Positions 1-64,000 of a DNA stretch of 64,000 nt are shown here, one piece after another. Location: NCBI GenBank assembly GCA_963575645.1, contig OY754470.1, positions 12,098,501 through 12,162,500 of the forward strand. The letters run 5' to 3'. The DNA is from Xanthostigma xanthostigma (Eukaryota; Arthropoda; Insecta; Raphidioptera; Raphidiidae). The position numbers were made by a program, and so were the translations under genes. The notes beneath the pieces were generated by a model. The model was not told the origin of the DNA. It was given only the letters and a program-made list of their open reading frames with translations, and made no database searches. How positions within the stretch are numbered: position 1 is the stretch's first letter; every line of letters begins with the position of its first letter.

Positions 1-213
1 TGCTCTCCATCACTGTCACATGCGGAACTTTTTTTTGCTCTCCGAATGCGGAAATATAATGTGAGGACCTTTTTTTTTTCGCTCCCCATAGAATGTGAGA
101 ATCTTTTTTCTGCAAATTTTTGGCCCACGATGACATTTTTGACAGCCATCCGGCCCGCGGTCAAATTTTCATCAGCTATGTGGCCCGCCGATCAAAAGAT
201 TTGCCCGCCCCTG
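1..213 (-). mobile_element. hAT-type MITE, cut by window edge
   Basis: Read on the minus strand the block begins CAGGGGCGGGCAAATC at 213 and then matches the complete element at 40713-40931 through the same GGCGGGCC / GACCGCGGGCC / GCGGGCCAAAAATTTGCAG blocks. That sister copy has an imperfect 8-bp target duplication, which supports the hAT assignment. The other terminus lies outside the window. No coding capacity; non-autonomous. Confidence 0.75.
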
Positions 214-1380
214 GTCTAAAGTGAATGTAACAATAGTCAATTCGATTAGAAGTTTCATTTTCTTAGTGCGTCGTGTAAAATAGACAGTCAAAAAGAAGTA
301 GAAGAAGAAGAGAAAGAATAAGAAGAATTGTGGATTATAGACGCTAAACAGTTGAGGTCATCAGCGTCTATAAGACGACCTCTATCTTGTAATTATTGTA
401 CTGCGAAGACAAAAATGTTAAATATCTTGTCGATTCTAAACTCAAGAAATACGCCCAATGACACTTTTGTGGCATCTTATATAGTCGAAGTAGAAACTAA
501 TTATGCGTCCAAATGTCACTTCCATACAGCAGAGCGGCTAAAATACATCCCTGTATTACGCCGTTACACATCTATTCTTGTATCCAGACTATCCTTGTTT
601 GGTTGATGAAATAAAGGACTCTGCATTAAGCATCGCGACGGAAGTTTACACGACGGGAGAAAGAGTGAGAAAGTGAGAGTTGTAGAATGTATGAGAGTGA
701 GAGACAAAACAGCAGTAAGACTGTGACATTAACTGATGGATGACGGCCATCTCCCCAACAAATCTGTTCTATCGTCGGGTCGCCTTCAACGCTTGCAAGT
801 CTCAGTAATTACGGCAAATCACCCCCGGCTAGCTGGCAGTGTTGTAAAACCGTCCTTAACTCTCATGTACTATACACACCTCCGTTGCTACAGTTACACT
901 GCACTTATTGCTATCCATTAATTCCTACAGGATGTTCAATCATTTATCTCTTTATAGTCATTTCCATTCGCTCAATCCTTCTAGATTTTGGGCCTGTACG
1001 GTTTATTTTGATTGCACCAATGATATACTGTCAAATTGAAAATTCAGTCTAAGAAAATAGATAACAATCCATCCAGACTTACTTATTACAATCTTACAAC
1101 CATAAACATGAAGACTTCTACACCTGGATTTTATTCAAGAAGTAAAGGTACTAGGAATACACTGGACTCCCAACAATAAGATTCAATCGTACTGTAACAA
1201 TTTGCTACATTATTTCTCTCTTTCTCTAATAGTTCAAGCTCCCAGCGTACAAAAGTCTACTGGAAAACACAACTAAGTTTTTTTATTGAAATTATGTGAT
1301 GAAAAAAGCAAAACGTCATCAATTTTAGCTATCAATACCCCGAATAATGCACTACTATATGGATTATAGAGTATCAATTA
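214..1380. other. Unassigned sequence with a GAA-rich tract
   Basis: No recognisable gene. Visible items are a GAA-rich tract at about 293-330, a 9-bp hairpin (337-345 with 363-371, ATAGACGCT/AGCGTCTAT), an AATAAA at about 611 followed by purine-rich sequence, and a GC-richer stretch to 900. This could be degraded retroelement LTR material, but I see no matching second LTR. Confidence 0.4.
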
Positions 1381-2358
1381 TTTGCAATTTTTAAGCTATT
1401 GCATAGCTTCTATCGCGGGCTTTGAGCGCGGCGACCGAATCAAGAAATTCCGTAACGAAAAAATCCTAACACCCCCACTCCGACTGGCACAGCGGTGCGG
1501 CGTTGACAGCCGTGCATCGTCTAACGTCGTTTCAGTTCGGCAGACTTCGGCACGGTGTTTGTGTGCTCATAACTGCATAACTGCTCATAACTGATTCTAT
1601 CTTTATTTGTGTATAAATGAATTTATATATAATACTGCTATAAAAATAACCTAAATTATTTAGGTTATGTGCAGAGAAAGTATATATGATATTATTATAT
1701 CTATATAAATGTACATCGCGCGAAATTCTATGATCAAACTCTTAATATCGTTCTTTTTGTTCAAATTTTTTGAATGAATAATTGTTTTGGTGTGTAATTA
1801 CACTATTTATACCTTATTATTTATACCTAGCTATTTTCGTTTTATAGAGAAGAAAAACTTAAAGACCTAAAAAGAATATGCAATAGCTTTACCGCGGCAG
1901 TCACCGAGTGCCACACGTATTTTTTTTTTGTATATCTGACAGTATATGAAGTCTGTAGAAAAAAATTACAAAGCAGACGATGGTAAATGCAAATAATCCA
2001 CACATATCTAATATCTATATTTATTAAGTAGTGTTGAATCGTATTCGAGATATTGACAACAAAAATGATAAAAACATTTAATTAGTCTGCCATCGATTTG
2101 ACCATTTTTAGGGTTCGAACGCAAAACGAACGATCGAACGAAACGAAAATAATTTTAAGTGACATGTGCTCAAATTAAATTAAAATAAAATAGAAATATC
2201 TTTGTAAATTACATTAATAATATTGAATTTGTATGTTTCATATATTTTATGATTTTTTAAAATTGACTTTGGTGTAAAATTGTATTTTAGGTGGGTAAAC
2301 ATCAATTACATGAGATAGTAACTTTATATTATGTTCTTTAACAAATTTATTTTAATAT
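1381..2358. other. GC-rich island then AT-rich sequence, no gene
   Basis: 1410-1600 is a GC-rich block of about 190 bp ending in short direct repeats of GCTCATAACTG (about 1566-1592). Its open frames are not recognisable. 1620-2358 is very AT-rich and I see nothing in it. Confidence 0.4.
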
Positions 2359-2600
2359 TACAGCGCCTTGATAGAGACTAGATTTAGTCGAAACGTTGGC
2401 AAATAAATTTTTTTAATTAATCACACTGCATTAGAAGTCTATTGTTCCCAAGAAATTTTCTAAATATAAAAAAATAGTGTTTTTGAGCTCAAGGAATTTG
2501 AAAAAAGTGGGAACTTTTAAGTTTGATCTTTATACGGTCAACCGTTTTTTAGATTCTCAATATCACCTCCGCTCCGTTTATCAGTAAATCTAAAAAAAAT
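2359..2600 (+). repeat. Repeat with hammerhead-like motif, then family E copy
   Basis: 2367-2399 contains CTTGATAGA, a perfect 5-bp hairpin GACTA-GATT-TAGTC (2376-2389) and GAAAC (2390-2394), the layout of a hammerhead ribozyme core. From about 2455 to 2600 the sequence (GAGCTCAAGGAATTTG ... CGGTCAACCGTTTT) resembles 12460-12600, so it is a dispersed family (called E here). Neither has coding potential. Confidence 0.5.
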
Positions 2601-3790
2601 TAAACCCCACCTCTTAAGCCATAATACTTGAACGCCCGTTATTTTCAGCTATTTTTATTGTGTAGTCACAATATAATAAAAAAATAAAATAAAACAATAA
2701 ATCGATAATCCACTTGACCCCAATTGATCGACACTTTTAATTTTATTAAAATTATTGTCTAATAACCTTAACATAATAATAAAAATATAATTAAGAAAAC
2801 ATGAAACGTACTTATGCTAAAGTTAACATATTATTTTTTAAATTCGGTATCGAATAATTAATTTAATAAATTATTCAGACCACACATAAACAGCATCCTT
2901 CATCTGGTAGTAATAAAGTGTTAATGTAAAAGTTATACATACAAAAAAATACAGTGCACACAGTTTTATTAAAATTTCGTAGACAAGACCATTTATCATA
3001 TCTATACACCTCTTTGATTGCAGTTCAGAATATTATGTACAAAAAACTATCTAAATCTATTCACATAAATCTTTACACACCGGTGAATGTATAATATTTT
3101 AAATAAATAGAAAGGTAGACACACACCAAACGCGAATCATGAGGAATTTGTATTAACTACAGTTTCTTGCGATTTAGTTATTGTACACAATTTTTACAAA
3201 ACTGAGGAGATATTTTAATTAAGTATTCTTTAAGAAAAAGACATGTTGAATTTAATGGACAAAATAAATCTTTTGGTTTAGAAGCTACAGTTGCTTAAGT
3301 TTCTAAGAAAAATTAAAACAAGTATGAAAGTCTAAAATTTATACTAAAAGAGATTCAAATATGTTTGTGTGTCTTGTTGCTTGCTTTTACGTTAAATTTA
3401 AAAAAAAAATTACATCATCGCGTTTCTCGAAGTTTATATAAAATAATAGTTTTGACAAAATTAACAAAAAATGCAAATAATTTTTTAAATTTTCTAAGGC
3501 TTTTAGAAAGAGAAAGCTGAGTCCACTGCAAGGGCACTTCTAAATATATTTTGGTTTAGAGGCTGAAGATATTTCTAGAAAATACCTTTAAACCATAGAA
3601 ATACAGACGTGCGCGTGTACCCATTGCAATCAGCGTAACTTGTCCTACAGGCACTATTGAAAAAGATGGGTACCAGAATGATTTTTTATTTTGTCAATAA
3701 TTTTATTAAACGACTAAAATAAAACATCCATATGACGCAAAAATAAAATAAAATTTAAATATAATAATTAATTGTATTTTCAATAATACA
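2601..3790. other. AT-rich unassigned sequence
   Basis: Long AT-rich stretch with many A and T homopolymers. I found no open frame of interest, tandem array or recognised repeat. Confidence 0.5.
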
Positions 3791-4363
3791 AAAAATATTT
3801 AAATCTTTGATTAGCTTTTTATAAAATCTTTCAAAATTATTAATGATTATCAAATTTTTTGATAATCATTAATAATTTTAAAAGATTTTGTAAAAAGATT
3901 AAGAAGGAAGAATCCCGGTGGCATAGGATCGATGAACAAAGCAAATACTGAAGGTTTTTATTGCATTTTTATTGTCTGACGTTTCGGCACTCTTTATTCC
4001 ATCTTCGGAGAATCAATCAGACACATTTATACAGTTTTCAGTAAAAATCTAGTCGTTCTTTCAAGAAAAATAGTAATTCAATACCTTTGATGACATTTTT
4101 TATTTTAATTTACTTTATACATAACAATAATACTGAAAAAACGGACAGCATTGATTCTCCGAAGATGGCATAAAGAGTGCCGAAACGTCAGATAATAAAA
4201 ATGCAATAAAAACCTTCAGTATTTGCTTTGTTCATCGATCCTATGCCACCAGGATTCTTCCTTCTTAATCTTTCAACATTTGAACAGGATCATCATCTCT
4301 CTAAATTATTAGAGTTTTCTTTCACAATTTTATAAAAAGCTAATCAAAGATTTAAATATTTTT
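3791..4363. mobile_element. Foldback element with nested inverted repeats
   Basis: Outer arms 3791-3827 and 4327-4363 are exact 37-bp inverted repeats. Inside lie a second inverted pair (about 3895-4018 and 4148-4268, sharing ATAGGATCGATGAACAAAGC) and a small palindrome of AATTATTAATGATTATCAAA at about 3835-3893. Each inner arm carries a YCGAAGA ... GAAACGTC motif (see findings). No coding capacity. The class is uncertain; a Penelope-like or foldback origin is possible. Confidence 0.75.
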
Positions 4364-4370
4364 TTTAAAT

Positions 4371-4500
4371 TATAATTAGCTTTTTATATTTTTTAGATCA
4401 GTTCTGAAGAAGGTCCAAATTCGGATTGAAACGTTAATGTATTAATTATATTTTTTTGTTAATATATTGTCTGAAAAGTTGGTCGATAATTTTATTTATT
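4371..4500 (+). repeat. Hammerhead-motif repeat unit, copy 1
   Basis: About 130 bp nearly identical to 46796-46921. It contains CTGAAGA (4404-4410), GGTCC (4412-4416) able to pair with GGATT (4423-4427), and GAAAC (4428-4432), then TTAATGTATTAATTATA and GGTCGATAATTTTATTTATT. The 46.8-kb copy has inverted arms; here the left arm is partly lost. Confidence 0.7.
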
Positions 4501-4701
4501 GAATAAATAAAATAATTGGTAGACAGTAGCTAAACTCAAATCAAACAAGCTGTAAGGTGGGTCATGTATCTATTAGGACTCTACAAGTGCGACTCTTGGG
4601 TCTTTAGATCCACACGATACGTAGATATTTAACAAATTAGACTCAAAATATCTTTTTTCTAAAAATCCTAAAATACACTTTTTGCAGTCTTTTTGTTTAA
4701 A

Positions 4702-5062
4702 AAAGAGCATGTCGAGCGCATCCAGAGACGCTCATGCATCTCTTATCGGCATGCAGTCATTATGCAAGTTGACATTCATTGTCACAATCCTGCTCTAAGG
4801 GTGTTATATTACCACTTGAGACATCATTACGGAGTTGATAAAATTCCTGTTTAACCTTATGTTCCCGGCAATATTGAGTCCGTTGTCGAGAATGAATCGT
4901 GTAAGATTTTCTGGCACTATTAATTCAGTCCTACCAGACAACTGTCAGCTACAAAGCCTGATATAGTTATTCTTGATAAAACTACGCAAGCTATGTATGC
5001 CATCGAGTTTTCAGCTCCTGTTGAAACGAACATAGCCGCGAAGGAGACTAAGAAAATGGGAA
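4702..5062 (+). pseudogene. R2-type LINE endonuclease-domain remnant
   Basis: A single frame runs through the region with two in-frame stops (TAA 4852-4854 and TAA 4921-4923). It reads EHVERIQRRSCISYRHA, then VLYYHLRHHYG, VVENESCKIFW, KPDIVILDK (4954-4980) and AIEFSAP (4999-5019). The W..., PDIVxxD and IEFSAP pattern is what I know from the C-terminal restriction-like endonuclease domain of R2-type non-LTR retrotransposons, where the Asp is catalytic. The reverse transcriptase part is missing upstream. At about 5057 the frame is broken by a family A element. Only about 115 codons survive, so this is dead. Confidence 0.75.
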
Positions 5063-5654
5063 ATAATATTAATTTAGGTCAAAATTCACTTTTCAAAATT
5101 CTACAATATATTTTCGTTTTGAGGTCACCCGAATCCAAAAAACATATTTTTGGAGAAAGTCTGTGCGTCTGTTTGTCCTTTATACACGATACAGATGAGC
5201 GGATTGAAACTAAATTTCGTGAATATATGTTTGCTATGCAAATATGAAGAGTTCTATTGTTTTGGAAAAAATCGGCGAATGCGCAAAATAAATATATGCA
5301 ATAACGTTATTTTTTTTATATAATAATGGTATACTTTTCATAACGATTTATTATTTTATTTATTTATACACGAAAGCTTTGTAAAAAAATTATCAGCTGT
5401 TCTTGTGTTCTATAGATCTGTTAGAAAGAAATTAGTTAAGCATGCTTTGATTAATTTTTACATGACGTGAAACATATTATGTAGGTAACCATGGTAACGA
5501 ATGGCAAATATCATATTTAATACTAGCCGTTACCCGCGTCACCGCATGCCTTAACAAAAATTTTATTTTCTATAATATTATAATATGTCAAATGTCAGTA
5601 TATTTCAAGTTGGAATGGTCCCGTCGCCCAATTGACTGGATTTTTTTTGTAAAA
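5057..5654 (+). repeat. Family A interspersed repeat, copy 1
   Basis: Matches the reference copy at 16830-17490: TTTAGGTCAAAA-TCACTTTTC, the GATGAGCGGATTGAAAC block, GTTACCCGCGTCACC and the terminal GTTGGAATGGTCCCGTCGCCC. Its 5' terminus is damaged where it meets the R2-like remnant. A minus-strand copy follows at 5975-6585, so the two form a large inverted pair. The family has no protein and I cannot assign it to a known class. Confidence 0.85.
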
Positions 5655-5974
5655 GATAAAATTCCTCGTATGAAAAGCCAGCTTTAGTCTACTTTATAGT
5701 TGATAGCCATGTTTATATTTGATATTAATGATAGCTGTCATAACATACTTAAAATATAAATATTTAAACTGTCTACGCGCGAGTTGAAATGAAAGGAGCG
5801 TGATTGATTGACAGGATTTCGTGAACTCTTGTGATATTATTGTCATCAATCACTAAACGGTAACTAATCATGAAATCTACACATACATTATTATATTGTT
5901 AACTTTTTACCAGTTTCATAAAAAGCGTGTCTCTATACTTTAAACATGAAAATATAGTGACTATTTTGTTGATT
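5655..5974. other. Spacer between inverted family A copies
   Basis: About 320 bp AT-rich spacer; I see no gene or repeat in it. Confidence 0.5.
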
Positions 5975-6585
5975 TTTATTACAAAAATTCTAGCTACTTG
6001 GACGACGGGACTAATTAAAAAATATTGACATTTCATATTATATAATAAAGAAAATACGTGGGTAACGGTTCGCATTAAATGTTATGATATTTGCGATTCG
6101 GTTTGCATGGTTACCCACATATGTTATCACGTCATGTGTAAAAATTAACCAAAGCATGCTTAATTTCTTTCTGACAGATCTACAAAACGAAAGAACAGCT
6201 GATTTTTTTTATTTTCAAAATATTTCCGAAACTATAAAGTTTAAAAAACAAATTTCTACAAAACTTTCTTGCAAAAATAAATAGAATAATAAACCGTAAT
6301 TAAAAGTATACCATTATTTAAAAAAAAAACAACATTATAGCATATATCTTTTTTGCGCACGCGCCAATTTTCCCCGAAAACAGTAAGGCTCTTTATATTT
6401 GCATATTAAAACATCCTCCCAAAATTTAGTTTCAATCCGCTCATTCGTTTGAGTTGTATTGTTTTTACAGACAAAGAGACGCTCCAGACTTTTTCCAAAA
6501 ATATGTTTGTTTTGGATTCGGAGGATCTCAAAACAAAACAAGATTTCGGGTTTAGGCAATATTCGTTGGTCAAAACTAGTTTTGC
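5975..6585 (-). repeat. Family A interspersed repeat, copy 2
   Basis: Reverse complement of family A. The 3' end (GGGACGACGG) is at 5975-6020, the GTGGGTAACGG block near 6060, the TTTCAATCCGCTCAT block at 6429-6445 and the AACTAGTTTTG end near 6575. Short open frames in it are shadows. Confidence 0.8.
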
Positions 6586-7682
6586 GCATTTATCTCGGTG
6601 ATTGACCGAATTCGAGTATATACCGCAACATATATATCTCGGATGAAATGACAATATATACGTAACTAGTTCCACTGTTAAAACTCGCTGAACCTCGTTT
6701 TAACATAACGTCACTTCCGCTAAGAAATAGAAGCTTTACAAAAATGTATGGATGCATGTAAAGTGACCCATTACACACTAGTGCGGTTAAGTAAAACAAA
6801 AGTAGTCATGTGAAAGAATGTTTGTAAGTCCCTAAAATTAACAATGTGGTTATGTATGCTATTTCAAAGTTTATTTTGACAATTTTTGGAGACATTTTTA
6901 ATTAATTTGAAACGCATAGGTACATAGGTTTGTTTAAGTCGTTCGAAAGGTACTATGAATCAGTTTTTACTAGTTCTTCAAAAACGGGTGTGTAAATATC
7001 ATATTAAAATGTAGATGTAGTGACCCAATAACATATTGACGTAACATTGAAATTAAGATAAATAGCTTTGTGAATGTCAAATTGAAAAATAGACGATATA
7101 TTACAATCTATGAATGGTAGTAGACTGTTTATCTTCTGATATTATGAATGTTTCAAACTCAACTCAGAACAGTAAGCTGTAGACAACAAATACTTAATAT
7201 TTATGTACGGCAACACTTTTAGTTGACACCAGACAACACTGTTCTGAACCAAGGTTCACCCGTAGGCTGTACCTACATTTTACATGTCAATTGTGAGCAT
7301 TATTAATGATCTGTAATTCTGTTAAAATAAATCATGTTAAATTACTTTTTTCTTCAGTTACAATATTCCAAAATATAGAAATGTTTTAGTATTGATAAAT
7401 TATAATTAAACGTTGTGTATGTAACTATAAACTTAAAACAACATAACTATTCTATGAAGTCATTAAAATTTTTTTAGTCTCAAAGTCCAGAGAATATAAT
7501 AAAATCCAATTAATTTGATTTCAAATGGGTCCAGTATGATAACTCGATGTGCCCAAATTGTGACTTTTTTTGTGTAAGTCATAGAAAACGCTAATTTTGA
7601 CGTTTTAAAAAAATGTTGTTTATCCACAAATTTCCTCAAAAATACGTAAAAAAATGGAACTACTTTTCGTCTTTCACTGTCA
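6586..7682. other. Unassigned AT-rich sequence
   Basis: No gene seen. A short string ACTAGTGCGGTTAAGTAAAACAAAA near 6778 recurs near 33137, so at least part is an old dispersed repeat. Confidence 0.4.
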
Positions 7683-8234
7683 TTTTACCATTCCAACCCA
7701 AAAGTGGGGAATGGTATTAGTTTAGGTCAAAAATCACTTTTCAAAAGTTTTACAATATCTTTCCGTTTTGAGGTCACCCTAATCTAATAAACATATTTTT
7801 GAAAAAACTCTGTGCCTCTGTTAGTCTGTGAACACGAACAGGTCAACCGGATGAGCGGATTGAAACCAAATTTTGGGAGGATGTTTGGTATGCAAATATG
7901 AAGAGCCCTATTGTTTTTGGGGAAAATCGGCGCATGTGCAGAAGATATATATATGCTAAAACGGTATTTTTTATAATATAATAATGATATACTTTTCATA
8001 ACGGGTTATTATTCTAATTATTTTTTCAAGAAAGTTTTGTTGAAAAATTTTTTTCCTAAACTTTATAGTTTCGGAAATATTTTGAAAATAAAAAAAAAAT
8101 TATCCGCTTTTTTGCTTTATGGATCTGTCAGAAATAAACTAAGTAGTTAGGCATGCTTTGATTAATTTTTACATGACGTAGAACATACTATAGGTATGTA
8201 GGTAATCATGGCAACGAATAGTTAATATCATATT
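7683..8234 (+). repeat. Family A interspersed repeat, copy 3
   Basis: Starts with the intact 5' end TTTTACCATTCCAACCC followed by GGGGAATGGT (a hairpin-capable ACCATTCC/GGAATGGT pair) and runs to GGCAACGAATAGTTAATATC. The distal ~100 bp of the family is missing. Confidence 0.85.
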
Positions 8235-9454
8235 GAATAAAATGTCCAAAAAATTCTTTGAAAAATGTGAAAAAAACCCAAATCATCTCACTAACTAAAT
8301 TGAAAACTGTGAACTGCCAACCTTAAAAAATATAAGCATAAACGAGTACATATTCCTATAAAAAATTGATCCCAGCAAAATTAATATCATATATTGTAAA
8401 AGCGAATTATACAAAAATGTTTATGTAGAAAGTGTAAATGTAAAAGGTGGCCTAATAAGAGTGATACAACTTTTAATTTGTATTGTGATAAATATTGTTT
8501 TTTCTTTCATCCTTGCCAAATTAAGACACTGACTATCCACCATTACACCGGTACGTAATGCTTCTGGAAAGAGGAAACTATTAAAATTGACATAATGGTC
8601 GTTGAATAATTAATGATAATGAACGATTTCTAAATGCACTGTTGAATGATATATCTTTGCACGGTGATTTGTCAAAGTTTATCTATTGCTTTTGTTAAAA
8701 AAACAAACGAAAAATAATTTGAGAGTTGATAAAGATGTGAACTTTTAAGTCGCATCATTCTTATTGGTAAACCTGAAATTATCTGAAATTGTTACTTAAT
8801 GATAAATAAAGAAACAAAATAATAATAACTATATGGCATGTTAATTATTGTATAAGTAGGTAACTCAAAACATTCCTTTCAAGCTTCTACTAAACAAAAT
8901 AACACAACAAAAATCTTTCAACAGAAAAACAGAAGCCTTGTCAATTTGTTGACAGGTTTGTGAACTGCCGACTGGTTAATGTTAGGGTTTCAACAAATGT
9001 CATATTTTGAATAAATGACAGCTACCTCTTTTACTTGACACCACCTTTTTATCTTATCCGTTTAACAAAATCTTGCCGAAAGCGAGATTTGAAAAAAAAT
9101 CCGTATTGGTATTCAAAAAAACTGTCTAACCTAGTATTATTTGTTCAAACGGCTTCAAAAGAATTTTTAAATAAATGACAAATTTTACCGATATTGTGGG
9201 AAAGCACTTAAATGAAATATTACTCAGTACTGCTGTTAATCACAAATATTCTTCTGTAAAAATGAGTACTGGGACTTATTTTGCCGACATAAGATTTTTT
9301 GTCAAATGCTCAAGATCTCCGTGTAATCTTTGTTGTTAAAGATGCTTTGTGTGACAAGCAGTTAATAACATATTTTAAAATTTAAATGAAGAATATAATT
9401 TAAAGAACATATAATATTACGCATGACATTTCGTTCTAATGACATACAATATTT
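8235..9454. other. Unassigned AT-rich sequence
   Basis: No recognisable gene or repeat. Several stretches mention no open frame above chance. Confidence 0.4.
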
Positions 9455-9760
9455 TATCATTCCCTTCCCACAATGGGACTAATTTAGGCCATAATTCAGA
9501 TTGCAAAATATGATTTTTTTTCGTTTTAAAGTTTCCAAAAAAACAATAGGGCTCTTCATATTTGCCTGTCAAACATCCTCCCAAAATTTGGTTTCAATCC
9601 GTTCATCCGTTTGGCCTGTATCGTGTTCACACACACAGACTTTTTTTAATACTAAATAGTTGTTTGAACTTAGGTGAACTCAAAATGAAAAAAACATTGT
9701 AAAATGTTGAAAAATGAATAAAATCAGTATCATTCCCCACTTTAGGCTTGGAATGATAAA
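9455..9760. repeat. Head-to-head family A fragments, copy 4
   Basis: 9455-9530 is a + fragment of the family A 5' end (TATCATTCCCTTCCC ... GTTTTAAAG). 9531-9760 is the complement of the 5' third, from the GAAACCAAATTTTGGGAGG region back to the terminal GGAATGATAAA. The join produces a structure with two 5' ends facing outward. Confidence 0.7.
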
Positions 9761-9949
9761 GCATTTACAATGTAAACTTTATAAAGCAGTTATTATTGTG
9801 TGTCGTCGATCGATGAGTTCGTTCTATTTTTATTCTTACTACACTCTCAAGACTTGATATCAGTTATTTTTGTCTAACTCACGGACTACAATATTGTAAA
9901 TGTTTTTCTTTCTGAAGATATCACTTACTTTTGTTAAAATATTTGTATT

Positions 9950-10145
9950 TTACCATTCCAACCCACAAGTGGTGAATGGCACTAGTTTAAGTCAAAAATC
10001 ACTTTTCAAAATTTTGCAATATCTTTTAGTTTCGAGGTCCCCCGAATAAAAAAACATGTTTTGATAAAACTCTGTGCGTCTGTATTGAAACCACATTTTG
10101 ACAGGACGTTTGGTATGCAAATATGAATAGCACTATTGTTTTTGT
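9950..10145 (+). repeat. Family A interspersed repeat, copy 5 (truncated)
   Basis: Intact 5' end TTTACCATTCCAACCCACAAGTG through the TTGGTATGCAAATATGAA block, with an internal deletion after CTCTGTGCGTCTGT. It stops abruptly at TATTGTTTTTG, where a different repeat carrying a CAGT microsatellite begins. Confidence 0.85.
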
Positions 10146-10335
10146 CAGCCCAATCCGGCCAGTGGTTTGAGCTGTGCGTTGATAGATCAGTCAGTCAGTC
10201 AGTCAGTCAATCAATCAGTCAGTCAGTCAGTCAGTCAGTCAGTCAGTCAGTCAGACAGTTAGTCAGTCAGGCAGTCAGTCAATCAGTCAGTCAATCACAG
10301 TCAGTCAGTCACGGTTTCCTTTTATATATTTAGAT
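10146..10335 (+). repeat. Retroposon-like tail with expanded (CAGT)n array
   Basis: CCAATCCGGCCAGTGGTTTG and GTTGATAGATCAGTCAG lead into about 125 bp of CAGT/CAAT tetramers (10187-10312), then TTCCTTTTATATATTTAGA. The Ser-Gln-Val peptide it encodes is only the microsatellite read in frame. I know similar CAGTCAGT-containing ends from insect retroposons, but cannot name the family. Confidence 0.7.
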
Positions 10336-10342
10336 TCATGTG

Positions 10343-10431
10343 CAAATCACAACGGTTCGATTATCCGAAAACACCGGTTTTCCGAACACCCATGTCTCCC
10401 AATTAGTTTGGATAATCGACTCTCTACTGTA
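10343..10431 (-). mobile_element. pogo/Tigger-like terminal fragment
   Basis: On the minus strand: CAGTAGAGAGTCGATTATCC, then TTCGGAAAACCGG and TTCGGATAATCGAACC. CAGTA...TCGATTATCCG is the usual terminus of pogo/Tigger-type Tc1/mariner elements, and the end is followed by TA (10432-10433). Only one end is present. Confidence 0.6.
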
Positions 10432-10433
10432 CG

Positions 10434-11269
10434 CAAAAAGAGGACAGTAACGCTATCTCTCGGTGTAAAAATGAAATGTCAAAATTTATGTCTGCATGTA
10501 TCTGTCTTACGCATATCGCCTTGATCAATGAGTGACAGTGAAGAAAAACTTGGAGACACGCCTTTTAGTAAGAAATAAAAAAATATCAGGTAAATATTGA
10601 CACGTTATGTGTCATGAAAATCAAAGAAGCGTTTTTTTGAACAGTGTCAGACTGTCAGTGTAGTCTGCATAGAGCACATGATTATAAATAATAATTATCT
10701 CTAAAGCATACAATGAATTCTTTGATCGTTGGATACGTATGTGGGATTCGTTAATATTTTCAGGTCAATCAAACTGACTCAAAGACGGCGATGTTATAGA
10801 ATAAGAGTGAGCAAAGCGTAGCTAATTTATCTGACAAACTACTAATCAACGTAGCACACATGTTTCCTGTCGTTAAGTGTTATAATTATATGGTTGGATA
10901 GCTTGTTTGTGTGCCGTCAAGTCAGTTCTGCCAACTGAATAATATTTGTGTATGATTGAAATTAAAGTATGTTCATTTAGTTTGATCTAAAAACCGACAG
11001 GTTATTTTTATCGCTTTGTTACTTTCATGTTTCTGACAAATTATTAATGACTATGATTAATAATAAAATCGGCATGTAACTGTACTCTGCCAAACTTCAT
11101 TATTTTACAGACACGCATATTGAAATACTGTGTATTTTAGAACAAGTATAGGGTGAACGCACCAATTTAAGATCATTTACGTGTGGTCAATTAGGACATA
11201 ATATGAGCGATATTGATAAATACACATCGGGTAAGTTAAAAAATTGGATAGGTATTTACTAGTGATATG
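10434..11269. other. Unassigned sequence
   Basis: No gene or clear repeat recognised. Confidence 0.4.
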
Positions 11270-11800
11270 CCGGATATCCGTATCCGCGGATAGCCGAGGG
11301 AGAAGAAAGATCCGTATCCGTATCCGTTAGTTTTTGGCGGATCATTTACGAATCTTTTACCTTATTAATTTTCAATTCAAAGATGAAATTTTATATACTA
11401 TATAGGTGATTAGGTAATAATGAAAAACTGTTAAATTCCATTCAGATTATTTTTTATTTCTTAAAATCGTATTTGGCACCGCTTTATATTGCAAAAATTT
11501 ATCGTAGTGAGTACCATACCAATAGTACATAACTTAAAGGTACTAAAAAACTATCTTTATAATGAGATATTGCACATCGATCTTTGGAAAGAGACAATCT
11601 GTTATGAGAGTTAACTCTAAAAGAGGTCAATAACTTCTTCCCATAACAGATAGTCTCTTTCCAAAGGTCGATGTGCAATATTTACCGCCGCGTACTCTAA
11701 GAAAGTTAAGATCCGTATCCGTATCCGCGGATCTTGAAACCAAAAATCCGTATTCAGACCCGTATCCGCGGATATACATTTTTAACGATCCGGCACATCA
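11270..11800. mobile_element. hAT-like element with CCGTATCC repeats
   Basis: Ends are TAGTGATATGCCGGAT and, inverted, TGATGTGCCGGAT. Subterminal arrays of ATCCGTATCCG and CCGCGGAT occur on both sides. The centre contains an inverted repeat, 11567-11606 with 11642-11682 (GGAAAGAGAC core). I could not find a matching 8-bp target duplication, so the hAT label rests on terminal similarity only. Confidence 0.55.
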
Positions 11801-12459
11801 AAAGAGTTATAAATCTACCAGTTGTGTGTAAATCTATGAGAGATGATGATGATCCTTGGTGTTATTATACAATGCTACCGTATGACAGGTCCATCTTAAC
11901 CCTCTTCATCCGCAATCACTAATAGATATATAGATTAAAACCGCAAATAAGTAATAGCGATTTTTAAGTTGTAATTTCTTAAGGGCATTGAATTGGTACC
12001 AATCTTTTCGATAATTTCATTTCGTTACATCGCTGTCGAGCGTCTATATTTACAATTTTTATTTTCTTCGCCCTTAAATGCAACCCTGGGGTAACAAATT
12101 GCATAGGTAAATTGTTCGTTACTGCCCCGTTATACCTACAGTAGTATATTGTACAGTACGTGTTGTCACCGACAAAAGACCTGACCACTGCGCACCACTC
12201 GCCTGGTGACGTAAACATAAAAGAGAAGTTTGACGCATGTATAACTACGTGTACGCCCTCTGTGGATTAGGGCTGGACAAAGATAATTGCGAATCAAAAA
12301 TTCATCATTACCATTGACTAAATTGGTGTGCAAAAGTTGCTCAAATTAGGAATATTTTTTATACTTCTCTTCGCACAGTAGGGTAAAATCGATTCATGAA
12401 ATGAAAGTGTTACGCAACGCAGCAAAGAAAATAGGTCTATTTTTTTAAATTATAATTTA
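11801..12459. other. Unassigned sequence
   Basis: GC-moderate stretch with chance open frames; nothing recognised. Confidence 0.4.
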
Positions 12460-12600
12460 GAAAATAAATCGTTTCCTTGAGTTCTAGAAGCTTGAAAATA
12501 ACGAGAAGTTTTAGGGCTGGTCTTAGCAGTCAACCGTTTCTCATGGGTTTTTTTCTATCTTACGTAAGATTATAATATCTCCCCACTTTCTTTGTCAGCA
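12460..12600 (+). repeat. Family E fragment
   Basis: CCTTGAGTTCTAGAAGCTTG, GTCAACCGTTTCTCATGGG and the following TCTCCCCACT resemble 2455-2600. Confidence 0.45.
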
Positions 12601-12919
12601 AAAGTAATAAAATACAATGTACAGAAAAATATACAAGAAGTATTTATCTAAGCGTTCTAGAAATTTATATCCGAACTCAATAATTTTATGTCTGGTGATC
12701 GAACACTTTATGTTAACACTATACCGTCTTAACTGTGTCTGTTTGTCGCGCGGCTGGTTTTATATGCGTGGGTCACCCATTCTAGTTTTTTCTCGAACGT
12801 TTGAAACCCTTCTACCTACTTTTACTAATACCAGTGGCGACAGTCGTGCGTAACAATACATATGAGGAATTTAATATAATAGTATACCAATGATGTAGAT
12901 CGATAGAAGAGTTTAGCGA
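12601..12919. other. Unassigned sequence
   Basis: A 78-codon open frame covers part of it, but its composition and lack of recognisable motifs suggest chance. Confidence 0.35.
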
Positions 12920-13349
12920 TCAACGACTGAGGAGCTCCGAAAATGCACGATTGCACCAACACACCCCGCGCCGTTTTTTAAAGAACTCCCCCCTGAGCTC
13001 TGCCCTTTTTTGCCTTGCAAAAACGTCATCTCGCACCAACACCCTGTTGCGAAAAGCTTCCCCCGCAAGAATATCTGCGGCTGCGAAATGTTCGTGCATA
13101 ATATGCACGAACATTTCGTCTTCTGCAGTATTCTGCATTTCTTGGTGTCTATGGAGGATAATTAGTTTTTGTATCGGAAACTATTCTCTTTTTAATTAGA
13201 ATCGCCTGTTTCAAAATCTCGAGAGATGTATCATCATCATCCTCAGTGTCGAAACTTGTATTAACTGTTTCATCTTCAACTTGCAGAACAGTTCCAAAAT
13301 ACCATTTTTCATCCCAAAGTACGACGACGTCCATCATTACGGCAAACAC
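12920..13349 (-). CDS. Uncertain coding remnant, two frames
   Basis: I do not recognise this product. On the minus strand a 66-codon frame (13349-13149; starts MFAVMMDVVVLWDEKW, Asp-rich centre DTEDDDDTS, then KKRIVSDT) is followed in another frame by 72 codons (13138-12920; contains DEMFVHIMHEHF, LAGEAFRNRVLVRDD, FFKKRRG). The GC content is well above the surroundings. Upstream on the same strand there is a good donor (G|GTAAGTG near 13549-13556) and an AG before CGTGTTTGCCG near 13354, so it could be an exon or transposon ORF with a frameshift. It has no paralogue in the window. The call is weak. Confidence 0.3.
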
Positions 13350-13936
13350 GCTATTCGAATTTGCAAAATAGAAAACGCAATATTAGAAATAAAAAAACAG
13401 CGATAATTATTATTAATCAAAATGCACTACAAGAACTCATTCTTAGCCTCATTATTCCAATGGAAGAGTAAGTTCATCAACATGGCACACTATATTTTGA
13501 ATTTATAAAGTAGAAAACGCAATATTATGTAAAAGAAAACACTTACCGGTAATTATTCAGGAGGGCGTATCTCACAACAACTCACAATAAGTACTCACTA
13601 TAATAAAACGAATGGCCGTAAGTCAAGTTACGCCGGTACGTCGTTTTTCAAGTTAACACTGAACTAAGATGTGCCCGTGCAACGATTTCTATAAAGTAGG
13701 TTTCTAGGTGCAGAAGAGCTACGCCACTTCGTCATATCATAGATTTGATATACGCGAATTTCGTGATAGGCTTAACTCAAAACCGCCAATTTCTGAGTTA
13801 CGCCCGTTCGTATTGTTAGCGACGATATATTTGTTGCTCCACACTCTTTCATCCGTATAGACTAGTCTGTTCATTAGTTAGTTATCTTACCAACATTAAA
13901 GCTGTATAATGTACTTTTTATACTCCCGGGCAAAGA
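13350..13936. other. Possible upstream region of the 12.9-13.3 kb frame
   Basis: Contains two inverted motifs related to CGTAAGTCAAGTTACGCC and TGAGTTACGCCCG (about 13617-13636, 13795-13810) and a minus-strand donor-like GGTAAGTG near 13550. Otherwise unassigned. Confidence 0.25.
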
Positions 13937-14271
13937 GAAAATAGTTGGCAAAACCAAAAGTGCACATCCCGCAAGTTTTCCACTGTATGATAAAAAAATA
14001 ACAATTAAAAAATATTTTTAATAAATTTAAAAAGATTTAAAAATTTAAAGAAATAAATAATTAAAAATTGAAAAAATATTTTTTTTAAGTTTGCAAAAAT
14101 AAAAAAAATTAAGAACTATACATAATATAATATATAATTAATATCAAGTGGAATAAAATAAAACAAAATAAAAAGAAAAAAAAAGAAAAAATCAATGATC
14201 TCGTAAGGAATCGAACCCAGGACCTTGCCCTTGGGGATCCAACGGCATAACCATTACGCCACGGCGCCCTA
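13937..14271 (-). mobile_element. tRNA-derived SINE
   Basis: Minus-strand head GGGCGCCGTGGCGTAATGG has a good A box (14243-14261) and an exact B box GGTTCGATTCC (14207-14217). The acceptor GGGCGCC has no 3' partner, so this is a SINE head and not a tRNA gene. An A/T-rich body follows and a conserved 3' end GTGGAAAACTTGCGGG ... GCCAACTATTTT. The same tail and body recur at 29696-29945, showing that it is dispersed. Confidence 0.75.
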
Positions 14272-14776
14272 CTACGTGTAGTGGTGTTATCACGGTATAG
14301 AAGTGTAGCACTTGTTTTATGGATTACACTATATTTACACAGCAATTATTATATTGTTTTTTTAAACTATTAGCTGTCAAAAATAATAAAATAAAACTGT
14401 TTATAAAAATTAAACTACTGAACACATTTTAGTGAATTTAAATAGGGTTCTGGTCTGATAGTAAACAAAGTGAATAAAATATAACCCAAGGCAATCCGAC
14501 CAAAATTGCGATCTGTAGAGTCGTGACGTACGTACGTACATACGTACGTACGTACGTATATACGTACAGACCAACCGACAACTGCTGTTTGTGATTTTCA
14601 ATTACAATTTTAATAGTATTTATGAACTCGAATTGATTTGAAAATGGTTCTATTTTATAGATTAGAATCTCCTCTTTTCAAAAAGCTTCAATTTGAATGG
14701 ATTTCGTGTGAAATTAACTTAGATATAACTTCTTATATGAACGAAAGTCAGCTCTGACGCACAAAGCGATAATAAA
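14272..14776. repeat. Unassigned sequence with (ACGT)n array
   Basis: 14525-14570 is an (ACGT)n microsatellite with a few variants (TACGTACA, TATATACGTAC). No gene in the rest. Confidence 0.6.
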
Positions 14777-14805
14777 GCACATACCGCTAGTTTAGCGGTA
14801 TGTGC
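14777..14805. repeat. Perfect 13-bp hairpin
   Basis: GCACATACCGCTA, loop GTT, TAGCGGTATGTGC. The core CGCTAGTTTAGCGG also occurs near 29955 next to a truncated SINE. Confidence 0.7.
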
Positions 14806-15515
14806 AATAATTACTATATAAACGCTGTTTACAAAAATGACGTTCCGTATTTGATGAAATATCTAGATATTTTTAAGACATCAGATGCATTTTCAGGAAA
14901 CGTTTGGTCATTTTATACGAATTTCGTGAAATGGCTAATCATACCTAACATCTGTGACATTATTAAGTGTTATTTTGCTGCAACCCTATAACGTTCTTTA
15001 ATGTCGGTGTTTGATTCTATATATACGACGACACAACACACTCCACTCTCTTCGCTCCGTTCGGTCGGTGATACGGTGCTTGTCCCAGCTCCCCGACAAC
15101 CGGCGGGCAAAATAATATGACATGGAAAAAATGAAATATGAAATCTGGTTGCGGTTGGTTTGAGAGAGCAGCAACGCCAGTACAATATCTATAACTAATA
15201 TGAACAAAACTTCGTACGTGTTTCCACCTAAAAATCATTTTTGTTTTTACCTAACCAATGTTAGCGTTTAGTCATTACAAAATATAACTTACGACATTTC
15301 CGAAACCTCTACCAGGGGAAAAATTGGGTTGATGCCGAGCTAGAGTAGAATCAAAAGTTGACGTTGCTTCAGGTAAAGAATGTCTACGGTGCAACCAGAT
15401 GTAAGTTTCAGGAGCTTAGGCAAATTCCTGAACACCAATATTTTTATTATAAGCTTTTATTTAACTGCTACAAATTTTGCATGTCGATTTTGACAATACA
15501 CTTTTTATTTGTACT
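14806..15515. other. Unassigned; GC-rich block with minus-strand TATA
   Basis: 15015-15115 is GC-rich and on the minus strand has TATATATAG (about 15018-15026) downstream of an AGCGAAGAGAGTGGAG block. It could be a retroelement U3/promoter, but I found no second copy. The rest shows nothing. Confidence 0.3.
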
Positions 15516-15872
15516 AAAAATTCAAGATAGCGGCTTCAATATGGCAGACGAATTTTGTCGTTTATGTTTCGATTCAATTTAAAGTCGATATCCAAGAGTT
15601 TCTGGAGCTGCGAATTTCGAATTTTTGATGAAAGTTTGAAAACTCGAGATGGCGCCTTGGCTGACAAGTTATGTTCCCATCCAACTCAAAGTCGATATGT
15701 AAGGGTTAATGTTTTCGTTGCTGTGGATTTCAAATTTTTATCAATATCTAGAAATTCAAGATGGCGGCTTCAATATGGCGAACGAATTTTGTCACTTATG
15801 TGTTGATTTAACTCAAAGTCGATGTCGAAGAGCTTACGGGGTTGACATGATTTATAATTTCTAAAATAGTAA
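15516..15872 (+). repeat. Tandem array, three ~111-123 bp units
   Basis: Units start at 15516, 15639 and 15750 and share AATTCAAGATGGCGGCTTC, AATATGGC-ACGAATTTTG and CTCAAAGTCGATAT. The middle unit is the most diverged. ATG-led open frames inside it (including one that begins MADEFCRLCF) are repeat shadows. Confidence 0.75.
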
Positions 15873-15987
15873 AATTTTTGAAAGACTAAAAAACTTTTTA
15901 CAGATATAATTACCTTTTATTGAAACGCACTGAAAAGGAAAAAAATTATTTTTAATTATTTATGGCCATATACTGTAAACTCCACTA

Positions 15988-16066
15988 GAGCGCTGTTAAT
16001 ATTTTGTCACTTTCTACCAAATTTAACATAACATAAATTAAAGTGAGACAGAAATTTAACAGCGCT
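15988..16066. repeat. Small foldback repeat
   Basis: AGCGCTGTTAA at 15988-15998 is repeated inverted at 16056-16066, with further pairing between TTTTGTCACTTT and AAAGTGAGACAG inside. Confidence 0.55.
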
Positions 16067-16118
16067 GTACAAAGTACAAACCTAGCAGAGGTTACAGAAT
16101 TAGACCCATAAGGTTCAT

Positions 16119-16195
16119 AGGTTCATAACTATAAAAGCGTGCGTTGAAAATTCTGATAGTTCAGTAACGATCCACGCTTTTATAAATATGAACCT
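16119..16195. repeat. Small foldback repeat
   Basis: AGGTTCATAACTATAAAAGCG (16119-16139) pairs with CGCTTTTATAAATATGAACCT (16175-16195). Confidence 0.65.
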
Positions 16196-16260
16196 AAATT
16201 ACTACAAATTATTTTCTTTCCTTTTTACTTTATTTCAATGAAAACTTATTATATTTATTA

Positions 16261-16830
16261 GGGTTCCGTACCTCAAAAGAAAAAATGAACTCTTATAGAA
16301 GAATCACTTGTCTGTCTGTCTGTCAAGACTCTTGGGAATCAAAACATATATGGTACTTCCCGTTGACCTATAGAATCATAAAATATGACAAGAAGCAATG
16401 TCTTTATAGCACAAGTAAAGGGAAACATTCTAAAAACTGTAAATTTGTATAAGTTACATAAAAAAATAATGTTTTTAACCGCAACTACATGCTACGCACG
16501 TACACAGAGTAACATGTTCTATTCAAGTACAAAACAAGCGTCCGCTACCGGTGCGTTTATACAGCACAATATGAGAACTCTCGCATATAACACGGTACGA
16601 CATTTAGCCTAGCAGATATAGCTACGATGTACAATACAGTTCAGTAGTCTATCTGAACTCATTGCATTTACACGCTTAGTTGGCAAACTGTCCTTTGTGG
16701 ACAACAATTTTCCAACGGCTAAGCGGGAAAAATCTTTGAGACTCGATTCCCGTGATTCACGAACTATTTACATACCTACAAGTTTATACGGAACCCTCGG
16801 TGCGCGAATCCGAATCGCACTTGGCCGGTT
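16261..16830 (+). repeat. Lepidopteran dispersed repeat, GGTTCCGTACCTC type
   Basis: Begins GGGTTCCGTACCTCAAAAGA, has the CTGTCTGTCTGTCAAG stretch and GTACTTCCCGTTGACCT, and ends CGGAACCCTCGGTGCGCG ... GCACTTGGCCGGTTTTT. I recognise both ends from many lepidopteran genomic sequences. A minus-strand copy is at 60031-60548. The middle (about 16495-16640) has no counterpart in that copy and may be a replacement. Family A copy 6 begins exactly at its terminal T run. Confidence 0.8.
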
Positions 16831-17490
16831 TTTACCATTCCAACTCACAAGTGGGGAATGGTACTAGTTTAGGTCACAAATCACTTTTCAAAAATTTTAC
16901 AATATCTTTCCGTTTTAAGGTCCCCCGAATCCAGAAAACACATTTTTGGAAAATCTCTGTGTATCTGTTAGTCTGTTTGTCTGTGAACACGATACAGATC
17001 AAACGGATGAGCGGATTGAAACCAAATTTTGGTAGGATGTTTGGTATGCAAATATGAAGAGCCTTATTGTTTTTGGGGAAAATCGGCGCATGCGCAGAAG
17101 AGATATATGCTAAAATGGTATTTTTTATATAATAATGGTATACTTTTCATAACGACTTATTATTCTATTTATTTTGTCAAGAAAGTTTTGTTAAAAAGAT
17201 TTTTTTCTAAACTTTATAGTTTCGGAAATATTTTGAAAATAAAAAAAATCATCCGCTCTTTTGTTCTGTCAGAAATAAACTAGTTAGCATGTTTTGATTA
17301 ATTTTTACATGACGTGGAACATACTATGTAGGTAGGTAACCATGGCAACGAATAGTTAATATCATTTTGAATACTAGCCATTACCCGCGTCACCTCACGC
17401 GATATCAGAAATTTAATTTCTTTATTATAATCAAATGTCAATATTTTTGAAGTTGGAATGGTCCCGTCGCCCAATTGGCTGGAATTTTTT
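16830..17490 (+). repeat. Family A interspersed repeat, copy 6 (reference)
   Basis: The most complete copy: 5' TTTACCATTCCAACTCACAAG with GGGGAATGGTACTAG, central GTCTGTGAACACGATACAG and GATGAGCGGATTGAAACC, GGCGCATGCGCAGAAG, CATGACGTGGAACATACTATG, ACCCGCGTCACCTCACGCG and 3' GTTGGAATGGTCCCGTCGCCC-AATTGGCTGGA plus T run. ACCATTCC at the 5' end has an inverted partner both 17 bases later and near the 3' end. Short open frames in it differ between copies, so it is non-coding. Confidence 0.9.
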
Positions 17491-18132
17491 ATTTTACATC
17501 AAATGGTAGTTGCTGAAACACGAAAGCATCTTATACTAGCGCAGTAAATGATTTGCATTCAATGTTCACGTTCCTTCCAAGTTTCACAAATGTATTCCAG
17601 CTTTCAGAGAGCGATTTTAACGTGAAACTCATCACAATACTTCACAAGCCCACAGCATGCGCTCCCTGGTCTGTAACTGACAACTTATTATTGGGCTTCA
17701 ACGCCTCTAGCACTATATAATATGTATATGGAGAACAACTAGATTTTATTTTATTTTTTTTTTGTCGAAGTGTGTTGTGACGGCGTATGCCACAGCCACA
17801 CACCACACACAAAGTCAAACAACTCGTGTGTGACTTCTACATCACTGTGGTCTTTTTGTTATTTTAATTTTTCTGTCATTATACTGCCAGCGTATTTAGG
17901 TTAAAGCATCGTTTTATTAATTACGAGCTTTTATCCATTTCAAAATTGGAGGCGTAGATAGAAATCTAAATCCTAACAAAAACATAAATGTGAAAAAGAG
18001 GCCAAGCTCGGTACCTAGAAAAAACAGTTTCGCCCAAAAAAGAATTGAGATCTTTATTAGTGTCAAGCTTTCACTTGGCAAGTTTTCATGTTTTGTAAGC
18101 TTTCACTTGGCAAGTTTTCATGTTTTATTATA
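17491..18132. other. Unassigned sequence
   Basis: A short direct repeat AGCTTTCACTTGGCAAGTTTTCATGTTTT occurs twice (from about 18065 and 18098). A GC-richer segment lies at 17770-17850. No gene recognised. Confidence 0.45.
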
Positions 18133-18240
18133 AACTAGCGACCCGCTCCGGCTTCGCTCGAATTTATAGATTTCCACCGTTTTTTTGTCGACTTTCGTTG
18201 CTAATTGGTTCACGAAAAGCGCTATTATTTTAACGCAATA
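18133..18240 (+). repeat. Retroposon-type fragment, ACTAGCGACCCG...GGCTTCGC
   Basis: AACTAGCGACCCGCTCCGGC followed by TTCGCTCGAATTTATAG is a start often seen in arthropod RTE-type or related retroposon fragments. Similar GCGGCTTCGC sequences are at 26080-26100 and, inverted, at 26308-26330. Confidence 0.5.
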
Positions 18241-18669
18241 ATATATAGCTTATGTTGATCCTGAAAGTCCATTCTAAATATTGGTGAAAAAAATTGAAAT
18301 CGTAGGTATGAGTAGTTTTTTTTAGGATATCAATATTTTTTGTAAAGTTATATTCTGCATAATATATAGGCACATATATATTGTTATATAGTGTGGTACC
18401 GATTTTTTTACACTGTCTCAACAAAACCTATGAGGCAGAAAAGGCCAGTTTTTCTCTTGTTTTGTTTTGCCTTGCTTAGATAATTTTAAAAAATGTTTAA
18501 TATTAAAGAAATTAAAATTTATTTTTAATATGCGAATTTTTCTTACAATATAGTGCGTATTACTAAATTTAATAACTTACAAATGTAGCCACTGTTCGCT
18601 ACATTGTTATTTGTTAAGAAACACCCATTGTTACATCGCTATATTAGAAAAATTAATTTCTCAAACAAT

Positions 18670-18741
18670 GTCACCATCGGGATACGAACCCCGAAACTTT
18701 CCACTATGGCGGCGGACTGAGTTACATTACTCCACAGTGAC
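18670..18741 (-). tRNA. tRNA-like sequence (pseudogene or SINE head)
   Basis: The minus strand folds as a 72-nt cloverleaf: acceptor GUCACUG pairs with UGGUGAC at the 3' end (two G-U), a 3-bp D stem GAG/CUC, anticodon stem UCCGC/GUGGA with loop CGCCAUA, and T stem UCGGG/CCCGA around GUUCGUAU. Against a working tRNA: position 33 is G instead of U, the T loop has an extra base, and the D stem is short. The nominal anticodon would be CCA. A SINE head or tRNA pseudogene is more likely than a functional gene. Confidence 0.5.
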
Positions 18742-19632
18742 ACAGCAAGATCAATTCATCATTCTAATATATATAGCAATTTGTAACTGTTTATTTCACA
18801 TCATGCGAGAGCTAATTTTTATCTTAGGTAACGCTAGATATAAACCTTCTGTGAAAAAACAAAATTACAAGTATTATAACTTCATTCTTATATTCACGTC
18901 CTGGGTGATGCCCAGAATTTTATACTTTAGATTTATATTTTATTTATTATAAATGATTTCCCAAATACAAAAAAATGTGCTCTGTTCTATAACTCACAAT
19001 GAAAATCAATATCATCATGTTAGCCCTCAGCTAGATTACCTCTTACGTAGGCTCTATTACAACAACCGTGTAAGTCAAATAGTTCTAGTCTAGTAGTCGA
19101 AAGTACCGCAAAATGTTCCGGGTAAATATACGCATACAGCTGTCGAGCTTGGCTGACACACTACCGTGTGTCTAGATGCGTTCATTTTTTATTTCATTTA
19201 CAGAAGAAAAACAACATGACTTTTTCTTTTTTTCAAATTTTTCAATTGAAAGCTATTTTCCTGCTTTGATTTGTTATGTGATTTTTTAATTCTATTTTGC
19301 ATCGATTTCCAAACTTGTAGTATAATTACTATGTAGCGTCGTCAATACTAATATTAATTAATACCGTAACAGGGTTTCTGTCTGTTATTTGGAGGGGTGG
19401 CTATATTGTATGGGAAAACGTTCTTTCCTAATATATTTATTTGTTTAACTGTTTCTAAAACTATAGCATTACAAAAGAATAGCTGAATTTATTTTGATAA
19501 AGCTTAATACACTGTCAATGATACCAAGGCAGGTATATGGCTTCTTATTTGTAGAAAAAAGATATTTTTAATAAGATTTAACAAGTTATTATGGTATTCC
19601 ACTAGATTTCTTATATTTCATCTTTATTACAG
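18742..19632. other. Presumed intron sequence, otherwise unassigned
   Basis: AT-rich, ending in ATTTCATCTTTATTACAG, the acceptor of the exon at 19633. No upstream exon of that gene could be identified in the window. Confidence 0.4.
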
Positions 19633-19814
19633 GCGCAGCAAAAAGAACAGAAAGGTTTAACAAATTTACATTAGCTGACTTCGCGACTGATTTCACGGAA
19701 GTATTACATACGTTTAAGCAAATGTCCAAGAATGCAAAAAAGAAGAGAACGTTGATTAATCAAAGACAAGAAGAAATTTCGTATTTGTTGTCAGATGATG
19801 AGGAACATAATTAA
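19633..19814 (+). CDS. 3'-terminal coding exon of an unrecognised gene
   Basis: The exon follows TTTATTACAG, a normal splice acceptor with a T-rich tract. It enters with two bases of a split codon (frame codons from 19635) and stays open for 59 codons to TAA at 19812-19814. The other two frames stop within 14 codons. The peptide is hydrophilic: KRTERFNKFTLADFATDF, EVLHTFKQMSKNAKKKR, and an acidic C-terminus EISYLLSDDEEHN. Basic then acidic clusters suggest a nuclear or nucleolar protein, but that is inference, and I cannot name the family. AATAAA signals occur 96 and 117 bases after the stop. Earlier exons must lie upstream, perhaps outside the window, across repeat-filled introns. Confidence 0.6.
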
Positions 19815-19909
19815 ATATAAGTTTTTCAAGCAACGATATGTTAAATACGCAATACACTTTAATCATTATATTTTTACTGTAATTGTCTCACTTTGTATTT
19901 AATTAAAAA

Positions 19910-19936
19910 AATAAAATCAAACGTCAGCTGAATAAA
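19910..19936 (+). terminator. Polyadenylation signals for the 19.6-kb exon
   Basis: AATAAA at 19910-19915 and 19931-19936, followed by a GT-rich element (CTGTGTGTATTC, about 19961-19972). Distance and order suit a 3' UTR of about 120-150 bases. Confidence 0.5.
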
Positions 19937-20000
19937 ACTTTTGTATATTTTATTATTTATCTGTGTGTATTCATCTATGATTATCATATTGTGATCATTT

Positions 20001-20147
20001 CATGACAACATAAGAAAATTTCAAAATTCCTAAAAATATACTCATTTCCATGAAAAATTTATTTGAATTATATCATATAATTCAAATAAATTTTTCATGG
20101 AAATGAGTATATTTTTAGGAATTATGAAATTTTTTTATGTTGTCATG
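20001..20147. repeat. Long near-perfect hairpin, ~70-bp arms
   Basis: CATGACAACATAAGAAAATT ... TTGAATTAT (20001-20072) pairs with ATAATTCAA ... ATTTTTTTATGTTGTCATG (20078-20147) with only a few mismatches and a 5-nt loop. Its right arm is the first unit of the tandem array that follows, so the left arm looks like an inverted duplicate of one unit. Confidence 0.85.
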
Positions 20148-20480
20148 GTATGCTCACAATATGAAGCAAATATGAGTCAACGATATTCATCACAGAAATA
20201 TGCAAATTTGAAGTAATTTTCAATCTTTCTAACACCGTCATAGAATGTACATAATATGAAGCAAATATGAGTCAACGATATTCATCATAGGAATAAGTAT
20301 ATTTTGTAGGCATGTGGAATCTTTCAAATATTATCATGATCTAATGTTAATATGAAGACAACTTTTAGTTGAAGATTATTAGTATCCATTTGATTCAATA
20401 TTTCTACAATATATACTCAACGAATTCTGTCATGATTTTCATTCACCATGAGCTCACACAGGCACTGATAATAGGTCCAT
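20092..20480 (+). repeat. Degenerate ~97-bp tandem repeat
   Basis: Units begin near 20092, 20189 and 20288, with a weaker fourth. Units 1 and 2 share CAATATGAAGCAAATATGAG and TCAACGATATTCATCA; units 1 and 3 share GGAAT-AGTATATTTTTAGG. It starts within 300 bp of the terminal exon. Confidence 0.7.
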
Positions 20481-21249
20481 GGTGAGTTCATTTCATGTAT
20501 CAAAAATGATCTAAATTTGCAGTAAATTTGCTGTAAACCTGTCTATCTGGGTATAGAGTACTTTTTTGTCGGTCACATTTTGATGAAAATACGTTTTCTG
20601 TAAAAAAAAAAACAGATAAACGGGTGACTAATTGCTATACCAGTAAATTTTCTAATTCAGTCTTAATTAAAATACCTTCCTTGAATTTCTGATTAACTTT
20701 CAAAATTCATATTTATAAACATTTAGGAATATTGGCATCATTGATTTTATACGACTTTTGACATTTATAAAATAATGCCTGTTATTTATAATTATTAATT
20801 CATTTTTAAAGTGGTTTGTATGACATTTGTGTAAACAATAAAGTTAATACATACATAACTGACAATGCATAATAGAAGCCCGGTGATAACATTGTTGTAT
20901 TGTGTTTGCCATTCTATGACAGGGAGTGGAGGAATACATTATTGTGTAAGTATATAAATAATCTATTTACCTATCTAAAATGTATACACAGACAGGATTA
21001 TTAGAAAATAAAGTTAGTTGTAGAGGATTCAATTTATCAACTGTGAGTTGGCTTGACGAAGGTTATCGGATGAGATATTCAACTGACATTCAGAAAGTTC
21101 GATTCGACGTGCAAAAGGGAGAATGTGGCATAGAATTTGTTCTGTTGTTAGTTTTTGATTTGGTTTTTATTCAAGTTTGCTATCCTATTCTTTAATATTG
21201 ACGTTATTTTTAGAAAACTATTAGGTTATTGATCTAAAACACATACTAC
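20481..21249. other. Unassigned sequence
   Basis: A 71-codon open frame at 20980-21195 shows no recognisable domain. Nothing else is supported. Confidence 0.4.
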
Positions 21250-21925
21250 TAGGGGTGTGCGATTAGTGAATTGTTGGTCTCGAGCCAAGTATTAAATAAA
21301 TACTCTATTTTTGAGTCGAGTCGACTGTCGAGTAGTATCTATTTTGCGGTCTTTCCAGGGGAAATGAAATATACACAGGTATATATCATATAAATTAATA
21401 CGCTAAGGTTAAAGATGTTTGCCTCCCTTTTTAGAAAAAAACTCACAATTTCTCCACATAAATTATATATCATTTTACAGATAATTGCTTGCTCTACTGA
21501 CATCGACAACTAAAAAATTTATTATTGCTTTTGTTTTTGTAAATTAATTAAAATACAGCAACGCTGAATAACGTCTGCCATCTAACCTTCATATTATTGT
21601 AATACAACAGACACAATACTGCATACTGCCATCTAACGGCTTTAATTTTGAAACAGCGAGCAACGCTGAACAACGTCACAGCAATGCTGCATGATGCCAT
21701 CTGACGGCTTAGCTCAACGCTTTTGCTACTTGCGCCTCTATATGACAATTTTAGTAAAATATTTCTTCGATCTGTCATCTGAGCTTCATATTGTAATACA
21801 ACAAAAAGAAGCAGTGTGCAAAATTAGAAACGAATTGAATACCTGCAATCATATTTAAAAAATAATTTTGTAAAGTGATAATTATTATACTTATTTAGTG
21901 CGAATAATTCGTACAGGTCACACTA
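21250..21925 (+). mobile_element. Family G element, copy 1
   Basis: The reverse complement of most of this block is at 55550-55985, and both copies end at the same CACTAG boundary. Shared blocks: TTTGCCTCCCTTTTTAGAAA, CTTGCTCTACTGACATCGAC, AACGCTGAACAACGTCACAG, ATTCGCACTAAATAAG (complement). This copy has an extra internal ~115-bp duplication around ACGTCTGCCATCTAAC. The left end CTAGGGGTGTGCGATTAG resembles hAT ends, but no target duplication was found. Confidence 0.65.
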
Positions 21926-22403
21926 GTTCTACATGCATATACTAATATTATAGTAGTACAAATAAGTGTTCGGTCAACGGTTAGACAACTGCAATTTGTT
22001 TAGTAGATTATTGTGATGGCCAATTGTGCTTTGAAGCTTATTACGTTGCAAATGTCTGACCTAAAAAAGGTAATTTAACTGACTTCACATTAATAATTTT
22101 GTGTCTGTATTTATTTTTTTATAAAGACCAAAATGATAATTTACGTATTTGTGTACCTTTTTAGAAATATCTGACACATGATCATGGTCGCATACCTAAC
22201 CAAAAATCAAACAGCCCTGCTTAAGAATAGAATTAAATCCCAAGATAATTTAAGAATAAGATTTTCTTCAAGCAGTGGAATTATATTGTGCGACTAGTGA
22301 GAGAAGGAGAAGATTCCATGAGCGTGAAATTTGCCGCACGAGCGTAGCGAGTGCGGTAACACGCGAGCGAAATATTCTCCCTCAATCAATGGTCGCACAT
22401 AAT
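21926..22403. other. Unassigned; GC-rich GCCGCACGAGCG block
   Basis: 22290-22400 contains an inverted GCCGCAC/GTGCGG pair flanked by GTGCGACTAGTG and GGTCGCAC, similar in style to the small palindrome at 42177-42213. No gene. Confidence 0.4.
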
Positions 22404-22780
22404 ATTTTATTCAACTAGCACGAGTAATATGTAATCGGGGCCCTGATAAAAGAGGGAAAAATAATAAATCACTTCATTGATTGACGTACCCACCGCCCTC
22501 GATGCACACAAGATGGCCCTGACTTTCGCTGAATTGCGATGCTGTTTTCATATATACAATACAGCCTACCACGTTCCTATTGGTCCAGAAGCTGTGCAGT
22601 TTTTTTTCATTATTTAACGGCTTTGGATTGTTACTGCGTTCCTATTGGTCCAGAAAATTCATTATCGTACAGTACGGCTCATTATTAGCACTCTACGCGT
22701 CAACATGAAGTAATTTATTATTTCTCCCGAATTTAGCAAGGCCCCGAAATTATATATTACTCACGCGTGTTGAATAAAAT
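22404..22780. mobile_element. MITE with ~75-bp degenerate inverted ends
   Basis: Left arm ATTCAACTAGCACGAGTAAT ... GAAAAATAATAAATCACTTC pairs imperfectly with right arm ATGAAGTAATTTATTATTTC ... ATTACTCACGCGTGTTGAAT. The central part is GC-richer. No clear target duplication. Confidence 0.6.
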
Positions 22781-23047
22781 AATTTAGTGTCTTCAGAAAT
22801 TGATTTTTCATCTAAACAAATTCATTGAAAGGCGTAAAAAAGTATTATAAATGAATCCCTAGTAATATCATATTGTGTTAATGCTTTGGACATCATTGCA
22901 TAGAAGTTGTTGCTCACATGACGTTAGGAAGACACTGAAAGTAGAAAATATGTCGTAGTCGTCATTACTGATTCGGAGAGAAGGCTTCTTAATTGTCGCC
23001 TCAACTTTCTTTCTTTCTTTATGTCTCTTTTCCGTTTTGTTCGTTAG
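22781..23047. other. Possible intron with strong pyrimidine tract
   Basis: Ends in TTTCTTTCTTTCTTTATGTC, then TCTTTTCCGTTTTGTTCGTTAG, an unusually good splice acceptor. No other content recognised. Confidence 0.35.
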
Positions 23048-23122
23048 GTCTGCAACATCAAGCTCCTGACGATTAAGCAGAAACTACACTCATGGCAATG
23101 CGAGCCCAATGTCGTACAATAA
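23048..23122 (+). CDS. Candidate 3'-terminal exon, unrecognised
   Basis: Directly after the strong acceptor a phase-0 frame reads VCNIKLLTIKQKLHSWQCEP and reaches TAA at 23120-23122. Another frame in the same GC-rich block (to 23246; YTHGNASPMSYNNEA, then SKLECIGGLVEENDECRP) is also open, as is one on the minus strand, so the true frame cannot be decided. AATAAA occurs at 23283-23296 and about 23323, fitting a 3' UTR. The GC content is about half in a one-third background. Treat it as a possibility only. Confidence 0.3.
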   Translation, partial: VCNIKLLTIKQKLHSWQCEPNVVQ

Positions 23123-23246
23123 TGAGGCCACAATGATCGTCAAACGTTCGAAACTGGAATGCATTGGAGGGCTGGTCGAAGAGAACGACGAATGCCGACC
23201 AGACTCCAACCCGAGTCAAAAGAGCCGCTTTGTTTGACAATGTTCC

Positions 23247-24226
23247 AATGTGTCTGGCCACACATTCGTCGGTGGTGTTTCAATAAAATCAATAAATTAG
23301 CATGCATAATAACAAAAAGTTTCAATAAACATATTTGGGAATGCGTATTTAAATACTAACACAACTAGTCATTTTGTTGTTGAAATAGAAAAACAAGATG
23401 TTTTTATTTTTAAGCGGTTTTATTTAACTTCACGTTTCGTATATTTGTTTGTTTGTAAAAAATTGTAATCAAAATCTTCATGGTTGAAGATTTGTTGAAA
23501 TGAGTATTGAAAGGTGTTATAATTATAGTGCTAATACCTACTGCATAATAATTAGTGTTCTGGAAGCAAATATTCGCCAAAGAGCACTAACTTAGCCAGT
23601 CGATAGTTAGAGCTATGCTGCTGGTGCTTTAATGAAGTAAAGGGAAACAAACATTGTAAGAAAATATTTGCCAATGACTATTTGACCAGGCCGTGGTCCT
23701 AGCTTACTAACGAATAAAAAGATTTCGTTATTTAAAAATCGAGATTGATTAAAAAAAATCACTGGCGGGTGGCGGCATCCTTCAGCCCTCACAGGTTGGG
23801 AGAGACTGTCACAATGCGTCTTTTGTAGCAAGACACTATACGTGATGTTTTTCCTTTTTCGTCGGATACGTTCAAAATATTATAAGCTGTGTAAACTACG
23901 CTATACAATAATAATATTACAAATCTATAATATATTTGTGAACAAGGGAAGGAGTGGCAGATAGACAGCCAGTGTACAGCTATTGTAACTATAGAAGCAT
24001 CCTTGATTTATTTATGTATGTATAATTGTGTTATGAAAATATAATGTAAATAACAGATTATGGTAATGCGATGTCAGAACGTGTCACGGTATCCAAGCCG
24101 CGGCTCTGCCGGGGTGTCCAAATACAATCCAACAGGCGTGCAACACAAACACCGTTGTTACACCAGGATACGTTCAAAACTAACGTTGAAAATCATCCTA
24201 AATTACAAGTGGATGGTGTATAACAC
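23247..24226. other. Possible 3' UTR, then unassigned
   Basis: Polyadenylation-type AATAAA signals near 23283-23330, then AT-rich sequence with chance open frames. Confidence 0.35.
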
Positions 24227-25208
24227 TAGTGATATCTCGAATAATGATTTTGCCGAAAATCGAATACCGAATATTCGGCAACGTTCTCGGCCGAAGCGTC
24301 GAATATTCGGCGGCCGAAAGTTCGACAAAATATGTGTACATTTCGCAGGTGACAGGTTATTACCTGTTTCATTACGGTGCGTACGTATTTGTTTTATTTG
24401 CGAGTGGATTATGTCACAACACGCATTATTTGCTCATTGTCAAATCAAATTGTATTACTGATAGTCTTTATTGCTAAAAAATATCACTGTTTGTTCACCA
24501 AAAGCTTTTCGAAATGGTACCATAAAAAAATCGCCCATTTTTGACTAATATTAAAAAAATTGGTTGTCTGTAAAGTCGGTTTACGGCCGATAGTTTTACG
24601 TGATAACGTATTCCGTAATACATAACCTAAATTCTACATATAATAATTATAATAATTCGAATCTATGATATTGCATCTTTCGCTTCAAATTTAGGTTGAT
24701 TTTATGTATTAAAATACTCACCACCTATAATAATAATTGTTTTTTTTTAACTTTCTTTCTTTCGTATTTATTTTAAGTCTCAAAGATTAATTGTCATCAT
24801 ATTTTGAAAACAATTGTTTCACTGTTTATATAAAATTCCAAAACCTACTTACAATATTTAAGTATTTTCATACGTCAAAAAATTGATTTTTATAATGATA
24901 AAATTTGTATGAAAACGATTTTTTCGAGAGATGAGACCTAGCTAAAACGATTTTTGCCCCCCAAAATCCCTTTTCAGTAAATTTCATCCAAATCGTTAGG
25001 GCCGTTTTCGAGAAAAGCACGCACAAGGTCAGGCGGAACGTTAGGAACGTTACACTTTTTCGTGCATGCAGCCGGTGTTTTATCAATTTATAAGATTGGT
25101 GATTCATCAATTTATAAGACGTTATCACGTCAAAAAATAATAAAACTGAATATTAAAAAAAAGAGTTGCCGAATATCGAATAGTAGCTGAATATTCGTGG
25201 CATCTCTA
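24227..25208. mobile_element. hAT-like element containing a family B insertion
   Basis: Ends TAGTGATATCTCGAATAATG and, inverted, TAGAGATGCCACGAATATTC. Subterminal CGAATATTCGG palindromes lie on both sides. Flanks GTATAACA and GTATAAAC may be a decayed 8-bp duplication. A family B element on the minus strand fills 24553-25137, so the carrier element itself is only about 400 bp. Confidence 0.55.
24553..25137 (-). repeat. Family B element, copy 1 (complete)
   Basis: Minus strand begins TTTTTTGACGTGATAACGTC, passes ACACCGGCTGCATGCACGAA and ends TATTACGGAATACGTTATCA, then CGTAAAACTATCGGCCGTAA and ACAGACAACCAATTTTT. ACGTGATAACGT near the start and ACGTTATCACGT near the end are inverted copies of each other. 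Non-coding; class unknown. Confidence 0.8.
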
Positions 25209-25300
25209 GTATAAACTAACCGTTTATTTGGACTAAGCTACTAGTACGTACGTTATAGTACTCTGTAAGACTTCAATTAATTCACATTTCTATATTATTA

Positions 25301-26024
25301 TTTTTTTGACGTGATAACGTCTTATAAATTGATGAATCACCAATATTATAAATTGATAAAACACCGGCTGCATGTACGAAAAAGTGTAACGTAACGTTCC
25401 TAACGTTCGTAACGCGTAACGCATAACGCATAACGCGTAACGCATAACGCGTAACGTTCCGCCTGACCCTGTGCGTGCTTTTTGCTAATTTCTCGCTCAA
25501 TTTAAATCAGATCGGTTTGAAACCAGTCTTAAACGAAAGAGGAGAACATTTTACATAGATTTCGTATAACAGAATTTGCCTAAACAGTTTTTTTATACAA
25601 ATTTATAAAGAAAAATATTTTATACAAATTTATATAGAAAAATAGCTGTATAAATGCAATGTTGTCTAATGCATGGCGCGACGCGGTCGGTTGTCTTTGT
25701 TTGCCGTACATGGAAATTAGAAGCAAACGTATGTCTTGTCTTAACATGAAAACGGCTGCATTTCTAATGTTTAATTCAATTTTTTGACATTAGTATATTG
25801 TGAAATGCAACGCCTTCTAAGTTAAGTATTGGAATAACTAATTATTATTAGAACATAATACTTTGTAAGTTGCAAACGTCACTTTTGACATTTTTTATCA
25901 TTCCGACACCAAGGATAAGCGGATTGAAACCAAATTTTGGGAGGTTTAGGTTATGTATTACAGAATACGTTATCACGTAAAACTATCGTCCGTAAACCGA
26001 CTTTACAGACAACCAATTTTTTTT
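25301..26024 (+). repeat. Family B element, copy 2, with internal minisatellite
   Basis: Same ends as copy 1. An internal array of TAACGCG/TAACGCA heptamers (25385-25457) and a 45-bp scrap of family A (25898-25942, GCGGATTGAAACCAAATTTT) distinguish it. Copies 1 and 2 lie 164 bp apart in opposite orientation. Confidence 0.8.
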
Positions 26025-26077
26025 ATTTAAGGATTATTTGAGTTTTGCACCAATTCTTATTTTCACTTTATTATTTA

Positions 26078-26475
26078 ACTAGCTGCTCCCCGCGGCTTCG
26101 CACACTATCGTGATGAAACATAGTAGCGACAACAGTAGTGGATCCTTCGGCTATATATTATATATCCGAAACGACTGGACCGATTTTAACAGGACTTTCA
26201 CTGGCAGATAGCTGATGTTATAAGGAGTAACTTAAGCTATACTTTTATTTTATATATAATATATAGCAGAAGGCTGCACTACTGTCGCTACCGTGTTTCA
26301 TCACAATCGCGTGCGGAGCCGCGGGGACCAGCTAATATAAAAGTAGCATAAGTTACTCCTCATAACAACAGCTATCTGCTAATGAAAGTTCTGTCAAAAT
26401 CGGTTCAGTAGTTTCAGAGATTAGCCGGAACAAACAGACGGGCAGACGAAAACTTTAATTTTTTTTTCGTTATAA
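26078..26475. repeat. Inverted pair of RTE-type retroposon ends
   Basis: 26078-26255 (AGCTGCTCCCCGCGGCTTCG ... ACTGGACCGATTTTAACAGG) is repeated inverted at 26258-26475, which ends TTCAGAGATTAGCCGGAACA-AACAGACGGGCAGACGAAAA and a T run. The ACCGATTTT/GTTTCAGAGATTAGCC wording is typical of insect RTE-like 3' ends. Confidence 0.65.
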
Positions 26476-27571
26476 GTAGGTACATACATTTAGTAAAAAA
26501 AGCTGTTATTTTCGAGGACACCGAAAACGGCATCCAGCGTATAATATCTTTCTCAACTTATCAGGATTGTACCTATTCGCTCATTTAGTCTCAATTAGTT
26601 TTAATAGGCCCAAAATAAATAGTTAGATTCATAACCTATAGATCCGGACGCTAATGACCTTTGATGTCGATGCGTCCATAAATAACTATATATAAAAAAA
26701 AAGGTTTGCACTCCGGGAATGCCAGCGAAAGTGAAAACTTGAATATTAAGATCAAAATGGTTTGTATCATAGATAGCATTTTTTATGTACGATATTTCGA
26801 CGCTAGATGTCTAACGTTGTATAAATAAAAGTTTCCGTCTTACGCACACGTGACCGATCAGGACACGTGACCTGACGGCGAGTTTAAGATTTTTTACCCA
26901 TTACAAAAAAAGTGATCAACGCCGCTAAAGAAGTTTTCACTTCAAAAATTGTTATTTTGACATTAGAAACAGACACGTCAATTCTATTTATACTTCTGGG
27001 ATTAGATCCAGGAACTGGCGTTACTTCTAAAAGGAATACACAAAGGCTGTCTGAATTTAAATATAATTTATGAAACTTTGCAAACTTTCTACGTTTTTCA
27101 ACAAAATAAGATATAGGTACCAACAATTTGCACTATCATTATTTTACTATTAAATTTATTAACAGCTGTCTCTTCTTTATGAGACATTTGTTAATATTTT
27201 AAAATTAAGATAAAATAAAGACAAATCAAATCTTGAGCTGAATGAATAATGTGCGTTTTATTTATTTTTCAACTTACCCCTGTTGTTACGTATGGGCCGA
27301 AATACATTACAAGTTAGGACGTGGGTATGGTATAACTTGAACTACTCCATATGAGTGACAGATAGAGGATTGCCGCGTGATATTTTATGCCTCCGTTTGA
27401 CACTTCGATAGAAACCTATTTAAAATTAATGAAACCAATTTGAAAAGTATTTTGAAACGACGTTAACGTATCAACTAATTGTCATTATCTATACAGTCTA
27501 CACGTAAGAGCGTTTCTATGATAAGAAATAATTTTGGTAACAGGAACACTAAATTTTTTGTCGACATGCTT
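26476..27571. other. Unassigned sequence
   Basis: No recognisable gene or repeat. An 80-codon minus-strand open frame at 26884-27126 has no family features. Confidence 0.4.
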
Positions 27572-28148
27572 CAGCGTTGCCAGACGTCCCGATTTTGGCG
27601 GGACGTCCCGATTTTTAAATCAAAATTAAATGTCCCGCGCGGGACAGGCTCTGTCCCGCTTTTCGGGGATAACTCGAGGATAACTTTAAAAGAAGTTAAA
27701 TCTTCACAGAAATATCATGAATAAGTAATTCTTATAAATAATTATTCTCTTATTGTACGTTGCAATTTGTAACACTCACTCCACAGACTATTGTTTGAAA
27801 CGCCATATTTTTCTAATGAATAAAACTTTTTTGATTTTGATTTCTGTTTTTTTTTTTTTTTATTCTGAACACGAATAAGACTCAACTATTTAACGATAGG
27901 GTAAATCTGATTTAAAATATTATATTTCTATTAAAATACATTTTCTATGGCTATTTTTGCTACCTATATCTATTGTCACGTAAACGTAATTTTAATTCAA
28001 ATAAAAAGATAAATAGGTATTTGAAAACTTCTGATTATATGTATATACGTTTTTTTACTATGTCCCGCTTTCGACGAAAGAATCCCGCTGATTTCACACA
28101 AAGAGTTCCAAAATCCCGACTTGGCAAAAAAAAAAACTGGCAACGCTG
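27572..28148. mobile_element. hAT-type non-autonomous element, exact TSD
   Basis: Terminal inverted repeats CAGCGTTGCCAG and CTGGCAACGCTG are perfect 12-mers. Flanks ACATGCTT at 27564-27571 and 28149-28156 are an exact 8-bp target duplication, which defines hAT. Subterminal GGGACGTCCCGATTTT and GTCCCGC motifs recur at both ends. The inside (about 580 bp) has no transposase. Confidence 0.9.
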
Positions 28149-28156
28149 ACATGCTT

Positions 28157-28632
28157 GCATAATATGTGTGGCGTACAGAGAGTATCAGGTATGGCACATG
28201 GGGAATGAGGGGATCGGATGGTTAGACAAACAAACAGACAGATAGACAGATGAAGATTGATCTCAGCCGGAGCCCACCTTCTACAGCCGTGTGAGATCAG
28301 CCTGTTGTCGGTTGCGCCAACTTTAAACGTTAGACATATTTTTCGGCAGTACTGAAGATATAGTAATTTATGGGTTGTAATGGTTTTGCCTAAAATTAAC
28401 AAAGTAGCGTAAAAAAAACATCAAAACTGAACCAAGTGGACAAGAAATAAAAAAAAATTTTTGCCGTACTTCCAAAACGTTTTAATATAATCAAAGTTTT
28501 ATCTATCCAAATGTGACAAAATATCAATTTTAAATTTAAAATCAAGACAGAACATTGTCAGCGGATAAAACTATAAAATAATAATAATTAAATTATTAAA
28601 CGACTGAAAATTAAAAAAAAATATTTTTGTTC
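28157..28632. other. Unassigned sequence
   Basis: Contains ACAGACAGATAGACAG and GATCTCAGCCGGAGCCC around 28220-28280. No gene recognised. Confidence 0.4.
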
Positions 28633-28972
28633 TTACTTAGGTCGAAAGTACGTATTTCCGGCATCAATTTTAAGGCAGAAAGTGTAACATTTGTGCATAG
28701 GTGGGATTATACGCACTGATGCAGTAAGTACATACTTTCGACCGGTTATAAAGAAAAATAGTTATTAAGTACACCGCTCCATGAGACTGCTGCTACTGCC
28801 GCCAGCCAATAGTCACGAACAGCTGTCATTCGTGTTTTTACGTATAACCTCAAAGCTGTTTGCTTGGCTGTTATCTCTGTTTTGATATAATTAATAAGTA
28901 TTTAATTAATTAATGTAATCAATAAGCATACTTTCGACCAAGGTGTATAGAAAAATAGTATACATCACACGG
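28633..28972 (-). mobile_element. Family C element, copy 1
   Basis: Reverse complement matches 44568-44760 and 45260-45397: ends CTATTTTTCTATACACCTTG-GTCGAAAGTA, middle AACGAATGACAGCTGTT-CG, then GGTCGAAAGTATGTAC and CTTTCTGCCTTA-AATTGATGCCG. The outermost bases are near TA, which would fit a Tc1/mariner-type duplication, but this is not certain. Confidence 0.65.
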
Positions 28973-29585
28973 ACAGAAGTTCGTATGCCCTCGGCCCAAC
29001 TCGGGCGTCATGACGCGCAGTGCGAGAATCTCAAACTTTCTGCCTTTGTGGTGTAATATATTATTAAAAACGATCACTGAAATCAACCTGTACCTTGGAT
29101 TTTACAAGAATGGAAAAAAATAACACGGTCGACAGAATAAAATTTGATTAGCGAGAGTATTAAAATTAATTCAATGTAAGAAATTCTAAAATTTGTTGAA
29201 ATAATTATGGTATTTATATTACGAAGTTTACCTCAGGCTGTAAAATAAGTAATCATTTGAACAATTTTATTATAATAAAAAAATAATGACGTGTTAATCC
29301 AAAGCAATTATAGGTACATATATAGAGTAATTTTAGTTGTGCGTAGATTATTATTTATAACTAAAACATCCACAATAATTATTATTATAGGTTATACTAT
29401 CAGCACGCCATCGTGTATTCAACATTTTGTAGTTCTTAGAAAAAACATTTATAGTTTACAGTGTCTACATAAAGAATCCGTTTGTTGTGAATTGAGTTGA
29501 AAAAGAGGAATTTTGATAATTTTTGGATTTTGCAAATACCTAACTGTATAAAAAATAAAAATGTTTGATTGACTTTAAAAAAACA
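28973..29585. other. Unassigned; GC-rich start
   Basis: 28980-29055 is GC-rich and shares CTTTCTGCC with family C. The rest is AT-rich with no gene. Confidence 0.35.
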
Positions 29586-30478
29586 ATTACCATACCAACC
29601 CACAAGTAGGAACGGTACTAGTTTGGGTCGATAATCCCTTTTCCAAATTTTATAATATTTTTTTCGTTTTGAGGTTTCCCAAATCCAAAATAGTTGGCAA
29701 AACCAAAAGTGCACATCCCGCAAGTTTTCCACTGTATAATAAAAATTAAAAAAAACAATTGAAAAAATATTTTAAAAAGATTAAAAATTTAAAGAAATAA
29801 ATAAGTAAAAATTAAAGAAAAAATTAAAATACTTGAAAAATTAAAAAAAAAATAGATAAGAAATACATATAATATAATAATATATAAATATCAAGTGGAA
29901 TAAAATGGAATAGAAAAACATGAAAATCAATAATATTGCCAGGAATCACTAGAATCGCTAGTTTAGCGGTAATATTATGTGCAAAACATATTTTTAGAAA
30001 ACACGATACAGGTCAATCGGATGGATGGATTGAAACCAAATTTTTGGAGGATGTTACATACGCAAATATAAAGAGCCCTATTGTTTTTGGGAAAAATCGG
30101 CACATGCGCAAAAGAGATATATAAGTATGCTATAATATTGTTTTTTATATAATAATGGTATACTTTTCATAACGGGTTATTATTCTATTTATCTTTTCAA
30201 GAAAGTTTTGTTAAAATTTTTTTTTCATTACTTTATATTATGTAGTTTCGGAAATATTTTGAAAATAAAAAAATCAGCTTTTCTTACACCACGCGGAACG
30301 TATTATACAAGGTAATCATGCCAACGAATAGCAAATATCTTATTTAAAACTGACCATTACCCGCATCACGATATCAGTAATTTTATTCTCTTTGTTATAA
30401 ATACTATATCAAATGTCACTATTTTTGGAGTTGGAATGGTCTCCTTGCCCAATTCGCTGGAATTTTTTTGTACAAAAT
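29586..30478 (+). repeat. Family A copy 7, split by a SINE
   Basis: 29586-29695 is the family A 5' end (ACCATACCAACCCACAAGTA ... GGTTTCCCAAATCC). The family resumes at about 29983 (AAAACATATTTTTAGAAAAC) and runs to GTTGGAATGGTCTCCTTGCC-CAATTCGCTGG. The gap is a SINE in minus orientation. Confidence 0.85.
29696..29945 (-). mobile_element. SINE, copy 2, nested in family A, head lost
   Basis: Same 3' tail as 13937-14271 (AAAATAGTTGGCAAAACCAA read on +) and the same A/T-rich body to TATCAAGTGGAATAAAAT. The tRNA-like head is lost: A and B boxes are not present. Confidence 0.75.
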
Positions 30479-31919
30479 AGCAAATTTGGTGATAAATAGA
30501 TAAGCAAAAATTGTTCAATTTTGAGACCGTGATTTAACAATAGTAGTTTTTTACTTATGGGAACTTTTAAAAATCATTAAAGAAAAATTTTCAAATAGAG
30601 TATTAATTCCTTTGGCATTTCTTTCATTATAACATCAAAAACGAAATATTTTCTGGTTTACAAATTCAATCCGGGAATATACGGAATATATTTTTTTTTA
30701 ATATGAGAATTTATAATATTTCAATATAGATAATAATTTTTTGTTTTTGATTTTTACTTTGCTACTTGCTTCGAGGCAAATCTTGAGGCAAAGTGAATGT
30801 CTATTAGACAGTCCAAATTTTGCACGTTTGCCGTTTGTTGCAATTTTAAATCAGAACACTACCTTGCGATGCTATTTAAAAATTCTCTGCCCTGTGTGCC
30901 ACTGTTTATTATAGGCATTGAAAAACGATTATCTGGCAATTCATAGAAGTTGAATTAACTTATAATTAAGAAATAACAAGTTTCTTTATCTCAACATTAT
31001 ATCTGAAGTTTTTTTCTACTTATTCTTGAAGGCAACTTTATAGATGAACAAACGTATTGTAAAGAGCGCGTTTATAATTTTCTATAAGTAGATGTTAATA
31101 AAAATATAATAATTGATTGTAGAACTTAACCATTATTCTCTAAAAAAATACAAATTATAGAGGCAAGGAAATAATAGATCCTGGTGGGTTATTATTCGAG
31201 CTATATTCAAATAATATGCAATTTCAACTTTAAAAACGTGATTGATACCTTTCTTAGGATTCAAAATTCCGTATAATGATCTATAATCAAATATACTAAA
31301 ACGTATTTTTCTGTGTAACCAAATTATATGTTAAAACCGCAAAATTTATTCAGGTATATTATTAGCAGTGAGTTCTGTCGTTTTAGAATGACTCACGGCG
31401 ACATGCTAAAGCAGTAAACCATGTAATATATATTCTGTTTTAAAGTTTTTGCAAATGTGTAAATTTTGCATTCGAGACAGAAACTGCTGTCTGATTACCA
31501 GAACTTTAAGACAACAAACAACAAATATTGGTCAGTTTTGACTTGGCTAAATCAATAATCTAATGATAAGAACAAGAAAACTCAGTGTTTGTATTTGTTA
31601 AAATCTTAATAAAAAGATTCTTTTTATAAAAGATTTTATTTTAAGTATGTGTTTTAGTTTTTAATTTAGAGTCTGGCCCGTTAACATATCCTAAATCTTA
31701 TAAATGGCCCTTTAGAAAAATCAGTCTGACATCTCTGCACTAGATTAGCATACCCAGCACAAACGAGCAAACATTGCAAGTTTCGTAAAGTGCAGTAGAC
31801 ATAGAGCAGTTGCGGCTCAGCAGGATTAGATAGACATTGTAGGTAACCGACTTACGGTCGTTGCTGGTTGCAGGTGCTGATCCAATGTACGCTACTCCGT
31901 TAAATAACACGAACAGGGT
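30479..31919. other. Long AT-rich stretch, nothing recognised
   Basis: About 1.4 kb with no supported feature. Confidence 0.5.
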
Positions 31920-32644
31920 TTTTCAGTTCGTGATGTCGACAAAGTAACGATACGATACGAAACTACTCGTTACTCTAGAATACCCGAAGTAACGATTACC
32001 GATTTGAAAAGTAAATCGTTACTTTTACTTGAATGATTACTATTGATTATTGATTACTATTGATTATATTGATTACTATTGATTATTGATTACTTTTGAT
32101 TATTGATTACTATTGATTATTGATTACTATTGATTATTTTATTATGCGAGTATAAGGATATTTATTGAGTTCCTGCGAACCTTAAGATTTCGGAGCACTA
32201 CAAAGGAGCCGCTGATAGCTGATACGTATAATATAAATATGCCGCCGATATCAATAGCCCTTAGCAAAATTAATTGTGTATTATTGTATTGTTGATATGT
32301 TGATATTTCGCGGTCAGTAATCGTCTTGTGTCGATATTTAGGTATTTTATTCAGTACTTTTTTATACGCAATATTATTTGTTGGTTCAGACACTACGTAC
32401 TACATTTTATGTACGTAACTTAAGTAATCAAAGTAACCAGTAGTTGAAATGATGACTTAATACCCAAGTACCTATAGTAGTAACGAATACATAAAAGTAA
32501 CGCTAATCGACATCACTAGTATGTAACCTAAGTAATCAAAGTAACGAGTAGTTGAAATGATTACTTAATACCAAAGTACCGAATAGTAACGGATACTTAA
32601 AAGTAACGATAATCGACATCACTATAATTTTCAGTTCGTGATGT
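31920..32644. mobile_element. Block with tandem arrays between 17-bp direct repeats
   Basis: TTTTCAGTTCGTGATGT occurs exactly at 31920-31936 and 32628-32644. Between them the block starts CGACAAAGTAACGATAC and ends GTAACGATAATCGACATCAC, which together with the flank gives inverted GTGATGTCGA ends. It holds a TTGATTACTA array (32037-32136) and two 108-bp units (from about 32415 and 32522; TAAGTAATCAAAGTAAC). The direct repeat could be a long target duplication or a shorter hAT-like one (TTTTCAG) plus chance. Confidence 0.6.
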
Positions 32645-33216
32645 GCTGGTCGTGTTGGATAAGTGTACGCGACTTTTAAGAGTTACTTTTGGGATTCGAT
32701 CTTTACTCGTATTTAACAAAAATTTAGATTCACCTGGCAAATAAACAAACATTATCAACCTGAATTATTATACGATTGCCATTAATAAACCATTTAGTTA
32801 TAAATTCTTGGTGCTGATAAATTACACCTAAGCATTTTAGCTTGCATTAAAAATGTTACATCAATATTGCTGTATGTTATATATTAACTACTACATGTTT
32901 ATTATACAGGTAGAATGATTGTACACAGCATCGAACCCATAATTATTAGATATAAATAACTCGTTGTCTTCGTAGCTCGATAATAACGTTTATATTAACA
33001 AATCGTCTTAACGTCATGGATGGGTAAATTTACAAAAATTCTTAAAGTTATTAAATATATTTTTGCTCGATCTCCTATAAAATAACTGCTTTTAATGCCT
33101 GTATAGTCGCTGTGTACAATTACTCTTTTTCGCACTAGTGCGTTAAGTAAAACAAAAATAATTACCACTTAAATATCAGCCTAGTAGGCGTTGCTGTTAT
33201 AAAAAGTCATCATATA
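32645..33216. other. Unassigned sequence
   Basis: AT-rich; nothing beyond a CGCACTAGTGCG palindrome near 33131. Confidence 0.4.
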
Positions 33217-33829
33217 CAGTATGTAAACACGTAAGGTGCACATAGGGAAATAACATTGGGAAAAAATGACTGGATCAGAGTGAGCCTTGAAATCTTGTTT
33301 TTCAATTTGAAAGATAATATTCTTTTGCAAAATGAATGTGTATACTACCGAAGAAAATATTCAAATGATTACAACATAATCCGACTTTTTTTATTAATGG
33401 GACATTCAATTCCCAAAAATACTTAAATATGGTGCAAGATCAAAATTTGATCTCGATATCATATTTAAGTATTTTTGGGAATTTAATATCTGCGCCCATT
33501 CGTGTTGAACCTAAAGACATTGGGTCACTGATTTACCAACGCGCATACGTCAACCAGTCAGACAATTTTTGAATGAAATGTTTCCACACAAATGGAGTTG
33601 TTTTTTTGTTTTACTTTTGTACAAAAAAATTAAAATAATGATTTATAAAAGCTTATTATTATTCAAAAAGCCAAGTAAAATAAAAATAAATCAAAATAAA
33701 ATAGAAATCCTCAAGATTACCACGATAATTCAATAGAAATAACAATTAATGCAGTCATGGCTAACTTTGATCCAAGTATTTTTTCCCAATGCTAATTTCC
33801 CTATGTGCACCTCACTTGTTTACATACTG
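33217..33829. mobile_element. Tc1/mariner-type foldback MITE
   Basis: Ends CAGTATGTAAACACGTAAGG and, inverted, CAGTATGTAAACAAGTGAGG, continuing as ~65-bp arms (GTGCACATAGGGAAAT, CATTGGGAAAAAAT, GGATCA). Both ends abut TA. A second inverted pair nests inside: 33410-33431 with 33466-33487 (TTCCCAAAAATACTTAAATA). 613 bp, non-coding. Confidence 0.8.
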
Positions 33830-35030
33830 TATATTCAATATGGCCGACTTAAAATGCCAAAAATATTGCAAATGTGAAATCAGTTATTTTATAGGAGGTG
33901 CGTTCAAAAAATGCAGTATGTAATTAAATTGTCATTCGATTGACTACTAACACTCCCTAAATTGCAAATGTCAACTATCACTGCTCGTATAATACTTTTC
34001 ATTACAAACGAGATGTAAAAACTACTATTTTTATTTGTTGCAAGATTTGTTGCAATCTACAACTGCTCATCAGTAAAGTACCCTTATTTGGGAGAATTAT
34101 TTCCTCGACATACCTTTTTCATAATAATAATATTTAATAATAATAATATTAATATTTATTTTCGGCATAGACAGAGGAGGTACATTTCAGTAAGTCACTC
34201 TAGCAAACATGGAGGACAGAGAACAGAAAAGTGTCTTCACATCAAAAACATATATCTATTTAATACATGCATTCTTAACAGCTTACATGCAAAATTGAAG
34301 TTGTTATAACTTTTGGAATATAAATTACTGATTCATCCCTAATGCGCGGGCTGAATGGGGCATATAATTTATAGGTAAAATTAAGAGAGAACGATACAGT
34401 GCGCGGGAAAGAGAGAACTATCTCAATAAAAATGATAATTTAATGTTCTCTCCTGGTGAACGTACACAATATACCATTCAGTTAAAATATAACCAATATT
34501 TTAACTGTTCAGCGAAGTACTAAATTATTTGTGTGGTAGGTCGTGAATATATTGCTAGGCATGCCGCGCTGTGTTGATTGTTTAAAGCTTGATTTACACC
34601 CAAGAAATTGTTGAGCATAAAAAAAGTGTTTCAACGCTTGTTCGAAGATAATTATGTCAAGCTACGATTTGTAAGGAATGTTTTATTTCTCCTCAGCTAT
34701 TTGCTTAGAAAAATTATGTTAATTCATTATATAAGAAAAATAGTTTCAGAAAAGTGTATTGGTACCTATCCTAAGCTTTACTCATCATTGGTTAATTATG
34801 TTTTTTAACCTGAATAATCATTTAGGAATTTGAAACTTTTTGTATCTATCTAAAATAATGGAATACTAACTGAAATTTAAAAAAAATTAACCTAATAAAA
34901 TACTTTTCATTGGTGTGGCGGATTAATAATAATTTCTATTTTGACAGAGCTTTTCGATTTCCTGAATAACAACAACTTCTAGACTAATGAGTTAAGTAAT
35001 TTCTAACGTAATACTGTTAGATACATAATA
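33830..35030. other. Unassigned sequence
   Basis: Short ATA/AAT-rich runs near 34120-34160. Open frames of 66-73 codons show no family features. Confidence 0.4.
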
Positions 35031-35115
35031 AAACATCGGCAAAATACTTCTTTTAATAACATTTAGAAGTATTTTGCCGATGTTTCGAGAAATCTGTTTC
35101 CTTCCTCCAGTGTTA
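35031..35115 (-). repeat. Perfect 21-bp inverted repeat with hammerhead-like motif
   Basis: AAACATCGGCAAAATACTTC-T (35031-35051) pairs exactly with 35065-35085. Next to it, on the minus strand, CTGGAGGA, a 5-bp stem GGAAA-CAGA-TTTCT (35101-35088) and GAAAC (35086-35082). The stem includes one G-U pair. Confidence 0.7.
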
Positions 35116-37390
35116 CATCATAAATTAAACAGGCTAAGTTAATATACTTCATACAATTATGTTTTAGGGAAATATCAGAAGAAAGGTCATAATTTTTCAT
35201 TTAATAACATTTACGATAACACATAATTATTTTACCAATATATTATATTACCAATAGATACTTACCTCTGTATGACACAAATATTGTAACATATTGTATA
35301 GTCTGGTGTTAGTGAAATTCAGTCGAAACACCCTTTTTTTTTTCTTCCTCCTAAATAAAAAAAAATAACATTTATATATAGCCTTGTCCGAATTATCCAT
35401 TTCAATCATATTACTGAAATAAACATTAAAAAAAAAATTGACGCATCTATCAGAAAAAATATTGTAAGCGAAAAAAAATTTCACAAGCAAAGTCATACAC
35501 ATGCACAGCTACCATGCAGAAATCCATTTTCCTTTACATTTTGATGGTAGCACAACACAAATCAATCTGATTTTATCTTGGAGTCGATTTTTCAGCTCAA
35601 TCATTATACTTTAATTTCCTTATAGAACATGGAGAAATAAATAATCTCTTTTTGATGGAGACACTACATTAGGAACATCCAGTGTGCATTTTTTTCTCTC
35701 TTAGCTCCTATCTCAAAGGTCTCAAAAATTCCTAATTCTGAAAAAGGAAGAAAACTAATAGTAAGGAAACATATAATCTTATTTTTATATTGACTCAAAA
35801 TGTATTTCATCAATTTGACCTCGTTTTGCTGTAGAACATTGCTCTTACTCGATTAAATAATGCAAAAATATGAGAACGTGTTTTGGAATACTTGACTATA
35901 ACCCCACCTTTAGTAAATTATTTTGGGTGTACCTATTATATGAAAATTAATATAATCACACTAGAATTAGTTTAATCATAACTGCAAACTATACATTGCG
36001 TGTATTGGCTATAATATAAATATGGTATGAAATTTTCTCATATTTTACATATCACTATTATTACTTAGGGTATAGTTAGTAATTTGTTAGAAAACATCAC
36101 ACGATAATTGCCACTTTTATTTGTTGGAGTCGGAAATGATGTCTGCACAAAGCATCCAATGTAAATGGTGATAAAAGTGTGATGTTGGTACCCTTTATAC
36201 TCTTGCAGCTATAATAACGTGCCGGAACGAAGGTTAACATTAAATGACTGTGTAGAACAGACTTAAATGTGTGGCAACTCGATGAAAAATAGTTTCCGTA
36301 TCCGGGTGAATGATAGCTTATGTACTTTTCTCTTGGCGTGATTTAATACCGCGGGTGTGTAGCATAGCAGCATAAGCCGCTCAACCGTTATGGGGCTACT
36401 CGCTATGTTATAGTCTGTTCACTTTTGACTCGGTCGCTACTCGCGAGTAACGATCAGCTCTCTGCCAGATGATATTAATTCTTTCAAAATCGGGAATTTT
36501 TGGCATGTGAAAGATAAAAGAAGAGGAAAAACCGAGACAAACTAGAAATATAATAATTTACTTCATTATCAATTAAGTATAATAATATTTAACAAATATT
36601 TAGATATTTATTTTTCGTTTATCTACATTTTGACTTAACTGAAGATTTTATCTCTTGAGGAGTTTCTTCGGTCCGCCAAGAATCAAAAGCAGCGCGTGCT
36701 GTTAATCTAAATCGCGCAATTTGTTGTCCCGCGAGAGACAATTTTAGCTAAAAAGAACAAAACGTCTCGCAAAAATCAGTACATCTGGAAACGCTCGTTA
36801 CAATTAAGAAAAGATAGTGATGAGCAAAAGATAGCTGGAATTATTGTTCATTAACAGGAACGTGTTCTTAATAAATATTATTATTCATTATAAAAATATG
36901 TCCATGATGTCCTAAAAAGAAAAAAAAAGTTATTTTAATTAATTATTTTCTCGTATTTATACGGAGATAAGTTAAAAAAAAAACTAGTCAAGCATGTAAT
37001 TGTGTGCTGAGAATTGCATACATAATTTCCAGAATTAAAATTGGATGAATAAACAAAAATCCAGGGAAAAACACATTTTAATGCCTTGGTTCACAACAAA
37101 CTAAAGGGAATCGTTCAATCAACGACGAGTCTTTCATAACATCACTCCCACCACCCTAGTGACATAATCTCAACAACTAATAGAAATTGAATCTTCGCTA
37201 TAGTTTTTCTCTAATGCTTATCAATTTCTTCGTATACCCGATTCTTTTCAAAATTTTTGATATAATACTTTCGGACATATATTATTATAAAGGAGTCATA
37301 ACGACTTGTTGCTTTTGAATAAATAAAATATATTTTTTGCACGACCCCCTACAAAATAAATACTTTTCAAGCTTTTAGATTGGTAGTTAA
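35116..37390. other. Unassigned AT-rich sequence
   Basis: No gene. 36690-36800 (GTCCCGCGAGAGAC ... CTGGAAACGCT) weakly resembles the subterminal part of the hAT element at 27572-28148 and may be a decayed relative. Confidence 0.4.
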
Positions 37391-37680
37391 CACTTTGACG
37401 GACAAACCGGCTTAGACCGTCATAAACAAAACTTCAAAAGTTTGACACGACGGCTGAAGCCGTCGTATACTACGGAACGTTTTATAGCCAGACGGGTGTA
37501 GCAGTCTATTTTCCAGTGTAGAATACATACCCTGTGTGCTCTGTGTCACCGTACAAATATCTACTAAGGCAATATTGTGACAACATAACAACTTTTAAAA
37601 GTAATTCAAACATGAAAAAATTTAAAAACTATAATGTCAAAATTGGAACAAAACTGAATTTTTAAGTGTCCGTCAAAGTG
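37391..37680. mobile_element. piggyBac-type MITE with TTAA
   Basis: Terminal inverted repeats CACTTTGACGGACA (14 bp, exact) are flanked on both sides by TTAA (37387-37390 and 37681-37684). TTAA duplication and this kind of terminus are typical of piggyBac elements. 290 bp; includes an internal CGACGGCTGAAGCCGTCG palindrome near 37449-37466. No transposase. Confidence 0.85.
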
Positions 37681-38120
37681 TTAAGTGATCTTTTTTCGTA
37701 CCAATCCAATGATTATATCTCTGTAAGTTGCCATTTAAATCTAAAAGAGCGACAAAGAAGCAAAGTAAGCTTCAGTCTTCGTAAACAATCCAATTTTCCG
37801 ATATTACCGAACTGTCAAATATATAAATATATACCTATAATGAAGTGAAAATCATCAATTTTATAGGAGGTATCTGCAAAAAATACCATTCATATCTCGT
37901 GCGTGATTATTTTATGACTTGAGCTAGTTTTACCATAATGTCAAAATTATGACTTACACGTAGGCATAGATAACCTACTATTTTTTTATTAATTGTCCCT
38001 TTATGACTGTCGACGCAAAAATTGACTTTTGGTAAAACGACTCCTGAAATATCTGTTAATCACAAATACCCTATTTCAAGTTTCTAAATTTAACAGCTGA
38101 GAAGTTAGAGGTTCGTGACA
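37681..38120. other. Unassigned sequence
   Basis: Nothing recognised apart from short inverted GTCAAAATTATGAC-type words. Confidence 0.4.
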
Positions 38121-38170
38121 GTCAGACGGACGACGCATAAAGGGTTCCGTTTTTATCATTTTGATACGCA
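38121..38170 (+). repeat. Lepidopteran repeat end fragment
   Basis: GACAGTCAGACGGACGACGC then AAGGGTTCCGTTTTTATCAT is the wording of a lepidopteran GGTTCCG-type repeat end. Confidence 0.5.
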
Positions 38171-38416
38171 ATAGCTCAAACAACCATTCAGAAAAATTAG
38201 AAATATACCTATATATTCATGAGACAGATTTTTACATAAAAAAAAACTAATTTGATAGATTTCAAAGACAGTTTTTCGTGAAAAAACTCTTTAATATAAA
38301 AACATATATTTTCGTCAAGGACACATAAATGGGTTGAAGCGGGTACGATAAAGTGTTTTTTAATTGGAACACAACTTCTAGATTTATACCAAATGTGAAC
38401 AAAATACAGTCACCAA

Positions 38417-38644
38417 TGTGTGTGTGGTGAGAGAGTTTCTGAGTCGAAGCCCCCAGTTTGTTATCCCGACCGATGGGGTCGAAGCTTGTACTATGTGGCG
38501 TGGGAGCGTAGCAGGAAAGAGAACGGTACGTCGCTTGATTTATTACGCCACGTTTCGCCGCAGATTACCGAGTTACCGACCGAACGAACCGCTAAAATAA
38601 AGACTAGTACAAATCTCTCTCGCTAGAGGCGTGCAAATGTCACA
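38417..38644 (+). repeat. Possible solo LTR
   Basis: A GC-rich 228-bp block starts TGTGTGTGTGGTGAGAGAG and ends GCAAATGTCACA, giving TG...CA ends, with AATAAA near 38596 at the position of an LTR polyadenylation signal. I see no target duplication and no second copy, so this is tentative. Overlapping open frames in it are uninformative. Confidence 0.3.
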
Positions 38645-40229
38645 CCTAGTATATCGAACCCTTGAAAGACATTTGGACTATTATGTAATGACCTCTGTCT
38701 GTGATTATTTTTATATACCAAGCTTCCAATCAATCTTGGTTTTATGTGACAAATTAATGGTCGTTCCCTGATTTAGACACCTCCTCGGTACCTAACACCG
38801 CGATATATTGACAGTGTATTTTAATATAATATTTCGTTATATAACGTACCACTATCCGCTCTGACGTTATGAAGTATCGTTTCACAAAAAAACCTTTAAT
38901 ATCGAATTCTTTCCTGCAGTCGAACACAGTGCTTCCCATCAAGACACAGAGCGACACGGTCACAAGTCAAGAGGAGTGTAGAAGCATTTGTGTTTAAATC
39001 ATGACTGCCGATATATATCAATGAATTTTTATAATAAAGTATTGAAAACATAGAAGCCTTGGTGGGACGCCTGGTAGATGTGAAACACGTACAGTACTAT
39101 AGTCGGATAGAAAGGCACACTCAGTACACAGCTCACACAGAGAAGCAATGTAGTGTATAGTATACGCGCGCGCACACACACAAGGAAGTCGAGATCGGTG
39201 GCATTACCATAGAGAGCGTCATGCCGTTTGGCGTCGTGCCGTTTGACACGGTTTTACTACCAAGGCGCGCTAACAGATGTATCACATAAAAAAAAAATGT
39301 GGAAACCGGTTGACCTGTGGGTTCATCCTATGTTAAATATGTTACAATAAATTGATATTGTAAATTGAATACGATTGACAGCTGAACACGTTTATTATCT
39401 AAGCTGTATCAATTAGGCTTTTGAAAAAAAAATAATTATCGATTTTTTTTATTGTATTTTAAAGCTTTATTATAAATAATATTGATAATCGATGCGAAAA
39501 ACTTTCAAAAAACTTTTTTTAAATTAATTATAAGCAATTTAAAATTGATAAAATATTAAAAAAAATCACGTGACTGCAAACGCACTAAAATTGTTTTTGA
39601 CAGTTGTGACGTCATAATGGTAAAATATATATACGCAGTATACTATCAATGGCTTCTACATGTGTATTGACTAAAACATTATGACGTCACATTATGTTCG
39701 GGAAATGTCGGCGCGTTCTCGGAACTGGGTACAAAAATTTATTTTTAATTTGATATAACTTTTGAATTATAACGAAAATAAAAAAAAGAAAAATAGTTTT
39801 GTTATAAAACTTATATACGATCTTTCCATTTATGACAAAAAAAATTTCATTCAAAAGCCCAATTGTAGTAATTTTAATATTATCAGTTCTACTGTATTTG
39901 TATTAAACATCAGGTAAATTTCATGTGTCAGACCGTTGATATTAGTGCATTTCAGTCAGCACTATCGAAGTCAGACTTCAGTCATATACGCTCTTCCCTC
40001 TCATGAAATGATAAATGATGACACTTGTCCGAAATCCATGTTCGATGCATTCAGCGGCATCCATCTCAACCCGACCAGCTAATAAAATCATCAATAAACG
40101 TCATTGGCAGCAGCGTAGCTAGCGCCGCACTGCCAATACATTACTACATACATCTGCAGGCACATAGCAAAATAATGTATGTCAAATTTTTCATAGAAAA
40201 ACTTGCGATTCTAACATACATTTTTTTTA
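38645..40229. other. Unassigned; (CA)n and CRE-like inverted pair
   Basis: Contains CGCGCGCACACACACA near 39167-39183 and the inverted pair TGTGACGTCATAATG (39605-39619) and CATTATGACGTCACA (39677-39691), each holding the CRE/ATF palindrome TGACGTCA. GTGGAAACCGGTTGACCTGT near 39299 recurs inverted near 56200. No gene. Confidence 0.45.
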
Positions 40230-40470
40230 GCTCTCCGCCTTTGAAATTTAATAAAAAACGGGAAGTTAATGGTTTTGGCTCCATTTTCGAAACTCGAGTT
40301 TTCATCAGATCTCTACGTTTTGGGGTCCTAAGAAGTTATTTTGATTATTTAGAATGGATATTCGTATGTGTATTGTATGAAATTTTTCTTTACATCGAAT
40401 CAAGCGATTGAGGTGGGGTTTGCGGCATTCAAAAGGGTTTATTGAGATTTAAATTTGAATAAATTTTGAA
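40230..40470 (+). repeat. Family D repeat, copy 1
   Basis: GAGTTTTCATCAGATCTCTA-CGTTTTGGGGTCCTA, CGAATCAAGCGATTGAGG and GGGTTTGCGGCATTCAA match 55300-55485. The long open frame here is not conserved between copies. Confidence 0.65.
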
Positions 40471-40632
40471 ATCAATCAAATAGTTTCAAACTTATTTAAA
40501 GATGCACGTTTCTGTCTCAAAACTCCTAATCTATTTGTTATGCGATGATCAGAAAGCTTCGTTAAAACTTTACTACCTTATTATTACTATAAACATAAAA
40601 ATACACAGAACACGACTATTTACAAGGTATGT

Positions 40633-41099
40633 TTATGTGAATTTATATTTATGTATAGAATCAATGGTATATTTCGCTCTGTTACTACTGTACTCGTTTA
40701 CACTGCCTATAGCAGGGGTGGGCAAATCTTTTGATCGGCGGGCCACATAGGTGATGAAAATTTGACCGCGGGCCGGATAGCTGACGAAAATTTCTTCGCG
40801 GGCCAAAAATTTGCAGAAAAAAGATCCCTCACATTCTTCTATTTCCATATTCGGAAAGCAAAAAAAAATTTTCTAAAATGCTTCGCGGGCCAGATGAAAG
40901 TGCGCTGCGGGCCGCCATTTGCCCAGGCCTGGCCTATAATGTCTGCACTGTTCACGCTGCCTGATATATCTCTCCAGCGTCGTTTCTCGACACTTCCAGA
41001 ACTTTCGGCCGATTCCAGTGGCGGTCATGGGCTGCGGGGCAACCTGTATTTTTCCAATTCCTTGTCATATTCTCTCATCTTAGGCTCGATTTTTATGCT
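40633..41099 (-). pseudogene. Possible coding remnant split by a hAT MITE
   Basis: On the minus strand one frame reads IKIEPKMREYDKELEKYRLP (41095-41036), meets TGA at 41025-41027, goes on with ESAESSGSVEKRRWRD to the MITE at 40931, and resumes in the same frame beyond it (SVNEYSSNRAKYTIDS) to TAA at 40633. The composition is protein-like, but other frames of the same GC-rich segment, on both strands, are also open, so coding status and frame are not proved. No family recognised. Confidence 0.25.
40713..40931 (+). mobile_element. hAT-type MITE, complete, 219 bp
   Basis: Starts CAGGGGTGGGCAAATC and ends, inverted, CAGGCCTGGGCAAATG. Flanks GCCTATAG (40705-40712) and GCCTATAA (40932-40939) match at 7 of 8 bases. 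Repeated GCGGGCC words inside. Same family as 1-213. The inverted CAGGGGTGGGCAA end is typical of one group of hAT MITEs. Confidence 0.85.
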
Positions 41100-41208
41100 C
41101 GGGGATGTTGATTAAAGAAATTCAATTCAAATTTATTTAATTTAACAGTATTGGTACGCGATTTAACTAGGCAACCCATGTGCGAAAAAAAAATATATTG
41201 TAGAACTC
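40940..41208. other. GC-rich then AT-rich sequence next to the MITE
   Basis: See the entry for 40633-41099. Nothing else supported. Confidence 0.3.
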
Positions 41209-41338
41209 GCTAGTTTTCAATTTTAATCATGTGTTATCTGATGATAACAAAATTATTTGTTAGATAATATATACATTGATAAACATACAATCTTTGTCAT
41301 CATCAGATAACACAAGATTAAAGTTAAAAACTAACGAC
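41209..41338. repeat. Foldback repeat, ~48-bp arms
   Basis: GCTAGTTTTCAATTTTAATC then GTGTTATCTGATGATAAC pair with GTCATCATCAGATAACAC and GATTAAAGTTAAAAACTAAC. Confidence 0.7.
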
Positions 41339-41463
41339 TTCTATACTATAAAATTTTTGAATTATTTGTTGTAATTAATTTTATATTAAATTTCCTGACA
41401 CAAAAACTCCAAAATATTAACATTCCAAAAAAAATAGATAATAATAAGAATGTCGGTAGTCTG

Positions 41464-41520
41464 TTTCGAATCGAAACCCGGAACCTTAATGAAATAAATC
41501 GACGCTGTACCCACCACTTT
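41464..41520 (-). repeat. tRNA-like SINE head, degenerate
   Basis: Minus strand GTGGTGGGTACAGCGTCG (A-box region), TTCATTAAGGTTCCGGG and a B box with one extra T (GGTTTCGATTC). Flanks lack acceptor pairing. Confidence 0.4.
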
Positions 41521-42639
41521 AATCTGGCGTCCTTAAAATGGTATTGATAAATATTGTACATATAGCGCATAAAATTACTGGCTGAGCGACTTCGTGGATG
41601 AGGCATGGGATATATCACATTGCTCATATTTCCGTGAAAGAAAATTCTACGTTACTGCGAACTAAAAAGTTTCACTTGAAAAGTTCGACTTCAGCCACTT
41701 TGTTTTGTAACCACATACAGCACAGGGCTGCTTCATCGTTGCATCCACCGTCATTGTAATTGAGAACACGTCTAAATCATCGTAATTCATCCTGAAACTT
41801 CGGTTATTAAATACAGATGATTCACGTTACGAAACAAATTATTATTATAAGAAGTTATAAAAGAAAAAGGCTTAAATCAAGCTATGCAGTATATCATTCT
41901 TTTCAATCTTAAAAAGAGAAACATTTAAAGCGATAAAAATCAAAGAAAAAACTATGCACAATTTGTTATAAATAATGATAAATTTCATAGAATTCTTCTG
42001 CAAGATCTTTTTTTTTATTATGTTCGTAGTTGTATACATGGGCGTACGTACGTAAGAGTAGGAGGAGGGTAGTCGCAACCCCTCCTCCTTGTGATCTGGA
42101 ATCGTTAATTATTATAATGTAATATCTCTTCCTATTTCTTTGAAAATATTTTTCCAGTAGCAGGTAATAAGTATATTGTGCAACTAGTGCGACAATGCCG
42201 CACGAGTTGCACATACTATTTTTTATTACGAATTAAATTAAACTAAAATTAAAATTTTATTACGAATTGAAAAAAGAAATTAGAAGTAATAAAAATTAAA
42301 ATTAAATCATTCAAAAGTTGAAAATTCAGTTAAAATTGTCAAGAATAAAAGTCCATAATCGAAAATTTTAACCTCAAATCTGCTTCAAATGACAGTTTGT
42401 TTCGTTGACATCAACACCGTTATTATTTTGTTTTTTTTCTCTGAATTTGTGTGCGGCAAACAATAATTTCAGAGCGACAAATAATGTTTCTGCACGCAAA
42501 TGAAAATAGCTACTTTTCAACCGTAACAGCATGCGTAAATATACCACTTTTCCCGCATGAGTAATAAAAAAAAATTATGGTATTATCTCATTGATGGTTA
42601 CTCAGATCACGTCATAAGGAAACAATATTTAGATAAAAT
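41521..42639. other. Unassigned; small palindrome at 42177-42213
   Basis: TGTGCAACTAGTGCG (42177-42191) pairs with CGCACGAGTTGCACA (42199-42213). The rest is AT-rich with no gene. Confidence 0.45.
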
Positions 42640-42735
42640 TTTAAGGTAATATTAATTATTATTACATTATTATAATTATAATATATTATTATTATTATAT
42701 ATTATTATTATATATTATTATTATAATTATTATAA
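42640..42735. repeat. (ATT)n-rich low-complexity tract
   Basis: Almost pure A/T with ATTATT and TATATTATTATT runs, partly self-complementary. Confidence 0.7.
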
Positions 42736-44567
42736 ATGGCTGCCGAGTGTGAGAATGCCAGCGGGCCAATAAAATTCCATGCGAATCGAACAATTCTTTT
42801 GAAATTAGGGTTTGCGAGTTTTTTTGGTAAACAAGAAAAAATATTCAATAAACATTAACAGTTATTGTTAGAAGATTTCACAATGTCAGTCAAATAGTAA
42901 TAAAAAATCGGTCAAGTGCAAGCTATGTATACTTGCACAATTAGTGGTGCGAGTCATGGAACAGACATCGAAATGATTCCACAATCTATATGTGATCCGT
43001 TTTGTACGAAACACTAAAAATACTTCAACAAAGTTGATACTTGGCATTAATATGAAAACGTCAATTGTGACTAAAAAAAATATTTTTGAAAATATAATTC
43101 AAGTTTTGAGAACTAACAAAATAACTAAAAGGTCTTAAATTCTGTAAACGTAGTATTTCCTTTTATAATATATACATGGTAGCACTGTACTGTGGAGAGA
43201 AGGGGAAACGAACCGCGGGGGGGAATTTAAATTATAAACGTTCGACAGCTAAGATCATTAGCGTTTATTTGTATTGTACCACCGTAAAGTACCTATATTT
43301 TAGAATTTACTTACTCAACTTGGAGGACGAGATTTAAGAAGAACACTAGGTTAAATAATTAAAGAGTAGAGATTGTGTTTTGAAAATAAATTATAACAAA
43401 TAAATTATAATAAATTGTAAACGTCTAAATAAATTAGATCTAATATTACAAGATTATGTGGCAAGCACAATTATTTTCAGTAACAAATAGTTTTGTGCCA
43501 CGGCATTGATATCGGTGTAGATATTGTACGACAAGAAAAATGTTTAGTTGAGCTTTTGACACGGCAGTTGTTGAGTTTCCTCCCAAGTCTCGACCGCCAG
43601 TATTGACCAACATATAACATCAGAAGAGACGCGTTTCTACACGTTATGTAGGAGGAAGACGACGCCACCGACGACGTCGACAGCTGTTTCTGGTCATAAA
43701 TCAGGACCGGGCGCTCTGTCTCTATTATATTTATAGGATGATTCACATCTATTGACATTAAAATAGAAGCGTTTATATATAAAATATATAGGGTAGAGGC
43801 AACGGTTCCCGTCAAATCACTTGCGATAGACTTTCATGTTATTTTATAGTTGACAAATAATTACATAACATAATAATAATGAGATGTAATAATCATTTAG
43901 ATTGTAGATGTTCTGTTCATTATTAAATATAAAACGAAAATATAAACTTGCATTGGTATAGATAGATAGCACTAGGAATAAATAGAAAGGTAGTCAAAGA
44001 TATAATTATTTAACATTATAGATCAGTAAATATTTTTTACAAGCAGCAAAGGTTCTTTTAATTTGTTACTTTTGTAATAATAAACTCAAAATTCAATTGA
44101 TACTTTTATCAGTTCTCTGATTAGAATCCAGGAGCTTGATTCTTATAACAGAGGAACCATGTAAACGGCATAATAACAACAGCATCGCCACATGTACGGC
44201 TATTCCCAATCCCGATCGCTAAATATGTGACCATTTAATAAGAATGAGAAATTTAATTAAAAGAAATGAAACATAAGTAGATAATAATAAATTTATAGGT
44301 TATAGTTGTATTGTAAAAGTAACACTTAAAATCTGAACTAACTATAATATCGGGAATGTAACATGAGTATATATTTATATATATCGTACTTTGTCTACAG
44401 TTGAAGATAATATTACTTCTTGTGATCAGAAATGTTCTATAAAAGCAAGAAAGCCCAATACATAGGAAATGTATTGGTGTATTATATGGATGTGCATGAA
44501 AGACTCCTTCCGGAAATGAGTCAGGACCGGTTCCGGGCGGTCGATATGAGCTAGTAAATATTGGGTA
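42736..44567. other. Unassigned sequence
   Basis: 43560-43780 is GC-richer and has a 112-codon minus-strand open frame (43477-43815) that I do not recognise and consider probably chance. The rest is AT-rich. Confidence 0.35.
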
Positions 44568-45397
44568 TACTATTTTTCTTCATACCTCGGTCGTAAGTAC
44601 ACTAATTATTAAATACATTTATCAATTAATTACATATAAAAATACAGATACATTCCAAGCAAGCAGCTTTGACGTTATACTTAAAAAAAACGAATGACAG
44701 CTGTTTCGCGACTATTAGCTAAAATGTAATAAGGTTGCTATGGAAACGACAAGTAAACAACAGTCGATAGGTGATTTTTGACGTGATAACGTCTTATAAA
44801 TTGATGAAACACCGGCTGCACGCACGAAAAAGAGTAACGTTCCGCAAGCGAGAGCGCGATATAAGCGATAGTCTCTCTCTTCTCGCGTGACGTCAGAGAG
44901 TAGTGTGCGTTCAACATTTTTTTCGGCTGTTCCAGCGAAAGCTACATCTGACAGATGGCCAGATAAATTATACGGTTTGTTAACAAATATATAATATATT
45001 CATTCTTTTAAATGTCTTTTATAATTGCTTAAAAATATGTATTTTGCTTTGGTTGATCAAATTATTAGTCGGTAAAAATATAGTTTGACAGCTACTATAA
45101 TTTAGGTTTGGTATTATTAAATATGATATTTGAGCGGAATACGTTATCACGTAAAACTATCGTCCGTAAACCGACTTTACAGACAACCAATTTTTTTACG
45201 TAAAAAACATCAAAGCGTTACTCGAAAAAAAAAATTCAAAAACACTTTTTTTTTCTTTATTGCCGACCGTACGTACGTACCTACTTCCCGCATCAATGCG
45301 TGTAATCTCACCAATGCGTAAATGTTAAACTTTCTGCCTTATAATTGATGCCGAAAGTATGTACTTTCGATCGAGGTATGAAGAAAATATTATTTTG
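44568..45397 (+). mobile_element. Family C element, copy 2, split by family B
   Basis: 44568-44774 (CTATTTTTCTTCATACCTCG-GTCGTAAGTAC ... AACGAATGACAGCTGTTTCG) and 45198-45397 (CATCAATGCGTG ... AACTTTCTGCCTTATAATTG, TACTTTCGATCGAGGTATGA) match 28633-28972. The two ends are inverted: ...TTCATACCTCGGTCG and CGATCGAGGTATGAA. Family B sits between them. Confidence 0.7.
44775..45197 (+). repeat. Family B element, copy 3, nested in family C
   Basis: Starts TTTTTGACGTGATAACGTCT, has ACACCGGCTGCACGCACGAA, and ends GGAATACGTTATCACGTAAA, CCGACTTTACAGACAACCAA and a T run. About 420 bp; the interior differs from copies 1 and 2, so only the ends are well conserved. Confidence 0.8.
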
Positions 45398-46318
45398 ATG
45401 TAGAACCACAGAACATACTGTTCTGTGTGTAGAACCAAGGCACACACGCTACTTTTTGTAGCGCAAACGCGCGACTTAGCCACAATATCGTGACGGCATC
45501 ACGATTTGACTATTACTCAGCTACACGAATTTTCTCATTCGATCTCGTGATTTGGCAACAGCATTTTTATTATTATTATTATATTTTTATTTTTAGTTTT
45601 CCTACCCAACTTGGCAATGCCGGAAACTCAATTGCATTTTCGCTCGATATAGCGATGGATGCGTTTTTTTTCACCTTTGGAGGCCTGCTCATGAAGAATG
45701 CAGCCTCATAGTAATCCATGGTATGGTGTCGCGCTAACATGCGACTCAGTGCGCTATGTTTTTTCGACAATCGCGCATTTACGGATACATCTATTTTGTA
45801 TTTCAACGAGTATTGTGCGAGATTACGCTGCTGGTTGATACATCTGACGATCTGCAAGCGACTGAATAACGATCACTTATCCCCGGTCATAAAATTAAGT
45901 AAAACTCGAAAAGTTGAAAATTAACCAAAAATAAAATCCTGTGAATTTGAAATAGGAATATCCTTTTAAAAAAAGAGGATCTAAGTAACCCCTATCATAA
46001 AACTGCGCTATATCAAAGCAATGCATATTTTAACTGCATACAATTTTACAATATTCTTACAAAATATTTAAAAAAATCAAATTTGATGAAATTAATCAGA
46101 ATTAAAAAACAATCTAATAGAAAATGTCTTTGTGAAGAAGCATTTTTTAAACAACAGAAAACTAAGTTTTAAGCGGTTTAAAAATTTTACTTAAGACTGT
46201 TATTTATATTTTTATTTTATATTTTAACTGTTTTATATGTTTATGTATTAGACGTATCCTCCATACTCCGTATGCATTATTTTAGGATAATATTATATGA
46301 TTATGATGTTTTATAACT
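45398..46318. other. Unassigned; GC-richer 45590-45860
   Basis: Open frames of 68-92 codons overlap on both strands in the GC-richer part, so none is supported. A hairpin ACAGAACATACTGTTCTGT lies near 45409-45427. Confidence 0.35.
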
Positions 46319-46701
46319 CAGTTGAGTCTCGGTAACGTGAACATCATAAAACATGGAAACCTGGTTTGATATTTTACATAACGTAAACGACAAATCTTTT
46401 TATACTCTAAAATGCGCAAATAAAAAATTAACTTATATACCTATACATATTTAACACTACATATCTACATGTATTTATGTATCTATAGGTACATGTTAAA
46501 ATTAAACATTTTACAAGAAATTACATTTTTTATTTGCATTTATAAACAAAAGTTGATTAGCTATTTTCAAGGCGTTTTTAAACGACGAACATTTTACAAA
46601 AACTAAATCAAATTATTATTATGTGTCTATTCAGTTATACGAACTCCTCGATAACGTGAACACCACGTGCAATAATTAGTTCACGTTACGGAGAACTACT
46701 G
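46319..46701. mobile_element. pogo-like MITE
   Basis: Ends CAGTTGAGTCTCGGTAACGT-GAAC and, inverted, CAGTAGTTCTCCGTAACGTG-AAC; the right end abuts TA. An additional inverted TCGATAACGTGAAC lies just inside the right end. Similar in style to the fragment at 10343-10431. Non-coding. Confidence 0.6.
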
Positions 46702-46775
46702 TATTTTGTTTGGATCAAAATAAGCAAATTTATTGACATTATTCAAATCTTTGATTAACGTCTGATTAGAACTCT

Positions 46776-46921
46776 TCAATAAATAAAATTATCGACCAAT
46801 TTTTTATATTTTTTAGATCCGTTCTGAAGAAGGTCCAAATCCGGATCGAAACGTTAATGTATTAATTATATTTTTTGTTAATATATTGTCTGAAAAATTG
46901 GTCGATAATTTTATTTATTAT
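46776..46921 (+). repeat. Hammerhead-motif repeat unit, copy 2, with inverted arms
   Basis: Arms AATAAAATTATCGACCAATT (from 46781) and AATTGGTCGATAATTTTATT are inverted. Inside: CTGAAGA (46824-46830), GGTCC (46832-46836) pairing with GGATC (46843-46847) across a 6-nt loop, and GAAAC (46848-46852). Nearly identical to 4371-4500. Confidence 0.75.
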
Positions 46922-49212
46922 TGACATTATGGTCACAACATGCGTAAATATCTCGAAAATCATGAAATTTTAACTGCGGCATGGCTTGTTATTTTGACAG
47001 CACATGGCCCAACCTATCACCAGTTAAAGCCCTACGAAAAATATCGTGGACACACAGATGATGGCAGTACAATAATAATCGAAAACCGGACCTGAAGCGG
47101 ACTTACATGAGGGGTAGAAAGGAGAATATTGCAACATCTTGCTCCAACAGCCAAAGAACATAAAAACAATCTGTATTGCTTCGCTTTACTGCTGCAGGAT
47201 TTTACTTTGTCGTCGTTGTGTCCTAGTGGTCACAACTGTGTGGTCATTTCTATATCGTACCAACATTTATAAAGAATCTTATTGTGGTCACTCTAATGGC
47301 TTTGTGCAATGTGTATATATGGACGGAATGAGACACGCAGTTTCTATACACATTCGTTGCCAACCGACAAGTTACTTTTCTCATCAACAAAATCATTCAA
47401 GTTCGAATCTAACTCGCACGGCGAGAGTTCCGCATTCGAAAACAATAAAAATTAATTTGTAAATTTACATATCGCATAATTAATCAGCAATAAATGTTCA
47501 CGCATTGAACTCCGTCAATTTTGATATTTGTTTGTTTGTCTTTCTTCCCAAATACAGATTTTGGAACAAGTAAGTCCCAGCTATGACGCAACCCACTGAA
47601 TTTGTTAAAGTATATTATATATTCTTGAAGGTAATTGAATTCTCTACAACTCCCTCTTAATAAATTTCTTTCTCAGATAAATAGTTTAGACAACATGAAG
47701 GAATGTTTGATGAGAAATATGAGGTAAAAGTCTTTTTTTAGAAAACTTTCACTTTTCTGGGGCGTGTAGTTCCAAAAACGGTTGAGAATTTAAAAAAAAA
47801 GTGTATAGAACGAAAACTAAATAAAATTTTATGAGCTTTAATTTGGCATAAGAATTTTTTCCCATGAGACGTACCGTTTTTGAGACCTAAGCTAAAACCC
47901 TAAAAGTAGTACCTTCTTGTTGCTTCCCTTCCTCCGGCTCACCTCCTAAACGTCAGGACTTTTGATATGTTTACACCCTGAACAAGTAAAGGTTCTCATT
48001 TAACTCTTTTTTTATATTCCGAAATATCTGCGTCATTTGTAAATAGATTATAATTATTCTATATAATAGAGAGAATCTTTAGGATGGTCTCACAAAATTT
48101 TTACTTAAATCGGTTCTGTACTTTTTCATATATTTTTTGTGTAACAAACTACGTATTTGAAAATCGAGTAAGAGGAGGAAAATTTTAACATATAATGAAA
48201 GTATAAGTTTAATGTGAAAAACTTTATTAATTAAATTGGCGCCAACGTCAATATTTCATTATTTTCCACTTTTTAGTGACTTTTTCGATGGAGGTTTAAT
48301 TTTTTCAAAAGTTGTTATACTCGAAAACTATTGCTTTGTATTTCTTGTAATTTTTATTAGATTCTCTATCAGTATGAATATTTTATAAATTTTTCATCTT
48401 CAAAGAAGAAAGGGAAAGGAATATTTTTAATAAAAACCATGAGATCTAAAATAAAAAGAAAGACAATATTTATAGCTATGCTAAATTTCAAATCAAAAAC
48501 ATATTATATAGTTCGTGAGAAAATCGATCATTTCATGCAAACAAAGGCCCACACATAGTTCTCTTTACCATTTTAATTAAAAGCCGTAATGAAACATCCC
48601 TTAAAATAATTTATGTTTTCAATAATTCCAGAACGTTGGTGTTCGGAATTATTGTAATATAAAGCTGCATGGAAAGGGTCGAAGCTGGGCGTTGCGTTAT
48701 TACTGTTTCCTGAAACTGAAATAGAGAAGGTATGCTGTATTTTCAGTGAGTATATCTAGACTCTAGAGTAGGTATTGCTGCGACACTTGCACTGGCTATA
48801 TCAAGTTGTATTAGTACTTGAATCGTTCGCCAATTGGTTGGTTGCTGCTTGTTAGTTCTCTAACTTGTCTATTGCAATAATATTATCTATTATGTTCGAA
48901 ATTAAGAAATGCTGCTAGGGTATGAGGTCTCTGTTTCCAGATATTGTCGTCAAAAGAGCTATCGTTAATGTCTTAAATTGTAAACTTCAAATATTTTTTA
49001 ATAATAATTTAATAAATCTATATAGTAAACATAATAAGAAAGAGAAATTTGTGTATAGTCAGCAACTACTGGACCGATTTACAAAAATATAGAAATGGTA
49101 ATAATAATGATGATGATGATGTGATATGATGATGATAAATATTTTTAAGCTTACGAAACAGTACACACCCAGAGTATTCTGTTCAATTAATTGTTCTTAT
49201 TGGTGTTCTTTA
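46922..49212. other. Unassigned sequence
   Basis: A 107-codon open frame at 47139-47462 has no family features. 47745-47900 resembles generic lepidopteran repeat wording (CGTACCGTTTTTGAGACCTA). (ATG)n lies at about 49105-49137. Confidence 0.35.
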
Positions 49213-49606
49213 GCATTGTAGCGTAGTGGTGAGAGCTTTAGACTCGCATTCGGAAGGTACCGGTTTCGAATCTCGGCGGGTGTAGATGTGTTGCCTTTCA
49301 CCGAGAAACGCTAATTCCTGTACCGGCAATCTTGTTGAGGTTTTCCATGGTTATCCTCAATAATTCCAGATAAATATCGAGATAATTCCTTATTCAAGGT
49401 CATATCCGATTACCTGTCGAACTCCTATGCTCAAAATTTGCTTACCTTATCTTAATGTCCTAAAATTCCTTCATTCACCCATTGCTATTAATTAGTTGAA
49501 GTTGAAAAAATGTAGAAAACAATGGGAGGTGTGATAGATGGAAAATAGTAATGGTGCGAATGACGTCTGTTATAGCCTAAAGTCGAGAAACTGACGTTAA
49601 ACACAT
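49213..49606 (+). mobile_element. tRNA-derived SINE (second family), copy 1
   Basis: Head GCATTGTAGCGTAGTGGTGA has a good A box; ACTCGCATTCGGAAGGTACC and a B box with one extra T (GGTTTCGAATC, 49262-49272) follow. The ~330-bp body contains TTTTCCATGGTTATCCTCAA and TTCCTTCATTCACCCATTGC and ends near GACGTTAAACACATT. The body is shared with 49877-50286, which proves dispersal. Confidence 0.8.
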
Positions 49607-49876
49607 TATTATTATTATATAATCAGTGTTCATGAAGAAACAAAATCATGACTTTTGGCACACATAGAGCTATTTCGACATGTCAGCGCAATATTGAGTC
49701 ACTAGTCTACCGCATGCAAAAGGGTCGCTCCGTGTACTCCGTGCGCATGACCCAAACTTACTCTAATCGCTCATTTACTGGTTTGAGACACAATTATAGC
49801 TTCAACTTGCTCCGCAAGTAGGTATATCTTGTGCGATGACAAATCTGAAGTTTTCTTTAGGAAATGTTTCCTTTTA
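49607..49876. other. Spacer between inverted SINEs
   Basis: 270 bp; no feature seen. Confidence 0.5.
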
Positions 49877-50286
49877 AATGAGTTAAACGCCAGTTTCTCA
49901 ACTTTATGTTATGACAGATACTATTTGCACCATAACTATTTTTTCCATCTACCACACTTCCCGTTATTTTCTACAATTTTGAACTTCAACTTAATTAATA
50001 GCAATGAGCGAATGAAGGAATTTTAGGAAATAAGGATAAGGTAGGTAGGTAACTTTTTGAGCACTGGAGCTTGACAAGTAATCAACCCATGGCCTTGAAT
50101 ACAAATAAAAGAACCATCTCGATATTCATCTAGAATTTTTGAGAGAAATCATGGAAACATCAATATGTCCGGCACATAAATTACCGTTATTAGGCGAGGG
50201 TATTCCCTGCCACATCTGTCCCCGCCAGGATTGAAACCCAGTACCTTCCGAATGCGAGTCTAATGGTCTCATCACTATACTACACT
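49877..50286 (-). mobile_element. tRNA-derived SINE (second family), copy 2
   Basis: Minus strand: GTGTAGTATAGTGATGAGAC (A box), ACTCGCATTCGGAAGGTACT, B box GGGTTTCAATCC, GCTCAAAAAGTTACCTACC, TTCCTTCATTCGCTCATTGC, ending GCGTTTAACTCATT. It forms a tail-to-tail pair with copy 1, about 270 bp apart. Confidence 0.8.
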
Positions 50287-50803
50287 GATCGGTCGATTTG
50301 AAACGTTATTTCACACTTTAAAAGTCTTCTTCTTCCTGGGTAAACATTATTGCGTTGCGACAAAAAGGGATTAGAAGTGAGCCTAGATTTTCTCTACTAG
50401 TAAATATCATTTTATTTAAAAAAATGCACTTGATTGACAGCCTTATTTTGAATGTCAGTATATATTTAAACGACAAGATAAATTAAAAGGGGCAGTATTT
50501 TGATCTTTATATTTAATAGCGTTACGTGCAGCTTCACTCGTGTTAATATAATTTATTTTGGATACCACTCAGCTCACTTTAATAGATGATTTATAACAAA
50601 CATTATAGTGAAAGTTCAATCAAAATCGGTTTAGTAGTTTTCGATTTAATGCGGAACAAAGTGACCGGAAAAAAATAATTTAGTCATGAAACCCGAAAAA
50701 CTGTACATTTAAATCAAATTTTTGGTCAAAATTTACAAATACTTAAAAAGTGTGATTTGTATGTAGGTATTCATTTCATTGATAAAATTTATCGTATACG
50801 ATT
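50287..50803. repeat. Unassigned with RTE-type words
   Basis: 50590-50660 (TATAGTGAAAGTTCAATCAA, AATCGGTTTAGTAGTTTTCG) is the wording of RTE-like 3' ends, as at 26360-26420. No gene. Confidence 0.45.
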
Positions 50804-51598
50804 TAGACGTGTGTCGATTGATCATTTCTTGCGACCCGGGTCGATCGCGACCCACAGGTTAAGTGATCGTATCACAATGTTTCGATCGTTTGATCGATCA
50901 GCTTGTACCTATTAGACGTGTGTCGATCGAACATTTCCTGCGACCTAGGTCGATCGCAACCTACAGGCTAGGGGATAGTATCACAATGATTCGATCGTTC
51001 GATCGGCTGTCTGAGTACCTATTTCATTTCTATACGAGTTACCATTGACCTGTTGATGTAATTTTCTGCGCTAGCTTGTTTGTACGAAAGAAAAACTTAC
51101 CATTGAACAGAACAATGAGGCTTTTATTTAACTCGACTCAAATTACTTATATAAAATAGATAATGAGATACGATAAATTAACACCAAGTAGGTATTTTAA
51201 GATTAAATTAATGTTTATATCTATTTTATGACACTATAGGTTATGATTAAGAAATAAAACTTGAGAATTTTTTTCGGGTTTTAAAGAACTTCTTTTTGCA
51301 CTTATTGTCATTCCAGCTTTGGAAAAAAATCGTTCGCATGGTACAGATGTAGCATTCATTCAAGTGATTGTTGTATGTTATTATGACTCACGAGTCACGA
51401 CTCTACCATAGAAATTCATCATTCAATCACTCGGTCACGCTCTGTCATCTATTCCCTGTGGCTCTTTGGTTGCTATTGAGCTGACGATCGACTCGAGACC
51501 GAACGATTGGATCTTGTGAGATTCAGTGATTCAATCACTCAGTCACGGGTGGTGATCGAATCAAAACGATTCGATCAATCGCGATCGACACACGTCTA
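50804..51598 (-). mobile_element. hAT element with exact TSD and transposase scrap
   Basis: Ends TAGACGTGTGTCGAT are inverted and exact over 15 bp, and ATACGATT flanks both sides (50796-50803, 51599-51606), an exact 8-bp duplication. Two ~110-bp units starting at 50805 and 50914 (CGACCCGGGTCGATCGCGAC / CGACCTAGGTCGATCGCAAC) lie by the end downstream of the transposase. Subterminal CGATCG/TTCGATC words are dense. It keeps the last ~41 codons of a hAT transposase, so it is an internally deleted element. Confidence 0.9.
51234..51359 (-). pseudogene. hAT transposase C-terminal (dimerisation) remnant
   Basis: Minus-strand frame: ATSVPCERFFSKAG, then MTISAKRSSLKPE and SQVLFLNHNL before TAG at 51234-51236. 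The pattern T-S-[VA]-P-[CS]-E-R-x-F-S-x-A-G ... R-x-x-L-x-P ... L-x-F-L-x-x-N is the conserved hAT family C-terminal dimerisation region. A normal hAT transposase is about 500-700 residues, so the DDE catalytic part is gone; an in-frame TGA precedes the ATG at 51357-51359. Its position inside an element with hAT ends and TSD is mutually supporting. It cannot act alone. Confidence 0.85.
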
Positions 51599-52083
51599 AT
51601 ACGATTCGACATTCGAATATCTTTTAAAATTCGACCAGATTTTAACATTATATGTAAACTCGTATAAAATTTATTACAGTAATTTAATTTTAAAAAGTTT
51701 TAAATTGCGACATCAAATTGTCTACTAAAACAAGAAATATTAACTCGAAGTCACTTCATAATGTCCTGATAGAATGACCAACGGATATTTAAAGGACTTT
51801 TGTGAGCTGAATAGATTCACCCTTCACAGGACATTGTAAAAACGAATGGTAATCCTCAATACACAAACTCAATGCCTGACAATAAGACTCGCCAATATAG
51901 AGCATCGCCCGCCAGGAGCGTTTCTTTCGGGACTCAACAATTCTGAATTTGTTTGAAAATAAACAATTTTTTAAAAGCCATCAAAAGATAGGATTTCTAG
52001 AGCCAATTTATATTTTTAGTTTTTTTTTAATAACAAAATGAAAAACCAATTTGATACTTTTGCCAGTTCCTGGGAATTTGAAG
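51599..52083. other. Unassigned sequence
   Basis: Nothing recognised between the hAT element and the probable LTR. Confidence 0.4.
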
Positions 52084-52305
52084 TGTAAGCACTAAATAAA
52101 GTTCTTACAAGAAATAAATAAAACACAGACTTGAACTTTAAAGATTCGTAATGAGATGTTTTCTCAAGAGTCGTTAGTGATCAATTAATTTTTTTTTAAA
52201 TAATAACAACCTTCAATTTTCCAGCGTAGCTAAGGAAAAAATAATTTTGACAAAATAACAAAAAAGAGAAAGAGAATTAATGTAACAAAGCTTGCTACAT
52301 TAACA
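52084..52305 (-). repeat. Probable 3' LTR of a Ty3/gypsy element
   Basis: On the minus strand the LTR starts TGTTAATGTAGCAAGC directly after a 7-G polypurine tract (52312-52306) and probably ends TTTAGTGCTTACA at 52084, giving TGTTA...TTACA ends. The right boundary is inferred; the left one is clear from the polypurine tract. No 5' LTR is in the window. Confidence 0.55.
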
Positions 52306-52457
52306 CCCCCCCTACGCGTGGGAAAAATTGATATGGAATAAAATTTTCCAAGCCAACTGCAAAAACCCACGCGCAGGAAACAAATAGAGATATATCGCAT
52401 TATATTAAAAAAATCAAAATAATGTACAAGTTAATAAAAAAATACACTAAAAAAAAA

Positions 52458-52840
52458 TTAATTGTCAATATTTGCAACTTTTAAACCATCACCAGAAACA
52501 CTATCTTGACGACCATTAATGTCTAAAATAAAGTATTTATCACTTTTCGAAATAACACGAAAAGGTCCACTATATGATGGTTTTAAACTTGAAAAAGCGT
52601 TAATGTTTCGCACAAACACAAAATCTGCATTAATTAGTGGATTTGTAAAGTCAGGAACATTTTTATCACAATAGAACTTCTTTAAACTTGTTTTTAAACG
52701 GTTAATGAAATCATTATTTGTAGAATTCAAAAAATTCCGCAGGAAGTCTAAGAGAAGATCCGTATAACATCTCAGCCGGACTAACGTTAACTTTGTTACA
52801 GAAGCAAACTTGTATAATACGCTATTTTTAAAAATAATAA
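52458..52840 (-). pseudogene. Ty3/gypsy integrase C-terminal remnant
   Basis: Two minus-strand frames, one base-shift apart. The upstream frame carries VNVSPAEMLYGSSLRLPAEF (52759-52782 for SPAEMLYG) and stops at TAA 52714-52716. The downstream frame carries NNDFINRLKTSLKKFY, a FVFVRN block, SYSGPFRVISKSDKYFILDI and a C-terminal SVSGDGLKVANID before the stop. SPAE(M/L)xYG and the (S/Y)xGPFxV...K module are the end of the integrase core and the GPY/F domain of Ty3/gypsy pol. Everything 5' of this (protease, RT, RNase H, catalytic core) is absent. 145 bp of 3' leader and the LTR follow. Dead by truncation and frameshift. Confidence 0.9.
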
Positions 52841-53623
52841 GTACATATAAGACAAAATTTAATATTAAAACCATTAAATTCTCTTAGGAAGAACGACTTT
52901 TATATATCTGTAACATTGGATGACGTGTTGTCACCAGAAAACTTTCCGTCTGTTATCGTTCTAAAACAGTAATTAGCAACTAGCGTTCCGCCTTCGAAGG
53001 TTTTTTTTCTGACCCAGCGGGTCAGAACTCAGAAGTTAAAGCACTTTTTATTCAGGTAAAACTATAGAAATAGGGCCTAATAAATTGTTTGCGACCCAAA
53101 ATTAATTTTCAATCGCTGTTCTATGGGCCAGCACACACAATAAGCTACTTTTTGTTTTAACAAAAGCGTGTGATTTAGGACATTAAATTTGCGATTTGAG
53201 GAGTACGCCACTGGAAATTTCTTGTGATACATTAGTTGTGTATTTTAGTGGAGTGTGAGGCCGTCCTCTAATAGTTATTTTTTGTCATCTCCTTTTCTGT
53301 TATTTATATATAATGATCATGGACAGATGGAAGACCAATCCTCAGAGGATTGAATCTGATCCAATTGACTCAGCAATAAGCCATTATTATTCTATGCTTA
53401 CCTGAGGATCTTCAAGCAACTTAATTGCAAAACTTCTGAAAATCGCTTGTGTCCTTTACCCTACGCTCATGTTTATAACACAAGCATTAAGCCACATAGA
53501 CACACGGCACGGCCGTATCCAAAGCACATAGGTGGAACGCGTTTTCTGAGTCTCTCTCCCTGCACACATGATACTGGCACACTCGTTGACATAAATTTTC
53601 CTATATTCGTCGCCGGTGTCATT
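52841..53623. other. Unassigned sequence
   Basis: A CTGACCC-AGC-GGGTCAG hairpin lies near 53010-53026. No gene recognised. Confidence 0.4.
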
Positions 53624-53779
53624 TCAAATGGGGCAGTTTTCTCGAAACCTAATGGTTATTGCCTTTCTAGAACGGACATATTGCGTTCCATCTAGTGCAA
53701 TGTGTGCCTGCTGTAGATCACAGGATATACTGCCCAAGCTCTCAGCCTCCTGCTCTGCCCCCTCTTCTTCCCACAACAT
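53624..53779 (-). CDS. Weak ORF in GC-rich patch, unrecognised
   Basis: Minus-strand ATG at 53779-53777 opens 51 codons, MLWEEEGAEQEAESLGSISC, then YVRSRKAITIRFRENCPI and TGA. The acidic start and basic end look protein-like and GC content is high, but plus-strand frames (53447-53695, 53616-53876) are open too. No family recognised, no start context evidence. Confidence 0.2.
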   Translation of the reverse strand: MLWEEEGAEQEAESLGSISCDLQQAHIALDGTQYVRSRKAITIRFRENCPI

Positions 53780-55239
53780 TTGGGGATGGGACACGTATAC
53801 TGTCTTTTATTTCCGCACAACAATACGTCAACTAATGCTCGTCAGCACTAATATACAACGGGACCTACGCTCGTAATTTTGTTTTTTTTTTTGGAGTTCC
53901 CATATGTATTTTGTATGACACCTAAACGGAAGAATATGTTTCTAAAATGTTTGTCTGCCCTTTTTCTGTATAATGTATGAATGTTCGTTTTATTTGTACT
54001 AGCTGAGTCCATTATGATTAAACTGATGCGAAAACAAATGGCTAAAAATAAAAATCTCTTCAATTATCTTCCTCAAAAAGACTCATAATAACTGGAAAAT
54101 TAGCGAACTTTAGCAAATTAAATTAAAATTTTTAGTAGAGAATTCTTTATTTAGTTTTATATTACACATTTTGTAATTGAAGGTATCCAACAGTATATGG
54201 TAATTTTTTGTCTTTGGGCAAAGGTTGTCGGCACGTAACAGCTGAAGTTACAGTTAAGTGGTGTTGGCCCGAAGAAAGACACCGTGAACTAGAAGATCTG
54301 TTATATTTCCCAACTAACGCGATATTATGTTTTTAGAATACCTAGACTAAGTGCAATCTCCAGCATCTTATTAATTTTGGTTGTTTTGTTGTCCTTTGGT
54401 AACAAGAGTGATCCAAACTGCTTATATCTCGTCTGTTGAGATGGATTTTGACACTTAACGACTAGATCTATTGTATTTTCGAAACGCGTTTGTACATCCT
54501 TGTATTATCCTTTCATGTCCTATGATTCTCATACACCGTATCATAGCGTCATACACAGAAACACCTATACTATATACTGGAGGTCGATTCGCCGACCATC
54601 GGAGCTGTTGTTCATATCTATAGATGTCCAATGACTAGAACCAAACGACATACTGCAGTCATCGTCTGATACGAGATTTAGACAGGGGATATGAATTAAG
54701 GATTGAATTCTAATATTTCACTATAATATCTACACCAGTTACCCACCTATGTATATCCTATAGCTAGTACATTACGCTTTAATGCTTGGTGTAAATAATT
54801 CTTATTTGACAGTTTTAGTTCATTCGTTTTGAGGGCGAATGCAGGAAAGATGAAAGCAATAACGTTGATAAAACAGTTTATCAAAAACGTATTATCTGTT
54901 ATCTCTATTCAGATTGAAACGTATTCGGACTAAAACGTATTTAAAACCTAGAAAATAATTCCAAACACATTTAGTTTGTTCGATTGTTCCACGATTACTG
55001 TCAAATTTATGGAGTAATTTTAATCAAATTTGGCAAAGACATACTTTGAATCAAGGTCGAACGACTCTTGTGGGTTATTATTTTTTATACGATAAAATGA
55101 ACATACAATTGATATTTCTTGGATTATAGAATCTGGGGGCTTGCAATAGATAACGTCCTTTATACAACAGCATCGCTATACATGGTCAATTATTTGCAAG
55201 GTCGAGAAATCATCTGTTGGCAAATTTCTAGTATTTTTA
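53780..55239. other. Unassigned sequence
   Basis: 54182-54340 is GC-richer with several frames open on both strands (see rejected list). Nothing else. Confidence 0.4.
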
Positions 55240-55510
55240 ACTTCCCGTTATTGAAAATTTTCTAAAATAAAATGAAGTTAGTTGATTCAGGACCAATTTT
55301 CAAAAATTGAGTTTTCATCAGATTTCAACGTTTTGGAATCCTAGAGAGATACTCTGGCTATTTTTGGATGGACGTCCGTATATGTATGCATGTGTAAAAG
55401 TGTTTGTGTATATGAACAAGTTTTTGTCATACAGTATCTTTAGAACGAATCAAACGATTGAGATCGGGTTTGCGACATTCAACACGATTTATTTACACTT
55501 TCCGATTATA
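55240..55510 (+). repeat. Family D repeat, copy 2
   Basis: GAGTTTTCATCAGATTTCAA-CGTTTTGGAATCCTA, CGAATCAAACGATTGAGATC and GGGTTTGCGACATTCAA match 40230-40470. It also has GGACGTCCGTATATGTATG, typical wording of this kind of insect repeat. Confidence 0.65.
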
Positions 55511-55549
55511 ATTAATAATAACTCCTAATGTACTAATTATTTACTAGTG

Positions 55550-55985
55550 TGGCCTGTGTGAATTATTCGCACTAAATAAGTATAATAATTATCACTTTAC
55601 AAAATTATTTTTTAAATATGATTGCAGGTATTCAATTCGTTTCTAATTTTGCACACTGCTTATAACGTTCTTCTTTATGTTGTATTACAATATGAAGCTC
55701 AGATGACAGATCGAAGAAATATTTTACTAAAATTGTCATATAAAGGCGCAAGTAGCAAAATCGTTGAGCTAAGCCAGATGGCATCATGCAGCATTGCTGT
55801 GACGTTGTTCAGCGTTGCTGTATTTTAATTAATTTACAAAAACAAAATCAATAATAAATTTTTTAGTTGTCGATGTCAGTAGAGCAAGCAAATATCTGTA
55901 AAATGATATATCATTTATGTGGAGAAATTGTGAGGTTTTTTCTAAAAAGGGAGGCAAACATCTTTAACCTTAGCGTACTAGTATA
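55550..55985 (-). mobile_element. Family G element, copy 2
   Basis: Reverse complement of 21400-21925, without that copy's internal duplication. It begins at the same CTAGTG boundary and breaks off after CCTTAGCGTA. The 68-codon plus-strand frame here is a shadow that is also present, inverted, in copy 1. Confidence 0.75.
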
Positions 55986-56618
55986 TATGGTAAGATGGTC
56001 AGAAAATTTCATAAAAACTTCAACTAGCTTAAATAAAGAAGCCCATAATTCTAAAAAAATTAAAGGATTCAACATGTTTTTTCTTTATGACTCAGAAATT
56101 CTTAACTATTTAATCTTTAATAAACACATTAGCATCAATATTTATTGTAACAATTTTATCACATACCTACCGTAAAGTTTTGAGGTTCACCCACAAGTCG
56201 ACCGGTTTCCACAATTTTTCTTGTGTAAATTCATCACTAGTTTTACACTGAAGAAGAGCACAGTAGGTACTTCTGTTGACAGCAGTCATATCCATTCTGA
56301 GCAAGTTGAGCGCATACGTACACATATCTCGACACCCTCGCATTATATTGACACTCAACATGAGTTATTGGCACACATAACCGGACATAGATGGTCGGCC
56401 GTTATGTCACGTCCCTCTGCATACACATAAATGGCTCTCTATATCTGACGCATTACATATCAGCTCTTTCTTTTATATATAGAGAAAAGTATAGATTACA
56501 ATGAATATCGATCAGTGCGCGTCTGAACATTTTTCAATACAACTGATTATTTTTTTAAATGATAAATGGGAGCGTTCAATGCTTTTTTTAGTCTCTAGAT
56601 TTGACAAAGAACCGCAAT
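55986..56618. other. Unassigned sequence
   Basis: GC-richer part 56160-56430 has open frames on both strands. It includes GTGGAAACCGGTCGACTTGT (minus), shared with about 39299-39320. No gene assigned. Confidence 0.35.
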
Positions 56619-56868
56619 CAGGGCCGTAACTAGGCACGGGCAAAAGGAGCACATGACAGGGAAGCCCCAGAAAGATAGAAAAAATTCGCATTATATCAAA
56701 AAAACTTTCAACATCTTTTTGGGAACCTGTCCGACAATAGTAGATCAACTTCCCCCTCTTTACGACTGTCCTGACAATATAGTAGTTTAATTTAATTCAT
56801 AAAATTTAGTGTAGGGGGTCCAGTGATCAGCTCTTGCCCAAAGGCCCATAGAAGCTAATACGGCCCTG
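56619..56868. mobile_element. hAT-type MITE, exact TSD, 250 bp
   Basis: Ends CAGGGCCGTA and TACGGCCCTG are exact inverted repeats, and ACCGCAAT flanks both sides (56611-56618, 56869-56876). Subterminal GGGCAAAAG and CTCTTGCCC also pair. Non-coding. Confidence 0.9.
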
Positions 56869-56876
56869 ACCGCAAT

Positions 56877-57087
56877 CATCCACCATTTTGGAGCGCACGA
56901 CTCAATTAAAATATTATATAATAGTTTTCGTAACTAAGGAAACAATTAAAAAAATAAATATCGATGACATAATAATCAAGTATATTGTCAAAAATACGTA
57001 AATAACTCAAATATACAAATTTAAAATTGAGTAAATGTTATTAATTAGTTGTGGTTTTTTGTATTGCAACCTAAAGTAATTGTTAAA
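56877..57087. other. Short unassigned stretch
   Basis: AT-rich; nothing seen. Confidence 0.4.
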
Positions 57088-57478
57088 TTTCAAAATTTTA
57101 ATAATTTTTTGTTTTGAGGTCCCCCGAATCCAAAAAACATATTTTTGGTAAAACTTTGTGCGTCTGTTTGTGTGTTGATCTGCTAGTTTGTGAGCACGAT
57201 ACAGGTCAAACGGATAAGCCGATTGAAACCAAATTTTGAGAGGATGTTTGGTATGCAAATATAAAGAGCCCTATTGTTTTTGGGGAAAATCGGCACATGC
57301 GCAGAAGAGATATATGCTATATGTAGATAACTATGGTAACAAATAGCAAATATCTACTAGCCATTACCCGCGTCACCTCACGCGATATCAGAAATTTTAT
57401 TTTCTTTATTATAGTACATCAAATGTCAACATTTTGAAGTTGGAATGGTCTCGTCGCCCAATTGGCTGGATTTTTTTT
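57088..57478 (+). repeat. Family A copy 8, internally deleted
   Basis: GTTTTGAGGTCCCCCGAATC through CGGCACATGCGCAGAAGAGA, then a jump across about 230 bp to TAACTATGGTAACAAATAGC, ACCCGCGTCACCTCACGCG and GTTGGAATGGTCTCGTCGCC. The 5' 60 bp is missing. Confidence 0.85.
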
Positions 57479-57989
57479 GTTGAAATCGATAATATCACAA
57501 ACTTGAAATTTTTTGGAGAATCTTTGGATTTCTATAAGTACTTAAAAAAATCCCAAAAATGGGTAATTTGCAATGGAATTTTAAACATAAATTATGCCGC
57601 TGCCAAGATGACGTAGATAATTATTCGTCCTGCGATTGGCTGACTAGATCTACCGTTGTATCACGCCAATTGATCTGTCTAATTGAAAGGAAAACACGAA
57701 GCAGATAATTTATAAACATCTCTTTCTATAGATAAAAAAATGTCATTATATAGCGGTTCATGTTCAGCGTTTAAAATACATGTTTCTTTAATATTCTTCT
57801 TTGCAATTAAGACGAAGGATTTATACAAAAAGTTGGTTTACTTTATTTGCTTATGTGTGAAAATAATATACCTATTTAGGAACATTGCTTATTCTTATAT
57901 TGACGCAACAATATAATATATTTTAGAAAAATCGCAGAAGAACTACACCTTTTTCAAAATTAGTAATTTTATTTCATTTTTACCAGTTT
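57479..57989. other. Unassigned sequence
   Basis: No feature recognised. Confidence 0.4.
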
Positions 57990-58075
57990 TCATAGAAAAA
58001 CCCGGGAACTGGAGGATTGCAATAGAGGTGCCATAGATACGCCATATAAACGTCGGAACCACTCGGCTATGCTTA
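57990..58075 (-). repeat. tRNA-like SINE head, degenerate
   Basis: Minus strand GCATAGCCGAGTGGTTCCGA has a Ser/Leu-type A box; CCAGTTCCCGGGTTTTTC is a decayed B box. No acceptor pairing. Confidence 0.4.
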
Positions 58076-58497
58076 AACCTAGCAAACATTTCAATTTAAT
58101 AAACATCAATGCAAAACTGCAAATAAGACATGTATTCCAGGTTTTATTTTTGTGCAATTCTAGTTTCTATGTTTCATGCAATGTAAGTACTAGCATCAAA
58201 CGGAAACTAATCAACTGTTATAAACTGAATTTGTTTTACGTTTTCTTACTATAAGTTGTTTCAGTTTTAAAACGAATCCGGTTAAAAAGTAGCCTGTACT
58301 GTAAGTTTGCTTATCAGTTGATAATGGTGATAGTGAACCAAGTTCGATCAAAATTGGTTCATCGGTTCTTGAGAAATGCCGATACAAATGACATTTTTGG
58401 AAACAAATTCTCTAATGTAGATGCGTTGTACAAAATACTCGAAAAAGTTTATAAAACCAAATCACAGAAAATTCAGCTCTGGAGTAATTTTAATAAA
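58076..58497. repeat. Unassigned with RTE-type words
   Basis: GATAGTGAACCAAGTTCGAT and AAAATTGGTTCATCGGTTC (58330-58370) are RTE-like 3'-end wording. No gene. Confidence 0.4.
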
Positions 58498-58667
58498 TAA
58501 AATTAACCTAAATTTGAAGCGAAAGATGCAATATCATAGATTCGAATTATTATAATTATTATATGTAGAAGATAGGAGAAATAGAACATAAATTACGTAT
58601 TACGGAATACGTTATCACGTAAAACTATCGTCCGTAAACCGACTTTACAGACAACCAATTTTTTTTA
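58498..58667 (+). repeat. Family B element, copy 4 (3' end only)
   Basis: CTAAATTTGAAGCGAAAGAT, ATCATAGATTCGAATTATTA, then TTACGGAATACGTTATCACG, ACTATCGTCCGTAAACCGAC and ACAGACAACCAATTTTT, identical in order to copy 1. Confidence 0.8.
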
Positions 58668-60030
58668 ACAGCATGTAAAAATCAAATAGACGAATAAATA
58701 TCTTATGTATCTAACTTTTTTAGCAAAACTCAAAAATGAAAGTCGTTCAAAGTTTAATTACATTTTTTTTTAATTTTATCTAATTAATTCAAAAGCCCGG
58801 TTAACACACGAGAAGAAATGATAGCACGAATCGGAAATGCATCCCAAAAATTTGTCGGAAGGCCCTTATCGCTACTACAAACCTGTACCAAAGCATGACT
58901 ACGACGCACGAATCTAATTATGTCCAACAAAACAGGGACAACTTCGAACAATTTCTGTGATAATGACATAACATATTTCCATAGTGACATAACATGACGC
59001 CAGAACCGACCTCAACATTTGATAAAATTTAATAAACTGTGAAAGTCTGTTTTCTTTCATTTTTGAGTTTTAATAAGAAAGTTACTTGAAATATTTTTTT
59101 TGTCTATTTGATTTCTACACGCTGCTAAGAAAAAAGAATCAACTTAAAAATCATTCTGTATATTTATTTTTGTTTACAAAATTGTGGCGAGTCTGCCTGT
59201 TTCATAAAAAACGTTCCACGAGGAAGTACACAAATGAGTGTGACCTCTAGCAGCGGTCATAGACGTCAAAACTCAAAACAAGCAGTTCTAGTAGGTACAT
59301 GGTACAAAGGTGAAACAGAGTCTAGAATGTAAATATTATGGGCAATGAATATTCTTTCCACGTTTTCAGCCAACCATTTTTATCCTTTAATACGGTTTCT
59401 GTCGTAGGATTCCTTGACCACGAGATCGAACACACAAAATATCATCCTTAGCGACTGGTTATAAAAGAAATTCACTGTAAAATGAGGTTCAATTTAAGTA
59501 AATCCCAAGAAAACGTGTTTAGAGATAAGAAAGAAAAGTAACGCAGTGGGTACATACGAGTATTATTACAACTTACACTGTATATGGGACTTAACAGAGC
59601 AATAACCATTTGGTTAGCATTGGCTATCTGTAAATGCGATGAACGGAAATTGCGAGGTGAATATTTGCAAAGTTGACTTGATAAAACTCTATATAAATTC
59701 GCAAAATACATATAACGTGTTTTATACGAATGCATCTAGAACATAGTTTACTAAACTGAAGTCCGAAAATATATTCGATGGGATCCGCGGACTCATCTTT
59801 TCTGGAAGTTGCCCAACTGTATCAAGGTTGTAAATATACAAAGCTGTACAGTTCGGCCCCCGAGAGCCGAACTGTAAGAACGATATACGGTAAACAGTAC
59901 GTATGTTGTTTATACAACATCAATACAGAAGTTAAACTTACTTATACTAAATGTTATTAAATAATTGGTATTTACATGGATTAATACATGATTTGTTTTT
60001 CATCATCATGCTTAAAGAAGTTTCACTGAA
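58668..60030. other. Unassigned sequence
   Basis: Open frames of 60-87 codons without family features. A hairpin CAGTTCGGCCCCCGAGAGCCGAACTG lies near 59849-59874. No gene assigned. Confidence 0.4.
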
Positions 60031-60548
60031 AAAAATACGGATAGGTGCGAGTAGAACTCGCGCCCTGAGGGTTCCGTACAAACTTGTAGGTATGTAAATA
60101 GTTCGTCCATTACTGGAATCGAGCCTCGAAGATTTTTCCCGCTTAGTGTAAATCATATATCGACATACGTAGCGATCAGTTTACCAACTGCAAATAAGTT
60201 TATATCTCAAAAAAATTTGTTTGTGATGTAACTACAAATTTTAGGATTTTCGTATTTTTCCCTTTACTTGTGCTAAATGACATTGCTTTGCTAAATTTCA
60301 TGATTCTTGGTCAAGGGGAAGTAGGTACCCTATAAGTTTTGATTCGAAATATGCGGCATTTTTATTGCGCCGACTTAGAGGTTTGATTTTTTCACAGCTT
60401 CAAGGGATTGCAGCGCTGAGTATTTGGTATTAATTTCAATTTGATACATCCACACGTTCCTGAGAAAAAGAGTCTTGACAGACAGACAGATGGACAACAA
60501 AGTGATCCTATAAAGGTTCCTTTTTTTTTCTTTTGAGGTACGGAACCA
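60031..60548 (-). repeat. Lepidopteran dispersed repeat, copy 2 (inverted)
   Basis: Minus strand: GGTTCCGTACCTCAAAAGAA, GTCTGTCTGTCAAGACTC, CCCCTTGACCAAGAATCATG, AGCACAAGTAAAGGGAAAAA, AAGCGGGAAAAATCTTCGAG, CGGAACCCTCAGGGCGCGAG. Same order as 16261-16830, and it shows what the middle of that copy lacks. Confidence 0.8.
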
Positions 60549-60890
60549 TAAAAACAATAAGTTATCTACTCTTCATATTTATTAATGAGTGTTCGCGACA
60601 ATTTTGTTAATTTCCAAGAGGTCCGTAGGTGAGAAATGTAAGAAAACACTGATTTGTAAGAATCCCACTTCTGCTGTGTTGTAAATCTGAAAAATTTGAT
60701 TTAAAATTCAATCAGGGTATATACCTAAATTCTAAAAATAAATAAGTAATATAAAACGATTCAGAATTTAAAATTGCTTGGTAAATCAATATATAACTTG
60801 CAACATTTAAATTTTTGTAAATATTTAGCTACTTGCCTTAGCTTGTCCCGGGTAAAGCTAACTGACCTAACATAAATCGAGATGGAAACG
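60549..60890. other. Unassigned sequence
   Basis: AT-rich; nothing recognised. Confidence 0.4.
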
Positions 60891-61223
60891 CATGGCCCCC
60901 ACATTCGATTGTGGGCCCTGTAACCAGGATCTGGGTCGCCCCCCCCCCCAACATATGCCTATTTTTCTTTGTCTTCGGACAAGAATCTTCGCAGAGTTAG
61001 AGTGGGGGAGAGTAGAGGGAGTATGTGGGGCCCGTGCGTGCTGTTGTATACAAAGTAATATCTATTTTACTCTAAACTGTTTTTATATTTAAATATTTTC
61101 ATTTATTTTGATAATAAAGCTATGATCCACTGCAAATACTTCTTGAATAAAAAAAACAGGGCCCCCTCTGAGCCCGGGCCCTGTTACCAGAGTTGCACTA
61201 GCCCCACCATTGTGGGGGCCATG
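60891..61223. mobile_element. hAT-like MITE, exact TSD, 333 bp
   Basis: Ends CATGGCCCCCACA are exact inverted 13-mers. TGGAAACG flanks both sides (60883-60890, 61224-61231). The subterminal GTGGGCCCTGTAACCAG and, inverted, GGGCCCTGTTACCAGAG also pair. The 8-bp duplication places it with hAT-like elements, although CAT is not the usual first triplet. Contains a run of nine Cs at about 60941. Confidence 0.8.
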
Positions 61224-61231
61224 TGGAAACG

Positions 61232-62309
61232 ACGCAGTAAGCTGAAAATAGTCGCATTCGTCCGGATTTACTAAGCACAATAAATTGTAAATTTCAAACC
61301 AGACCTTACAGCTAAAGAGTTTTTGTGTAACAGACAGATATGCGTATTTTCTATTTAAGACAATTACTTAAATTTATGAATGACGACTCCTAATGTTATT
61401 TACTTGCAAAGGTACAAAAATAAAATATAATATAGATAACACATATACAATATTTTTCTTATAAATGGAAAACAGAAATGATGTTCACGACATATTTAAT
61501 TTATAATTTTATTTCAACTGTCGGAAAAGTTTGTCAGCCTCCGGAATCTTTCAATTTCTTTAACTGGCATTTCTTCATCTTATTCACTGTCAAGAATTTC
61601 TGAATTTAAAATAAACTACACAGATGTTTGTGAAAAAATGCCATGAATTTATTTCCATATAGGAAATTTTTAGATTTCAAAATACAAAATCTGATTTTAA
61701 ATAATTAAAATGTTTCGAAAAATATAAAAAATCGCGTTCGAATCTTTCAGAACCAGTCTTTTACTTCTGCAATATGAAAAAGAAAAGTTGTTATTCGACA
61801 GATTTTTTTTCTTTGACTGTAAGAATACTTATCCTGTCTCAGGAATAAGTTTTGACCTTGGAAGCGACAGGTTAATTTCTTCTGTCAGTCATCATAAGGT
61901 GAATAAAAAATTCCCGTACCTATATTATACAGGAAATACAAAAGTAAAATGTAAACTCAAATCTATAATAAATATTCCTTAAAAATATATCAATTCACTA
62001 CGAAATTATAAATATATTCAGTTTGAAAATATTCCTCCCCGAATCAAAAAGAATTTTATTTTTCGGATATTAACTCATATAATATAATAAATTCTAGGGT
62101 CTAGGCTCTCATTCTATAATATTATTATTATGAGTTTAGCAGTCTATGTATGTTTGTATTTACGGATGTTCCACCGTAGCGCCTAAACTATTCATTCGAT
62201 TTTAATAAATACGGTGTCAATCGATTCGTTATTATGGTCCGGATAACATAGGCTACATTCATTTTTGAATTTTGGTCCCAGGGGTGAGCAATTTGAAAAC
62301 AAATAAAAA
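61232..62309. other. Unassigned; insect-repeat wording at 62120-62290
   Basis: 62120-62290 (TATGTTTGTATTTACGGATG, TTCCACCGTAGCGCC, CATAGGCTACATTCATTTTT) reads like the end of a common lepidopteran retroposon. The rest is AT-rich. Confidence 0.4.
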
Positions 62310-62615
62310 ATAATTTAAATAAAAACTAAGTTCAAAAACTAAAACCCGACTACTGAAAAGTATGAACCAAGAAAATATTTTCATCTGAGGATAGCCGTAG
62401 TCGTATTCCACCTTCCTTAACAAAAGAATACATTTTAACAATAGTAAGCGATCATAACCTTCAGGATAAAGTGCATCACGCTATACATCTAGAGGGCGCC
62501 ATATGACCATATATATGAGGTGACATTCGACCACGGCTATCCTCAGATGAGAATATTTTCTTGCTTCATACTTTTCAGTAGTCGAGTTTTAGTTTTTGAA
62601 CTTAATTTCTATTAA
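62310..62615. repeat. Foldback repeat, ~105-bp arms
   Basis: TAAGTTCAAAAACTAAAACC-CGACTACTGAAAAGTATGAA and TTCATCTGAGGATAGCCGTA (62325-62400) are inverted in 62523-62610 with few mismatches. The spacer contains GAGGGCGCCATATGACC. Confidence 0.8.
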
Positions 62616-63567
62616 ATACACAATTTTGCGAGGGACTTAAACAGTTCCGCGCAGCAAGCTGTTTGTATGATGTACATGTATGAAATATATCTAAATATTG
62701 ATTTTGATATGCTAAATACATCGACAAATGTAAACTACTTCAAAGAGTAAATATAATAAAACATCAAATATCAATAGAAAATGATTGGAATAGGAAAAAA
62801 CGATTTTTAGAGTTGCAAAAACTATTTATGCTATGTGGATTTCAACTGTATTGATGTTTTACTGCATCCAACTCAATTTTTATTCCCTTATTCACAGTTT
62901 CAATATGTAATTTACTGCATCTATTTTACGGTCGGTTAATAAAATTCACTGCCCGTGACATGCGAGTGACAATAAAGTTCTTAAATATCCAGTTGAACAT
63001 TCGGCAGATCACTTTGTAAGAGGTAAGTAGAATGCAACAGCTGAGGCATATCATTTTTAATCAGCCATCACGCGGCGAAAAGTATAATGACTGGCCTCAC
63101 AACGGGTGTTCTCAATAACACCATAGTGCGGGTTACCTTAGTATATGATATGTCGGATTTACAAAACATCACCATCCTATGCCCAAAATTGAGATGAAAT
63201 ATTTTTTTAAGAATTTACAGCTCTCCCTTCGATTATCTCTTGACAACACTAATATTAAAAAAGAACGGATATTTTTTTCACGGCGCTTGTTTCTATAAAC
63301 ATGTAAGCATCGTCAGAAGATTATGCTAACATGGTTAGCGAATTCAACATCGAGAAAAAAGTTTTCTGTGTTTTGTGGTTACTTTTTAACACGGTTTTAT
63401 TAGTCACTTTTCACCTACATCTAATTGTTGTATCGATTTTAAACTTTGCATACTTATTCAATTCTGTTGACAGTACAATAATATGGTACGGTCGAGCTGG
63501 TATGATGACAGAGGTGGAATGTGGTCATAGGAACTCCTCAATGGCTAACAGTTAGTCCGTCGAGTTT
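62616..63567. other. Unassigned sequence
   Basis: No gene recognised. Short words GGTGGAATGTGGTCATAGGA-ACTCC at about 63514-63538 recur past the palindromes as GGTGGTCATGGGAACTTC. Confidence 0.4.
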
Positions 63568-63733
63568 GAGCTGTTTGATTTGTCTTAATAAGTCCTTCGT
63601 CAACATATTATGTTGACGAAGGACTTATTAAGACAAGTCCTTCGTCAACATATTATGTTGACGAAGGACTTATTAAGACAAATCAAACAGCTCAAACTGC
63701 TCGTCACAATAATATTATTATTGTGACGAGCAG
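63568..63733. repeat. Cluster of nested perfect palindromes
   Basis: GAGCTGTTTGATTTGTCTTA ... CAACATA (63568-63607) is inverted exactly at the far end (to 63693). Two complete copies of GTCCTTCGTCAACATA-T-TATGTTGACGAAGGAC lie inside. A separate palindrome CTGCTCGTCACAATAAT / ATTATTGTGACGAGCAG (63697-63713, 63717-63733) follows after 3 bases. Confidence 0.9.
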
Positions 63734-64000
63734 GTCTAGTGATGGAGGTGGTCATGGGAACTTCGTTGTTACTTAGCAAGTAGCAAACAATAAATCATCC
63801 ACTTTTAATGTGGTAAATAATATTAAACTAAGAAACAGTAAAACAAATCATATTTTAAAAAATATTAAAAAAACAGGCATTTATGAGTAAAAAATAGCTA
63901 TTTTCTTTTATAGCTGTACTAGTCAACAAAAAAACAGGGTGTGCGAAAAGTAAAGCTACTAACAAATAACGCCTCCCTTTACTCACAGAAAGTATGTCGT
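63734..64000. other. Unassigned window end
   Basis: AT-rich; nothing beyond the GGTCATGGGAAC echo of 63522-63536. Confidence 0.4.

Follow-up and report, generated by a model that had tools for sequence, protein, structure and literature searches.

Minimal type-I hammerhead ribozymes of Penelope-like elements (PLEs) were reportedly described by Cervera and De la Pena in 2014 and by Lunse, Weinberg and Breaker in 2017. Published accounts describe PLE hammerheads as devoid of helix III and possibly cutting as dimers, introns are known in the pseudo-LTRs (pLTRs) of these elements (PMC11722881), and a review (PMC7761336) calls the role of the hammerhead a mystery. In PAc (Poseidon of Anolis carolinensis), cleavage by the hammerhead takes place only when protein is present, and insertion can do without the ribozyme (PMC11167929). 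Retrozymes are described as tandemly repeated units of about 150-400 nt.

The window (the whole stretch of DNA analyzed, 64,000 nucleotides of the Xanthostigma xanthostigma genome) contains six places that had been predicted to share one hammerhead-like layout, and all six strings were confirmed at their positions (Table 1). They represent four families: A (4404 and 46824), B (3981 and 4159), C (2367), and D (35082). The common layout holds for the five sites of families A, B, and C and breaks down at D (35082-35110, minus strand). Families A, B, and C are very probably fossil pieces of PLEs, with a minimal type-I hammerhead in the pLTR, insertion by target-primed reverse transcription (TPRT), and, in B, an intron; this reading draws on the fold, its covariation, the copies across the genome, the genes next to B and C, the B intron, the target-site duplications, and the tails. 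The evidence supports assignment of all three to the minimal type-I hammerheads without stem III known from PLE pLTRs. The class itself is already known; A, B, and C are further members of it, those of B and C having changed cores.

Table 1. Features read in the window; positions count from its first letter, and rough E-values are those of the covariance model described in the text.
Feature	Position	Strand	Remarks
C hammerhead-like motif	2362..2410	+	Divergent core (C)UUGANAAA; rough E 0.07, rank 5
B target-site duplication	left 3885..3897, right 4327-4339		Left ATTTTGTAAAAAG, right ATTTTATAAAAAG; 12/13 match
Single B insertion	3898..4323		Minus arm ~3895-4014 head-to-head with plus arm ~4018-4323
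B hammerhead, left arm	3981..4008	-	Stem II with one mismatch; model match 3965-4014, rough E 5.1e-5
Spliced exon junction GACAGCATTG/ATTCT	4144..4158	+	Directly 5' of the B ribozyme core
B hammerhead, right arm	4159..4186	+	Core CCGAAGA (U4 -> C); model match 4153-4202, rough E 2.9e-7
A hammerhead, second copy	4404..4432	+	Model match 4398-4448, rough E 4.4e-6; repeat arm 4381-4500
Site D, rejected	35082..35110	-	Overlaps an arm of the fold-back 35031-35085
A target-site duplication	left 46731..46742, right 46919-46930		TATTGACATTAT; spotted by eye, letters verified
A insertion, entire, as read	46744..46918	+	27-bp perfect inverted ends
3'-splice-site-like TTTTTAG	46810..46816	+	7 nt upstream of the A core
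A hammerhead	46824..46852	+	Model match 46818-46868, rough E 7e-8 (best in the window)

The A hammerhead at 46824 has a CUGAAGA core, stem II GGUCC/GGAUC with all five positions paired, GAAAC followed by GU-U, and stem I CGUU/AAUG with all four positions paired; its core is an exact match to the conserved CUGANGA ... GAAA ... UH. The second copy belongs to the same repeat (95.8% identity over 120 bp between 4381-4500 and 46801-46919) and pairs at three of the four stem I positions. The two B sites are arms of one inverted structure; stem I is paired at three of four positions in the right arm, the left arm being left out of that count. Among 45 B copies, C replaces the conserved U4 in 37, one has the canonical CTGACGA, and seven have other cores. 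The C motif has stem II GACUA/UAGUC, stem I GCC/GGC (three of four positions paired), and ACGU, with TTACAG ending 4 nt upstream of the core. The CUGANGA wording of the original prediction is not supported for this site: the core in an alignment of 21 copies is (C)UUGANAAA, the 'UAGA' of the window being private to the window copy. This core is longer than the canonical one, lacks a clear G8, and differs from it in its first half. In view of the changed cores (U4 in B, G8 in C), the B and C ribozymes may be weak or dead. As for stems I and III, which had been left open, stem I is present in A, B, and C with three or four of four pairs; stem III is not, as GAAAC is directly followed by GUH in all three, so that a same-molecule stem III with a loop is absent. 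The ACGU at the stem III position is self-complementary.

A relaxed core motif, defined as [CT][CT]GANGA, a 4-bp stem, and GAAAC, was found in the window at three sites without mismatch and at four with at most one; 100 order-2 Markov shuffles averaged 0.09 and 0.48 such sites, respectively, and never had more than 2 of either kind. Its CTGANGA version yielded two sites vs. 0.03 in the shuffles. C and D do not fit the relaxed motif. Rfam hammerhead models gave no match over the entire window, either at gathering scores or up to E = 10, and none on short stretches around 4404, 46824, and 4159, an outcome that the original prediction had counted against itself. This silence is uninformative, since the same models also missed 19 of 20 relatives fetched from the same genome, the sole match (L108) scoring 16 bits vs. 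a cut-off of 48.5. An Rfam MIR7533 match at 3960-4207 (75.6 bits, cut-off 230) was rejected, as it merely reflects the B palindrome.

Our own covariance model drew on 14 further hammerheads from the genome and contained no A, B, or C sequence; it comprised ten of the 20 fetched types, families E and F, and two members of family G. The types left out (L099, L103, L104, L105, L109, L113, L114, L116, L117, and L118) were excluded in some cases for poor pairing and in two for likeness to A; L115, maybe a distant relative of A, was kept. In an unfiltered search of the window, the model placed 46824, 4159, 4404, and 3981 at the top (rough E 7e-8 to 5e-5) and C fifth. Rfam hammerhead models overlook the minimal class of PLEs, and a small model made from one genome recovers such hammerheads. 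In the 14 chosen sequences, 93.5% of 108 cells are paired vs. 53.0% in shuffled ones, and the covariation score is 0.966 vs. 0.195, a value reached by 0 of 500 shuffles (slid versions, 0.06-0.20); the number of pairs changed on both sides, seven, is unremarkable, being reached by 208 of the 500 shuffles. The 20 types were taken as one copy per stem II type from the listed matches, unselected for pairing and with an exact core by design of the search. Stem II has on average 4.65 of five pairs in all 20, vs. 2.62 when arms are swapped between types, and stem I has 2.80 of four vs. 1.59. Compensatory change, asked for in the original prediction, is strong in stems I and II of both sets, and the hammerhead-type core was borne out at five of the six places by the fold, the covariation, and the covariance model.

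The sixth place, D, was rejected as a hammerhead: its core is altered (CUGGAGGA, GAAACAUC), stem I has only one of four pairs, its ACAU is not self-complementary and cannot pair with itself, and it is missing from the 39 matches of the covariance model up to E = 10 in the window. The fold-back that it overlaps (seen within window positions 35031-35110) has perfect arms of about 20 bp, AAACATCGGCAAAATACTTC and its reverse complement, and is perhaps the end of another mobile element. Two further observations concern other parts of the window. A repeat of about 500 bp, unrelated to the hammerheads, is present in at least six copies in both orientations (5053-5663, 6056-6538, 7683-8239, 16830-17490, 29999-30486, and 57088-57480). 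A 141-aa open frame at 52458-52883 (minus strand) has an end resembling, by eye, the C-terminal part of an LTR-retrotransposon integrase.

Copies of the three families are dispersed over the genome (623 Mb searched; the window is part of the same assembly). A 30-base pattern for A, with one two-fold position, had 1497 matches and a 23-base stem motif for B had 42 in 33 loci, including the window, the reversed controls giving 0 in both cases; for C there were at least 49 matches (40 of 199 candidates scored). The general pattern CTGAYGA-N10-20-CGAAACGT matched 2039 times vs. 11 for the reversed pattern, with about 20 different stem II sequences among the first 100 matches listed. About 60 of the 100 listed, counted by eye, had the GAAAA/UUUUC type of stem II (e.g., G000:C1:2590961). 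Four patterns searched in IMG/VR for relatives yielded 0 matches each.

Comparison of the B copies revealed an intron next to the ribozyme. Unspliced copies read GACAGCATTG/GTAAGT...CTAG/ATTCT-CCGAAGA and spliced ones GACAGCATTG/ATTCT-CCGAAGA; the intron is 143-144 nt long, with both ends present in five copies (L010, L019, L020, L027, and L030), and its 3' splice site lies 5 nt upstream of the ribozyme core. Among 34 B arms with a readable start, 16 are spliced, 15 are unspliced, and three begin inside exon 2; four of the spliced arms are changed at or near the junction, and the minus arm of the window retains only four bases of exon 1. Both B copies of the window derive from spliced RNA. In A the intron is only a candidate, no spliced copy of this family having been found. 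A ribozyme right behind a 3' splice site is not mentioned in the portions of the PLE literature searched and may be in print elsewhere.

A YAG 4-7 nt upstream of the core was found in seven of the first eight families (chance at random positions, 0.093), a count made on families of common ancestry after the pattern had been noticed. With the criterion fixed before reading, it was found in ten of the 20 types of the second set (binomial 3.8e-6), which is partly dependent, L106 being family H and L103, L104, and perhaps L115 resembling A. In three of the ten misses, YAG stands at 3, 13, and 17 nt, respectively; the other seven show none up to 20 nt. A 3' splice site beside the ribozyme as a universal rule was rejected, given the ten of 20 types. 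An intron is proven for B only.

The hammerhead core CUGANGA is the reverse complement of the 3' splice site UCNUCAG. In RNAfold predictions, the intron end pairs with the core in A and in unspliced B; in the spliced B RNA of the window, a long stem, begun by GCAUU of exon 1 and AAUGC, closes over stem II but pairs a few core bases, too. Against 300 shuffled intron ends, such masking is unusual in A (0.003 and 0.027) and unspliced B (0.040) and unremarkable in C (0.307 to 1.000), F (0.240), G (0.283 and 0.087), H (0.233), and I (0.530); the intron-end fold of E (0.070) does not touch the core. Masking of the core by the intron end was accordingly discarded as a general rule.

The arrangement of the copies points to their mode of insertion. 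In 21 of the 33 B loci (all except L011, L012, L015, L019, L024, L029-L034, and L036), two arms stand head to head with their 3' ends outward. An exact flank word of at least 10 bp is common to both sides in 20 of the 21 pairs vs. 5 of 420 mismatched combinations; because of these common words, each pair is most simply read as a single insertion. The duplication around the window pair was spotted by eye and its letters were verified, the longest exact common word being only 8. All 21 pairs have one tailed and one untailed end, with a tail of about 47 nt on the left in ten and on the right in 11; in the window pair, the minus arm is untailed and the plus arm carries the tail (~4277-4323). Among the 12 single copies, six have repeated flanks of 11-14 bp, five of them being tailed (L012, L019, L024, L033, and L034) and one untailed (L030). 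By eye, the A pairs of L033 and L041 resemble the B pairs, as does the insertion with 46824. On the left, this insertion has an inverted tailed 3' end (46744-46804; tail 46744-46777, matching the tailed end in L033), and on the right the hammerhead arm with an untailed end at 46918/46919. The B insertion of the window lies within a palindrome (3787-3857 with 3858-3897 and 4340-4367) resembling the upstream part of A, so that a B element seems to be nested inside an A element, likewise in L033. A cluster of 5' ends at the ribozyme cut site, which would be a sign that cleaved RNA was used, was not seen among the B arms. Mean base differences within pairs and between loci, compared with a single source RNA in mind, were 4.50 and 4.16, the former inflated by a miscaught L009 arm.

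Instead of two starts of reverse transcription (RT), snap-back self-priming of one cDNA could generate head-to-head insertions, as proposed for rotifer PLEs from palindromic junctions (PMC3846280). Several observations agree with it: the junction in L010 is palindromic, the arms in L017 begin at the same point, and the splice state is the same in both arms of all eight informative pairs, as expected from one source molecule. However, a snap-back copy must be nested in its template, and hand tabulation showed that the untailed arm extends further 5' than the tailed one in 14 of the 21 pairs (the excess is 4 nt in L016, 8 nt in L037, and at least 13 nt in the rest of the 14), five pairs being nested, including that of the window, and two equal. 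As the tailed arm of these 14 in turn reaches about 47 nt further 3', neither arm copies the other, and most B pairs therefore need two separate RT starts. One of the single copies (L030) has an untailed end as well, and in vitro the PAc protein extends both strands of the target (PMC11167929). Snap-back priming is thus unlikely as the source of these pairs, and two RT starts are preferred.

Genes next to the copies were found for B and C. In L029, ORFs resembling RVT_1 (22.1 bits, well below the cut-off of 29.6; E 1.4e-4) and GIY-YIG (22.5 bits, just below the cut-off of 22.6; E 1.4e-4) are followed after 200 nt, on the same strand, by the B hammerhead. Elsewhere in this locus, a family E hammerhead is situated about 510 nt downstream of an ORF with YVGQT, taken by eye as GIY-YIG, which had no Pfam match. 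A genome search with Pfam GIY-YIG gave at least 37 matches (150 of 521 candidates scored), and 30 loci were cut out. C-type motifs follow GIY-YIG ORFs that score above the cut-off in L051 (38.2 bits; motif 525 nt downstream) and L053 (32.7 bits; motif 422 nt downstream); no RT was seen beside the motif in these short loci. In L054, C-like flanking DNA in which the motif was not recognized follows the GIY-YIG match, and in L050 the C motif is on the strand opposite to it. These neighbors uphold the Penelope-like origin first suggested from the hammerhead core alone. Phmmer searches with the RT and GIY-YIG ORFs found no useful match among solved structures.

Canonical hammerheads were found downstream of GIY-YIG on the same strand in L049 (family F), L056 and L058 (G; L060 is the same place as L058), and L055 (H); none was seen in L050 to L054, L057, and L059. 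Of the 18 loci of one PLE group, some overlapping one another, 16 carry a family I hammerhead about 250 nt downstream of GIY-YIG; it was seen by eye and then counted with a pattern made for this family. Its host ORFs match both RVT_1 and GIY-YIG (tested in L061), and it has the 8-nt self-complementary AUGUACAU where other families have ACGU. PLE-associated hammerheads with a different stem II were located at L029 6552 (-), L049 2178 (+), L055 894 (-), and L056 2254 (+), and in L061-L078. For A, none of the 31 loci compared showed a GIY-YIG ORF together with an A hammerhead; with no coding neighbor found, its membership in PLEs is argued from the hammerhead, the tails, the head-to-head pairs, and the duplications. 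Pieces of the A 3' end, without the A hammerhead, occur in five of the 31 loci (L029, L051, L072, L074, and L077).

The missing coding relative of A would also suit non-LTR retrozymes, which are small, non-autonomous, and propagated as RNA circles; they, too, have type-I hammerheads and are reported from many animals including insects (PMC7229834). Retrozyme hammerheads are canonical, though, and the copies read here lack helix III, are dispersed and either 5'-truncated or arranged head to head, and show no tandem units of 150-400 nt, B and C adjoining GIY-YIG ORFs, which makes such an origin very unlikely. Least of all can the families be taken for MITEs, i.e., short terminal-inverted-repeat DNA transposons whose palindromes only resemble hammerhead stems: the 27-bp perfect inverted ends of the A insertion at 46824 and the long inverted repeats formed by many B copies would fit, but in all 21 B pairs the inverted ends differ, a tailed 3' end being matched with an untailed one, six of 12 single copies are 5'-truncated with repeated flanks, about half of the B arms lack exactly the intron, RT- and GIY-YIG-like ORFs adjoin a B copy, and the hammerhead core is kept while the stems covary, so that this explanation is extremely improbable.

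Under the preferred PLE reading, the RNA would fold into a stem I of 3-4 bp, a catalytic core, a stem II of 4-5 bp, GAAAC, and GU-H, without a stem III of its own. Two copies, in a tandem transcript or on two RNAs, could share a stem III through ACGU and be cut as a dimer; this action is deduced from the self-complementarity of ACGU, the anatomy, and the literature. The ribozyme would be self-cleaving. The elements insert by TPRT that begins at either of two sites some 47 nt from each other, close to where the next ORF starts. Both target strands would have been primed in 21 of the 33 B loci, giving two 5'-truncated head-to-head copies, one per start site, within one duplication; about half of the B copies, both window ones included, came from spliced RNA. 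The order of these events is likewise what we infer. A bolder proposal, in our opinion rather unlikely, is that the ribozyme is built onto the start of exon 2, that splicing decides its folding, so that it cuts only spliced RNA, and that insertion copies the remaining RNA. In A and B, the intron end would pair with the core and hide it, as predicted; exon 1 in spliced B RNA would supply pairing able to extend stem I; and insertion would start once at each of the two sites, on two target strands.

With thousands of copies in many families, splice states, ends, and duplications are directly readable in this genome, and its copies make both splicing-dependent folding of the ribozyme and priming of both strands from two fixed start sites testable. 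Specialists may find the tail rule and the placing of the ribozyme beside the intron worth following.

Compared with the known minimal hammerheads of PLEs, those described here share the core, stems I and II, the lack of helix III, the position in the pLTR, an ACGU compatible with dimers, and thousands of dispersed copies; they differ in the C at position 4 of B, the longer core of C without a clear G8, and the palindrome AUGUACAU replacing ACGU in family I. The PAc report (PMC11167929) likewise describes a hammerhead with stems I and II by the start of the ORF, extension of both target strands, and two RT start sites that define the tail. Unlike there, it was counted here how often an insertion joins a tailed to an untailed end (21 of 21), and the PAc hammerhead overlaps the start codon, whereas that of B is found some 55 nt before a possible one. 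The Penelope families of Adineta vaga (PMC3846280) also have inverted pLTRs standing head to head, an optional tail on one inverted pLTR, duplications of 8-10 bp, and a pLTR extending about 12 codons into the ORF. There, self-priming, probably on an antisense template, is the explanation offered; here, in contrast, spliced sense RNA was copied in about half of the arms, and 14 of the 21 pairs are non-nested.
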